Source: Hadesarchaea archaeon
GTDB taxonomy: Archaea; Hadarchaeota; Hadarchaeia; Hadarchaeales; Hadarchaeaceae
Assembly (NCBI GenBank): GCA_030601675.1
Contig: JAUWBN010000006.1
Coordinates: 1-47,684 of the forward strand
Reading direction: 5' to 3'
Length of the DNA: 47,684 nt
A program made the translations under genes and the position numbers. This document shows positions 1 to 47,684 of the stretch, piece by piece. The notes beneath the pieces are model-generated. The model had not been told where the DNA came from. It worked only from the letters and a program-made list of their open reading frames with translations, and did not search any database. Position 1 is the first letter of the stretch, and each line of letters starts with the position of its first letter.

Positions 1-2
1 GA

Positions 3-857
3 GCGGACATATACGGATGCTGCATTAAATTGTTGACGGGTATCAAATATGTGAAGGAACGCTGGGAAGAAAACTTTTATCCCATGTCTGAGCACGTTCG
101 TTCTCACGGGAGAATGTTGGTGATAAAAGATGGTAATGAAAAACAACGCGTAATCTATGACAAGCTTTCAAAAACAGCCTTTCTAATTAACGTGGACTAC
201 TACGGTTGGATAAAATCCATAGCTTTGAGCATCGCTAGTGACGTCCTCGAGGATGGCCACGGTATACATGCTGTTCACGGTGCTTGTGTGGACATAGATG
301 GACGAGGAGTTTGCTTAATAGCACCCTCAGGAACTGGTAAAACAACGCATACCTACGGTCTTCTCAGACTTAAAGGAGTTCGCGTTGTATCTGATGACTG
401 GTTTTTTGTCCGCTTCATGGCTGATCAAGACATTGCATTCGGTTCCGAGAAAAACTTCTACATTCAAGCGGACATAGCAGATACGTGGGGTGAATACAAG
501 AAACTCGTTGAGAAGACAGAGTTTGACGATAAGGGTAGAGCTATTGTGGATGTTAGGTGGATAGTTGGAAAGGGGAAAATACTACCCATGACCACATTAA
601 GAACAGCCATCGTGTTAAAGCGTGACCCAGAAGACGATACCATTGTTAGAAAGTTGATGCCCAATGAAGCGGTTGAATACATGGAAACCGTGGGCTTCTG
701 CAACCCCCACCTATTGGTAAAAGATTCGCGTAAAAACTATTTGAGACGACAGTTTTTCCAAGATTTCTTCAGCCACCTTGAAATCTACCTCATAAACACA
801 ACATTTCCCGTAATTGAAACCCACAAAACAATAAAGGAAGAGATTTTGAAAATATAA
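3..857 (+). CDS. HPr kinase/PEPCK-like P-loop kinase, 5' truncated by window edge
   Basis: Frame is open to the window edge (ADIYGCCIKLLTG...). P-loop APSGTGKTTHTYGLL followed by VVSDDW, typical of the HprK/PEPCK-like kinase fold. Confidence 0.6.
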   Translation, partial: ADIYGCCIKLLTGIKYVKERWEENFYPMSEHVRSHGRMLVIKDGNEKQRVIYDKLSKTAFLINVDYYGWIKSIALSIASDVLEDGHGIHAVHGACVDIDGRGVCLIAPSGTGKTTHTYGLLRLKGVRVVSDDWFFVRFMADQDIAFGSEKNFYIQADIADTWGEYKKLVEKTEFDDKGRAIVDVRWIVGKGKILPMTTLRTAIVLKRDPEDDTIVRKLMPNEAVEYMETVGFCNPHLLVKDSRKNYLRRQFFQDFFSHLEIYLINTTFPVIETHKTIKEEILKI

Positions 858-965
858 CAATTCAGATTTCTTGACCTTTCCGACAGAGAACGGGAAAATT
901 AAATAGCACTTGGGTATGGATATAACTTTATTAAACTCGGACAATCAAGTTCGCGCGGTGTTCAC

Positions 966-2825
966 TTGCGGATCCTGTTGATCCACGCCGATCATCTCGA
1001 ATTCGAGGCGAAGCAGCGCACCCCCGTGGCTGAGGAGGTGCCTGCCGAGCAGCGCTCGGGGCGCCTCGAGGAAGTGCTCGTTGTCTTCACCGCTGCGGAG
1101 GAGGAGGATGAGGGGCTGGCCGATGCGATAGTCAAAAATGCCGCCCGAGAGATCGCCGACGTCGCCCGGAAAGTCGAGGCCAAACGAGTGGCGCTTTACC
1201 CATATGCTCACTTAAGCTCCTCGCTCGCTCCCCCAAAGGTCGCCATCGGGCTGCTCGACGCCACCCGCGACGCTCTGCGCGAGCTGGGTTTAGAAGTCCA
1301 CCGCCTGCCTTTCGGCTGGTATAAGGCTTTCAGGCTCAGCTGCAAGGGACATCCGCTGTCCGAGCTCTCTCGAACGATAACCGCCGAGGCCGGCGAGGAA
1401 GCGGTGGCCGAAGAGGCGAAGGCCCCAAGTGAGTACATCATTTTGACGCCCGAGGGAAAGGAACACGAACTCGACTTGAAAAATGTTGACGCGTGCGAGG
1501 GGCTCCGCGGCCAGTCCCTGCTCCGCCAGTTCGTGCTGAGTGAGGAGCTGGGGCAGAAGCCCGGTGAGGAGCCCGCGCACCTGAAACTCATGCGTCGCCT
1601 AGAGCTCGTCGACTACGAGCCCGCCAGCGATGCCGGGCACTTCCGCTTCTACCCGAATGGAGCGCTCATCAAGGGACTGCTCGAGGATCTCGCGGTTCAA
1701 CTCGCGGACGAAATTGGCGCGAGCCGCATCGAGACGCCCGTGCTATACAAGGCGGACGAACCCGACATAGCCGAGCAAGCGGCACGCTTCTACCAGAAGA
1801 ATTACAAAATCAAGCTGCCTAACCGCACCCTGCTCCTTCGGTTCGCCGGCGACTTCGGCCTTTTCAAGCTCATGAAGCAAACCGGGATGAGCTACAAACA
1901 GATGCCCGTTCGAATATTTGAACTCTCCCCATCCTACCGTCTCGAGCAGAGTGGCGAATGCGTCGGGCTGAAGCGGCTCCGCGCCTTCACCATGCCGGAC
2001 GTGCACTGCTTCTGCCGCGACCTGAAGCAGGGGCTCGAGGAGTACGAGCGGTTGTTCATGGCGTACACGAAGCTGCAGGGCGTGATGGGGCTCGACTACG
2101 TGGTCGCCTTCCGCATGGTCAAGGAATTCTACGAGCAGAACCGAGCCTTCCTCGCCCGCCTCCTAAGGCTCGTCAAGCGTCCCGCGCTCATTGAGCTCCT
2201 GCCAGAGCGAAAGCACTACTGGGTGATGAAGCACGAATTTCAGGTGATCGACTCGGTGGGGGGGAATGCCCAGTTGGCGACGGTTCAGCTCGACCTCGAG
2301 GACTCGGAGCGCTACGGCATCCTCTACGTGGACGAGCGCGGGGAGAGACGCGGGTGCATAATTTTACACTCCTCGATGGGCTCGATTGAGCGCTGGATCT
2401 ACGCGGTGCTCGAGGAGGCCGCAAAATCGCAAAAGGCCGGGAAGGTGCCGAGCATACCGCTCTGGCTCTCGCCCACTCAGGTCAGGCTCGTGCCCGTGAA
2501 CGAGCGGCATCTAAAATTCTGCCTCAAACTTTCAGACTCGCTTGAGAAGGCCAACGCCAGGGTCGATGTCGACGACCGGAGTGAGACCGTTGCGAAGCGA
2601 GTGCGCGATGCCGAGCGCGAGTGGATCCCATACGTGATTGTCATTGGGGACAAAGAGGTGAAAACGAAAAAGCTGCCAGCTAGGGCTCGAGGGGTGAAGA
2701 AACTCAAAACTTTGACAACGAAGGGGTTAATCGCGGAAATCGAACGAAAGACCAAGGGGATGCCCTACAGACCGCTCGCCTTGCCTCGCTTGCTTTCGAT
2801 GCGCCCGATTTTTGTCGGTAGTTAG
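966..2825 (+). CDS. thrS: Threonyl-tRNA synthetase, archaeal type with N-terminal editing domain
   Basis: N-terminus MRILLIHADHLEFEAK is typical of archaeal ThrRS; class II core FRFYPNGALIKGLLEDL and C-terminal anticodon-binding domain (VRLVPVNERHLKF). TTG start; TATA-like tttattaa about 30 nt upstream. Confidence 0.93.
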   Translation: MRILLIHADHLEFEAKQRTPVAEEVPAEQRSGRLEEVLVVFTAAEEEDEGLADAIVKNAAREIADVARKVEAKRVALYPYAHLSSSLAPPKVAIGLLDATRDALRELGLEVHRLPFGWYKAFRLSCKGHPLSELSRTITAEAGEEAVAEEAKAPSEYIILTPEGKEHELDLKNVDACEGLRGQSLLRQFVLSEELGQKPGEEPAHLKLMRRLELVDYEPASDAGHFRFYPNGALIKGLLEDLAVQLADEIGASRIETPVLYKADEPDIAEQAARFYQKNYKIKLPNRTLLLRFAGDFGLFKLMKQTGMSYKQMPVRIFELSPSYRLEQSGECVGLKRLRAFTMPDVHCFCRDLKQGLEEYERLFMAYTKLQGVMGLDYVVAFRMVKEFYEQNRAFLARLLRLVKRPALIELLPERKHYWVMKHEFQVIDSVGGNAQLATVQLDLEDSERYGILYVDERGERRGCIILHSSMGSIERWIYAVLEEAAKSQKAGKVPSIPLWLSPTQVRLVPVNERHLKFCLKLSDSLEKANARVDVDDRSETVAKRVRDAEREWIPYVIVIGDKEVKTKKLPARARGVKKLKTLTTKGLIAEIERKTKGMPYRPLALPRLLSMRPIFVGS

Positions 2826-2900
2826 GAACATTTAGCCATTAAGAAGAAAATCAGATTTCTTGGTTAAAATTTAACTTTTTAAAGATACTTTTTTATTTAA

Positions 2901-3119
2901 CTACTTTCTTTTTTTAGATTTTTTATACTCCTCTCCCCTTAACGTCCTTCCTACATGCGGCTTGTGTTCCCTATGTTTTAAAAGAGAAAGAAAAATAAAT
3001 AACCCAATAATAAATACAACAAATATAATTACCCCCTTTCCTATATCCTCCCAGGGAATATCTGTTGATTGAGCAGCCATAACTGCAAGAGATAAGAATT
3101 TCATCTTACTACCATTCAT
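2901..3119 (-). CDS. Small single-pass membrane protein (hypothetical)
   Basis: 72-aa ORF with one clear TM helix (GVIIFVVFIIGLFIFLSLL) and a basic tail, in an AT-rich interval. Confidence 0.45.
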   Translation of the reverse strand: MNGSKMKFLSLAVMAAQSTDIPWEDIGKGVIIFVVFIIGLFIFLSLLKHREHKPHVGRTLRGEEYKKSKKRK

Positions 3120-3271
3120 GAGTATCCTGGGTACATTATAAATTCCTTTAATTCTCTCTGGTTTTGTTGAAAGGCTAGATAATCATAAGCGCAAAGGGGA
3201 GACCTATCAAGGCCCCAAGTGTTATTGCACAAGTACCAAAATAATAGCTTCCACCGCTTTAAAAACACGAG

Positions 3272-4126
3272 CTACTCGAAGATCCAAAGTTCACCCTCGT
3301 ATTTCCGCCCTTCGAATACTGTACCCTTCGGCAGGCGCTTCACCCCACGCTTCGAGAGGTGCTCGATCAGCGTGCGGTTGAGCGCCTCGAGCGATCGATC
3401 CCCCTTCAGCCACCCGAGTGGAACGTCGACGTGCATAGGCCTGGCTGAGAGGACATGTCGGGTCGTCTTGTGGGCGAACACGTTACCGGAGAGGGCTGCC
3501 TCGATTACCTCGTCCTTCCTCACCCCGGGCACCATCAGCGCGGCGGCAACTTCCCCGGAGCGTGCCCGCTGCACCGCGTCGACCTCGTTCTCGTAGTCCA
3601 CCCTCAGCCCCTCCTCCCTCAGGGTGCGCTCGATCCGCTTCGCCCATGCGTAGCTCTCCCTTATCTCACCGCTTTTCCCCTTCAGCAAGTAGCAGGCATC
3701 TCTGGTGAGCAGGGCCGCGGATGCTCGGCGCTCCTCGAGAGCTCGGGATGACGTTTCCGGCGGGGCGGATTCGACGCCTAGTCCCGGCAGCCTGAATAGG
3801 TCCAGGAGCTTCGGTTCACCCACTTCTCCCCGGATGGTGCGGTACCAACAACCGACGCGCACGTTTGGGTTTCGATGATCGACCAAGCAGACGGGCAGGT
3901 ATCTGCAGCCCAGCTTCCTGAGCGCGGCGACTCGGTGCATGCCGTCGAGCACGACCAGCGTGTTGGAGTCGATGATGGCCGGGTCCCTGACCGCGCCGCT
4001 CGACTTTATCTCGTCGACGAGTTCATCGAGCAGCTCGGGGATGATCTCCTCGTGGATGCGAACTTTGCTCAGGTCCTTGAGCCCAAGTTGGAGCTCGAGT
4101 CCGGGTGCAGCTAACTTGAACAGCAA
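3272..4126 (-). CDS. ParB/SerK-like protein (free-serine-kinase-type ParB domain)
   Basis: ParB-like VVLDGMHRVAALRKLG and C-terminal KTTRHVLSARPMHVDVPLGWL resemble the archaeal SerK family. Confidence 0.65.
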   Translation of the reverse strand: MLFKLAAPGLELQLGLKDLSKVRIHEEIIPELLDELVDEIKSSGAVRDPAIIDSNTLVVLDGMHRVAALRKLGCRYLPVCLVDHRNPNVRVGCWYRTIRGEVGEPKLLDLFRLPGLGVESAPPETSSRALEERRASAALLTRDACYLLKGKSGEIRESYAWAKRIERTLREEGLRVDYENEVDAVQRARSGEVAAALMVPGVRKDEVIEAALSGNVFAHKTTRHVLSARPMHVDVPLGWLKGDRSLEALNRTLIEHLSKRGVKRLPKGTVFEGRKYEGELWIFE

Positions 4127-4307
4127 ATCATCGCCAATAGCACAGGGGCGTCGAGTTTCAAAAAGCTAACGTGAGGGGTCAAATTATTTTTTACCAACGA
4201 TTATTCGGTTTCCGGCTTCTGTGATCCACTTTTTCTTCATGTATTTCGGTAATACCTATCGCCGATATTTTTAGCGCCGTAGACCTCGCTCACCGCAGCT
4301 TCCAAGT

Positions 4308-5240
4308 TCAATCCCTGATTCCCGCCTCGGTTATCTGAAACGTCGCGCTCTCGGGAGGCAGCCCCGGGTGGTCTATGAGCTTGGCGACCCGGGTGTTCGC
4401 CTTGCTCTTCCGCAGGTAGACCCGCGCGGTCATCGCATGGCCCAGCACGTGACCCCCGATGGGCTTGGTCGGGTCGCCGAAGAACATGTCCGGCCTCGAC
4501 ATCACCTGGTTCGTCACGAAGACCGCGAGGTCGTTCAGCTCCGAAAGCCTGTGCAGTGCCGCGATGTGGCGTCCCAGCTTCTGCTGCCGCTCGGCAAGCG
4601 CGCCCCGCCCGCAGTACTCGGTCCGGAAGAGCGAGGTGAGCGAGTCCACCACGACGAGTTTCACATCGTTCTCCTTCGCCATCTCCTGGACCTTCTCGGC
4701 CAAGAGCATCTGGTGGTCAGTCGTGTGCGCTCGGGCGACGTAGATGTTTTCAAGCACCCCCTCGGGGTCCAGCCCCACCGCGCGCGCCATCTGCGCAAGT
4801 CGCTCGGGCCTGAATGTGTTTTCAGTGTCGATGTAAATTGCCTTTGCCCCCAGCCCTCCCTGCTCCGGGGGCTGCTGGACGTTGACGCAGAGCTGGTGGG
4901 CTATCTGGGACTTCCCCGATCCGAACTCGCCGAATGTTTCTGTCACGCCTTGGGTCTCGGCCCCTCCCCCGATTATCTTGTCGAGCGCCGGGCTCCCCGT
5001 CGAGATGTAGCCGAGGTGCTTCCGCCGCTCCATCACCTCGCTTGCCTTCTCATACCCCATTTTCGCTGCATCGCGAGCGGCGTTTATCACCTTCACCGCC
5101 ACCCGCATCCCCATCTCGGCGGCCTCCATCAGCTCACCCGTGGTGGCTACGGCCAAGCTCTCCAACGAGTCGTAACCGGCCGAGTGAAGCTTCTCCGCGA
5201 TCGCAGGCCCGATCCCCTCAAGATCCTCAAATTCGGTCAT
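4308..5240 (-). CDS. radA: DNA repair and recombination protein RadA
   Basis: HhH N-terminus ([17 protein letters not shown]), Walker [33 protein letters not shown]. Probable ATG at 5240 preceded by ggaggtgg; the track start at 5303 is an over-extension. Confidence 0.95.
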
Positions 5241-5310
5241 TTGACCACCTCCGTTCGACCCTCTCGCACCTGCGTTTAAGCGGATTGACCCCAGAGAGGT
5301 CACCGAAAGT

Positions 5311-5321
5311 AATTTATAAAG
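5311..5321 (+). promoter_or_regulatory. Archaeal TATA-like box for the LSm gene
   Basis: aatttataaag about 30-35 nt upstream of the LSm ATG at 5352, between the divergent radA and LSm genes. Confidence 0.5.
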
Positions 5322-5351
5322 GGGGTCGGACGAGCGTCAATTGGGCATTTG

Positions 5352-5594
5352 ATGGAAAAGGGAGCACCAGCAGAACCAGAAAAGGAAACGCAGGTCGACC
5401 TCGGGAAGCTACTGAATGTAACTGTGGTGGTTAGCGCGAAGGACGGCCGGAGATTTCGTGGCAAGCTGACTCAATACGACGCCCACATGAACCTAGTGCT
5501 GGAGGAGGTCGAGGAACTCCCGCAGGAGGGCCCCGCCGCCAAGCATAAGCTCGTTCTGATAAAGGGTGGAAATGTCTCATCGATCTCGGTCTAA
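5352..5594 (+). CDS. Sm-like (LSm/SmAP) RNA-binding protein
   Basis: Sm1/Sm2 motifs: VVVSAKDGRRFRGKLTQYDAHMNLVLEEVEE...LVLIKGGNVSSIS. Confidence 0.92.
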   Translation: MEKGAPAEPEKETQVDLGKLLNVTVVVSAKDGRRFRGKLTQYDAHMNLVLEEVEELPQEGPAAKHKLVLIKGGNVSSISV

Positions 5595-5860
5595 ACGGGC
5601 TTGACGTATTCCATCGCCTTAAATCCCTCGAGCACTTTTTGTCCGCTTTCGGTCAGCTTGTATTTTTCCTCTATCTCAGCGATCAGGCCACGATCGACGA
5701 GGGCTCGAAGATGGCTCTTCACCGGCCACCAGTCCTCGGCGCCGAAGAGTTCGCGGAGTTCCCGGACCCTCGTACTCCCCCTGCCGGCGATGAGTAGGAA
5801 GACCTTCCCCACGCCTTCTTCATCATCCTTAAGCCAGTTGATATCCTCGGTGACCCCCAT
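5591..5860 (-). CDS. Winged-helix DNA-binding protein
   Basis: VFLLIAGRGSTRVRELRELFG...LRALVDRGLIAEIEEKYKLTESGQKVLEGF wHTH pattern. Confidence 0.6.
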   Translation of the reverse strand: MGVTEDINWLKDDEEGVGKVFLLIAGRGSTRVRELRELFGAEDWWPVKSHLRALVDRGLIAEIEEKYKLTESGQKVLEGFKAMEYVKPV

Positions 5861-5884
5861 CGCGTTCCCCCACGAAAGATGGAG

Positions 5885-7651
5885 CTATCCGAGATAAAAG
5901 TACTCGCCCCTCTCCTTCTGCTCCCGATCGAGACCGCTCCCCGGCTTGTTCGCCCGGGGCCTACCTGTCTGGGGGTCCCGCCTGAAGGTGACCCCCACCT
6001 CACGCAGGAACATATTCATCCCCTCGCGCATCCCGAGGGGGCCGTGAGTTTTGCCCGCTCGGCTTGGTTCGCCCGCGAAGACGAGCAAGCGGTCGGAGAT
6101 GAAGTCAACGCTGAGCACGTCATGATCCACGACAAACGCCGCGACCTCACGCTTCTCGATCACCCGCCTTATCACGCGCGCCATGCCCAAGCGCTGCTCG
6201 ACGTCGAGGTAAGCGCTGGGTTCGTCGATCAAGTAGACATCAGCTGGTTGCCCCAAGCACGCGGCGATCGCGACGTGCTGGAGCTCGCCCCCGCTCAGCT
6301 CCTCCAACCTCCGCTCGAGCAGGGGCCTCACCTCGAGCGGCTGCAGGATTTCGGGATCGAAGGTCGGATTGAACTCGCCGAGCAACTTGTGCAGCCAGGC
6401 CTCCACGGTGCCGTCGAACTCGAGCTTGAGGTACTGTGACTTGTGGGCGACCGCGAGCTTGAACTCGAGCCGCCCGACCGTAGGTTTGAGCTCCCCCGCA
6501 AGCATTCGCACGAAGGTGGTTTTACCTATGGCGTTCGGCCCCACCACCCCAACTACCTCGGCGGCGTAAACGCTGCCCGGTGAGACCTCGAGCTCGAAGC
6601 CCTTGAAACGTTTCTTGAGCTTGGGGTAGCTGAACATCGCCCGCCCAGCGACACGAGCTTTTGACGGAGGCCGAACTTCGAAGCGGATGGATTCCCGCCT
6701 GAACCTCACGTTCTCCTCGCGCAGGTAGCCATCGAGAAAAACATTTATCCCAACCCTGACCCCCCGGGGGGAGGAGATGACACCGTAGGCCCTAGGTTGG
6801 CCGTAAAGGACGTGGACGTAATCACACATGTAGTCGAGCATCGCGAGGTCATGCTCCACGACTAGCACGGCTTTCCCAGCCCCGGCGAGCCCCTGGATGA
6901 CGCGCGCTGCATTTAGGCGCTGGTAGACATCGAGGTGCGAGCTCGGTTCATCGAAGTAATAAATATCCGCCTCCCGCGCGGCGGTAGCGGCTATCGCCAG
7001 GCGCTGGAGCTCACCCCCGCTGAGGAGCTTGATGTTGCGGTCGAGGACCTCGTTCAGTTCAAGCGCTCTGGCCAGCTCCCTCGCCTCGCCCCGTTCATCC
7101 ACCTTCGCGAGGAGCGCACCGACCTCTCCTCGCACCACTTTGGGAACCCCATCGATGGCTTGAGGCTTGTAAGCCGTTTTTATTCGCCCGATTCGAGCGA
7201 AGTAGGCCTGTAACTCGGAACCCTTGAAGAACTCGTTCAGGGCCCTCGGCGGCGCTGTTTCCAGCGAGCTCAAGTTTGGCCTGAGCCTCCCAGCCAAGAT
7301 CTCAAGCGCGGTTGTCTTGCCCGTTCCGTTCTGCCCGACAAGCCCCGTGACCTTGCCCGCCCTGGGGATGGGTAATTCATAGAGGGCAAATCCGTTGGGG
7401 CCGTAGCGGTGGATGCAGCGCCCTTCGAGCTCATGAGGCAGATTGATGATCGAGATTGCGCGGAACGGGCACTTGTGGACGCAAATGCCGCAGCCCGTAC
7501 ACAGCTCCTCGGAAATCGTTGGCCCGCCCGTTCGCTCGTCGATGACCACCGTCTCTTCGCCGGTTCGAACCCCCGGACAGTAACGGTAGCACTCGAGCGA
7601 GCATCGATTCGGCTGGCAGGAGTCCCGATCAAGAACGGCGATCCTCGGCAT
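5885..7651 (-). CDS. Ribosome recycling factor ABCE1/Rli1
   Basis: N-terminal 4Fe-4S motifs (CTGCGICVHKCPF), two ABC domains (GQNGTGKTT, GPNAIGKTT) with LSGGELQ signatures. Confidence 0.95.
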   Translation of the reverse strand: MPRIAVLDRDSCQPNRCSLECYRYCPGVRTGEETVVIDERTGGPTISEELCTGCGICVHKCPFRAISIINLPHELEGRCIHRYGPNGFALYELPIPRAGKVTGLVGQNGTGKTTALEILAGRLRPNLSSLETAPPRALNEFFKGSELQAYFARIGRIKTAYKPQAIDGVPKVVRGEVGALLAKVDERGEARELARALELNEVLDRNIKLLSGGELQRLAIAATAAREADIYYFDEPSSHLDVYQRLNAARVIQGLAGAGKAVLVVEHDLAMLDYMCDYVHVLYGQPRAYGVISSPRGVRVGINVFLDGYLREENVRFRRESIRFEVRPPSKARVAGRAMFSYPKLKKRFKGFELEVSPGSVYAAEVVGVVGPNAIGKTTFVRMLAGELKPTVGRLEFKLAVAHKSQYLKLEFDGTVEAWLHKLLGEFNPTFDPEILQPLEVRPLLERRLEELSGGELQHVAIAACLGQPADVYLIDEPSAYLDVEQRLGMARVIRRVIEKREVAAFVVDHDVLSVDFISDRLLVFAGEPSRAGKTHGPLGMREGMNMFLREVGVTFRRDPQTGRPRANKPGSGLDREQKERGEYFYLG

Positions 7652-7724
7652 TTTTTCACCTGTTCTTAGAGTTTCTCTGGGTTAAGCTTTAAAAGCTCCT
7701 CGTGTAAGCAAAATAGGTGAATGT

Positions 7725-7991
7725 TTGCGCGGGTGGTTGATTCTAACGGGGGCGGTCCTCCTCATCATCGTGTTGCCGATCATCGCCCTCACGTACAGCG
7801 GCTGGGTGCGGTTGGTAGGGCAGATCGTGCTCAGCATCTTGCTCATCGTGGCCTTAATCGGCAGTGGCCTTTTCGGCTACATTTGTCTCAGGGCTCAGGC
7901 CAAGAAGTGGGGAGCTGGCCTCTTCATAATCGCCGCGTTATGTATTGTTGTCATTTACTGGGTGTGGGCCGGGCATCTGCCACTTCTCTAG
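7725..7991 (+). CDS. Small multi-pass membrane protein (hypothetical)
   Basis: 88 aa with three hydrophobic helices. Confidence 0.55.
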   Translation: MRGWLILTGAVLLIIVLPIIALTYSGWVRLVGQIVLSILLIVALIGSGLFGYICLRAQAKKWGAGLFIIAALCIVVIYWVWAGHLPLL

Positions 7992-8470
7992 ACCCCGCCG
8001 CTCGGCACGATCTCGTAGAGCTTGCGGAGGAGATCCCTCAGCGCTTGGGTGTGGTCGAAGATTTTTTCCCTGCCACTCAGAGAACGAGTCGAGTATAGCA
8101 CTCGCACAGGCATTATCCGAGTGAGCACGATTGCCACTGACCCAAGCACCAAGCTCATCGCCTGTGTCCCTCCGCTGTAGTTGATCGTCACCTCGTCGTC
8201 GGGCTTTATCTTTTCCAAGATCTTGCTCAGAGCATCGCCTATGGATTCGGGATCAAAGGGGTCGCACCGATATAGACTCAGCTTGCATCGTACGCGGCGA
8301 GCGGTCTCCTTCAACACCGTGGAGTTGGGCTTGGTGTAGCCGTGCTCGCTCGCGATGTAGTTCAGGCCGTCTTCCGACGCTACAACGTGACACGCCTTCG
8401 GCTTCTGGGTGAGCATGATGTGCTCGACGGGACGAGGGTGGAATCCCAGCGTTAAAATAGCAACTTTCAT
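7988..8470 (-). CDS. Stand-alone CARF/Rossmann-like domain protein
   Basis: MKVAILTLGFHPRPV N-terminal strand and VTINYSGGTQAMSLVLGSVAIV, which resembles the (S/T)GGTxxM motif of CARF domains. Confidence 0.6.
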   Translation of the reverse strand: MKVAILTLGFHPRPVEHIMLTQKPKACHVVASEDGLNYIASEHGYTKPNSTVLKETARRVRCKLSLYRCDPFDPESIGDALSKILEKIKPDDEVTINYSGGTQAMSLVLGSVAIVLTRIMPVRVLYSTRSLSGREKIFDHTQALRDLLRKLYEIVPSGGV

Positions 8471-8477
8471 TTAACCC

Positions 8478-8732
8478 CTACTCCGGCTTCTGCCACTGTT
8501 CCGCGTTGAGCTGTTTCGTTCGTTCTTGGAGCTTCATCATTATAAAATCCCTCGCCTGCCTTCGTTCGAGCTCACTTTTGAAGGCATCGGAGAGGCGCTC
8601 GAGCCTGGGTTTCGCGAACATCTCGAATGCCAGCTCGATGTCGCGGTCGGTGAGCGGGGAATCCTTCACCTTGTCGGCGAGCAGCTCGGTGGCCTTTTGA
8701 ACTATCCAGTCGAGCTCCGATCGTTCGACCAT
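8478..8732 (-). CDS. Small all-helical protein, co-oriented 7 nt upstream of the CARF-like gene
   Basis: 84 aa, charged helical sequence; ORF spacing suggests an operon with 7988..8470. Confidence 0.5.
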   Translation of the reverse strand: MVERSELDWIVQKATELLADKVKDSPLTDRDIELAFEMFAKPRLERLSDAFKSELERRQARDFIMMKLQERTKQLNAEQWQKPE

Positions 8733-8787
8733 TTTATCACGTCAAATTCTTTAAGTTCAGTGGAGGCTTAAATGCTTAAGGGTTCGG

Positions 8788-9309
8788 ATGGACGTTTTTG
8801 AAGCGATTAAGGGCAGGCGGAGCGTGCGCGAATTTGAGTCCACGCCGGTCAAGGAGAAGGATCTGGAAAAAATCCTTGACGCCGCTCGCTGGGCCCCTAG
8901 TGCCGGGCATTGCCAGCCTCTCGAACTAGTCGTCGTGAAAGACCAAGCACAAAAAGAGCGATTGGCGCGTGCAGCGCTCGGGCAGACATTCATCGCGGAG
9001 GCACCGGTAGCCATCGTCGTGTGCACAAACGTCGCCCGTACCTCCCGACGCTACGGCAGGCGTGGCGAGGAGCTCTATTGCATCCAGGATACTGCAGCCG
9101 CGACACAAAATATTCATCTAGCCGCTTGCGCACTCGGCTACGCGACGTGCTGGGTGGGGGCATTCGATGAGGATGCTGTCGCTGAGGTGATCAAAGCTCC
9201 TGCGGGTGTGAGGCCCGTCGCCATCGTCCCGCTCGGCAGGCCAGCTGAGAAACCAAGTCCCCCGCAGCGTATGCCGCTGAACAAGATCGTGCGTGAGGAT
9301 GAATTTTAA
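8788..9309 (+). CDS. Nitroreductase family protein
   Basis: KGRRSVREFESTPV...ILDAARWAPSAGHCQPLELVVV...AATQNIHLAACALGYATCWVG. Confidence 0.9.
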   Translation: MDVFEAIKGRRSVREFESTPVKEKDLEKILDAARWAPSAGHCQPLELVVVKDQAQKERLARAALGQTFIAEAPVAIVVCTNVARTSRRYGRRGEELYCIQDTAAATQNIHLAACALGYATCWVGAFDEDAVAEVIKAPAGVRPVAIVPLGRPAEKPSPPQRMPLNKIVREDEF

Positions 9310-10217
9310 CCGAGCAACCTAGCGCCTATTCGGTCCACGCTTGCGACGATGACAGCACCGGGCTCAAGAAACTCGAGAAATACTCGCCTCACTCGTTCAA
9401 GCTTTCCTTCCCTCACCAACGCAAATGTCGCTCTCCCCAGCATCACCTGGCTTGCTCCAATTGCACCCGCCTTCGAAACAGCTTCGGTCAACGCACGAAG
9501 CTCATCGTCTAAAAGCCCGAGGCCCTCCGCAAATTCACGCGATACTTGCATAAAATTTCGAGGGGTGGGTTTTTCTAACAATTTTTTCAGGGCCAAGCCA
9601 CCGAGTCGCTTCGAACGCTCGCGAAATCCCTCCTCGCGCAAAAGCTTCGCCGTCGGTAACCCGGCGAAGGTGCCGCAAACCACCTTTACACCTTTCGGGA
9701 GGTGAATTTGCTCCCACCTGCCGTGTGGGGGGGCACCTGGCTCCAGCCCGATCACCAGCCCGCCGAGCGCCTGCGCCCCCACGTCGCCGAGCCCCGTGCG
9801 ACAGGTCACTTCAGCGACGTGCGCAATCGCCGCAATCCTTTCGCGCGCTAAGCGCAAACCCAGAGCATGGGAGAGGGCTAAGGCGGCGCCGAATGCCCCC
9901 GCACCGCTCGCCCCATACCCAGCGCCTATCGGCACCTTGCAGGAGTGGGCTACCACGACTTCAAGCGGTTCATGTACTAGGCCCAAGAGATTCTCGACGG
10001 CTGTCAAAGTTGTCTTTGCCCCGGGTGCTCGCTCGTTATTTATGTGAACACTTATGCTGGTGCGTGCGGCTGGCTCAACTTTAACTTTCGTGAGCACGCC
10101 GGCATCGATGCAGGGGCCGCAGTTGCGCGAGCCCTTTCGTTCGAATTCGTGGAACTCGTCAAACACTTGAAAAAAACCCGAGATGTGGGCTGGGACGAAA
10201 GCCGATGCCTTCCGCAT
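9306..10217 (-). CDS. GHMP kinase, probable archaeal pantoate kinase
   Basis: AFVPAHISGFFQV and KVPIGAGYGASGAGAFGAALALS; start/stop overlap TAATG with coaBC and next to PPAT. Confidence 0.82.
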   Translation of the reverse strand: MRKASAFVPAHISGFFQVFDEFHEFERKGSRNCGPCIDAGVLTKVKVEPAARTSISVHINNERAPGAKTTLTAVENLLGLVHEPLEVVVAHSCKVPIGAGYGASGAGAFGAALALSHALGLRLARERIAAIAHVAEVTCRTGLGDVGAQALGGLVIGLEPGAPPHGRWEQIHLPKGVKVVCGTFAGLPTAKLLREEGFRERSKRLGGLALKKLLEKPTPRNFMQVSREFAEGLGLLDDELRALTEAVSKAGAIGASQVMLGRATFALVREGKLERVRRVFLEFLEPGAVIVASVDRIGARLLG

Positions 10218-11434
10218 TAGCGACGCCCTCGAAGCCCCGCCATCACAGCATCTAGAATTGCCCTCGCGATCTCAACCTTCGTCGCGCGCATCGGTTTAGA
10301 GCCGGAGGGTGTCACGATCACGACTTCGTTGGTGTCGGTGCCAAATCCAGCTCCCGATCTAGCTACATCATTTGCCACGACCATATCGAGCCCCTCGGCC
10401 AGCTTGTCTTTCGCCGCTTCTAGGAGCTCCTCATCGCTCACGTCGTACTCCGCCTTGAACCCCACCACAAAAGCATCTGGCGCGAGTTTTCGGACCCCAT
10501 CGAGCACACGGGGCGCTGACACCAGCTTGAGCGTCACCGGCTCGGAATGCTTAAGCTTCCGCTTCGCTGGTCGCTCGACCGCAAAATCCTGTGCGGCCGC
10601 GGTCGAAACAATGATATCGTGTCGCGACCCAAGCTCGCGCCTGAATGCGTCATGCATCTCCGCCGTTGTTTGCACTCGGACGAGTTTGATGTTGGCTGGA
10701 GGGGTCTCGTTTCCAGGTCCATAAATCAACGTGACCTCGGCGCCGCGAGCGGCCGCGGCTCGGGCCACAGCGATGCCCATCTTGCCCGAACTTCGATTTG
10801 TGATCAGCTTGATCGGGTCGATGGGCTCGATCGTTGGACCAGCGGTGACAAGCGCGCGCATGCCCTGCATGTCACGAGGGCCTAGCAATCCGATGACAAA
10901 ACTTACGATCTCCTGAACCTCCGGCAGCTTGGCCCTACCCTCCTCGAGGCGGGGCTCCAAAACATGAACGTCGGCCGATCGCAGACGTGCGAGGTTCTCT
11001 TTAAGCAATTTGTGCTGGTACATCGACCCGTGCATCGCCGGTACCACGACAACCGGCTTACCCAAACCAAGCGCCACTGAAACGACCGAGGTAACTGGTG
11101 TATCGTCAATCGCGCATGCAACCTTGCTCAACGTGTTTGCGGTAGTTGGTGCGGTGAGTACCAAATCAGTCCACTGCGCGAGTTCGACGTGTTCCAGCTT
11201 ACCCGTCAGCTCGGCGATGACCTCATTGCCCGTCGCCCAGTGCATGAGCTGGGGCGTTATCAACTGGGTTGCGCGAGGCGTCATCACAACCCTCACGTCG
11301 GCCCCGCGGCGCATGAGTTCTCGAGCCAGCTCGGGGCACTTTACCGCTGCAACACTTCCCGTAATGCACAGCACGATTTTTCGTTCGGCTAACTCGGTGC
11401 CCTTTGTGCCGTGGATATCATGGGAGGGGTGCAT
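10217..11434 (-). CDS. coaBC: Bifunctional phosphopantothenoylcysteine decarboxylase / phosphopantothenate-cysteine ligase
   Basis: KIVLCITGSVAAVKCPELARELMRRG, APTTANTLSKVACAIDDT, TAGPTIEPIDPIKLITNRSSGKMGIAVA. Confidence 0.93.
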   Translation of the reverse strand: MHPSHDIHGTKGTELAERKIVLCITGSVAAVKCPELARELMRRGADVRVVMTPRATQLITPQLMHWATGNEVIAELTGKLEHVELAQWTDLVLTAPTTANTLSKVACAIDDTPVTSVVSVALGLGKPVVVVPAMHGSMYQHKLLKENLARLRSADVHVLEPRLEEGRAKLPEVQEIVSFVIGLLGPRDMQGMRALVTAGPTIEPIDPIKLITNRSSGKMGIAVARAAAARGAEVTLIYGPGNETPPANIKLVRVQTTAEMHDAFRRELGSRHDIIVSTAAAQDFAVERPAKRKLKHSEPVTLKLVSAPRVLDGVRKLAPDAFVVGFKAEYDVSDEELLEAAKDKLAEGLDMVVANDVARSGAGFGTDTNEVVIVTPSGSKPMRATKVEIARAILDAVMAGLRGRR

Positions 11435-11525
11435 TCGTTCACCTTAAAGTAAACAGCGTTCATCTGACTTTAAAAGTTGCCTTCAACGACGGCCCGAGCG
11501 TTAGGTTTCTGCTTGACGCACGATC

Positions 11526-12011
11526 TCAAAAACGAGGTCGCTTTAGCAGTTTTCCGTGTGCATCGATCTCGCCGTAGCGTACCCTTATCGACGAGATCGG
11601 CTTCCCGTCCTCGGATAGCACGAAGGGAATCTCGACGATCTCGAGCGGCTTCAGCCCCCTTGAGCTCCTGAGCTTGTTGAGCTCCTCGGCGCGCACTTTA
11701 GTTTCAGGGCTTGCGACTATCGCCTCAAGCTCTGCGTCTTCGAGCGACGGCCCGAATGCATCAGATATCTTTATTATTTCAGCGCGTGCAAGCCAACCTT
11801 TTTCACGGAGTAGCTCTTTCAATGCACGCATGCGAAACTCGAGCAGTTGGATGCCGGCCGAGTCCTTCTGAAGCAGGAGCTGCATCTCGTCCGAGCAGAT
11901 GCCCACGAGCACGCGCTCCCCCAGCTCGAACGCCTTGGCCAAGATCGCCGCGTGCCCATCGTGCAGGTAATCGAATGTCCCCCCGACCACGACTTTCTTG
12001 AACTTCACCAT
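11526..12011 (-). CDS. coaD: Archaeal-type pantetheine-phosphate adenylyltransferase (PPAT)
   Basis: VVVGGTFDYLHDGHAAILAKAFELGERVLVGICSDE. Confidence 0.88.
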   Translation of the reverse strand: MVKFKKVVVGGTFDYLHDGHAAILAKAFELGERVLVGICSDEMQLLLQKDSAGIQLLEFRMRALKELLREKGWLARAEIIKISDAFGPSLEDAELEAIVASPETKVRAEELNKLRSSRGLKPLEIVEIPFVLSEDGKPISSIRVRYGEIDAHGKLLKRPRF

Positions 12012-12021
12012 AGCACCAAAA

Positions 12022-13362
12022 TCACGCCTTCTCGAGGGCCCGCACGATGTCGCTCCAGCGCTTGGGAAGTGGTCGATGGGTAAATGGTCTCGCGCCAGGC
12101 CCCAAGTAAGTGGCGACCACGTGCCCCCCGCCCAAGAGATAAAACTTAGAGGTCGTCAGCCCCTCGAGCCCGACTGGTCCCCGTGCGTGAACTTTGCCGG
12201 TGCTTATCCCCACCTCTGCCCCCAGGCCGTAGCGGTAGCCATCGCTGAACCGCGTCGAAGCATTGAGCATAACACTCGAGGAATCAACCCCCCTCAGGAA
12301 TCTGAGCGCAGCTTTTTCATCTCGGGTGATTATCGCGTCGGTGTGCTTCGACCCGTAAGTGTTGATGTGCTCGATCGCCTCCTCGATGCCGTCCACAATT
12401 TTGATCGAGATTATCAGGTCTAGATATTCCGTCCGCCAGTCCCGCTCCGTCGCTCGCTTGATGCCCCGCAGGATCCTTCGCGTTCGCTCACAACCACGGA
12501 TTTCAACCCCGGCCTCACGATACCTCTCCGCAATCCCGGGCAAAAAGCGGGACGCGATGGCGCGGTGCACGAGCAAGGTCTCGACCGCATTGCAGACGGC
12601 GGGATACTGAACCTTTGCGTCATAACACACCTCCAGCGCTTGCTCGAGATCGGCGTGCTCGTCGACGTAAACGTGGCATACCCCCTCGGCGTGACCGAGC
12701 ACGGGAATGCGCGTGTTTTCCTGGATGTACCTCACGAATTGTTTGCTCCCGCGGGGCAGCAGCAGGTCAAGATACTCGTCCAGCCCGAGCAGCTCCCGCA
12801 CCTCCCGCCTCGCCTCGATGAGCTGAATCCACCCGCGCGGGACCCCTGCCCGCTCGCTGACGTCGCGGACGAGCTTGAAGAACGCCCCGTTCGAATACTT
12901 CGCCTCCCTTCCCCCTTTCAGAACTACGGCGTTTCCAGACTTGAGGCAGAGTGCCGATATCTGGGGCAGCACATCGGGCCTCGCCTCGAATATCGCTCCG
13001 ACCACGCCAATCGGGCACGACACCTTGTAGAGCTCTAGGCCGTGGTCGAGCTCCGTCGCGTATAGCGTCCTCCCGACTGGGTTCTCGAGCCTCGCGACGC
13101 TTCTCACCATCTCGACCACGTTGCGCAGCTTGTGATCGCTGAGCTTTAACCTCTGAACGAACGCCTTGGAGAGTTTCCTGGCCTTCAAAAGACGTTCGGC
13201 GGCTTGAACGTCCTTCGCGTTTGCCTCCAGTAATGCTCCCTTATTTTTCGAGATGGCCGACGCGATTTTCAGGAGCGCTGCATTTTTTGCTTTGGTTGTG
13301 ATGTTAGCTAGCCTGAACGATGCCCCGCGAGCGGCCATCGCTTTTGAGGCAACCCCGCTCAT
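12022..13362 (-). CDS. proA: Glutamate-5-semialdehyde dehydrogenase (gamma-glutamyl phosphate reductase)
   Basis: CPIGVVGAIFEARPDVLPQISALCLKSGNAVVLKGG; overlaps proB stop by 4 nt. Confidence 0.94.
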   Translation of the reverse strand: MSGVASKAMAARGASFRLANITTKAKNAALLKIASAISKNKGALLEANAKDVQAAERLLKARKLSKAFVQRLKLSDHKLRNVVEMVRSVARLENPVGRTLYATELDHGLELYKVSCPIGVVGAIFEARPDVLPQISALCLKSGNAVVLKGGREAKYSNGAFFKLVRDVSERAGVPRGWIQLIEARREVRELLGLDEYLDLLLPRGSKQFVRYIQENTRIPVLGHAEGVCHVYVDEHADLEQALEVCYDAKVQYPAVCNAVETLLVHRAIASRFLPGIAERYREAGVEIRGCERTRRILRGIKRATERDWRTEYLDLIISIKIVDGIEEAIEHINTYGSKHTDAIITRDEKAALRFLRGVDSSSVMLNASTRFSDGYRYGLGAEVGISTGKVHARGPVGLEGLTTSKFYLLGGGHVVATYLGPGARPFTHRPLPKRWSDIVRALEKA

Positions 13363-14153
13363 TTTTCCCTCTCCGGGAGGAAAATTGTCCCTATCCCCTC
13401 ACCAGCGGTCACGCGTTCGAGCACGCGCTTCTTCCCTCCGTTGGCTATCACCACTGGTATCCCGGCCTTCGCCGCCATCTTAGCAGCTCTGACCTTGGTG
13501 AGCATGCCGCCGAAGCCGCGAAAGGCCCTACCGGCGAGCCGTTCGACCTCTCGCGTCACTCGCTCAACGGTTCGGATGAGATTCCTTCGCTCCCCCTTGC
13601 CCGCGTAGAGCCCCTCCACGTCCGATAGAATTATGAGGAGGTCGGCGCCGGATCCCATCGCCACGTGTGCCGAGAGGGTATCATTATCGCCGAGTCTTAT
13701 CTCCTCGACCTCCACGCTGTCGTTCTCGTTCACGATCGGGATCACCCCCCACCTGAGCAGGGTCGCGAGGGCGTTCTTGAAATTTCGATACCGCCTGGGA
13801 TCCGTGAAGTCCTCCCCCGTCAGCAGCATCTGTGCCACGTGTTGCTCGTAGTCCCTAAAGCACTTCGAGTAGACCTGCATCAGAATCCCCTGCCCGACAG
13901 CCGCGGCCGCCTGCAGCGAGGGCATATCCTTCGGCCGACGTTTGAGGTTAAGGCGCCCCACGCCGGCCCCTATCGCGCCCGACGAGACGATGATGATTTC
14001 CTTCCCGCGAGCGCGCAGTTTCATCATCTCCTCGACCAGCTTCCCGACCTTGGCCGGGTCGAGCCTAGAGCGTTTGTCGGTGAGGCTGCTCGTGCCGACT
14101 TTCACCACGATTCGCCTTGCCTTGGGGAGGCTTTTTCTTTCTTTTACAACCAT
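13359..14153 (-). CDS. proB: Glutamate 5-kinase
   Basis: RRIVVKVGTSSL...IIVSSGAIGAGVGRL...VNENDSVEVEEIRLGDNDTLSAHVA. ATG at 14153 with aggaggtcgac RBS. Confidence 0.94.
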   Translation of the reverse strand: MVVKERKSLPKARRIVVKVGTSSLTDKRSRLDPAKVGKLVEEMMKLRARGKEIIIVSSGAIGAGVGRLNLKRRPKDMPSLQAAAAVGQGILMQVYSKCFRDYEQHVAQMLLTGEDFTDPRRYRNFKNALATLLRWGVIPIVNENDSVEVEEIRLGDNDTLSAHVAMGSGADLLIILSDVEGLYAGKGERRNLIRTVERVTREVERLAGRAFRGFGGMLTKVRAAKMAAKAGIPVVIANGGKKRVLERVTAGEGIGTIFLPEREK

Positions 14154-14256
14154 CGTCGACCTCCTAAAGCGGTTCCAATTTCTTGAGTTGCATGAACAAC
14201 GGCTAGTTTCAATTCCATCCCTCAATAAAGTTTAGGTCAAAGCATAAAAACTTCGG

Positions 14257-14787
14257 CTATCGTCTCGCGATACAGAAGACGTCTTCCCTGCCAACCTCAC
14301 CTGAACTGAGCGGCTTGAAACCAGCTGCACAAATCCAGCGCTCAAGCTCGCCCAGCGAGTGTTTGCGCTTGAGGGTAATCATGATCACGATCCCCTCGGG
14401 CTTTGCGACCCGTGCGACCTCCCGCACCGTGGCCGCTGGATCCGGCATGTTCTGAAGCAGGGTTACCGAGATTACCGCATCAAAGCTGCGATCGGCGAAT
14501 GGCAGGTAATCGGCATCCGCGAGCACGAGCGCCGCGCTACCCCTCCGTTCCATCGCTAGCTCCAACATCTCCGGCGATGTATCTATGCCGACCACGAACT
14601 CGCTTCGCCGCGTGAGTTCGCTTAAGAGCATGCCCGTGCCGCAGCCCAAGTCAAGAACTTTACTAACCCCGGGGAGATTTCCGGTAACGATCTCGTACTT
14701 CTCGCGCTGGATTTGCTCGTAACGTCGTTCATACACGGGCGCGGTTTCGCTGTAGCGCCGCTTAAGCTCGAGCTTTCTCGCGACCAT
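14257..14787 (-). CDS. SAM-dependent class I methyltransferase
   Basis: VLDLGCGTGMLLSEL...VVGIDTSPEMLELA...FDAVISVTLLQNM. Confidence 0.85.
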   Translation of the reverse strand: MVARKLELKRRYSETAPVYERRYEQIQREKYEIVTGNLPGVSKVLDLGCGTGMLLSELTRRSEFVVGIDTSPEMLELAMERRGSAALVLADADYLPFADRSFDAVISVTLLQNMPDPAATVREVARVAKPEGIVIMITLKRKHSLGELERWICAAGFKPLSSGEVGREDVFCIARR

Positions 14788-14834
14788 CGGAGAACATTTT
14801 TACCTAGCGCCCTAAAGCTTGAGCGGGTTGGTGT

Positions 14835-15902
14835 TTGAGAAAGCACGTTAGGAAATTGAAGGATGAACTCGTTAAACGTGGGTTGGACGCATTTTTGGCC
14901 ATTCAGAACACCCGCTACTTGGCGGGCACGACGGCTGCAAAGGCGGTGATCGTCCCCACCGATGGGCCCCCAGTGCTCATCTGCAGCAGGCTCGAGTTTG
15001 ACCAAGCCAAGAGGGAAGGTTGGATTCGCGATGTTCGGGCCTTTTCGAGGTGGAGGGCTCCCCTGCGCCCCGGGGAGCGGGTAAGCTTTTGCGAGCCCTT
15101 GCAACTCATTGCCGATTGCCTACGAGAGCTGGGTACCCGAGCCGTTGGCTACGATCGAGGAGGGAAGAAATTCGTGCGGAAGTTGCGGGCTGCCCACGCG
15201 GCGAGCTACCGCGAGCTACCAGAACTCATGCTCGAGCTCCGGAAGATAAAGTCGAAGGAAGAAGTGACCTTGTTGCAAAGGGCTGCAAAGATAGCTATGA
15301 ATGGCATGCGTTGCGCCGCGGAGTCGGTCACGGTCGGTCGGACCGAGCTGGAGGTTGCCGCGGAAGCCGAGCGCGAGATGCGAATAGCTGGCTCCGAAGG
15401 CACGCCATTCCCCACGATTGTCGCGTCCGGCAGAAATTCTTGGTTACCCCATGCTAGCGCGACGAGAAAACATCTACGACGGGGAGAACTCGTTGTCATC
15501 GATTTCGGCGCCACTTGGGGGGGCTACGCCTCGGATATGACACGAACGTTTGCACTCTCGCCGACGAAAAAACAGCTCACATTGATCGGGTTGGTTAAGC
15601 GCGCTCAAAAAGCGGCTATCGGTCGTGTTCGCAACGGTGCTAAAGCGAGTAACGTGGATAAAGCCGCCCGCATAATCATCTCACGTGTCGGCTATGCCAA
15701 GTTTTCCCCGCATGGCACAGGGCACGGCGTCGGCATGGAGGTCCACGAGCCTCCGGGCCTTGCCCCAGACTCGAAAGACATCTTGCGCGAGAGGATGGTC
15801 ATCACAGTGGAGCCAGGCATATATGTGCCACGGGTGGGAGGTGCTCGCTGGGAAGACATGGTGTTGGTAACAAAGAAGGGGTGCAAGTCGCTCACGGCAT
15901 GA
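14835..15902 (+). CDS. M24 metallopeptidase, Xaa-Pro dipeptidase/aminopeptidase-like
   Basis: VVIDFGATWGGYASDMTRTF, GTGHGVGMEVHEPPG, MVITVEPGIYVP. Confidence 0.9.
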   Translation: MRKHVRKLKDELVKRGLDAFLAIQNTRYLAGTTAAKAVIVPTDGPPVLICSRLEFDQAKREGWIRDVRAFSRWRAPLRPGERVSFCEPLQLIADCLRELGTRAVGYDRGGKKFVRKLRAAHAASYRELPELMLELRKIKSKEEVTLLQRAAKIAMNGMRCAAESVTVGRTELEVAAEAEREMRIAGSEGTPFPTIVASGRNSWLPHASATRKHLRRGELVVIDFGATWGGYASDMTRTFALSPTKKQLTLIGLVKRAQKAAIGRVRNGAKASNVDKAARIIISRVGYAKFSPHGTGHGVGMEVHEPPGLAPDSKDILRERMVITVEPGIYVPRVGGARWEDMVLVTKKGCKSLTA

Positions 15903-15923
15903 ACTTAAATGCCATGCTTGCTT

Positions 15924-18900
15924 TCAAATTTGGATTTTCTCGTATTTGTAAATAACGTGACCCGTTGGTGGGCAATTTGAAAGAGAGAGATTTATGCTAA
16001 CCGAAGCTGCGCCCTCACCAAAGGCGAACGTATAACCGCCCGGTGCTCCATCCACATAATTTACAACATTTTCGTCTAATGGACCGCTGTCATTTCTAGC
16101 GTCAACCAAGCTCCCGAACTGCCCACACCTTAGCAGCGATGGGGGCCCGCTCAGGTAATCAAATCTAAACCAAGAGGGGCTCAGCACTCCCTCTCCTATT
16201 TCCGTTTCCTCCGATTTCAGAATCCAACTTTCGCTGTCACCCTCAACGAACTCAAAACCGGGGGGTGCTTCACCTGGTCCCGGTCCAGGCCCAAGTTCAG
16301 GTGATTTGGCGCTGAGGATATTTGGGGGCTCGCAATAGTACATCCGGTAGGTACCATCCGGGAGTTCAACCACATCAGGATCGTAAATTCCACCTGCCAA
16401 CCTCGCTCCCTCCTCCTTCGTCCAAGTCAGACCGTCGGACGAAATAGCGCTGTAAATACCTCCCTCCTCCTCTCGACCGGGCGGAGCTACAGTATAAAAC
16501 ATTCGATAGGTCCCGTCTGAGAGCACAATCACGTCGGGGTCCATGCGCTGCGCTGGTATCCCGCTGATTGTTTCTCTTTCCCAAGTCCACCCGTTGTCTG
16601 ATGAAATTGCGCATCGAACGGTGTTCTGGTTCTCCTCAGGGCCCTTGTTGAACATGTCCCCGACGTAGTACATTCTGTATCTGCCATCTGGAAGCTCGAT
16701 GATTTCTGGGACGGAGATCGCCCCGTAGTCTGGCGCTCCTTCGCTTTCAAGTCTTATGCCTGATTCCTTCTCCCATATGAGTCCGTCTGTTGAAATCGCA
16801 CTGACAAACCATAAGTGCGCGTTAGGAGGTTGTCCTTCCTGTAAATCGTAAATCATCCTATAGCTGCCATTATCAAGTTGTATTATTGCTGGACAGAAGC
16901 CATTTTCAATCATTACCCCACTCTCTTTCGTCCACGCCAATCCATCCGATGAAATGGCGCTAAAAATGCTCAGGTGGTCGGGGTCGGGCCCCGAATTGTA
17001 ATACATCCGGTAAGTGTTATCTGGGAGCACGATGGTGCACATAGGCACTCCATTAGACACTCTTACGCCGCTTTCTTTCACCCAATCTCCACCAAGTCCC
17101 GGCCCCATCGGCATTTCAATCCCCTTAACGACCGATGCGACGGCAAGCGCTAGTACAACAACCCCTCCAACGATGATGCCCTTCCTCAGCTTCTCGAGCT
17201 TCTCGCCGGATGTTATTCTTCGAATCGCTTCCCACGCCAAGCACGGCAGAAACACCCACAGCAGGACGGTGAGGGGGATCCCAACTATAAACTTCGCGGC
17301 ACCCGGAATCACGTACACCGGCGCGAGCAAGATTTTGAGCGTGAGCGGCTCCTCCTCTTGGGCTTGTTGCTGGCCCCCCTGTTGGCCCCCTGGAAGCTGC
17401 TGATTACCAGGAAGTGGCTGCTCTGCAGCTAAAGCGAAATCGCCTTCTTTGGGGCCGGAGGGAAGATGGTTTCCAAGCAGGCTAAACTTCTCGCTCAATG
17501 CATATGCTCGCAGGCTCGGACGGCTGAAGATGAGCTTAAACAGCTGCTCGTTTTCCAAAATTTGTGTGCGCTCGTGCTCCTCCGTGCTTGCAAGTGCGTA
17601 AATATTCTCCCCCACCTGTTGTTGCCCCATGTACCATTCGGCGGCTAGCTCTGAGGCGTTAATTTGCCCCCCGGATGGCCCTCCTAACATGCTAAGGTGC
17701 GTTATCACCTCTCCTCCCTGAATGGTCCCCTTCAGCCCGACAGCATCCGGCCAGTAAATAAATCGCTCACCGCTTCCGAAAACGTAAACATCGCCGAACT
17801 GTTGGTGAAATTCCTGCAGGGCGTTGTATTCCTCCATTGTTATCGTCGGTTGAAGTTGACGAATTTCACCTTCTTCCCAAACGAAAGTGTGGCAGGCGCG
17901 TACTTGCTGAACCACGACGAACAAGAGCAAGCACAGGAAAACGGCACACCCAGCCATCGTGACAACCCTATGAGATCTCAAGCGGCCTTTGCCTAGTAAC
18001 GCTTGGAGGTTTTTCCCCGCCCTCCAAAGCAGCGCTCCAACCCCCTCAACGAGACCGACCGCCGCTAGCAGCACCATTGGTGTAGCTAGCATTATGACGA
18101 ACCTCCAATTATCGTATGCGACCCAAGTCTGTGCCATTATCAGGGCGCTCATACCCCACGCCAGCAGGAAGAAATCGGCCGGCTTTCTGCGATATGCTGC
18201 AATCCCCGCGCCGATGGCTGCGAGTACCAGCAATAACTGCCCGATATAATCGTTGTAGAGCACATGTAGCACCCCCTCCGGCCCCTGACCTCCTGGTGGC
18301 TGCTGTAGCTCTCCCTGGGCCACTAGGGTTGCTGCCTGCCCCTCGCCCGCCATGCCTCCTATCGTCCCCAGCTTCCCGATGTAAAAGTACCCGCAGATGA
18401 GGGCGACGGGTATCGCGATGATAATTGCAGCTTTGAGCTCACGCCAGGGTATGCGCCTGCGGTAGGCGAGCAAGAACGCGAGGTAACAGATGTACGCAAT
18501 GACCAAGGTGCCGAATGCCAATTCGTGTGTTAGCCCGACCACACCGAGCGCGATTCCGGCGACGACAAAATCTAGCTTCCTCTTACTCTCCAGCCCACGC
18601 CATAGGAAGAGCACGGGCAGAGGGGCCAGGGCCACGCCAAACGCATTCTTTTGGAGTTCGCCCATCATTCGGAAGCTGCCGGGGACGAAAGCGGAGAGAA
18701 AAGCTGCCGCTAAGGCCGTCGCGTCGTTCTTCGTCAGCCTCCTTACCATCAGAAAAGTCGTCAGGGCAACTAGCCCCGAAGCTAGCGCGGTGGCGATATT
18801 GAAAGATGTCATCAGCGAGACGCCGAACGCTGAGAGTATTGTACAGACCCCGGCGGCGAAGTGGAAGAAAACTGGAGGGGATGAAAGAAATGGGTTCGAG

Positions 18901-19112
18901 GGGTAGTGGTCGAGCAGGTAGCCCACGTGGAAGAGGTGATAGGGCCCGTCCCTGCCCAAGGGGAGCCCGTGCCCGAGGGTCACCGAGAGCCGCAGGTAGA
19001 GCGCGCCAGCGAATATCACCAACAAAACAATCAAGATAAGCGCCTGCTTCCTGCTCATCCGGAGAGGCGCGGTCACCAAACGTTTGAGCGCACCTATGCT
19101 AGGTTTCACCAC
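15924..19112 (-). CDS. GT-C-like polytopic membrane glycosyltransferase fused to a C-terminal beta-propeller and a terminal beta domain
   Basis: N-terminal multi-TM region with GRDGPYHLFHVGYLL (DPY-like first loop), then repeats of LPDGTYRMYY...AISSDGLTWTKESG and a beta-rich C-terminus. Confidence 0.7.
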   Translation of the reverse strand: MVKPSIGALKRLVTAPLRMSRKQALILIVLLVIFAGALYLRLSVTLGHGLPLGRDGPYHLFHVGYLLDHYPSNPFLSSPPVFFHFAAGVCTILSAFGVSLMTSFNIATALASGLVALTTFLMVRRLTKNDATALAAAFLSAFVPGSFRMMGELQKNAFGVALAPLPVLFLWRGLESKRKLDFVVAGIALGVVGLTHELAFGTLVIAYICYLAFLLAYRRRIPWRELKAAIIIAIPVALICGYFYIGKLGTIGGMAGEGQAATLVAQGELQQPPGGQGPEGVLHVLYNDYIGQLLLVLAAIGAGIAAYRRKPADFFLLAWGMSALIMAQTWVAYDNWRFVIMLATPMVLLAAVGLVEGVGALLWRAGKNLQALLGKGRLRSHRVVTMAGCAVFLCLLLFVVVQQVRACHTFVWEEGEIRQLQPTITMEEYNALQEFHQQFGDVYVFGSGERFIYWPDAVGLKGTIQGGEVITHLSMLGGPSGGQINASELAAEWYMGQQQVGENIYALASTEEHERTQILENEQLFKLIFSRPSLRAYALSEKFSLLGNHLPSGPKEGDFALAAEQPLPGNQQLPGGQQGGQQQAQEEEPLTLKILLAPVYVIPGAAKFIVGIPLTVLLWVFLPCLAWEAIRRITSGEKLEKLRKGIIVGGVVVLALAVASVVKGIEMPMGPGLGGDWVKESGVRVSNGVPMCTIVLPDNTYRMYYNSGPDPDHLSIFSAISSDGLAWTKESGVMIENGFCPAIIQLDNGSYRMIYDLQEGQPPNAHLWFVSAISTDGLIWEKESGIRLESEGAPDYGAISVPEIIELPDGRYRMYYVGDMFNKGPEENQNTVRCAISSDNGWTWERETISGIPAQRMDPDVIVLSDGTYRMFYTVAPPGREEEGGIYSAISSDGLTWTKEEGARLAGGIYDPDVVELPDGTYRMYYCEPPNILSAKSPELGPGPGPGEAPPGFEFVEGDSESWILKSEETEIGEGVLSPSWFRFDYLSGPPSLLRCGQFGSLVDARNDSGPLDENVVNYVDGAPGGYTFAFGEGAASVSINLSLSNCPPTGHVIYKYEKIQI
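16290..17100 (-). repeat. About five tandem propeller-blade repeats (LPDGTYRMYY / AISSDGLxWTKESG) inside the 1062-aa protein
   Basis: Directly visible repeated peptides: YRMYYNSG..AISSDGLAWTKESG, YRMIYD..AISTDGLIWEKESG, YRMYYVG..AISSDNGWTWERE, YRMFYTV..AISSDGLTWTKEEG, YRMYYCEPP. Confidence 0.8.
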
Positions 19113-19176
19113 GCGATTACCCCAGAGACTATACCTATTAGCTTAAAATTATGTAAACGCTTAAGTCCGTACCGAA

Positions 19177-20625
19177 GTGATTCATACGGGTGAGCGAGTG
19201 AAGCGCGAGCGTTGGAAGAGCAACTTCAGCGAGTGGTTCAGCGGCATCCTGCGCAGTGCCGACATCATGGAGACCCGCTACCCGGTCAAAGGGCTCTTCG
19301 TCTGGCTCCCCTACGGGCTGAAGCTCCGCAACCATGTATTTGCGATCATGCGCGAGCTGCTCGAGCGGAGCGGGCACCAAGAGGTACTCTTTCCCCAGCT
19401 CATCCCTGAAAACATCTTCAAGAAGGAAGCTGAGCACATCCGGGGCTTCGAGGAGCAGGTCTACTGGGTGACGCACGGCGGGAAAGACAAGCTCGATGTC
19501 AAGCTCGCGTTGCGCCCGACAAGCGAAACCTCCATTTACCCCATGTTCGCGCTCTGGATCCGCTCCCATGCCGACCTCCCGATCAAGATCTACCAGATCG
19601 TCAACATCTTCCGCTACGAAACTAAGATGACCAAACCAATGATCAGGCTGCGGGAAGTGACGACATTCAAGGAAGCTCACACCGCCCACGCCAAGCCCGA
19701 GGAGGCAGAGGCGCAGGTGCGGGAGGCTGTGCACATTTACAAGCGTTTCTTCGACGAGCTGGGGGTGCCCTATGTCGTGACCAAGCGCCCTCGGTGGGAC
19801 ACCTTCGCTGGCGCCGAATACTCGCTCGCCTTCGACACGCTGGCACCCGATGGACGGACGTTGCAAATAGGCACGGCCCACAACCTCGGGCAGAACTTCG
19901 CGAAGGTATATGAGCTCAAGTACGAGGCCCCCAACGGGAAGCATCACTACGTCTACCAGGCCTGCTACGGTGTTTCCGAGCGGGTGATAGCCGCGGTGAT
20001 GATGGCGCACGGCGACGATGTTGGTCTCTGCTTGCCACCCAATGTTGCGCCAATTCAGGTCGTGATCGTGCCGATTCCATTCAAAGGCAGGGAAGTTCCG
20101 GTCGAGCAGATTGCAACCGCGATCAAAAACGAACTCGCAGCGGCGGGCTTGAGGGTCCATCTCGACGAGCGTGACCTCCGCCCCGGCAACAAGTTCTACT
20201 ACTGGGAACGCCGGGGGGTTCCGCTGAGGCTCGAGGTGGGGCCCGAAGACGTGAAGAAGGAGCAGGTGACCGTGGTCAGGCGCGACACCGGTGAAAAACA
20301 AGCGATCGCCAAGGGGGCGCTCAAGACCAAGGTCAAGCAGTTGCTCGAGGAAATCACAGGTGACATACGCAAACGAGCATGGAAATCCTTCCACGAGTCC
20401 GTAAAGGATGCCTCCGACACGGAGACGATCAAGCGGGTGATTGAGAAGCGTGGGGGAATAGCCCGTATGCCTTGGTGTGGAGGAAAAGCGTGCGGGAAGG
20501 CGCTAGAGGAGCAAACGGGCGGGGACCTGCTTGGGGAGGAATTCGACGGCAAGACCCCGTCTGGTGCTTGTCCAATTTGCTCCAAACGGGCGAAAGTTAG
20601 TGTGCTGATCGCTCGAACCTATTAA
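19177..20625 (+). CDS. proS: Prolyl-tRNA synthetase, archaeal type
   Basis: GLFVWLPYGLKLRNHVFAIMRELLERSGHQEVLFPQLIPE...LRPTSETSIYPMFALWIRSHADLPIKIYQIVNIFRYE. Start codon uncertain (19177 or a nearby GTG). Confidence 0.95.
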   Translation: MIHTGERVKRERWKSNFSEWFSGILRSADIMETRYPVKGLFVWLPYGLKLRNHVFAIMRELLERSGHQEVLFPQLIPENIFKKEAEHIRGFEEQVYWVTHGGKDKLDVKLALRPTSETSIYPMFALWIRSHADLPIKIYQIVNIFRYETKMTKPMIRLREVTTFKEAHTAHAKPEEAEAQVREAVHIYKRFFDELGVPYVVTKRPRWDTFAGAEYSLAFDTLAPDGRTLQIGTAHNLGQNFAKVYELKYEAPNGKHHYVYQACYGVSERVIAAVMMAHGDDVGLCLPPNVAPIQVVIVPIPFKGREVPVEQIATAIKNELAAAGLRVHLDERDLRPGNKFYYWERRGVPLRLEVGPEDVKKEQVTVVRRDTGEKQAIAKGALKTKVKQLLEEITGDIRKRAWKSFHESVKDASDTETIKRVIEKRGGIARMPWCGGKACGKALEEQTGGDLLGEEFDGKTPSGACPICSKRAKVSVLIARTY

Positions 20626-21503
20626 AGGCTCGTCAAGGCTCCTAGAATCTCTTTCTCGGAGGGGAAGCCGGTGGGGCCCTTATACTTTATCTTCAGCCCC
20701 GCTGCAGCGGTTGCAAATTTTGCCGACTCCAACGCGTCACGCGTGGCGATATGCCTGGCTAGGAACGCAGCGCCGAAGACATCGCCAGCGCCGGTCAAAT
20801 CCTTGGCATCGACTTTCAGGGACTCTATTTTGACCAGCCCCTCGTCGCTGAGCACCATCGAAGCATCCTCCCCTCTGGTCAAGATCGCAATTTTTGGTCC
20901 CATCGCTCTAAGGCTCTCGAGGACCTCCTTGGGACCGCCCCTGAGCGCCCTCACTTCCTCTTTCCCTATTTTTACTATGTCGACATGTTTCAGAAATCCG
21001 CCAAGCTCACGGGATTTGATCTCGACCTTTCCCTCCTTGCTTATCTCCCTCAGAAGCCCCTGGGGGTCGAGCATGACGAGGTTCGACTCACGCTTGATCG
21101 CCTTGAGCACATCAGGCGTTATCTCGTTGGCGATTGGAGAAACGTAGAAGCTTTGGGCGTCACTATAAGCGGCGGGGATATCGTCGGGTGAAATTCCCGG
21201 GGCCACGTGTTTGCAAACTTGCTTGCGATTGCCCGCCTCGTCGTAGGTGTTCTCAAAAGTCGTGGTATACTCACCCGCCACCATGATGCCCTCGGTGTCT
21301 AGGCCGAGCTTGCTGTAAATCGGGGGAAACTTCTCGAGGAAATCAGCGCCAACTTTCGAGACAACGCCAACGTTTTTCCTCAGGGCCGCGAACGTGAGAC
21401 CCGCATAAGTCGGCGCCCCGCCGAGGGCATTTTCGATGACACCCCAAGGTAGCACGTTCACATCGATCGCTACATGCCCGATCACGATGGTTTCGAACTG
21501 CAT
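20622..21503 (-). CDS. PfkB-family sugar kinase (possibly inositol-related by context)
   Basis: LGGAPTYAGLTFAALRKNVGVVSKVG and C-terminal DLTGAGDVFGAAFLA; 1 nt from the myo-inositol-phosphate synthase gene. Confidence 0.85.
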   Translation of the reverse strand: MQFETIVIGHVAIDVNVLPWGVIENALGGAPTYAGLTFAALRKNVGVVSKVGADFLEKFPPIYSKLGLDTEGIMVAGEYTTTFENTYDEAGNRKQVCKHVAPGISPDDIPAAYSDAQSFYVSPIANEITPDVLKAIKRESNLVMLDPQGLLREISKEGKVEIKSRELGGFLKHVDIVKIGKEEVRALRGGPKEVLESLRAMGPKIAILTRGEDASMVLSDEGLVKIESLKVDAKDLTGAGDVFGAAFLARHIATRDALESAKFATAAAGLKIKYKGPTGFPSEKEILGALTSL

Positions 21504-21504
21504 G

Positions 21505-22578
21505 CTATCGCTCCCTCCTGCCGGCTATAAAATCCTCAACGGCCTGCTTCGCGTCCGTATCTGACATCTGAACGGGTGGGTGCTTGAAGAAATAGGCCGA
21601 GATACCAATCAGCGGTCCGGCGATGCCTCGATCTAGAGCGAGTTTCACGCCCCTTATGGCGTCGATCACAACACCCGCGCTGTTCGGGGAATCCTCGACC
21701 GAGAGTTTCACATCGATGCTAAGGGGCACGTCCCCGAATTTCCTGCCCCGCATGTAGATGTAGCACACCTTGTTGTCCTTCAGGAAGGAAACGTAGTCGC
21801 TGGGGCCGATTCGAAGGGGGATCTCGTAGGGCACTTGGCTTGAAACCGCTTCCGTCTTGCTCACGCGCTTCGAACTCAGGCGTTCCTCTTCGATCATGTT
21901 CAGAAAATCTGTGTTCCCACCTATGTTCAGCTGGTAACTCTCCTCGAGCTTGACTCCCCGGTCGATGAATAGCTTTGCGAGCATGCGATGGAGGATCGTC
22001 GCCCCGACTTGAGATTTGATGTCGTCACCCGCGCAGGGCAGCTTGGCATCCTCGAAGCGCTTCCCCCACTCCTTACCCGAAGCTATGAATTCTGGGATGC
22101 AGTTGATAAATCCGCATCCCGCCTCGATTGCCTGCTGCGCGTAGTAGCGGGATGCCTCGTAGCTCCCGACTGGCAGGTAGCTTATTAAGATATCCGCGCC
22201 CTTGTCTTCGAGCGCTCGGGCGACGTTCACTGGCTTCTGCGTGGGGTCGACCGGTATCACTGGTTTAAGGTATCTGCCCAAGCCATCCAGTGCTTGGGCC
22301 TTCATCACCTCAACACCCAGCCTTGAAACGTCGCTAAATTTGACCGTGCAATTTGGGGGGGCGAATATGGCTTCCGCGAGATCCCTGCCAACTTTGTTCG
22401 CGTCAACATCGAATGCCGCGACAAACTCGATGCTCCGGATGTGGTAGCCGCCGAAGTTCACGTGCATCAGGCCCGGCACGAACTGATCCTCGCGTGCATT
22501 TTTATAGTACTCAACGCCTTGAATGAGCGAGGAAGCGCAGTTCCCCACACCCGTTATCGCTACTTTTATTTTAGCCAT
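21505..22578 (-). CDS. myo-inositol-1-phosphate synthase
   Basis: [66 protein letters not shown]. Confidence 0.93.
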
Positions 22579-22602
22579 TGAATCACCATATCTGATCTAA
22601 GA

Positions 22603-22983
22603 TTAGAGGATATCTTCTAACATGAAGAGATAAAACTTTCCATCCATTTCACAAGCGAAACCCACATCTGATGTTTTGCCGTGGTATTTGAGTAAGCCCT
22701 CTAGCTGTGAACGTCTAATGTGATAGCTATGACCTGATTTAACATCTATGAACAGTTTCCTCCCAGCCCGCTCGGCGTGGACATCGATTATTTTCTGTCC
22801 ACCTATGGGTTCCAAGCGCCAACCGTGTAGAGCAAGTAACTCCGACAATTTTCTCTCTGCGCGCTTCCACTTGCGGGCCTTCGTTTCACCCAGCATAGCC
22901 TGACATGAAGGACACCTTTTAGGTTTCCCCCGTGGGCGCCACTCGTATCCACAATTTTCGCAACGCATATTTGTTACAACCAT
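22603..22983 (-). CDS. Zinc-ribbon protein with Hjc-like PD-(D/E)XK nuclease domain
   Basis: CENCGYEW...CPSCQAMLG ribbon, then AERKLSELLALHGW...KIIDVHAERAGRKLFIDVKSGHS. Confidence 0.6.
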   Translation of the reverse strand: MVVTNMRCENCGYEWRPRGKPKRCPSCQAMLGETKARKWKRAERKLSELLALHGWRLEPIGGQKIIDVHAERAGRKLFIDVKSGHSYHIRRSQLEGLLKYHGKTSDVGFACEMDGKFYLFMLEDIL

Positions 22984-23053
22984 ATTTCAACTTTGGAGAT
23001 AGCTCATGAAATAAACTATTTAAGGCTTGTGGTAAAGGTGAATTGGGTTTCCT

Positions 23054-23374
23054 TTGGCGATTCGGAGGTTGAAGAAAAAGACGACCGCGGAGCTGTTATG
23101 GCCCTATTTTTTGAAGCTCCTGAAAAAGCGCCCGATGTACGGGTATGAACTACGACAAGAGGTGATCAAGCAATTCGGGTGGAAACCCGCGACCGTTACC
23201 TCCTACCTTGTGCTCTACCGCCTCCAGCACGGGGGCTACGTCACGATAGCGTGGCGAGAGCAGCGAGGCAAGCCCGCGCGCAAGTACTATAAGTTAACGA
23301 AGAAGGGCGAGGAACTGCTGGAGGAAGGGATAAAATACCTAAAGGAGTTCAGCTCGAAACTTTCTGGAAAGTAG
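23054..23374 (+). CDS. PadR-like winged-helix transcriptional regulator
   Basis: LKKRPMYGYELRQEVIKQFGWKPATVTSYLVLYRLQHGGYV...ARKYYKLTKKGEELL. Confidence 0.8.
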   Translation: MAIRRLKKKTTAELLWPYFLKLLKKRPMYGYELRQEVIKQFGWKPATVTSYLVLYRLQHGGYVTIAWREQRGKPARKYYKLTKKGEELLEEGIKYLKEFSSKLSGK

Positions 23375-23965
23375 TCAAGGCAGGCGGAGCTTCGCGACGA
23401 ACAACCTCTGAGCCACGGTGAGATGGGTCAGAATTACGATTAGAACCACTGCGTATTGCGTATACCCAATCAACGCCCCGATGGCTAGGATGAGGATCCG
23501 CTCACCCCGCTCGGCTATTCCCACATCGAGCTTGCCTGAGCCGGCTGCTTCTGCCCTGACGCGGGTGTAGCTGACCATTAAGCTTCCAGCGATGGCTAGA
23601 GTCCCCCATGCCCAGCCAGGCAGAAGACCCGCTTCAGCGAGCCCACCGTTGATGAAAGCGTAGATGATGCCCGCAAAAATCAAGAAATCCACATACCGAT
23701 CGACGACTGAGTCGAGCACTCCCCCGAACGCTGTCTCTCTGCCGATCACCCTAGCAACAGCGCCGTCGATGATGTCAAAAAACCCACAGACGATGAGAAC
23801 AAACCCAGCCCAAAGTTGCATCCCGTACGCGAACAGCATGGCCGCAATGACACCGACGACCAGCCCAATTAGAGTAAAAACATTCGGGGAAAGGCCGGTC
23901 CGCGCGAAGGCTCTGGCCAAGGGTTCCGTCAGCTCCTCTACTCGCTCCCGAACCCTACTCAGCAT
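23375..23965 (-). CDS. CDP-alcohol phosphatidyltransferase, probable archaetidylinositol-phosphate synthase
   Basis: Signature DGAVARVIGRETAFGGVLDSVVD matches DGx2ARx8Gx3Dx3D; linked to the inositol-phosphate synthase. Confidence 0.82.
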   Translation of the reverse strand: MLSRVRERVEELTEPLARAFARTGLSPNVFTLIGLVVGVIAAMLFAYGMQLWAGFVLIVCGFFDIIDGAVARVIGRETAFGGVLDSVVDRYVDFLIFAGIIYAFINGGLAEAGLLPGWAWGTLAIAGSLMVSYTRVRAEAAGSGKLDVGIAERGERILILAIGALIGYTQYAVVLIVILTHLTVAQRLFVAKLRLP

Positions 23966-24021
23966 GGCTTCACCCCCGGCGCAAGAGATTTTTGTTCGCC
24001 ATCATAAGTGTTTTGGGTGAG

Positions 24022-24858
24022 ATGATGATATACCTTGGTCCCGCGGGCATCCCTACCGTGAGCAAGGAACGAACGACAACCGGGGGCATCAGGTGTGCAG
24101 CCGAACTCAAGCTCAACGCTTTTGAGGTCGAATTCGTTCGCCGGGTCGGGATGAGCAACGAGACGGCGAAGGAGGCTGGAGGAGTTGCGAAGGAGTTCGG
24201 CGTTCTCTTATCAGTCCATTGCCCCTACTTCGTCAACCTGTGCTCGCGGGAACCTGAGAAGCTTGAGGCGTCAAAAAAGCGCATCCTCGATTCAGTCGGG
24301 CGGGCTTTTCACATGGGTGCAGATGTCGCTGTTTTCCACCCCGGCTTTTACGGGGACCTAACGCCTGAAGCCGCGTTCAACGCAGTTGAAGGCGCCTGCC
24401 GGGACATGCTCGACCGGATGCGTGCAAGCGGGATAAAAGGGGTAAGGCTTGGGCTGGAGACGACCGGCAAAGTCAGCCAATTCGGGACACTCGATGAAAC
24501 AATCGAGCTCTGCGAGAAACTCAAGGGTTGCGCACCAGTGGTGGACTTCGCCCACATCTACGCGAGACGGGCGGGGAAGATAGACTACGCCGAGATATTC
24601 GAAAAGCTGAGGCCGCTGAAGCTGAAGCACCTACACGCGCACTTCACCGGCATGGAGTGGACACCCGCTAAAGCGCCGTGGCAGGGGAACGAACGACGCC
24701 ACCTCGAGCTCAAAGTGAACAAGCCACCCTTCGAGCCGCTCGCGCACGAGGTGCTCAAGCGAAAGGTTAACATCACTTTGATCTCCGAGTCACCAATTCT
24801 GGAAAAGGACTCCCTCGAGATGAAGCGCATATTTGAGAGATTAGGGCACCGCTTTTAG
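24022..24858 (+). CDS. Endonuclease IV-like AP endonuclease (TIM-barrel)
   Basis: LSVHCPYFVNLCS, VFHPGFYG, GLETTGKVSQFGTLDE, VVDFAHIYAR, HAHFTG metal-ligand motifs. Confidence 0.85.
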   Translation: MMIYLGPAGIPTVSKERTTTGGIRCAAELKLNAFEVEFVRRVGMSNETAKEAGGVAKEFGVLLSVHCPYFVNLCSREPEKLEASKKRILDSVGRAFHMGADVAVFHPGFYGDLTPEAAFNAVEGACRDMLDRMRASGIKGVRLGLETTGKVSQFGTLDETIELCEKLKGCAPVVDFAHIYARRAGKIDYAEIFEKLRPLKLKHLHAHFTGMEWTPAKAPWQGNERRHLELKVNKPPFEPLAHEVLKRKVNITLISESPILEKDSLEMKRIFERLGHRF

Positions 24859-24908
24859 CCAAGAGGCTCACTCAGGTGCCTCTGCAACATGGAGATTCTT
24901 TTCTATGC

Positions 24909-25628
24909 TTAAAACGCGGGTTTCTCAGCTTTGACAGCGATGACCCCCGCAAATTCTTTGAAAATGCTAGAAAGCCGATCATCCAGCTTAACCAAATGAG
25001 TTGCTATGAGTCTCACGAGATTCGAAATAACACCCAACCGCGATAACAAGAAAGGTAAAACATATGTTATCATGGAGAAGTGTCTCACCTCGACATTGAC
25101 GAAGTGTTGAGAAATCGATTTCTCAAGCATTGATGGTATAAAAGGTTTCTCGCTTGGCTCGTGGAAAGGGGATGGAAAAAATGTGCGCGCTGGGGTCGCG
25201 AAGGGGTTCAGATGCCCTGGCTCCACCAGTAATATTTTTCCCCCTGGCTTGAGCACCCTGTAGACTTCTACCAGCGACCTCCTCGTATTGGGAAAATGGT
25301 GTAAAGCTGCCCAACTATAAACGATATCAAACGTGCTGTCTTTAAAGGGGAGGGAACACGCGTCTCCGAGCACGTGATGGAAATTTGGGATTTCTCTATA
25401 AATTTTATGGCCGTGTTCGATGTGTTCTTTTGAGGTGTCTACGCAGACGATGAAACGCCTTTCATCTGCGAGTTTAGCTGTCCTGCTACCCGGGCCGCTG
25501 CCCAAGTCCAGCATGTTTTTCCATTCGGAACCTAAGCGCGCAGATATCCAGCTACTCCAGTGTTCTTCATTGATCCGTGCAAACGTTTCATCCTTTTTCC
25601 AGCTCAATGTTCGGAGTTTAAGTCTCAT
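24909..25628 (-). CDS. SAM-dependent class I methyltransferase
   Basis: MLDLGSGPGSRTAKLADERRFIVCVDTS...FDIVYSWAALHHFPN. Confidence 0.85.
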   Translation of the reverse strand: MRLKLRTLSWKKDETFARINEEHWSSWISARLGSEWKNMLDLGSGPGSRTAKLADERRFIVCVDTSKEHIEHGHKIYREIPNFHHVLGDACSLPFKDSTFDIVYSWAALHHFPNTRRSLVEVYRVLKPGGKILLVEPGHLNPFATPARTFFPSPFHEPSEKPFIPSMLEKSISQHFVNVEVRHFSMITYVLPFLLSRLGVISNLVRLIATHLVKLDDRLSSIFKEFAGVIAVKAEKPAF

Positions 25629-25648
25629 TTTATTTTAACCTCAGTTTT

Positions 25649-26923
25649 TTAGCTCCCCTTCCCTGCCTGTAATTTCTCGCACAAGTCCCTGCGTGATATC
25701 CTCTCCTGAGAGCCTGTATCCATGTCGCGAAGCGTCACCTGTCCCTTATCGAGGTCCTTTGCGCCGACGATGACAACGTTTTTGGTTCCCCTCGCATTTG
25801 CGTACGCGATTGCTTTAGCGAGCTTGCGCCCCATTAGATCGATGTCGACGAGCAGGCCGGCCCTGCGCAGCTCCCCAGCGATTTTCAAACATTCGCTCAC
25901 CATTTCTTCACTGCTGGGGAGGACCAAACAATCTAAGCGCTCGCGGGGGACTATCATCCCCCGCTTCAAAAGGGCTCGGGCGATGCGGTCGATGCCGAAC
26001 CCGACACCAACGGCGGGACTGGGGTCGCCCCCCAAGAGCTCGATGAGTTCGTCGTAACGGCCACCCCCTGCAACTTGGACCCCATCGACGTAGAGTTCGA
26101 AAACGAGGTCTGTGTAATACTCCAACCCGCGGGCGATCCCGAAATCAATCGTGAATTTCTCGACCCCAAACGAGCGAACGTGCTCGAGGATTTCATGTAG
26201 GTTCTTCAGCGCTGCTTTGGCCTTCGGCAGACCAGCGACAAGTTTCTCCACTTGCTTCAACACTTTCACACTCCCACGTAACGCGACTAGCGAGCGAAGT
26301 AATTTTTCATCTCCGGCTCTGACTTGTGCGCGATCAAGCTCCGCTCGAAGCCTTGCTTCCTCACGGCTGTCAATCGCCCGCATGATCGGATCTTGGGCGC
26401 TTCCCTTCGCCCCCGCGTGGGTCAGCACCTCTCGAAGCAGGCGGGTATGGCCTATGCGGAGCTCGTAGTCCGACAAACCGAGTTCCCCCATTACTTCATC
26501 GGAGAGGGCGATCACCTCTGCATCCGCCTCAGCTCGAGCGGAACCTATGATTTCGGTGCCAGACTGCAAGAACTGCCTCCACCGCTGCGCCTGGGGCTCC
26601 TCGTAGCGAAAACAGTTGCCGAAGTAACAGAGCTTCACGGGCTTGGGTGCGGATCGAAGCTGGTTTATGTAGAGGCGGACGACGGGGGCGGTTAGCTCGG
26701 GGCGGAGGGCAAGCTCGCGACCAGATTTATCCTTGAACGCGTAGAGCTGCATCACCACCGATTCGCCGCTTTTTTTGGTGAAGAGATCGAGGGGCTCGAA
26801 TGCGGGTGTCTCAACCTCCTCATAACCATAGCGCTTGAAAACATCACCCATCACGCGCTCGACGTGGCGAATGCTGGCGAGCTCCTCTCCGAGTCGGTCT
26901 TTGGTCCCCTTTGGCCTTTGCAT
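25649..26923 (-). CDS. hisS: Histidyl-tRNA synthetase
   Basis: MQRPKGTKDRLGEE, YGYEEVETPAFEPLDLF, LRPELTAPVVR, GLEYYTDLVFELYVDG, AGGGRYDEL. Confidence 0.95.
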   Translation of the reverse strand: MQRPKGTKDRLGEELASIRHVERVMGDVFKRYGYEEVETPAFEPLDLFTKKSGESVVMQLYAFKDKSGRELALRPELTAPVVRLYINQLRSAPKPVKLCYFGNCFRYEEPQAQRWRQFLQSGTEIIGSARAEADAEVIALSDEVMGELGLSDYELRIGHTRLLREVLTHAGAKGSAQDPIMRAIDSREEARLRAELDRAQVRAGDEKLLRSLVALRGSVKVLKQVEKLVAGLPKAKAALKNLHEILEHVRSFGVEKFTIDFGIARGLEYYTDLVFELYVDGVQVAGGGRYDELIELLGGDPSPAVGVGFGIDRIARALLKRGMIVPRERLDCLVLPSSEEMVSECLKIAGELRRAGLLVDIDLMGRKLAKAIAYANARGTKNVVIVGAKDLDKGQVTLRDMDTGSQERISRRDLCEKLQAGKGS

Positions 26924-27023
26924 CCCACCGCCTCGGACGCAGTTACTTTTTGAAACTTCTTAAAGCTTCTTTAAACGTCCATCTGTTATCGGTGAAAATT
27001 GAGGATAAACTCTACAGCTGGGG

Positions 27024-30000
27024 CTAGGTCTGCACGGTAAATGTCCAAACGGAAGACTCGTTCTCATTACCTGCTTTATCGATCGCGATTACCTTCCAGG
27101 AGTAATTATCATCTGCCAGACCTGTGGTCGGGGTGTAGGTGTTTTCGGGTGCCGCAAGGGTGACATTGATCTCAGGCGATGAGAAGTCCGAACTGTTGTC
27201 GACGAGCAGGCGATGCTCCGCTGCCCCGGCGCCAACCGTCCACTCAAACGTTGGGGTGTTATTGCTCGTTGTCGTCCCATTTTCTGGTGCGTGGAGCGTT
27301 GCCGCTGTGGGTAGAGTGGTATCAACGACGAACGTCCATACCGACGAGGAGTCTTGGCTTCCCCCGACAATCGCGATTACCTTCCAGGAGTAGTTGTCAT
27401 CGCGTAAAGCATTCTCATCGGCCACCACGTAGCTGTCGATTATCCCGAGCCGGACGTTCTCTTCAGGCGATAAAAAGTCAGCATCATTATCCACAAGCAG
27501 GCGATAATTATCTGCATTACCTTCAGCCCACCCAAAAGTTGGAGTGTTGTCGTTCGTGATCGTCCCATCAGCTGGTGCGCTAGGCGTTGGGGCTCTCGGC
27601 GGCGCCCTGATGATGAGCTTGTAGTTGTCTGACCACCCGCTCGCGTTACCAGTCCGATCGAAAGCTTGAACGCGCCAGTAATAGGTGCCGTTGTGGGAGA
27701 AGAGATACGTGTATGAGTTTTCCTTGATGTCGGAGTTGTCGTGCACGTAAGGTGGGGAGAAACTCACCTCATCGTCGATTTGGGTTCCATAGGTCACGTT
27801 GGGTTCAGGCTCCGTCCATGCGAATGTAGTTTGTAAAGTGTCGAGCTCAAAGTTGTTCTCTGGCTCGCGGAGCTGCGGACTCCCTGGCACCTGGGTGTCG
27901 ACGACGAAGGTCCACGTGGGAGACCACCCGAGCTCGGTGTTGTCAGCTCTGAATGCCATAACCCGCCATGAGTAAGTGTCATCTACCAAGGCGTTCTCAT
28001 CCGGTATCGTATGCGTAACAGTAGAAATGTTTTCTCTTATCTCGGGTGAGGTAAAGTCTGCATCGTTGTCCACCCATAGCTCGTATTTCACCGCATCAAC
28101 AGCACCCGACCACACAAAGGTCGGAGTGTTGTCGCTCGTGGCTGTGTTATCCGTGGGTGAGGTCAACGAAGGCTCATGGTAGACCTTCACCACCTTGACC
28201 AAGCCGTTTGAGCTTGTGTAAGCCACCCCAATGAAATCTGGGATAGTTCCTCTCCCTTCGAAAACGCGCATGAGTATAGGTAACCCGTGTTCCGTAGGGG
28301 CGGTCAGCTGTGCGTGGGTCTGATCCCATGTCGGTGCTTCCACCCAATCCGGCACGAGAATCCATAAGACTTGTGGTATTGCCGGGTCTGGTCTTAAACT
28401 GTAGTCAAGGATCCGCGTTATGTAACCCCCTTGATTGAAAAACGCCCTTACCCAGCCAGCTAAGTGAAGGGTTTCGTCATCCCTCGCTACATATGCCTCC
28501 CACGATTGAGGGTCGAAAAAAACGTTTTCGTCGCTGAAAGTGTAAAGTATTTTTCCATCTTGTATGCTCCCCGATGTGGTAGAATTTTGAACCCCTCCAC
28601 GACGAGTAGCCCAAATTGCTGTATTGTACAAGTATCGGTGGAAAATAACGTAGTCGATTCGAACTCTATAGTTGTCCCTGTAAGTTTTGAAATAAAAAGC
28701 GAGTTCGTTATCATCGGTTAAGGTTGGAAGGTATTGAACATCTGTGCGTCTACCGTTGATAGTCCAGTGGGATTTTAAGAAAATGCCTGTTGAATCCTCT
28801 ACGTAATAAACGTAGTCGGGTGGATAATAGGGCCTATCCTCATTCTCCCAAATCCCTATTTCCCCACGATCACCACCTGAGCCGTCCACCACAGATGCAC
28901 GCCTGGCAACACCTGTCATCAAATGTCCGAAGGACCACTCTATGGCGACCACTGAATTTTCGGGCGTGTTCTCGCGAAGCCAAGCGAAAGAGTCCATGAA
29001 CCCTTCGTCCAACCCATACCCATGCCACTCGGTCGGAGGGGTGGTGCGCCCAGCGACGGCGCGCGCATTGAAGATAAACGTTGTCGCGACTATGCAGACA
29101 CAAAATGCGATCACAACTGAGTCGTGGAGGAAGTGTTTTAGCCATTCTCCAAACTGTTCGAACGATAACCGCCAGACGAGAGAGACCAGCACCGCCGCGC
29201 CCACACCAGCTAGGACAGGCACAAAGGGCCACCACATCCGTTCGAATCGCACCTGCGCCAGCCCTGCTCCAGGCCATACCATCGCGGCGATGACGATCAA
29301 CCAAGAGAGGGACAGTAACCCCCAACGTTTTTTACGCCAACAAAGCATAACCAACGCTAAAACTGCTAAGAGGAAAACAAGTACAGTTAAAACAGCTGCA
29401 TTGCCTTGTTGAGACAAGCTGGTATTAGGATCTCCGCCATACATCCGGTAGACTGTATCCCCCCACGAGTTCGGCGCAGCTTCCTCCCCCGCGACCCTCC
29501 CAAATGAAATCCCCTCGCCAACGCCCCCAATCCCGACACCACCCAAGAGAGATCGGCCGAAGCTGACCCACATCATGGGGCTTTGTCCACCCAGTATGCA
29601 AAGTGCAAGCGTCATTACTGCCAGCATGCCAAGCACGTTGACTATTAAAGGGATATTTGTACGCACGCCTGTTAGAATCCGCATAAAGAGGGAGCTTATA
29701 GATGCACGATGTAAAAATAGCTCTATAAGGGCGGCAAGGATGAGCCCGCCTATTAAAATATAGACTAAATTCATCACGCTGCCGGGGGTCCCCCCTCCTT
29801 TAAAGATAGCCCCTATGAAACCTGTAAACAATAAGAAAACACCGGCTAGAATCACAGGTAACCAAGTTAGGCGTTCGCTGAGTAGGACTAAGAGTAGAAG
29901 TCCAATCACGATGGGGGCAATGTAGAGAGCCCCGGACCATGCCAACCCGAAAAGCCCGTATACGAGCCCCGCTAAGAGCGCAAACTTCGGCATCTCGCTC

Positions 30001-30536
30001 CGTGGGGCCTTGAACAGCTTTATTGTGAAGTAGATGGTCCATATTCCCAAGAGTAGCTGGATCGGCTCCCGGTCGAATGCTCCGACCTTGTGCCAATAGA
30101 TGCTCGAGGTTAGGGTAGCTGCGAAAAATGCTGCAGCACAACCACCGAGGTTTCCCCCAAGTTCCCTGCCGGTCAGGAAAATTGGGATGATCGAGAGGGC
30201 AAAAAGCAGTGGAGCCCAATAGCGAACCACATCCATCAGAGTTACGCTTGGGTTAATGGCGTGGACGCCCCCGTAGAGCATTACCGTTATCAGCGGTTGG
30301 GCTTGCTCCGTAAGGCCAACAGATGCTGCGTAAGGGGCGCGAGAGAGACGGTTATTTTCTACCATGCCGCGGGTTTCATCTATATCCACGGCGATGTCGT
30401 AGAACCATCCGCTGTCCGAGGTAGTCAGCGTGTCGTACTTTTCGCCCGGGATCAGAAGCACTGAAGTCGTAAAAGCCATCAGGGCAAGCAGGTAACCGAC
30501 GAGCAGCCATCGTCTGTAATTCAACCGTGCACCCAC
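27024..30536 (-). CDS. STT3/AglB-like oligosaccharyltransferase with four C-terminal Ig/FN3-like repeats
   Basis: GT-C N-terminus (TSDSGWFYDIAVDIDETR), HKVGAFDREPIQLLLGIW, TPENSVVAIEWSFGHLMTGVARRASVVDGSGG (WWDYG-like region). Start possibly GTG 30536 instead of TTG 30554 because of TATA position. Confidence 0.82.
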   Translation of the reverse strand: MGARLNYRRWLLVGYLLALMAFTTSVLLIPGEKYDTLTTSDSGWFYDIAVDIDETRGMVENNRLSRAPYAASVGLTEQAQPLITVMLYGGVHAINPSVTLMDVVRYWAPLLFALSIIPIFLTGRELGGNLGGCAAAFFAATLTSSIYWHKVGAFDREPIQLLLGIWTIYFTIKLFKAPRSEMPKFALLAGLVYGLFGLAWSGALYIAPIVIGLLLLVLLSERLTWLPVILAGVFLLFTGFIGAIFKGGGTPGSVMNLVYILIGGLILAALIELFLHRASISSLFMRILTGVRTNIPLIVNVLGMLAVMTLALCILGGQSPMMWVSFGRSLLGGVGIGGVGEGISFGRVAGEEAAPNSWGDTVYRMYGGDPNTSLSQQGNAAVLTVLVFLLAVLALVMLCWRKKRWGLLSLSWLIVIAAMVWPGAGLAQVRFERMWWPFVPVLAGVGAAVLVSLVWRLSFEQFGEWLKHFLHDSVVIAFCVCIVATTFIFNARAVAGRTTPPTEWHGYGLDEGFMDSFAWLRENTPENSVVAIEWSFGHLMTGVARRASVVDGSGGDRGEIGIWENEDRPYYPPDYVYYVEDSTGIFLKSHWTINGRRTDVQYLPTLTDDNELAFYFKTYRDNYRVRIDYVIFHRYLYNTAIWATRRGGVQNSTTSGSIQDGKILYTFSDENVFFDPQSWEAYVARDDETLHLAGWVRAFFNQGGYITRILDYSLRPDPAIPQVLWILVPDWVEAPTWDQTHAQLTAPTEHGLPILMRVFEGRGTIPDFIGVAYTSSNGLVKVVKVYHEPSLTSPTDNTATSDNTPTFVWSGAVDAVKYELWVDNDADFTSPEIRENISTVTHTIPDENALVDDTYSWRVMAFRADNTELGWSPTWTFVVDTQVPGSPQLREPENNFELDTLQTTFAWTEPEPNVTYGTQIDDEVSFSPPYVHDNSDIKENSYTYLFSHNGTYYWRVQAFDRTGNASGWSDNYKLIIRAPPRAPTPSAPADGTITNDNTPTFGWAEGNADNYRLLVDNDADFLSPEENVRLGIIDSYVVADENALRDDNYSWKVIAIVGGSQDSSSVWTFVVDTTLPTAATLHAPENGTTTSNNTPTFEWTVGAGAAEHRLLVDNSSDFSSPEINVTLAAPENTYTPTTGLADDNYSWKVIAIDKAGNENESSVWTFTVQT
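27027..28175 (-). repeat. Four tandem Ig/FN3-like domain repeats in the AglB-like protein
   Basis: Repeated (S/T)DNTPTFxWxxxxxxxxYRLLVDNDADFxSPE...DDNYSWKVIAI...VWTFVVDT. Confidence 0.8.
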
Positions 30537-30555
30537 TAAACTGAGGTCAGCCAAC

Positions 30556-30566
30556 TTTAAAAATCA
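30556..30566 (-). promoter_or_regulatory. TATA-like box upstream of the AglB-like gene
   Basis: Minus strand gatttttaaag; about 26 nt upstream of GTG 30536, consistent with a leaderless transcript. Confidence 0.4.
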
Positions 30567-30578
30567 TCGTTGGCGTTG

Positions 30579-30845
30579 TTACTCTTCTTTCTCGGTCTCG
30601 GGTTTGCTCTCTACCACGCTCGGCGCTGGAGCAGGCACCGGGGAGATTTCTTTGGTGCTAGCCATGATCCAACCCAGCCAGAAGCCCAAGCCAGCGAGGA
30701 TGAGCACCCCCGCAGTAATAGGCAGCGCAAATGCTAGCGTTCCCGGCCCCCAAGTGCCCCGTATATAGCCAAAGAAAATGTGAGCAACCGCTATCACTAC
30801 ACACACTACGCAGAGCAACGCTCCGATCATCCTTGAAGTCCCCAT
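30579..30845 (-). CDS. Small two-TM membrane protein (hypothetical)
   Basis: 88 aa, two TM helices, Pro/Glu-rich cytoplasmic-type tail; immediately upstream of the AglB-like gene. Confidence 0.55.
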   Translation of the reverse strand: MGTSRMIGALLCVVCVVIAVAHIFFGYIRGTWGPGTLAFALPITAGVLILAGLGFWLGWIMASTKEISPVPAPAPSVVESKPETEKEE

Positions 30846-30962
30846 TATATCACCTTTAAAGCTAAGAATTGATGGAACAGCCCTTTTTAAATATCTTTCG
30901 CCGCACGAGAGTTTGAGTTCAGATTAGCAACCGTCATAAGTTCGGGCGACAAAACTCTACAT

Positions 30963-31039
30963 GGGCCCGTGGCGCAGTTGGATAGCGCGGCAGCCTCCTA
31001 AGCTGTAGGTCGCGGGTTCAAATCCCGCCGGGCCCGCCA
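30963..31039 (+). tRNA. tRNA-Arg (CCT), CCA encoded
   Basis: Acceptor GGGCCCG/CGGGCCC, anticodon arm GCAGC-CTCCTAA-GCTGT, T-arm GGTTCAAATCC. Confidence 0.93.
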
Positions 31040-31076
31040 GAAACTTTTTACAAACGCGCGAGCACGATTAAATAGT

Positions 31077-31154
31077 GCCCCTGTGGTGTAGACCGGTCAA
31101 TCATGCGAGCCTCTCGAGCTCGCGACTCGGGTTCAAATCCCGGCGGGGGCACCA
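31077..31154 (+). tRNA. tRNA-Glu (CTC), CCA encoded
   Basis: Acceptor GCCCCTG/CGGGGGC, anticodon arm CGAGC-CTCTCGA-GCTCG, T-loop TTCAAAT. Confidence 0.9.
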
Positions 31155-31163
31155 TGTGGTCAC

Positions 31164-31262
31164 ATGTCGTGGAAAGTGGAAGAGGAGTTGGAGAAAAAAT
31201 TGCAAAAAAAGCGCAAGAAGTACCGTGCGGTCTATCGCAGGGCCCACAAAAAAAGCCGCTAG
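31164..31262 (+). CDS. Putative 32-aa highly basic microprotein between tRNA-Glu and tRNA-Leu
   Basis: ATG..TAG translates MSWKVEEELEKKLQKKRKKYRAVYRRAHKKSR; not in the ORF track (below size cutoff). Confidence 0.4.
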   Translation: MSWKVEEELEKKLQKKRKKYRAVYRRAHKKSR

Positions 31263-31293
31263 TTTTATTGCCTCGTCCAAAGAAGTTTTTCTT

Positions 31294-31383
31294 GCGGGGG
31301 TGCCCGAGCCTGGTCTAAGGGGCAGGACTTAAGATCCTGTGGCCGTAGGGCCTTCGCAGGTCCGAATCCTGCCCCCCGCACCA
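31294..31383 (+). tRNA. tRNA-Leu (TAA), long variable arm, CCA encoded
   Basis: Acceptor GCGGGGG/CCCCCGC, anticodon arm CAGGA-CTTAAGA-TCCTG, type II variable arm. Confidence 0.93.
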
Positions 31384-31397
31384 CAGTCGGTGAACCA

Positions 31398-32030
31398 ATG
31401 GTCAAAATCCTGGAAATCGACAGCCGATCCCCTCGCATCGACGCGATCGCTGAAGCTGCGGCCACGATAAGGGCTGGCGGCCTAGTGGTGTACCCAACCG
31501 AGACTGTTTACGGCCTGGGGGCTGACGCCTGCTCGGACGAAGCTGTGGCAAAAATTTTTGCTGTAAAGGCAAGGCCGTTGAAAGAACCAATTCCTGTTGC
31601 GGTTAATTCATTTGAACTAGCCCATCGGATCGCCGAGTTATCACCCATCGCCGCGCTCGCTTTCAAGAAATTTTTGCCCGGACCGCTCACTTTGGTTGTT
31701 AAATCCAAACGGGGAAAAATTTCAAAACTCGTGACCGCTGGCACCGAAAATGTAGGGATAAGGGTGCCGGACCATCCGGTTGTGCTCAAGCTCATCGAGT
31801 TTGTAGGCGGCCCGATCACAGCAACTTCGGCAAATCTTTCGGGAAAGTCAGCGCCGATTGCGATAAGAGGGGCGCTCGAACAGCTGGGCGAACACGTCGA
31901 CGTGGCGCTCGACTCCGGCAAATGTAAGCTAGGTGCACCATCGACCGTTTTGGACCTCAGCTCTGGGGACCTACGAATCCTCCGGGAAGGCCCGATATCG
32001 GAAAAAGAACTCTCAAGAATTCTCAAATGA
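31398..32030 (+). CDS. Threonylcarbamoyl-AMP synthase (Sua5/YrdC)
   Basis: IRAGGLVVYPTETVYGLGADACSDEAVAKIFAVKARPLKEPIPV...TATSANLSG. Confidence 0.93.
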   Translation: MVKILEIDSRSPRIDAIAEAAATIRAGGLVVYPTETVYGLGADACSDEAVAKIFAVKARPLKEPIPVAVNSFELAHRIAELSPIAALAFKKFLPGPLTLVVKSKRGKISKLVTAGTENVGIRVPDHPVVLKLIEFVGGPITATSANLSGKSAPIAIRGALEQLGEHVDVALDSGKCKLGAPSTVLDLSSGDLRILREGPISEKELSRILK

Positions 32031-32032
32031 TG

Positions 32033-32833
32033 TTACCTTCGTTTTGACTGCCTCGCAATCGAAGCCGCGAAGATCCCTGCCCCAAAACCGTTGTCTATAT
32101 TGACGACCGCGATCTTGGGGGAGCAGGTCTGGAGCATCGTCATGAGAGCCCCCGCGCCCTTCAGCCCCACCCCATACCCGATCGAGGTCGGCACTCCGAC
32201 GACGGGCACGTCAATTAAACTCGAGACGAGAGAAGGTAAAGTCCCCTCCATCCCCGCGACGACCACGATAGCCGTCACCCCCTGCTCGACCATGCGCTTA
32301 AGAGGTTCGAACAATCGATGGATCCCAGCAACGCCAACATCATAGGCTTTCAGCACCTCACAACCCATCACCTCGGCCGCGACCACCGCCTCCTCCGCGA
32401 CCGGCACATCAGCTGTACCAGCCGCAAGTACTCCTATCTTCCCGCTCTTTGGGAAAAGATGGCCCTTCTTTTTGATGACGATGGTTCTAGCCTTGGAATT
32501 GTACTCAACCTCGAAGTCCCCCCGAAGCCTCGATTGGATCAATTTGAGGTGTTTTTCACTCACCCGGGTTACTAGAGCATAGCCGCTCGTGCTCGCGAAT
32601 GCAATCGCAGTTTTGGCAACTGTCTCGGGGCTCTTTCCTTCGGCCAGCACCACTTCTGGGATCCCGATTCGATGAACTCGCTCGATATCCAGCCTTGCTA
32701 GGTCGCCGATCCGCTTTATGTTAAAGGCTGCCAACTTTCGTTTGGCTTGCTCAACGGTGAGTTTTCCGGCCAATAACGCGTTGAGCACGCCTTCAACGCC
32801 GGTGATGAGCTCCTTTCGGCTTTTGGCCCCCAC
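32033..32833 (-). CDS. larB: LarB, nickel pincer cofactor biosynthesis (PurE-like carboxylase)
   Basis: VLAAGTADVPVAEEAVVAAEVMG...DVGVAGIHRL...VVVAGMEGTLPSLVSSLIDVPVVGVPTSIGYG. Confidence 0.9.
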   Translation of the reverse strand: MGAKSRKELITGVEGVLNALLAGKLTVEQAKRKLAAFNIKRIGDLARLDIERVHRIGIPEVVLAEGKSPETVAKTAIAFASTSGYALVTRVSEKHLKLIQSRLRGDFEVEYNSKARTIVIKKKGHLFPKSGKIGVLAAGTADVPVAEEAVVAAEVMGCEVLKAYDVGVAGIHRLFEPLKRMVEQGVTAIVVVAGMEGTLPSLVSSLIDVPVVGVPTSIGYGVGLKGAGALMTMLQTCSPKIAVVNIDNGFGAGIFAASIARQSKRR

Positions 32834-32905
32834 GAAATCACGCTTCGCTTATTTTAGGTCGCGTAGTCTTTAAATTATGATGCGGCGAGGTTCAAGGGGA
32901 CGATT

Positions 32906-33277
32906 ATGGAAATCGAGTTATTGGGAAAAAGCCTGAATGCGCCGAAATTCTTGGGGGTGCTTGAAAAAGAATTTGACTGGTTTATTTCTTACACCCTGTT
33001 GCTCGCCGAGAAGCACTTCGAGGACCCGGAAAGCAAGAGGATTTACATCGCGGTCGCCTTCATAGGTGATTACCTCTGGGATCTTCACACCCTCCGATTC
33101 GAGGAGATCATCTACGAGAAGGATCGCACGCGAAGGCGCAAGGTAGCGGTACCCCCCCGAGTCGTGGCCGAGAAGGCCATCGCCGAGCTCCGCGCAGCTT
33201 ACGAAAAAACAAAGGAGCTGCCAGCCCGGATAAAAAAACGTCTGAAGGAAGCCCAAGAGGCCCAAGCCGCAAGGTGA
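32906..33277 (+). CDS. Hypothetical protein
   Basis: 123-aa ORF, charged C-terminal helix, fits gene-dense layout. Confidence 0.55.
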   Translation: MEIELLGKSLNAPKFLGVLEKEFDWFISYTLLLAEKHFEDPESKRIYIAVAFIGDYLWDLHTLRFEEIIYEKDRTRRRKVAVPPRVVAEKAIAELRAAYEKTKELPARIKKRLKEAQEAQAAR

Positions 33278-33279
33278 TG

Positions 33280-34068
33280 CTACCTCGATAGTTCCTTCGC
33301 TCTTCTCGCGGCAGCCTTCACCGCATCTCTGAGCGCATCAGCTACTTTTCGCTCTTCTAGCACTTTGAGCCCCTCGACCGTCGTCCCTTTTGGGGTGCAC
33401 ACCATCTCTATTAACTCCTCCAGCGTCTTCCCCTCGCGCAAAATTACTTCACCCGCCCCCTTTGCGGTTTGCGCGGCGAGCTTGAGCGCTACCTCGCTTG
33501 ACAGGCCGAGCTCGACCCCAGCTTCTTGCAGAGCTTGTACGATGAAGTAAAAATATGCCGGGCCGCTCCCGCTCAGTCCCGTGACTGCATCCATCAACTT
33601 TTCATCCACTTTGAACGTCGTGCCCATACCGGCTAGGAGCTTCTCAACTAATTTCCCGTCTTCTCTCAAAGCTCTGGTGCCGAGCGAGAAGCATGATGCC
33701 ATCCCCCCGACGAGCCCACAGATGTTCGGCATTACCCTTATCACCCGCGCGCCCGTCCTAGCTTCAATAAATTTTGTCGAGACCCCTGCCGCGACCGAAA
33801 CGAACAATTTGCCATCCGAGAACTCCTTGGTCTCTTCCAGCACGGATTCAACGATGTCCGGCTTCACGGCGATGAAGATGACATCACAATGTTCCACCAA
33901 CTTTTTGTTGTCGGTTGTCGTCTCGATCCCGAACTTCCCAAGCTCCTTGAGTTTCTCATCGCTCACGTCGCTGGCTACGATCCCCTCCGCCTGAAGCGTG
34001 CCGGCGTTTAGGATACCCTTTATCAGGGAACTCCCCAAATTGCCGCACCCGATGAAACCCACCTTCAT
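33280..34068 (-). CDS. proC: Pyrroline-5-carboxylate reductase
   Basis: VGFIGCGNLGSSLIKGIL...VIRVMPNICGLVGGMAS...DAVTGLSGSGPAYFYFIVQALQEAGVELGL. Confidence 0.94.
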   Translation of the reverse strand: MKVGFIGCGNLGSSLIKGILNAGTLQAEGIVASDVSDEKLKELGKFGIETTTDNKKLVEHCDVIFIAVKPDIVESVLEETKEFSDGKLFVSVAAGVSTKFIEARTGARVIRVMPNICGLVGGMASCFSLGTRALREDGKLVEKLLAGMGTTFKVDEKLMDAVTGLSGSGPAYFYFIVQALQEAGVELGLSSEVALKLAAQTAKGAGEVILREGKTLEELIEMVCTPKGTTVEGLKVLEERKVADALRDAVKAAARRAKELSR

Positions 34069-34152
34069 ATCACTCCCGCATCCATATCGTTCAAAGATAT
34101 TAAAGTGCTAACCTCGGAAGTCTTTTAGATTTCAAGTGTCAGTTTTAATCGG

Positions 34153-34236
34153 GCCGCCGTAGCTCAGTTGGTAGAGCGCCACCTTGGTATGAGTACAAAA
34201 AGGTGGAGGTCGCGAGTTCAATCCTCGCCGGCGGCT
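34153..34236 (+). tRNA. tRNA-Thr (GGT) with predicted ~11-nt anticodon-loop intron; no encoded CCA
   Basis: Acceptor GCCGCCG/CGGCGGC, stem CCACC/GGTGG, loop TTGGTA|TGAGTACAAAA|A; discriminator T as in archaeal tRNA-Thr. Confidence 0.87.
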
Positions 34237-34291
34237 TTTTTTCCAAATTGTGTAAAAAGAAACAAACGTGCTTTAAATACTGGCACCTAGA

Positions 34292-35104
34292 ATGAAGTTC
34301 GGTGAATCCGTGCCCGTGATGTGGTTGGAAGGGTTATTAGTTTTCATAGTTTTTCTCGTCGCCATATTTCTGATGGCCGCGATAAGGATTCTGCGGGAGT
34401 ACGAGCGGGCGGTGAAATTTAGGTTGGGCAGGTTCGCAGGGATCAAGGGGCCTGGAATCTTCCTAATCAATCCGATACTCGACAGGATAAAGAAAGTCGA
34501 CCTGCGCACGATAACGCTCGACGTGCCCAAACAGAATATTATCACCAAGGATAACGTAAGCGTCAACGTCGATGCCGTTGTATACATGCGGGTGGTAAAC
34601 CCGGGCGATGCCATCATGAAGGTGGAGCACTATATCATTGCCACGAGCCTACTCGCTCAGACCACGCTGCGGGATGTGCTCGGGCAAAGGGACTTGGACG
34701 AACTGCTGACTAAACGTGATGAACTGAATGTGAGCCTCCAGAAGATCATCGATGAGGCGACCGACGCTTGGGGCATAAAGGTGAGTTCGGTGACGGTGAG
34801 GGACGTGAGCCTGCCCGATGAGATGCTTCGCGCGATAGCGAAGCAGGCGGAAGCGGAGCGGGAGCGGAGATCGAGGGTGATAATGGCCCAGGGTGAGTTC
34901 GAGGCGGCGAAGAAGATGGCCGAGGCCGCGAAGCAGTACCAAGAGAACCCGTCTGCGATAAGACTTCGGGAGCTCCAAACCCTGACCGAGATTGCCCGCG
35001 AGAAGAACATGATCGTGGTGAGCCCGACCCAGCTTGGCACCCGGCTTGGAGAAGTGCTCGGTGTAACTACAGCACTCCGGAAAAAAGGGAAGGGGAAAGA
35101 GTAG
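34292..35104 (+). CDS. Stomatin/SPFH-domain membrane protein
   Basis: ILREYERAVKFRLGRFAGIKGPGIFLINPILDRIKKVDLRTITLDVPKQNIITKDNVSVNVDAVVYMRV. Confidence 0.92.
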   Translation: MKFGESVPVMWLEGLLVFIVFLVAIFLMAAIRILREYERAVKFRLGRFAGIKGPGIFLINPILDRIKKVDLRTITLDVPKQNIITKDNVSVNVDAVVYMRVVNPGDAIMKVEHYIIATSLLAQTTLRDVLGQRDLDELLTKRDELNVSLQKIIDEATDAWGIKVSSVTVRDVSLPDEMLRAIAKQAEAERERRSRVIMAQGEFEAAKKMAEAAKQYQENPSAIRLRELQTLTEIAREKNMIVVSPTQLGTRLGEVLGVTTALRKKGKGKE

Positions 35105-36331
35105 TCATTTCTTGCCACGTTTTTCGACGATTAGCACTAAGCCCTTCACATCCTTGACCACGACCTCCTCGCCCTCTCGAATTCGTTTCTCGGAGGTCGC
35201 ACGCCAGAGTTCACCCTTCAGCCTGACCATCCCATCCGGGGCGAGGTCGGTGGTGGCGACACCAACTTGACCTATCATGGCTTCCCTACCCACAGCTATG
35301 GGTCTCTTCATAGCACGTCTCGCCAGCACGATGAAGACGGCGAAGACGGCGAGCAGACCTATCGCCACCCCCTTCGCCACGTCGCCCGCGACCTCAACCC
35401 ACGGCTCCTTGTTGATCATCATCAGCCCTAGGATGAGGGCAACTCCTCCCCCAATTCCGAAGACGCCGAAGCCAGGCGTGAAGATCTCAGCTGCGATCAA
35501 CACCACCCCCAGCAAAATCAGCGCGACCCCGACGTAGTCTATCTTAAGCACCCCCAAGCCCCAGAAGGCCAACAGCAAACAAATCACGCCAGCTATGCCG
35601 GGAACCCCTATACCCGGGGTGGTTATTTCAGCCAAGATGCCGAGCAGCCCGGCGATAAACAGGATGGCAACTATGTTTGGGTCGCTGAGCACCCTCAACA
35701 CTTTTTCGAAGACGCCCATCTCGATCTCCCTTATTTCGGCGCCGGGCCTACCGATATAGCTTAAAATTTCAGCATCGCTGTGCGCGCGCAGTTCAATGAT
35801 TTTATTGTCGAGCGCCTCCTCGGACCCCATTGCTAAATTTTGCGTCACAAATAGTTCCGCTATTTCTTTTGGACGGCCACGATTTTCGGCCACCTCCCCA
35901 ATCCATTTAGCCATAGCCGCAGTGAACTTCGGATCCTCAGGCCTGGGCTGCGCTACGCCTATCGTTGTTGCACTATCCATGGCTGCAACATGCGACGCAA
36001 GTAGGATGTATGTGCCTGCTGAATATGCCCACCTCCCCTGCGGGGTGACCCAAACTACAATCCTATTCTCCTCGACATCCATCATCTTATCAACAATTTC
36101 TTTGGTTGCAGAAAGTAGTCCGCCTGGGGTGTCGATCTTTATTATCAACCAAACGTTGTCTCGCTCGGCTCGATCGATCGATTTTTGGATGAAGTTCGAG
36201 ATGCCCGCGTCTATCGTCCCTTTCACTTTTATCGAGTAAACGAAGTCCTGCTGGGCCTCGCCAGTGTGTGTCGTCGCTAGGCAGCCGAGAATTATCAGAA
36301 AAATCGCGAGCACGAAAATTCGCTTGTTCAT
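35105..36331 (-). CDS. NfeD/ClpP-class membrane serine protease (stomatin operon partner type)
   Basis: VKGTIDAGISNFIQKSIDRA, IKIDTPGGLLSATKEIVDKM, AYSAGTYILLASHVAAMDSATTIGVAQP, C-terminal OB-fold. ATG at 36331 precedes a signal peptide; the track start at 36430 is an over-extension. Confidence 0.88.
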   Translation of the reverse strand: MNKRIFVLAIFLIILGCLATTHTGEAQQDFVYSIKVKGTIDAGISNFIQKSIDRAERDNVWLIIKIDTPGGLLSATKEIVDKMMDVEENRIVVWVTPQGRWAYSAGTYILLASHVAAMDSATTIGVAQPRPEDPKFTAAMAKWIGEVAENRGRPKEIAELFVTQNLAMGSEEALDNKIIELRAHSDAEILSYIGRPGAEIREIEMGVFEKVLRVLSDPNIVAILFIAGLLGILAEITTPGIGVPGIAGVICLLLAFWGLGVLKIDYVGVALILLGVVLIAAEIFTPGFGVFGIGGGVALILGLMMINKEPWVEVAGDVAKGVAIGLLAVFAVFIVLARRAMKRPIAVGREAMIGQVGVATTDLAPDGMVRLKGELWRATSEKRIREGEEVVVKDVKGLVLIVEKRGKK

Positions 36332-36435
36332 CGGCTCGCCGCCCGCTCGATGTTGCCCTTGTCCTGCAGCCCGGCTCGAGGAGCAAATCTTGGCGCCCTT
36401 TTTGCGGGCGCAGCCGCAGGAGAAAAACATTGTCC

Positions 36436-36525
36436 AACTTGTACATCATCGACTCGAGCACCAATAGCGTTTTTAAGCTCCCGAGCGCAGACCATAATGT
36501 CCAAGCTAGACATGAATAACTTCAT
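36436..36525 (-). pseudogene. Apparent N-terminal remnant of an NFACT/RqcH (NEMF, Tae2) gene
   Basis: MKLFMSSLDIMVCARELKNAIGARVDDVQV resembles the NFACT-N start; the following in-frame sequence (GQCFSPAAAPAKRAPRF...) is unrelated and ends at 36328. Confidence 0.4.
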
Positions 36526-36545
36526 ACCATCATCTGGTGTGTGAT

Positions 36546-36842
36546 ATGGAACTCGTGGCTAAAATTACCCTCCTATTCGCCGCGTTCGGGGCGATAGCTG
36601 GATGTGTATTCGAAGTTGCTCCCATCCCAAGCGACTTGTCAGGAGCATTCGCTGGGATTATCATTTTTTTCACCATTTTCTATGTCGCGTATAAACTGGC
36701 ACCAATAGCGCTCAAGTTCACACCCGAGGAGTTCCCGGGTGGAAGGTGGACGGGATGGACCGCGTTCAAGAGAGGATTTTCGGGGTTTTTCATCATGTGG
36801 TTGGTCCTGTGGATAATGACTCATACCATACTGGTTTCCTGA
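36546..36842 (+). CDS. Small multi-TM membrane protein (hypothetical)
   Basis: About 98 aa, three hydrophobic segments. Confidence 0.6.
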   Translation: MELVAKITLLFAAFGAIAGCVFEVAPIPSDLSGAFAGIIIFFTIFYVAYKLAPIALKFTPEEFPGGRWTGWTAFKRGFSGFFIMWLVLWIMTHTILVS

Positions 36843-36918
36843 GGAACCGTCCCGACTTTTACCCACCCCAATTGCTGTTTTTATCTCCTCGTCACATACC
36901 TTGTGAGGGGGCTGAGAG

Positions 36919-37608
36919 ATGGCCGAGCAAAAACCGCTCGAGGGGCCTGCTGAAAAAAGGATAAAAATCATAGCAGACCACCGCGAGGTCCCATCCGGCG
37001 TCGTGCACGAACTCACGCAGCTCGGCGTCGAGGTTGAAGCGCGCCAGCTTAGCGTCGGCGATTTCATCCTCAGCGACCGCGTTGGGGTCGAACGAAAATC
37101 CGTCGGCGACTTTTTGCAGTCGATCGTCGACAAACGCCTCCTAAACCAAGCCAAGCAATTGGGCGAGACATTTGAGCGCCCGGTGCTCATCTTGGAGGGC
37201 AAGAGTTTGTACTCGCGGAGGGCAATTCACCCGAATGCGATCCGCGGTGCACTCGCCGCGCTCGCTGTAGAGCTCAACATCCCGATATTGCCGACTCGGG
37301 ATGAAAAAGAAACGGCGTTAATCCTCGTCGCCATCGCTAGGCGCGAACAGGTGAAGGAGGCTCGGGAAGTCGTGATACGCGGTGAACCTAAGGGTTTGAC
37401 CCTACCCGAACAACAGCGGTTTGTGGTCGAAGGGCTGCCCGGCGTATCGGCCGTGCTCACAAAACGGTTGCTCGAACGTTTCAGTACGGTCGAGCGGGTG
37501 ATGAGTGCGTCGGGTGACGAGCTGCAGCAGGTGCACGGCATCGGACCTGAAAAAGCGAAGGAGATCAGGCGAGTTTTGAGGGCAGAATATGAGGCTAAAG
37601 CTTCTTGA
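36919..37608 (+). CDS. XPF/ERCC4-type structure-specific nuclease with C-terminal (HhH)2, no helicase domain
   Basis: IIADHREVPSGVVHELTQLGVEVEARQLSVGDFILSDRVGVERKSVGDFLQSI (ERKS nuclease motif) and LPGVSAVLTKRLLERF...VHGIGPEKAKEIRRVL. Confidence 0.9.
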   Translation: MAEQKPLEGPAEKRIKIIADHREVPSGVVHELTQLGVEVEARQLSVGDFILSDRVGVERKSVGDFLQSIVDKRLLNQAKQLGETFERPVLILEGKSLYSRRAIHPNAIRGALAALAVELNIPILPTRDEKETALILVAIARREQVKEAREVVIRGEPKGLTLPEQQRFVVEGLPGVSAVLTKRLLERFSTVERVMSASGDELQQVHGIGPEKAKEIRRVLRAEYEAKAS

Positions 37609-38758
37609 CCGATTCTTTTGTCCGATCGATCGCTTTTTTAATGTCCCCCATAGATGTCGCGTAACTGAATCTCACGTGGCCCTCACCGTACGGGCCAAAC
37701 CCACTCCCCTGCACAGCGGCAACGCCCGCCTCGCGCAACAGGAATTCACAAAGGCTCAAGGATGAGACGCCAAGTTTTTTGACGCTGGGGAACGCGTAGA
37801 AGGCGCCCGCAGGCTTTGTGCATTCAAATCCCTCGATCGAATTCAGCCCCCTGACGATCGCGTCTCGACGCTTTCGATATTCATCGCGCATCTCGCGGAC
37901 GCAATCCTGGGGGCCGCGGAGGGCCGCTACGCCCGCGGCTTGCACAAATCCCGCGACGCACGATGTCGATGCCTGCTGTACCTTGTTCATCCCCGCAATC
38001 AATTCGACCGGCGCGACAGCATAACCCAGACGCCAGCCGGTCATCGCATAAGCTTTCGAGAAGCCGTTGACGTAAATCGTGCGCTCAGCCGTGTTTGGCA
38101 GCGACAACACACTCACGTGCTTTCCCTCGTACACCAAGCAATCGTAAATCTCATCGGACAAGACCCAAAGGTCGTGATCGATCGCAAGGTCAACTATGGA
38201 TCGAAGGTCCCCTCGCTGCATGACCGCACCGGTTGGATTGTTCGGATAATTGATCAATATCATCTTCGTTTTTTTCGTTAGCGCCTCCTGCATCTTCTCT
38301 GCCCCCACCTTGAACTCGTCGGCCTGTGTGGCTTCGACGAATACCGGTTTAGCACCGACCGCCAGCACCATGGGCTCGTAGGTCCAGCAGGGGCTAGGGA
38401 TGATCACCTCATCGCCGGGATCGAGCGCTGCAACCATCGCACAGAAGATGGCGTGCTTCGCCCCGGGGGTGACGATAACGTTTTTTGTGGTTGTGGTGAT
38501 GCCCTTCGTAACGAGGTGCTCCGTGATCGCCTCGCGCAGCTCGGGCAGGCCGGCGCTCGGCGTGTATTTGGTCATCCCGCGTGCGAGGGCCTCCTCCGCG
38601 GCTCGCTTGATGTGGGCCGGCGTGTCGAAATCCGGTTCGCCTACCTCCATGTGGATGATGTCCTTACCCTGGCGCTCGAGTTCTTTGGCTAGGCCGAGAA
38701 CCTTGAGCGTGCTTGAGGGGGGAATCCCCTTCATGCGCTTGGCAGGCTTCAACCTCAC
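37595..38758 (-). CDS. PLP-dependent class I/II aminotransferase (aspartate aminotransferase-like)
   Basis: DIIHMEVGEPDFDTPAHIKRAA, NYPNNPTGAV, VNGFSKAYAMTGWRLGYAV. Confidence 0.93.
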   Translation of the reverse strand: MRLKPAKRMKGIPPSSTLKVLGLAKELERQGKDIIHMEVGEPDFDTPAHIKRAAEEALARGMTKYTPSAGLPELREAITEHLVTKGITTTTKNVIVTPGAKHAIFCAMVAALDPGDEVIIPSPCWTYEPMVLAVGAKPVFVEATQADEFKVGAEKMQEALTKKTKMILINYPNNPTGAVMQRGDLRSIVDLAIDHDLWVLSDEIYDCLVYEGKHVSVLSLPNTAERTIYVNGFSKAYAMTGWRLGYAVAPVELIAGMNKVQQASTSCVAGFVQAAGVAALRGPQDCVREMRDEYRKRRDAIVRGLNSIEGFECTKPAGAFYAFPSVKKLGVSSLSLCEFLLREAGVAAVQGSGFGPYGEGHVRFSYATSMGDIKKAIDRTKESVKKL

Positions 38759-38804
38759 ACCCGCTAAGAATTTACGTGTTCAATATAAACCTACTTCGGT
38801 TCCC

Positions 38805-40394
38805 ATGCACTGGATCGATCGCGTTGCGAAAGCCCTGCTCAAGCGGGGCAAAAAACACATCATCGCAAGCGGCATCTCGGTCTCCGGCCACATCCACATC
38901 GGCCATTGCAACGACATCTTCATAGCCGATGGGGTTCGGAGGGCGCTCGAGGAGTTTGGAGGCGAAGGGCAGGCTTTTTGGTACGCCGATGACTTCGACC
39001 CCATGCGCCGGATACCCTGGCCGTTGAACGAGGGCGAGTTGGCTGAAAGGTACAAACAGTACTTGGGCATGCCTTACATCAACATCCCCTCGCCCGATCC
39101 GAAGTACAAAAACTTCGTCGATTACTTCGCCCGCCCATTCATCGAATCACTCGACGATTTCGGGATTGATGTGAAGATTTACTCAGGTGCGGAAATCTAT
39201 CGAAGCGGGAAGATGGCGGACCCAACCCGAACCGCACTCGAACACGCCGACAAAATCCGCGCGATCCTCAACCGATACCGCTCCAAACCGTTGCCTGAGG
39301 GCTGGTTGCCTTATGATGTATTGTGCGAGCGATGTGGTAGGCTTGCAACTACCCGATCACTCAGCTGGCACGATAACTACGTGAGTTACAGGTGCGAGGG
39401 CTCCGACTATGTCGCCGGCTGCGGCCACGAGGGCGAGGCCGATTTCACCAAAGGTCAAGGTAAACTGACTTGGCGGGTGGAGTGGCCTGCGCGCTGGAAG
39501 TTACTCGACGTCGCCTGCGAACCCTTCGGCAAAGATCATGCGGTCGTCGGCGGAAGTTACGATACGGGCAAATTGATCGCAAAGCAGGTTTTCAAATGTG
39601 AGGCCCCCTACCCCGTGCCCTACGAGTGGGTTAGCCTTAAAGGTAAACGAATGTCCTCCTCGAAGGGAGTCGTGTTCACACTCCCCCAGTGGCTCGAGAT
39701 AGCCGAGCCCGAGCTCCTGCGCTACTTCATCTTCAGGAGCAAACCCATGAAGGCCAAGGAGTTCGACCCCGGGCTAGCGCTGCTTGACCTTTACGATGAG
39801 TACGACCTGGTCGAGCAAGTTCACTTCGGCATGGTGGAGGCGAGTGATCGTAGGAGCGAACAGTTCAAGCGCATCTACCAGCTCTCCCAGCTCCGCGAAA
39901 CGCCAAGACGGCTGGTGCAGCGGGTGCCGTTCAGGTTCGCCACGGTGCTGACCCAAGTAATGAGGGATGAAAAGCATGCGATCAACGTTCTAACTTCCCG
40001 GGGGATGCTAACCGACCCAAGCGAATCCGATATCGAGCTAGCCTTCCGCCGCTTGAGTTGCTCGCGGAACTGGGTGTCCAAACATGCACCCGAGCGTTTG
40101 CGATTCAAGGTTGCCGAAACCTTACCCGCCGAAGCTGTAGAGGGCCTTACCAAAAAACAAAAACAGGGTTTAACGCAACTGGCTGCTGATCTATCCTCGC
40201 GCGATTTCACCCCGGTCGAACTTCACAACCACATCTACGAACTCGCGCAGAGGGTCGGTCTGAAAGCGCCCGAGTTATTCAAGACGGTCTACCTCGCTCT
40301 GCTGGGTCGAGGGTCAGGCCCCCGCGTGGGCAACTTCATCTCGGTTCTCGATAAGGAGTTCGTCATCTCGCGTCTTAGGGAAGCTGCTCTTTGA
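38805..40394 (+). CDS. lysS: Class I lysyl-tRNA synthetase
   Basis: HIIASGISVSGHIHIGHCNDIFIADGV (HIGH-type motif) and SLKGKRMSSSKGVVF. ATG at 38805; the first 135 codons of the track ORF (38400) overlap the aminotransferase antisense and are spurious. Confidence 0.93.
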   Translation: MHWIDRVAKALLKRGKKHIIASGISVSGHIHIGHCNDIFIADGVRRALEEFGGEGQAFWYADDFDPMRRIPWPLNEGELAERYKQYLGMPYINIPSPDPKYKNFVDYFARPFIESLDDFGIDVKIYSGAEIYRSGKMADPTRTALEHADKIRAILNRYRSKPLPEGWLPYDVLCERCGRLATTRSLSWHDNYVSYRCEGSDYVAGCGHEGEADFTKGQGKLTWRVEWPARWKLLDVACEPFGKDHAVVGGSYDTGKLIAKQVFKCEAPYPVPYEWVSLKGKRMSSSKGVVFTLPQWLEIAEPELLRYFIFRSKPMKAKEFDPGLALLDLYDEYDLVEQVHFGMVEASDRRSEQFKRIYQLSQLRETPRRLVQRVPFRFATVLTQVMRDEKHAINVLTSRGMLTDPSESDIELAFRRLSCSRNWVSKHAPERLRFKVAETLPAEAVEGLTKKQKQGLTQLAADLSSRDFTPVELHNHIYELAQRVGLKAPELFKTVYLALLGRGSGPRVGNFISVLDKEFVISRLREAAL

Positions 40395-41085
40395 GTCGGA
40401 CTTTCATCTCCGGATGGCTCTGGACCAGCCGTTTGAAAACTTCCTCGAAACTTTCGTTCGGCATGAGTGCGCGTTGGATGAAAATCCCAGTGCGGCCCAC
40501 ATCTCCCCTACGGGTTAGGACCTGCACGCGCTCCCGAACTATATCCAGACCAACACCGACCCGCTTCGCCGCTTCAGCTTCCTTACCCATAACTGGACTT
40601 TCAATATGCCCTCGCGGCGTGGGCTCGATCAACATCAGGCGCTTATCGACACCCGGCACGCGAACCGCTCGCTTGACCTGTTCGGAGCTTGCCGCGCCCC
40701 CGAAATAATAGAACTCGACCTCTAGCCGCTTCGGCTTCACCAGCGGGAAAGTAACCAAACGGTCTTCTTCGATGTAAATGTGTGCCTTCGGGAGCTGCCA
40801 AGGCGTCGCCACGACTATTTCCCGGTTCATTGGCTCGAGCTTGGCCTCTCGAAGGGCTAGCTCGATCTTGTAGGATGGCACGACGTGAGGGACGAACACA
40901 TCAACATCACTATCTTTACCGACGTCCCCACGGGCGACGCTCCCGTACACGATCGGATCGAACCCTTGCTTTACCATAACCTCCATCAGTTCCAGCGCAC
41001 GCGTTCGTAGCTCCTTAAAAAATCGCCAGCGTTCTTCATCGTATACAATTTCGACGATGTCGGCGGCACGAACAGGCTTGACCAT
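40375..41085 (-). CDS. Nucleotidyltransferase-domain protein
   Basis: GFDPIVYGSVARGDVGKDSDVDVFVPH (GSxxxGxxxxxSDxD pol-beta-like NTase motif). Confidence 0.82.
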   Translation of the reverse strand: MVKPVRAADIVEIVYDEERWRFFKELRTRALELMEVMVKQGFDPIVYGSVARGDVGKDSDVDVFVPHVVPSYKIELALREAKLEPMNREIVVATPWQLPKAHIYIEEDRLVTFPLVKPKRLEVEFYYFGGAASSEQVKRAVRVPGVDKRLMLIEPTPRGHIESPVMGKEAEAAKRVGVGLDIVRERVQVLTRRGDVGRTGIFIQRALMPNESFEEVFKRLVQSHPEMKVRLKEQLP

Positions 41086-41086
41086 A

Positions 41087-41626
41087 TCAAAGCCCTGTTT
41101 CACGGTCGCCGATGACGAAGTTCTTGCCAGACACGTGGAGCAAGGGTTTTACTTGCTCGGCGTTCAGCCTCCCCGCCTTCATCGCACCCTTCTGCGCATG
41201 CGCCACGACGACCCTTCCCGCCACCACAACATATTCGGGTCCCCGATGGATCCAATCGAGTTTGCACTCCAAATTAACCGGACACTCGGCGATTCGCGGT
41301 GGCTTCACTTTCTCGGAAGGTTCCCAGTTCAGGCCGGCTTTCTCGAGCTCGTTGACCCCCCGTGGAAAACTCTTGCTGCAGGTGTACATCTGCTTCTTGA
41401 TTCGCTCCGGAACGAGGTTGAGGACGAATTCCCCCGTCTCGCTGACGTTGCGGTAGGTGTCGCTGTCGTAGCTGGTCGAGAAAATGACGATCGGTGGCTC
41501 TGATTCAACCGGCGTCACCCACGACATCGGCGCAGCGTTAATCCGTCCTTCTTTGTCGACCGTCGTGATCAAAACGATCGGCCGTGGAGCAATCAAACGA
41601 TAAGCATCCTCCAAATCGACCAGCAT
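41087..41626 (-). CDS. Flavin reductase-like/flavoredoxin FMN-binding protein
   Basis: RLIAPRPIVLITTVDKEGRINAAPMSWVTPVESEPPIVIFS. Confidence 0.88.
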   Translation of the reverse strand: MLVDLEDAYRLIAPRPIVLITTVDKEGRINAAPMSWVTPVESEPPIVIFSTSYDSDTYRNVSETGEFVLNLVPERIKKQMYTCSKSFPRGVNELEKAGLNWEPSEKVKPPRIAECPVNLECKLDWIHRGPEYVVVAGRVVVAHAQKGAMKAGRLNAEQVKPLLHVSGKNFVIGDRETGL

Positions 41627-41630
41627 ACAA

Positions 41631-41942
41631 TCACCTCAAACTTTCCTCGAGCCATTTTAAATATTCAGGTAACCCGCGCTCGATTGGGACCACCAAGACC
41701 TCGGGCACTTCATAGCTATGCAATTCTTTGATGCGTGGGATTAAGCGATCGAGTTTTTCGTCAGAGGTTTTTATCAGGAGCAGGTTTTCCCTCGCCCGCT
41801 CAAGTTTCCCGCGCCACCTATAAGTTGAACTTGCGCTCGGCAGGACACTAACGCAAGCCGCGAGCTTTTCCGACACCAATTTTTCACTTAGCCTTTTCGC
41901 CTCCGCCCGATTTTTCACCGTCGTCAACACCAGCGAGAACAT
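41631..41942 (-). CDS. cutA: Divalent-cation tolerance protein CutA
   Basis: KLVSEKLAACVSVLPSASSTYRWRGKLERARENLLLIKTSDEKL...LHSYEVPEVLVVPIERGLPEYLKWL. Confidence 0.92.
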   Translation of the reverse strand: MFSLVLTTVKNRAEAKRLSEKLVSEKLAACVSVLPSASSTYRWRGKLERARENLLLIKTSDEKLDRLIPRIKELHSYEVPEVLVVPIERGLPEYLKWLEESLR

Positions 41943-42014
41943 ACACTTCCCACGACAACAACCCGAACGCAGAGGTTTAAACTTTGCCGATGGTATAGAC
42001 TACGGTGCCTCGAG

Positions 42015-43199
42015 ATGCTTGAATGGGTGCTCGTCGCTCTTGCGCTGCTCGCCCTGTTCTGGGCATCCTTGGTCTTGGTGAATCGCCGATATCGTCTGGA
42101 GAAGCACGGCTTCACCATCACCCCGGGCATGCTGATGTGGCGCACCAAGCGAGGGTTACGATTCATCGACCGCGTGGCAAAATCCTCAAAACGAGGGTGG
42201 CGCACATTTGGGACCGTGGGCGCCGCGATCGGGATATTCCTGATGGCGTTCATTTTATTCAACGTCGCTTTTAACGCCGCGATCACCCTCACACAACCCA
42301 CCCAAGCACTTCCGGGTGTGCGCTTCGTGCTACCCGGTGTCGTCCCCGGCCTGACTATCTTTGGGTGGTTGGTGGGTATAGCCAGCGTGCTTTTTGTTCA
42401 CGAGTTCGCCCACGGGTTCGTGCTGCGTGCACAGGGGCTTAAGACGAAATCAGTTGGCGGGATGTTGTTGGTGGTAATCCCCGGCGCGTTTGTCGAACCA
42501 GATGAAAAACAGTTGAAGAAGGCGCCTATATTAAAACGCCTACGTGTCTTCGGTGCTGGGTCGTTCGCGAACATCTTGTTTGCCTTCCTGTGCTTAGGCA
42601 TCCTCCTTCTCCTCTTGGTCCCCAAACCGGGCATTTATGTGTATGGCTTTGCCGAGAACTACCCCGCCGAAAATGTCTTGGATCCAGGCATGCGCATCCT
42701 CGAAATCGACAACGTGCCCATAAACACATACGAGGATTTCTACAGCTTCATGGACAACACCCAACCGGGGGATAATATCCAAATCTCAACCGACAGCGAG
42801 AATTTCCGAATCGAGCTGGCAAAACGTCCGGAGAATGAAAATAAGGGTTACCTTGGGGTAAGTACGATCTCAGCACGTTCCCACTCCGAGTTCGCCAATC
42901 CCCTATTTGACATGGGGGTGATGATGTTGGTGCTAACGGGGCGCCCTGAGTTCCACCCCTACGTCTACGATGCACGCGTGCCGTGGGGGTTGATAGATCT
43001 GATAAAGTGGATGTTCGTGCTAAACCTCGGCATCGGGCTGTTCAACCTCCTACCGATGGTGCCGCTCGATGGAGGTTACATCTTTCAGGGCATGGTCGAG
43101 CGAGCGAGCTCCAAACGAACGGCCAGGCGCGTGAGCCATGCACTCTCGATAATCGTGCTAGCGTTGCTCATCGTGAGCTTCATGCCCATGCTGGCGTGA
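42015..43199 (+). CDS. Site-2 protease family (M50) membrane metalloprotease with PDZ domain
   Basis: VLFVHEFAHGFVLRAQG (HExxH) and LFNLLPMVPLDGGYIFQ; PDZ-like region between. Confidence 0.9.
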   Translation: MLEWVLVALALLALFWASLVLVNRRYRLEKHGFTITPGMLMWRTKRGLRFIDRVAKSSKRGWRTFGTVGAAIGIFLMAFILFNVAFNAAITLTQPTQALPGVRFVLPGVVPGLTIFGWLVGIASVLFVHEFAHGFVLRAQGLKTKSVGGMLLVVIPGAFVEPDEKQLKKAPILKRLRVFGAGSFANILFAFLCLGILLLLLVPKPGIYVYGFAENYPAENVLDPGMRILEIDNVPINTYEDFYSFMDNTQPGDNIQISTDSENFRIELAKRPENENKGYLGVSTISARSHSEFANPLFDMGVMMLVLTGRPEFHPYVYDARVPWGLIDLIKWMFVLNLGIGLFNLLPMVPLDGGYIFQGMVERASSKRTARRVSHALSIIVLALLIVSFMPMLA

Positions 43200-43203
43200 T
43201 GGA

Positions 43204-43419
43204 ATGACTTGCATCAAAATTGTAGTAAAGCAGGTGGGGAAGAGACACAAACGCGAACTTCGACTCGCCCCCCACGCCACCATTGCTGACCTACTCAGGA
43301 AACTGGACCAAAACCGAGAGACCATCGTCGTGAGGCGGAACGGGAAGATAGTGGTAGAGGAGGAGCGGCTTTCAGATGGTGACCTCATCGAGATTTTGCC
43401 CATCGTCACAGGTGGTTAG
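43204..43419 (+). CDS. Ubiquitin-like small archaeal modifier / MoaD-ThiS family protein ending in GG
   Basis: Beta-grasp-like 71 aa sequence ending LSDGDLIEILPIVTGG. Confidence 0.82.
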   Translation: MTCIKIVVKQVGKRHKRELRLAPHATIADLLRKLDQNRETIVVRRNGKIVVEEERLSDGDLIEILPIVTGG

Positions 43420-44379
43420 GTGCTCAAGTGTACTTTTTGTGGGCGGCGCGCGGCTTATAACCGCCGCTATGCGGGCGTGCTCCTCTGCGATCGTTGCTTG
43501 ATCAAAAGCGTTGAAAAGCGCTTCCGGCGCGCGATCGCTGAACACAAGCTTCTCTCGCCCGGTGAGCGGGTCGCGGTGGCGGTATCCGGGGGCAAGGATA
43601 GCATCGCGGCAATGCACTTACTGGTCGAGCATTGCGGGCGTAAAAATTGCGAGCTTGTGGCGATAACGATCGATGAGGGGATAAAGGGGTACCGCGATCA
43701 AAGCCTACCCATAGCCCGGGAAAACGCAAAATCGCTGGGCATCGAGCACTACGTGGTGAGCTTCAAACGAACTTTCGGCGCGACGCTCGATCAAATGGTC
43801 AGGCGCGCGAATGCCAGGAAAACTGAACTGAATCCCTGTACCTATTGTGGCGTGATGCGCCGCTCGCTGCTCAACCAAGCTGCCCGCGAACTGGGGGCGG
43901 ACAAGCTCGCTACCGCACACAACCTCGACGACGAAGTCCAAGCAATCATGCTGAACTACGTGCGGGCCGACTTCTCCAGGCTACACCGCCTCGGGCCATC
44001 CTATCCACCGCGTGAAGGCTTCGTCCCTCGCATCAAGCCTCTGCGCGAGATCCCGGAGAAGGAGGTAGCGCTCTACGCCCTGCTCCGCGGACTAGAGGTG
44101 CACCTCGCCGTCTGCCCTTACACAGGGGGGATCCACACCGAGATTCGCGATTTTTTGAACCGAATCGAGGCCAACCACCCGAACTCGAAATTCATGATCC
44201 TGCGGATGTTCGACCGGCTAAAGCCCCAGCTCGCGCGAATCGTGCCCGAGTTTGAGATGCGAAGGTGTAAAAATTGTGGCGAGCCGACCTCAGCGAACAT
44301 TTGCAAGAGCTGTGAACTCCTAAAGGAACTGGGATTGCGACGGTTGCGGAAAACCCTTATTTCTCCAAAATCCAGTTAA
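43420..44379 (+). CDS. tRNA 2-thiolation enzyme NcsA/TtuA (Ncs6/CTU1 family)
   Basis: CTFCGRRAAYNRRYAGVLLCDRC, PP-loop VAVSGGKDSIAAMHLL, PCTYCGVMRRSLLNQAA, C-terminal CKNCGEPTSANICKSC. Confidence 0.93.
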   Translation: MLKCTFCGRRAAYNRRYAGVLLCDRCLIKSVEKRFRRAIAEHKLLSPGERVAVAVSGGKDSIAAMHLLVEHCGRKNCELVAITIDEGIKGYRDQSLPIARENAKSLGIEHYVVSFKRTFGATLDQMVRRANARKTELNPCTYCGVMRRSLLNQAARELGADKLATAHNLDDEVQAIMLNYVRADFSRLHRLGPSYPPREGFVPRIKPLREIPEKEVALYALLRGLEVHLAVCPYTGGIHTEIRDFLNRIEANHPNSKFMILRMFDRLKPQLARIVPEFEMRRCKNCGEPTSANICKSCELLKELGLRRLRKTLISPKSS

Positions 44380-44383
44380 ATAC

Positions 44384-44699
44384 GGCGGCGAGCTAGGTCG
44401 GGCGGCTACCCCTCGCCTGTGACCACAAATGGGGTTTATGGTGGGATCAAAGCTCGGGGACGGCGTCGGAACCGTGCGTCGACCTGGTTTCCGGCGAAGA
44501 AGTCCCGTCCTGCTGGGTCGGCGGCGGCAGGGCCTCGGTCGTAAGGCCGGGGAGAACTGCCCTCACCTGCCGAACCCCGTGAGGACCGGAAGGTAGCAAC
44601 GGTAGGCAGGACGTTTGGTGCTGGCAGATCACGGGATGGAGCTAGGGACCAGCAATCGTCGCGTGGGGAAGGCATCAACTTCGGGCGCGCTCGCCGCCT
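44384..44699 (+). ncRNA. Archaeal SRP (7S) RNA
   Basis: Helix 8 core GTGAGGACCGGAAGGTAGCAAC at about 44579-44600; 5' GGCGGCGAG (44384-44392) pairs with 3' CTCGCCGCC (44690-44698) forming archaeal helix 1; length about 315 nt. Confidence 0.9.
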
Positions 44700-44701
44700 T
44701 C

Positions 44702-44808
44702 GCCGGGGTAGCCTAGCCAGGTATGGCGACAGGTTGCTACGGGTGAAAACCCGCAAATACCTGTTGGTCCTTTGGGCCTCCAGGGTTCAAATCCCTGCCC
44801 CGGCGCCA
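44702..44808 (+). tRNA. tRNA-Ser (GCT) with 19-nt intron, CCA encoded
   Basis: Acceptor GCCGGGG/CCCCGGC, long variable arm; canonical BHB: TTGC/GCAA central helix, 3-nt bulges TAC and ATA, inner hairpin GGGT-GAAA-ACCC. Confidence 0.93.
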
Positions 44809-44833
44809 CCCTTAAGTTTTCTCGGGCCAAAAC

Positions 44834-46009
44834 GTGAGCGGTGGACAGATGCCGGAAGCACCGACTTTGACCGGGCGGGTGGTCTTCCAGTACTTCTACG
44901 ATGTCGGGGGTAACATCGAGCTTGAGCGCGTACCCAAACAAAAACTCGCGGTGGTCGAACGCCATGTCCCAAGGGGAACAAGAATTTTAGCACCGAAATA
45001 TGAGGAGGTGGGTTTCCGGCCGATCAAGGTCGACCTCGGTGCAAGGAAAATCGACCGGCACAAGGCCACCATCGAGGGGCACATTTTCCCCATCGGCGTC
45101 ATAGGAATCAACATAAACATCGAATTCCGCAGGGCTAACTTCGAGGGCATCACAAAACTCGTCACCCTGAACGAAAGGCGGGTGAAAGTGGGTGAAAAGG
45201 AAATCGACTTCGACGAGCTGCCACTCGAGCTCTTCAAGGACCTCATGAAAACGATAAAACCCGCGATAGTTTATCCATACCCCGCGTTCGAGCTCCCGGA
45301 AATCTACACCCTCATCTTGATCGCCGGGTCCGAACCGAGGCTGGAAGCGGAAGATTTCTTGACCAAGTTTCGAAAGCAGACGGCGGGGCTGCTGCGCGGG
45401 GAACGAGACTGGCGCTCGCTCAGCGACAAGGAAGTCGAAGATGCCCTGAAGCCTTACCTGAGTTATTCCGACGAGGACATCGTAATCGTCGACTGGTACG
45501 CGGCGCTCATCAGCGGCGCGGCCGAGTACACCGACGAGCTCGTGCGAATGATCGAGTTCGCGCGGATCCAACTGCTCGAGCTCAAGACCTACGACCGCTT
45601 GCTCGACCGCCGCGTGGAACGGGCCTACAGTTCCCTTCGCACCGCCCTCGCTGGCCCCCGCATGGGCATAACTTGGCGAAGCCGCCCCTATGGGGAGCTT
45701 GCTCGAACCGCGAGTGAGCTGGCGGAACTGCGCATCGAGGTCATGGACTACGTGGGGGACCTCCGCAACATCCTGAAGTTCACGGGAGAGTGGTACTTGG
45801 GGAAGCTCTACCGCGTCGCGAGCGAGCGCTTCCGCATCGCCGACTGGCTGGCGTTAGTCGACAAGAAGCTCAATCAGTTGCAGGAGCTCTACGCCATGGC
45901 GATGGAGCGCATCGACGTGCACCGCGCGACCACCCTTGAGTTCCTGATGATGCTGCTAATCGTGGCCATAGTCGTGCTCGAGGTAATTATGATCGCCCAG
46001 GGGCTCTAG
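44834..46009 (+). CDS. RMD1/DUF155-like protein with C-terminal TM helix
   Basis: C-terminal YLGKLYRVASERFRIADWLALVDKKLNQLQELYAMAMERIDVHRATTLEFLMMLLIVAIVVLEVI fits the RMD1/RMND1 (DUF155) pattern of paired helices and membrane tail. Confidence 0.5.
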   Translation: MSGGQMPEAPTLTGRVVFQYFYDVGGNIELERVPKQKLAVVERHVPRGTRILAPKYEEVGFRPIKVDLGARKIDRHKATIEGHIFPIGVIGININIEFRRANFEGITKLVTLNERRVKVGEKEIDFDELPLELFKDLMKTIKPAIVYPYPAFELPEIYTLILIAGSEPRLEAEDFLTKFRKQTAGLLRGERDWRSLSDKEVEDALKPYLSYSDEDIVIVDWYAALISGAAEYTDELVRMIEFARIQLLELKTYDRLLDRRVERAYSSLRTALAGPRMGITWRSRPYGELARTASELAELRIEVMDYVGDLRNILKFTGEWYLGKLYRVASERFRIADWLALVDKKLNQLQELYAMAMERIDVHRATTLEFLMMLLIVAIVVLEVIMIAQGL

Positions 46010-46047
46010 GCGAGTACGCTTTTATCTGTGGGAACAAAAAATCAACT

Positions 46048-46136
46048 GGGCCCGTGGTCTAGTGGTTAAGACGCCACCCTTACAATCTCGATGGGAAAGG
46101 TGGAGATCCCGAGTTCGAGTCTCGGCGGGCCCACCA
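46048..46136 (+). tRNA. tRNA-Val (TAC) with 13-nt intron, CCA encoded
   Basis: Acceptor GGGCCCG/CGGGCCC, stem CCACC/GGTGG, CTTACA|ATCTCGATGGGAA|A with CTTA/TGGG central helix. Confidence 0.9.
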
Positions 46137-46655
46137 CTAACTTCTTTCCAAAAGCTTCCGGATTTCAGCGTGAAGTATCTTAAAGCGCTCGAGTGCCGGA
46201 TGCGTTGCTCCCAGGTCCGATTTAAACCACTCCAAAGCACCCTCGTAAGAAGTCGTGCGGTGCCCCATCGCGAGCTTGTCGGCATAGGTGACGACTTTCT
46301 CCTCGAGCGTGCGGGGCATGAAATCCCGCGCTGGGAGTCCGAGCTCCCTCGCCTCCTCGGCTGGAATTCCGGCACCCAAATGACACTCGGCGAACCGCGC
46401 AAATTTGTTTAACTTAAGGCCCCGCAGGATCTTGGCCCCTTCGACCCCATGCCTGATGCCGTGCGTCCGAGCCCGCCCGATGTCGTGCAGCAATGCACCC
46501 AGACTCACGAGGCGCAGGTCGAGCTTGTGACCATTCGCACGAATTCGCCGGGCGAGCCTTAGAGAAATCCGCTCAACGGCAAGCGAGTGCTGAATAACTT
46601 CTCTCGAACAACCAACCTCGTGCAGAGTGCGAAGCGCTTCCTCGCGACCGAACAA
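46137..46655 (-). CDS. HD-domain (HDIG) phosphohydrolase
   Basis: VIQHSLAVERISLRLA...LGALLHDIGRARTHGIRHGVEGAKILR...VVTYADKLAMG. Confidence 0.88.
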   Translation of the reverse strand: MFGREEALRTLHEVGCSREVIQHSLAVERISLRLARRIRANGHKLDLRLVSLGALLHDIGRARTHGIRHGVEGAKILRGLKLNKFARFAECHLGAGIPAEEARELGLPARDFMPRTLEEKVVTYADKLAMGHRTTSYEGALEWFKSDLGATHPALERFKILHAEIRKLLERS

Positions 46656-46770
46656 CTAGCTCACCATTGGTTAGGAATAGGCAATACCACTTATTTCTTT
46701 TCTTTTTGGCGGTAAACAGTTATCAACACGCACTGAAAAATTAAAGATCACCACTCCCGTGAGCCACAAA

Positions 46771-46779
46771 TGGTTTAAA
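46771..46779 (+). promoter_or_regulatory. TATA-like box for the surface-protein gene
   Basis: tggtttaaat about 35 nt upstream of GTG 46812. Confidence 0.4.
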
Positions 46780-46811
46780 TGTGAACCGCCGAATTTCTAA
46801 GGAGGCAATAA

Positions 46812-47684
46812 GTGAGGACCGAGAGTTTTAGGCGTGGGCTGGGTTCTATCTTGCTAGTTTCTGTGATAGTGTTTTCGATGACTCTCTCGATGACATGTGT
46901 AGCTCCACCAGTTCTCGCAGACGCGGTCATCTCCTACCCGGGACACCAGCTGCAGCCGCAGAACATCTTCGATGTCCCCCAAGGTCATACCTTCACCCTC
47001 AGACATAGGCTGGCGTGGGACGAGCCAAGTGAGTCCGGATACTGTATGGTCGTAATCTACTGGGACTACTTTGGCGGCAATGCGTATCACTTCACCCTCG
47101 AGGGTGCGGTCGCGTACTTCGATGATGATGGCGACAACTTGCCTGACCCAGGCGTTGCCATGATCGATAACACAGTGCAAACAAGAGACAACGGGACCAT
47201 GTACGTAATCGGCATGTCAAACACGGCCGGAGATTGGAGGGATGGGGAATTCAATGTCGACATAACGCTACGCGCGAGCGGGCCCGATGGCACTCCCCAC
47301 GCAGCCACGGATAATCATCCGATCTATTACGCTATTGTACAAAGCCTCGAATCCGTCCCGCCAAGCACCGCAGTCCCGTTAGTCACCGTGCGGGTGCTCG
47401 GCCGGGGCATAGCCGTATCGATCTCGCCTGGTTACCAGGGCGGGGAGCCCGGGGCGACGCTAAGCTACGCCGTCACAGTGAAGAACACGGGGATCGTCGA
47501 GGACAATTATGATTTAATTGTTACGGATAGTGTCGGCTGGGGCCCATCGCTCTCTGAAAATCGATTTGAAAACGTGGCGCCTGGCGAGGACAGGGTGGCT
47601 ACGTTGAGCGTCATCATACCAAGCGACGCGCTGTCGGGCATGGAGGACAGTATGACCGTCACCGCGATCTCGCAGTCGGATCCG
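46812..47684 (+). CDS. Secreted surface-type protein with signal peptide and a CARDB/NEW3-like beta-sandwich domain; 3' truncated by window edge
   Basis: aaggagg RBS, GTG start, RRGLGSILLVSVIVFSMTLSMTCVAPPVLA signal peptide, then ...ISPGYQGGEPGATLSYAVTVKNTGIVEDNYDLIVTDSVGWG... Frame open for 291 codons to the end; missing from the ORF track. Confidence 0.75.
   Translation, partial: MRTESFRRGLGSILLVSVIVFSMTLSMTCVAPPVLADAVISYPGHQLQPQNIFDVPQGHTFTLRHRLAWDEPSESGYCMVVIYWDYFGGNAYHFTLEGAVAYFDDDGDNLPDPGVAMIDNTVQTRDNGTMYVIGMSNTAGDWRDGEFNVDITLRASGPDGTPHAATDNHPIYYAIVQSLESVPPSTAVPLVTVRVLGRGIAVSISPGYQGGEPGATLSYAVTVKNTGIVEDNYDLIVTDSVGWGPSLSENRFENVAPGEDRVATLSVIIPSDALSGMEDSMTVTAISQSDP

Follow-up and report, generated by a model that had tools for sequence, protein, structure and literature searches.

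A family of stand-alone CARF-domain proteins in Hadarchaeota, carried by genomes without detectable type III CRISPR genes

The window analysed here, a stretch of 47,684 nucleotides, is an entire contig (G000:C35) of a Hadesarchaeal MAG of 0.94 Mb and 86% completeness. The features that concern us lie close together:

7725..7991, forward strand: gene of an 88-aa predicted membrane protein without a Pfam family (reading frame, neighbourhoods)
7988..8470, reverse strand: gene of a single-domain CARF protein of 160 aa, group A of a Hadesarchaeal CARF-only family (reading frame, PADLOC, AlphaFold, Foldseek, conservation)
8471..8496, reverse strand: junction of the 84-aa and CARF genes, cagaagccggagTAGgggttaaATG (direct sequence reading)
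8478..8732, reverse strand: gene of an 84-aa three-helix protein of no known family (reading frame, AlphaFold, neighbourhoods)
8733..8787, no strand: divergent intergenic stretch of 55 nt between the 84-aa/CARF pair (reverse) and a nitroreductase gene (forward) (sequence only)

The 160-aa reading frame begins with MKVAILTLGF and contains the motif VTINYSGGTQAM, as the first-pass annotation of this DNA had described. The 84-aa reading frame runs in the same direction 7 nt upstream and is predicted by AlphaFold to form three helices (pLDDT 89.2), in agreement with the all-helical neighbour noted there. SD-like GGAG/GGGG sequences in the junction cagaagccggagTAGgggttaaATG surround the stop codon of the 84-aa gene, just 5' of the CARF start, an arrangement consistent with translational coupling, and A+T-rich TTAAA-type stretches in the divergent intergenic region could serve the pair as an archaeal TATA element. 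The membrane-protein gene on the other side is convergent with the CARF gene, with a 4-nt tail-to-tail overlap, and is conserved at this place even where CARF is missing.

The 160-aa protein had been called CARF-like from its motif, and profile and structure searches bear this out. PADLOC's CARF-only profile (PDLC01794, 'CARF1--CARF') matches residues 1-153 of the window copy with E=3e-34; it is matched at E<=1e-5 by all 25 relatives examined and is the best PADLOC match for each of the four copies whose matches were listed completely, the remaining listed matches being CARF-type models as well. In Pfam, four CARF families match the protein, every one below threshold. An AlphaFold model built from three input sequences (pLDDT 83.6, pTM 0.80) has the strand (E) and helix (H) order E-H-E-H-H-E-H-E-H-E-E-H, and a Foldseek search of the PDB with this model returned CARF chains only among the best 40 (Csm6, Can2, Cam1, a Csx1-Crn2 fusion and Csa3), with E values from 1.5e-7 to 5.9e-4 and modest TM-scores of 0.43-0.63, rather than the unrelated fold that would have counted against the call. 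Judged from this profile-level similarity to CARF families and the Rossmann-like CARF fold of the predicted structure, the 160-aa protein is a CARF domain. We also considered an SDR-like dehydrogenase, but it has only weak, local profile matches (E about 0.001 to 0.2) to its name, and the structure search puts CARF far ahead. A BFVD search with the CARF model gave three matches at E<=0.001, all to phage proteins with scant description; a viral or plasmid origin of the family was rejected, as no relative was found in IMG/VR and none in plasmids.

In the AlphaFold model the CARF fold takes up the whole chain, and the protein would therefore have no effector domain. The lack of an HTH, HEPN or nuclease extension, another point of the first-pass annotation, thus stands. 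There is no fusion to a HEPN RNase of the kind that defines Csm6 and Csx1, and no HEPN match in the 84-aa protein either; likewise the C-terminal winged HTH that characterises Csa3 and HFX_2341 is absent from the CARF protein, and the 84-aa protein has no HTH match. The domain type (CARF-only, CARF1) is already in the PADLOC catalogue, so the domain family is not new. The literature that we searched holds no mention of CARF together with Hadarchaeota, and what appears to be unreported is the expansion of paralogues in stable housekeeping loci, the occurrence in carriers without detectable type III genes, and the uniform loss of a basic residue.

In the window copy the conserved strand-end residues are L8-G9-x-x-P12, S32, C69-D70-x-F72, N97-Y98-S99-G100-G101-T102-Q103, Y126 and D139-H140, and among the CARF copies L8, G9, P12, C69, F72, S76, N97, G101, G110 and Y126 are invariant. 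Most of the invariant residues fall, in the alignment and the AlphaFold model, at the C-terminal ends of the parallel strands, where Rossmann proteins bind their ligands. After strand 4, CARF proteins carry the superfamily signature [DN]x[ST]xxx[RK] (PMC4012209). The start of this signature is kept, N97 being invariant and position 99 being S or T in 21 of 25 copies (A in the other four), but position 103, the [RK] of the signature, is Q in 6/6 group A copies and A in 19/19 others; with the basic residue absent in 25/25, the full signature is found in none. In a pairwise alignment, a Can2 structure has a Lys at the corresponding position. The absence of the basic residue does not exclude membership in the superfamily, because the RtcR and RV2818 CARFs also mostly lack it, with other ligands possible (PMC4012209). 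The motif I region reads T-L-G-F-H-P in group A and G-L-G-[ED]-x-P in the other copies, and the GTS of Crn1 is seen in none; where Crn1 has its motif II Arg/Lys, all 25 have Q103 or A103.

Of 101 related genomes, 16 contain relatives of the CARF protein, and these all belong to one family of the phylum; the carriers account for 16 of the 28 phylum genomes, and the genome of the window has three copies (contigs C35, C2 and C17). When 297 genomes were searched with a profile, no more than two further proteins came up, both of them distant and 402 aa long; the gene of the one whose locus was read adjoins a RAMP-like gene, in what resembles a type III Csm6 locus. In the tree the family splits into distinct paralogue clades, several of which have a chromosomal neighbourhood of their own that persists from genus to genus. 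Group A, to which the window copy belongs, has its own conserved locus and is found at one and the same position in deep branches of the tree of the flanking housekeeping genes (G000/G006, G014/G018/G021, G009, G019), in keeping with an ancestral gene that was cleanly lost several times; the patchy loss shows that the CARF protein is dispensable. The group B gene immediately precedes a threonine synthase-like gene (thrC) in 5/5 loci (L046, L047, L049, L051, L052), with gaps of 6-80 nt, and group C is near ThiI and hexapeptide-transferase genes. Further paralogues are near GatD/GatE, PEPCK/Lrp or MinD-DUF835; in two genera the group F gene comes after the genes of a MinD/ParA-type ATPase and a DUF835 protein (L034:996-2909; L054:16361-19336). 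The genes that we take to be thrC, ThiI, GatD and GatE were named by sequence recognition, with no Pfam test. An HD-domain protein is also encoded close to the group B CARF/thrC loci.

Where dS is not saturated, pairwise dN/dS is about 0.10-0.16 for group A CARF and 0.04-0.20 for the 84-aa reading frame, and both genes are under purifying selection. The first-pass annotation had proposed that they form a pair, and had suggested its conservation in related genomes as a check. The two are adjacent and co-directional in 7/7 group A orthologues from several genera, the spacing varying between an overlap of 4 nt and a gap of 7 nt, and together they are a real operon-like unit of which CARF is the optional part. 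The observation named there as a refutation, CARF homologues that never adjoin the 84-aa gene, is thus not what the related genomes show. The 84-aa gene itself is present in 24 of the 28 phylum genomes and conserved across the Hadarchaeal families f1-f3, CARF present or not; at 16/16 CARF-negative loci read it sits at the same ancestral place by nitroreductase, pantoate kinase and CoaBC genes with no CARF neighbour, and none of the CARF paralogues outside group A has a copy beside it. The 84-aa gene is thus older and wider in distribution than CARF. Its product has no Pfam match, no Foldseek match below E=1 and no match to HEPN, toxin or DNA-binding families, and we saw no residue in it that tracks the presence of CARF.

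No CRISPR-like direct repeats were found in the window, and on its contig the whole-genome searches found neither Cas1 nor a Cas10 palm, a RAMP or DevR. The first-pass remark that the window holds no CRISPR locus therefore holds, and can be extended to the genome, in which no RAMP, Cas10 or DevR/Cas7 was found. The only Cas1 found in this genome (3709-4713) accompanies a family B DNA polymerase (6510-8465) on another contig (G000:C8, about 1030-10996; L123), where the two are flanked by inverted repeats of roughly 150 nt, 94% complementary and 9.65 kb apart. This locus is casposon-like and not a CRISPR locus; no obvious target-site duplication was found at the element. Some carriers do have CRISPR: in G019, an array of 19 repeats lies in a region with Cas1 and Cas7. 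The Cas10 palm model matched in three genomes (G015, G023 and G027), an independent RAMP model picked out the same three, and none of them has the CARF family. Conversely, the Cas10 palm or a type III RAMP was found in 0/16 CARF carriers, all of the genomes being incomplete MAGs (carriers 56-92%) in which a Cas10 could be missed in a single genome. The probability of such non-overlap (16 and 3 of 28) by chance is about 0.07 (hypergeometric), and we therefore claim no avoidance; the carriers simply keep CARF without a detectable source of cOA.

Other sources of cyclic nucleotides were considered. A CD-NTase (CBASS) was rejected as a source of cyclic oligonucleotides: the SMODS matches in the phylum are mostly proteins of 467-511 aa, the size of the archaeal CCA-adding enzyme, archaeal control genomes match the model too, and there is no match in the genome of the window. 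That genome does have a diadenylate cyclase gene, as have 19 others of the phylum, some of them without CARF, so its co-occurrence is not specific to CARF and is permissive evidence only. The group A loci that we read are housekeeping clusters and not defence islands.

Comparison with known systems places the family among CARF proteins that differ in what is attached to them and in what surrounds them. The PADLOC CARF1--CARF profile has the same CARF-only architecture, but it is a defence-library model given without taxa, ligand or function, whereas the Hadesarchaeal genes lie in housekeeping loci of genomes that have no detectable type III genes. The closest solved structures are CARF domains of Csm6/Csx1 (CARF1/Crf1_Csm6; Foldseek E 1.5e-7, TM about 0.6), which share the NxS/TGGT-type strand-end motif; the Hadesarchaeal proteins differ in having no HEPN RNase, no Cas10 partner, and Q or A in place of the motif II basic residue. 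As a Cas10-independent CARF sensor the nearest archaeal precedent is HFX_2341 (DUF6293; PF19810), a haloarchaeal CARF-like regulator conserved in species without CRISPR, whose host has no homologue of the type III cyclase and for which c-di-AMP has been suggested as ligand (PMC11434293). The Pfam N-domain of HFX_2341 is matched by 15/25 members at E<=0.01, below the family cut-off. HFX_2341, however, has 308 aa and a C-terminal DNA-binding domain, and the Hadesarchaeal CARF proteins have none; a search for a CARF-HTH protein of this type elsewhere in the phylum gave sub-threshold matches only, all to the same CARF-only genes. RtcR does not respond to oligoadenylates, and its CARF binds RtcA/RtcB in trans (PMC9650030). 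Its CARF resembles the Hadesarchaeal one in missing the basic residue after strand 4, but in RtcR it is joined to a sigma-54 AAA+ activator and the gene is linked with rtcBA, a gene context not seen for the Hadesarchaeal CARF. Finally, Crn1 proteins (Sso2081, Sso1393) are likewise small CARF proteins without a fused nuclease. Their distinguishing features are absent here (the GTS motif I, GRK motif II and helical lid of Sso2081; the wHTH of Sso1393), and Crn1 is found in type III loci.

The reading that we prefer, and to which we give an even chance, is that of a stand-alone CARF sensor that is independent of Cas10, works outside type III CRISPR and acts in trans. By analogy with other CARF domains, the protein would form a homodimer and bind its ligand in a pocket where the parallel strands end. 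This ligand is unlikely to be an oligoadenylate made by Cas10, because the basic residue that holds the phosphate is absent in every member and the carriers have no detectable Cas10. Some other nucleotide-type signal seems a better candidate, such as c-di-AMP or, as has been proposed for RtcR, the ends of RNA or short oligonucleotides. Since CARF carries no effector domain, its output would have to be in trans, presumably by binding to other proteins; in group A one candidate for such a contact is the co-translated three-helix protein, which must, however, also be able to work alone. Of the roles suggested in the first-pass annotation, a nucleotide sensor unconnected with CRISPR is accordingly the one that the missing basic residue and the lack of a detectable cOA source favour. 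The presence of signalling or metabolic genes next to paralogues (MinD-DUF835, histidine kinase/response regulator, thrC) also speaks for a sensor. Among the points against it, the best structural matches are to cOA-binding Csm6, the clade name CARF1 is catalogued in a library of defence systems, and the protein is dispensable.

Several other explanations have to be weighed. The 84-aa protein might be a dedicated effector of CARF that is released when ligand binds, a split pair that the first-pass annotation had raised. Tight gene coupling in every group A orthologue (gap -4 to +7 nt) and purifying selection on both genes are in its favour, and the adjacency on which it was built is real. An obligate sensor/effector pair is nevertheless unlikely, because the putative effector gene is older and more widespread than CARF and stands free of it in the 16 other loci read; the remaining paralogues do without such a partner, no residue covaries with CARF, and nothing in the three-helix protein resembles a HEPN domain, a toxin or a DNA-binding protein. 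We therefore rate the split pair as rather unlikely. A small enzyme on the CARF/Rossmann scaffold, in which Cys69 with Asp70, Ser76 and Asn97 would process a nucleotide or dinucleotide, could account for the invariance of C69, F72, S76 and N97 in 25 copies despite deep paralogue divergence, and the stretch CDxFDPxSV is similar to the motif found at a strand end in Rossmann enzymes of the SDR type. However, that resemblance amounts to the weak, local SDR matches that CARF far outranks, and the residues form no known catalytic set, so that an enzyme seems quite unlikely.

A stand-alone ring nuclease, also among the original suggestions, would bind and cleave cyclic tetra-adenylate and so switch off type III signalling. 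The size and CARF-only architecture are similar to those of Crn1, self-limiting Csm6 proteins are among the top structural matches, and in the Crf1_Csm6 family one protein is both sensor and ring nuclease. Catalysis and binding by Sso2081 (Crn1) rely on the GTS of motif I and the Arg/Lys of motif II (PMC10018336), both of which are missing in all 25 copies; moreover, the AlphaFold model has no helical lid insert, the genes lie in housekeeping clusters rather than defence islands, and no carrier has a detectable Cas10 or RAMP. These observations disfavour the ring nuclease, and we regard it as improbable. Least probable of all is that the protein was once an accessory of a type III system, has persisted by inertia and is now in decay. 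In keeping with such a relic, the family is patchily distributed, has been cleanly lost several times, is represented by fragments in two genomes (G003, G005) and has a frame-broken tandem copy in G017, but strong purifying selection, pocket residues invariant across paralogues and the parallel retention of several paralogue clades make decay highly improbable.

The Cas10-independent sensor could be one part of something larger, in which the chromosomal multi-paralogue family would constitute a general, non-immune nucleotide-signalling network, each paralogue serving a different process in response to a ligand not made by Cas10, for example c-di-AMP. We think this unlikely, if somewhat less so than the alternatives above. 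To our knowledge, few archaeal c-di-AMP receptors have been described. CARF domains have been treated almost entirely as receptors for the alarm molecules of type III CRISPR, and a vertically kept, expanded CARF-only family without detectable type III genes is a natural test of CARF sensing outside or before CRISPR; the protein is small, soluble and probably thermostable, which should make ligand screening easy.

Individual members of the family show some irregularities. CARF-only genes occur in tandem at L042:9537-10493 (G017:C13) and L043:2508-3450 (G011:C18), the second G017 copy being split over two frames. C-terminal CARF fragments of 44 residues at G003:C130:1618-1749 and G005:C5:7179-7310 are probable gene remnants, and the group A orthologue of G018 (L060:1578-2061, G018:C85) is divided between two frames by a frameshift that reflects either a pseudogene or a sequencing error. 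At one of the two group F loci, a HEPN and nucleotidyltransferase (MNT-type) pair that is absent from the other lies immediately downstream of the CARF-only gene (L054:15318-16218, G017:C35), and the DUF835 protein of this locus carries a HisKA_7TM domain. At L053:8836-12137 (G017:C49), a CARF-only gene is convergent with a two-component cluster of a histidine kinase and response regulators.
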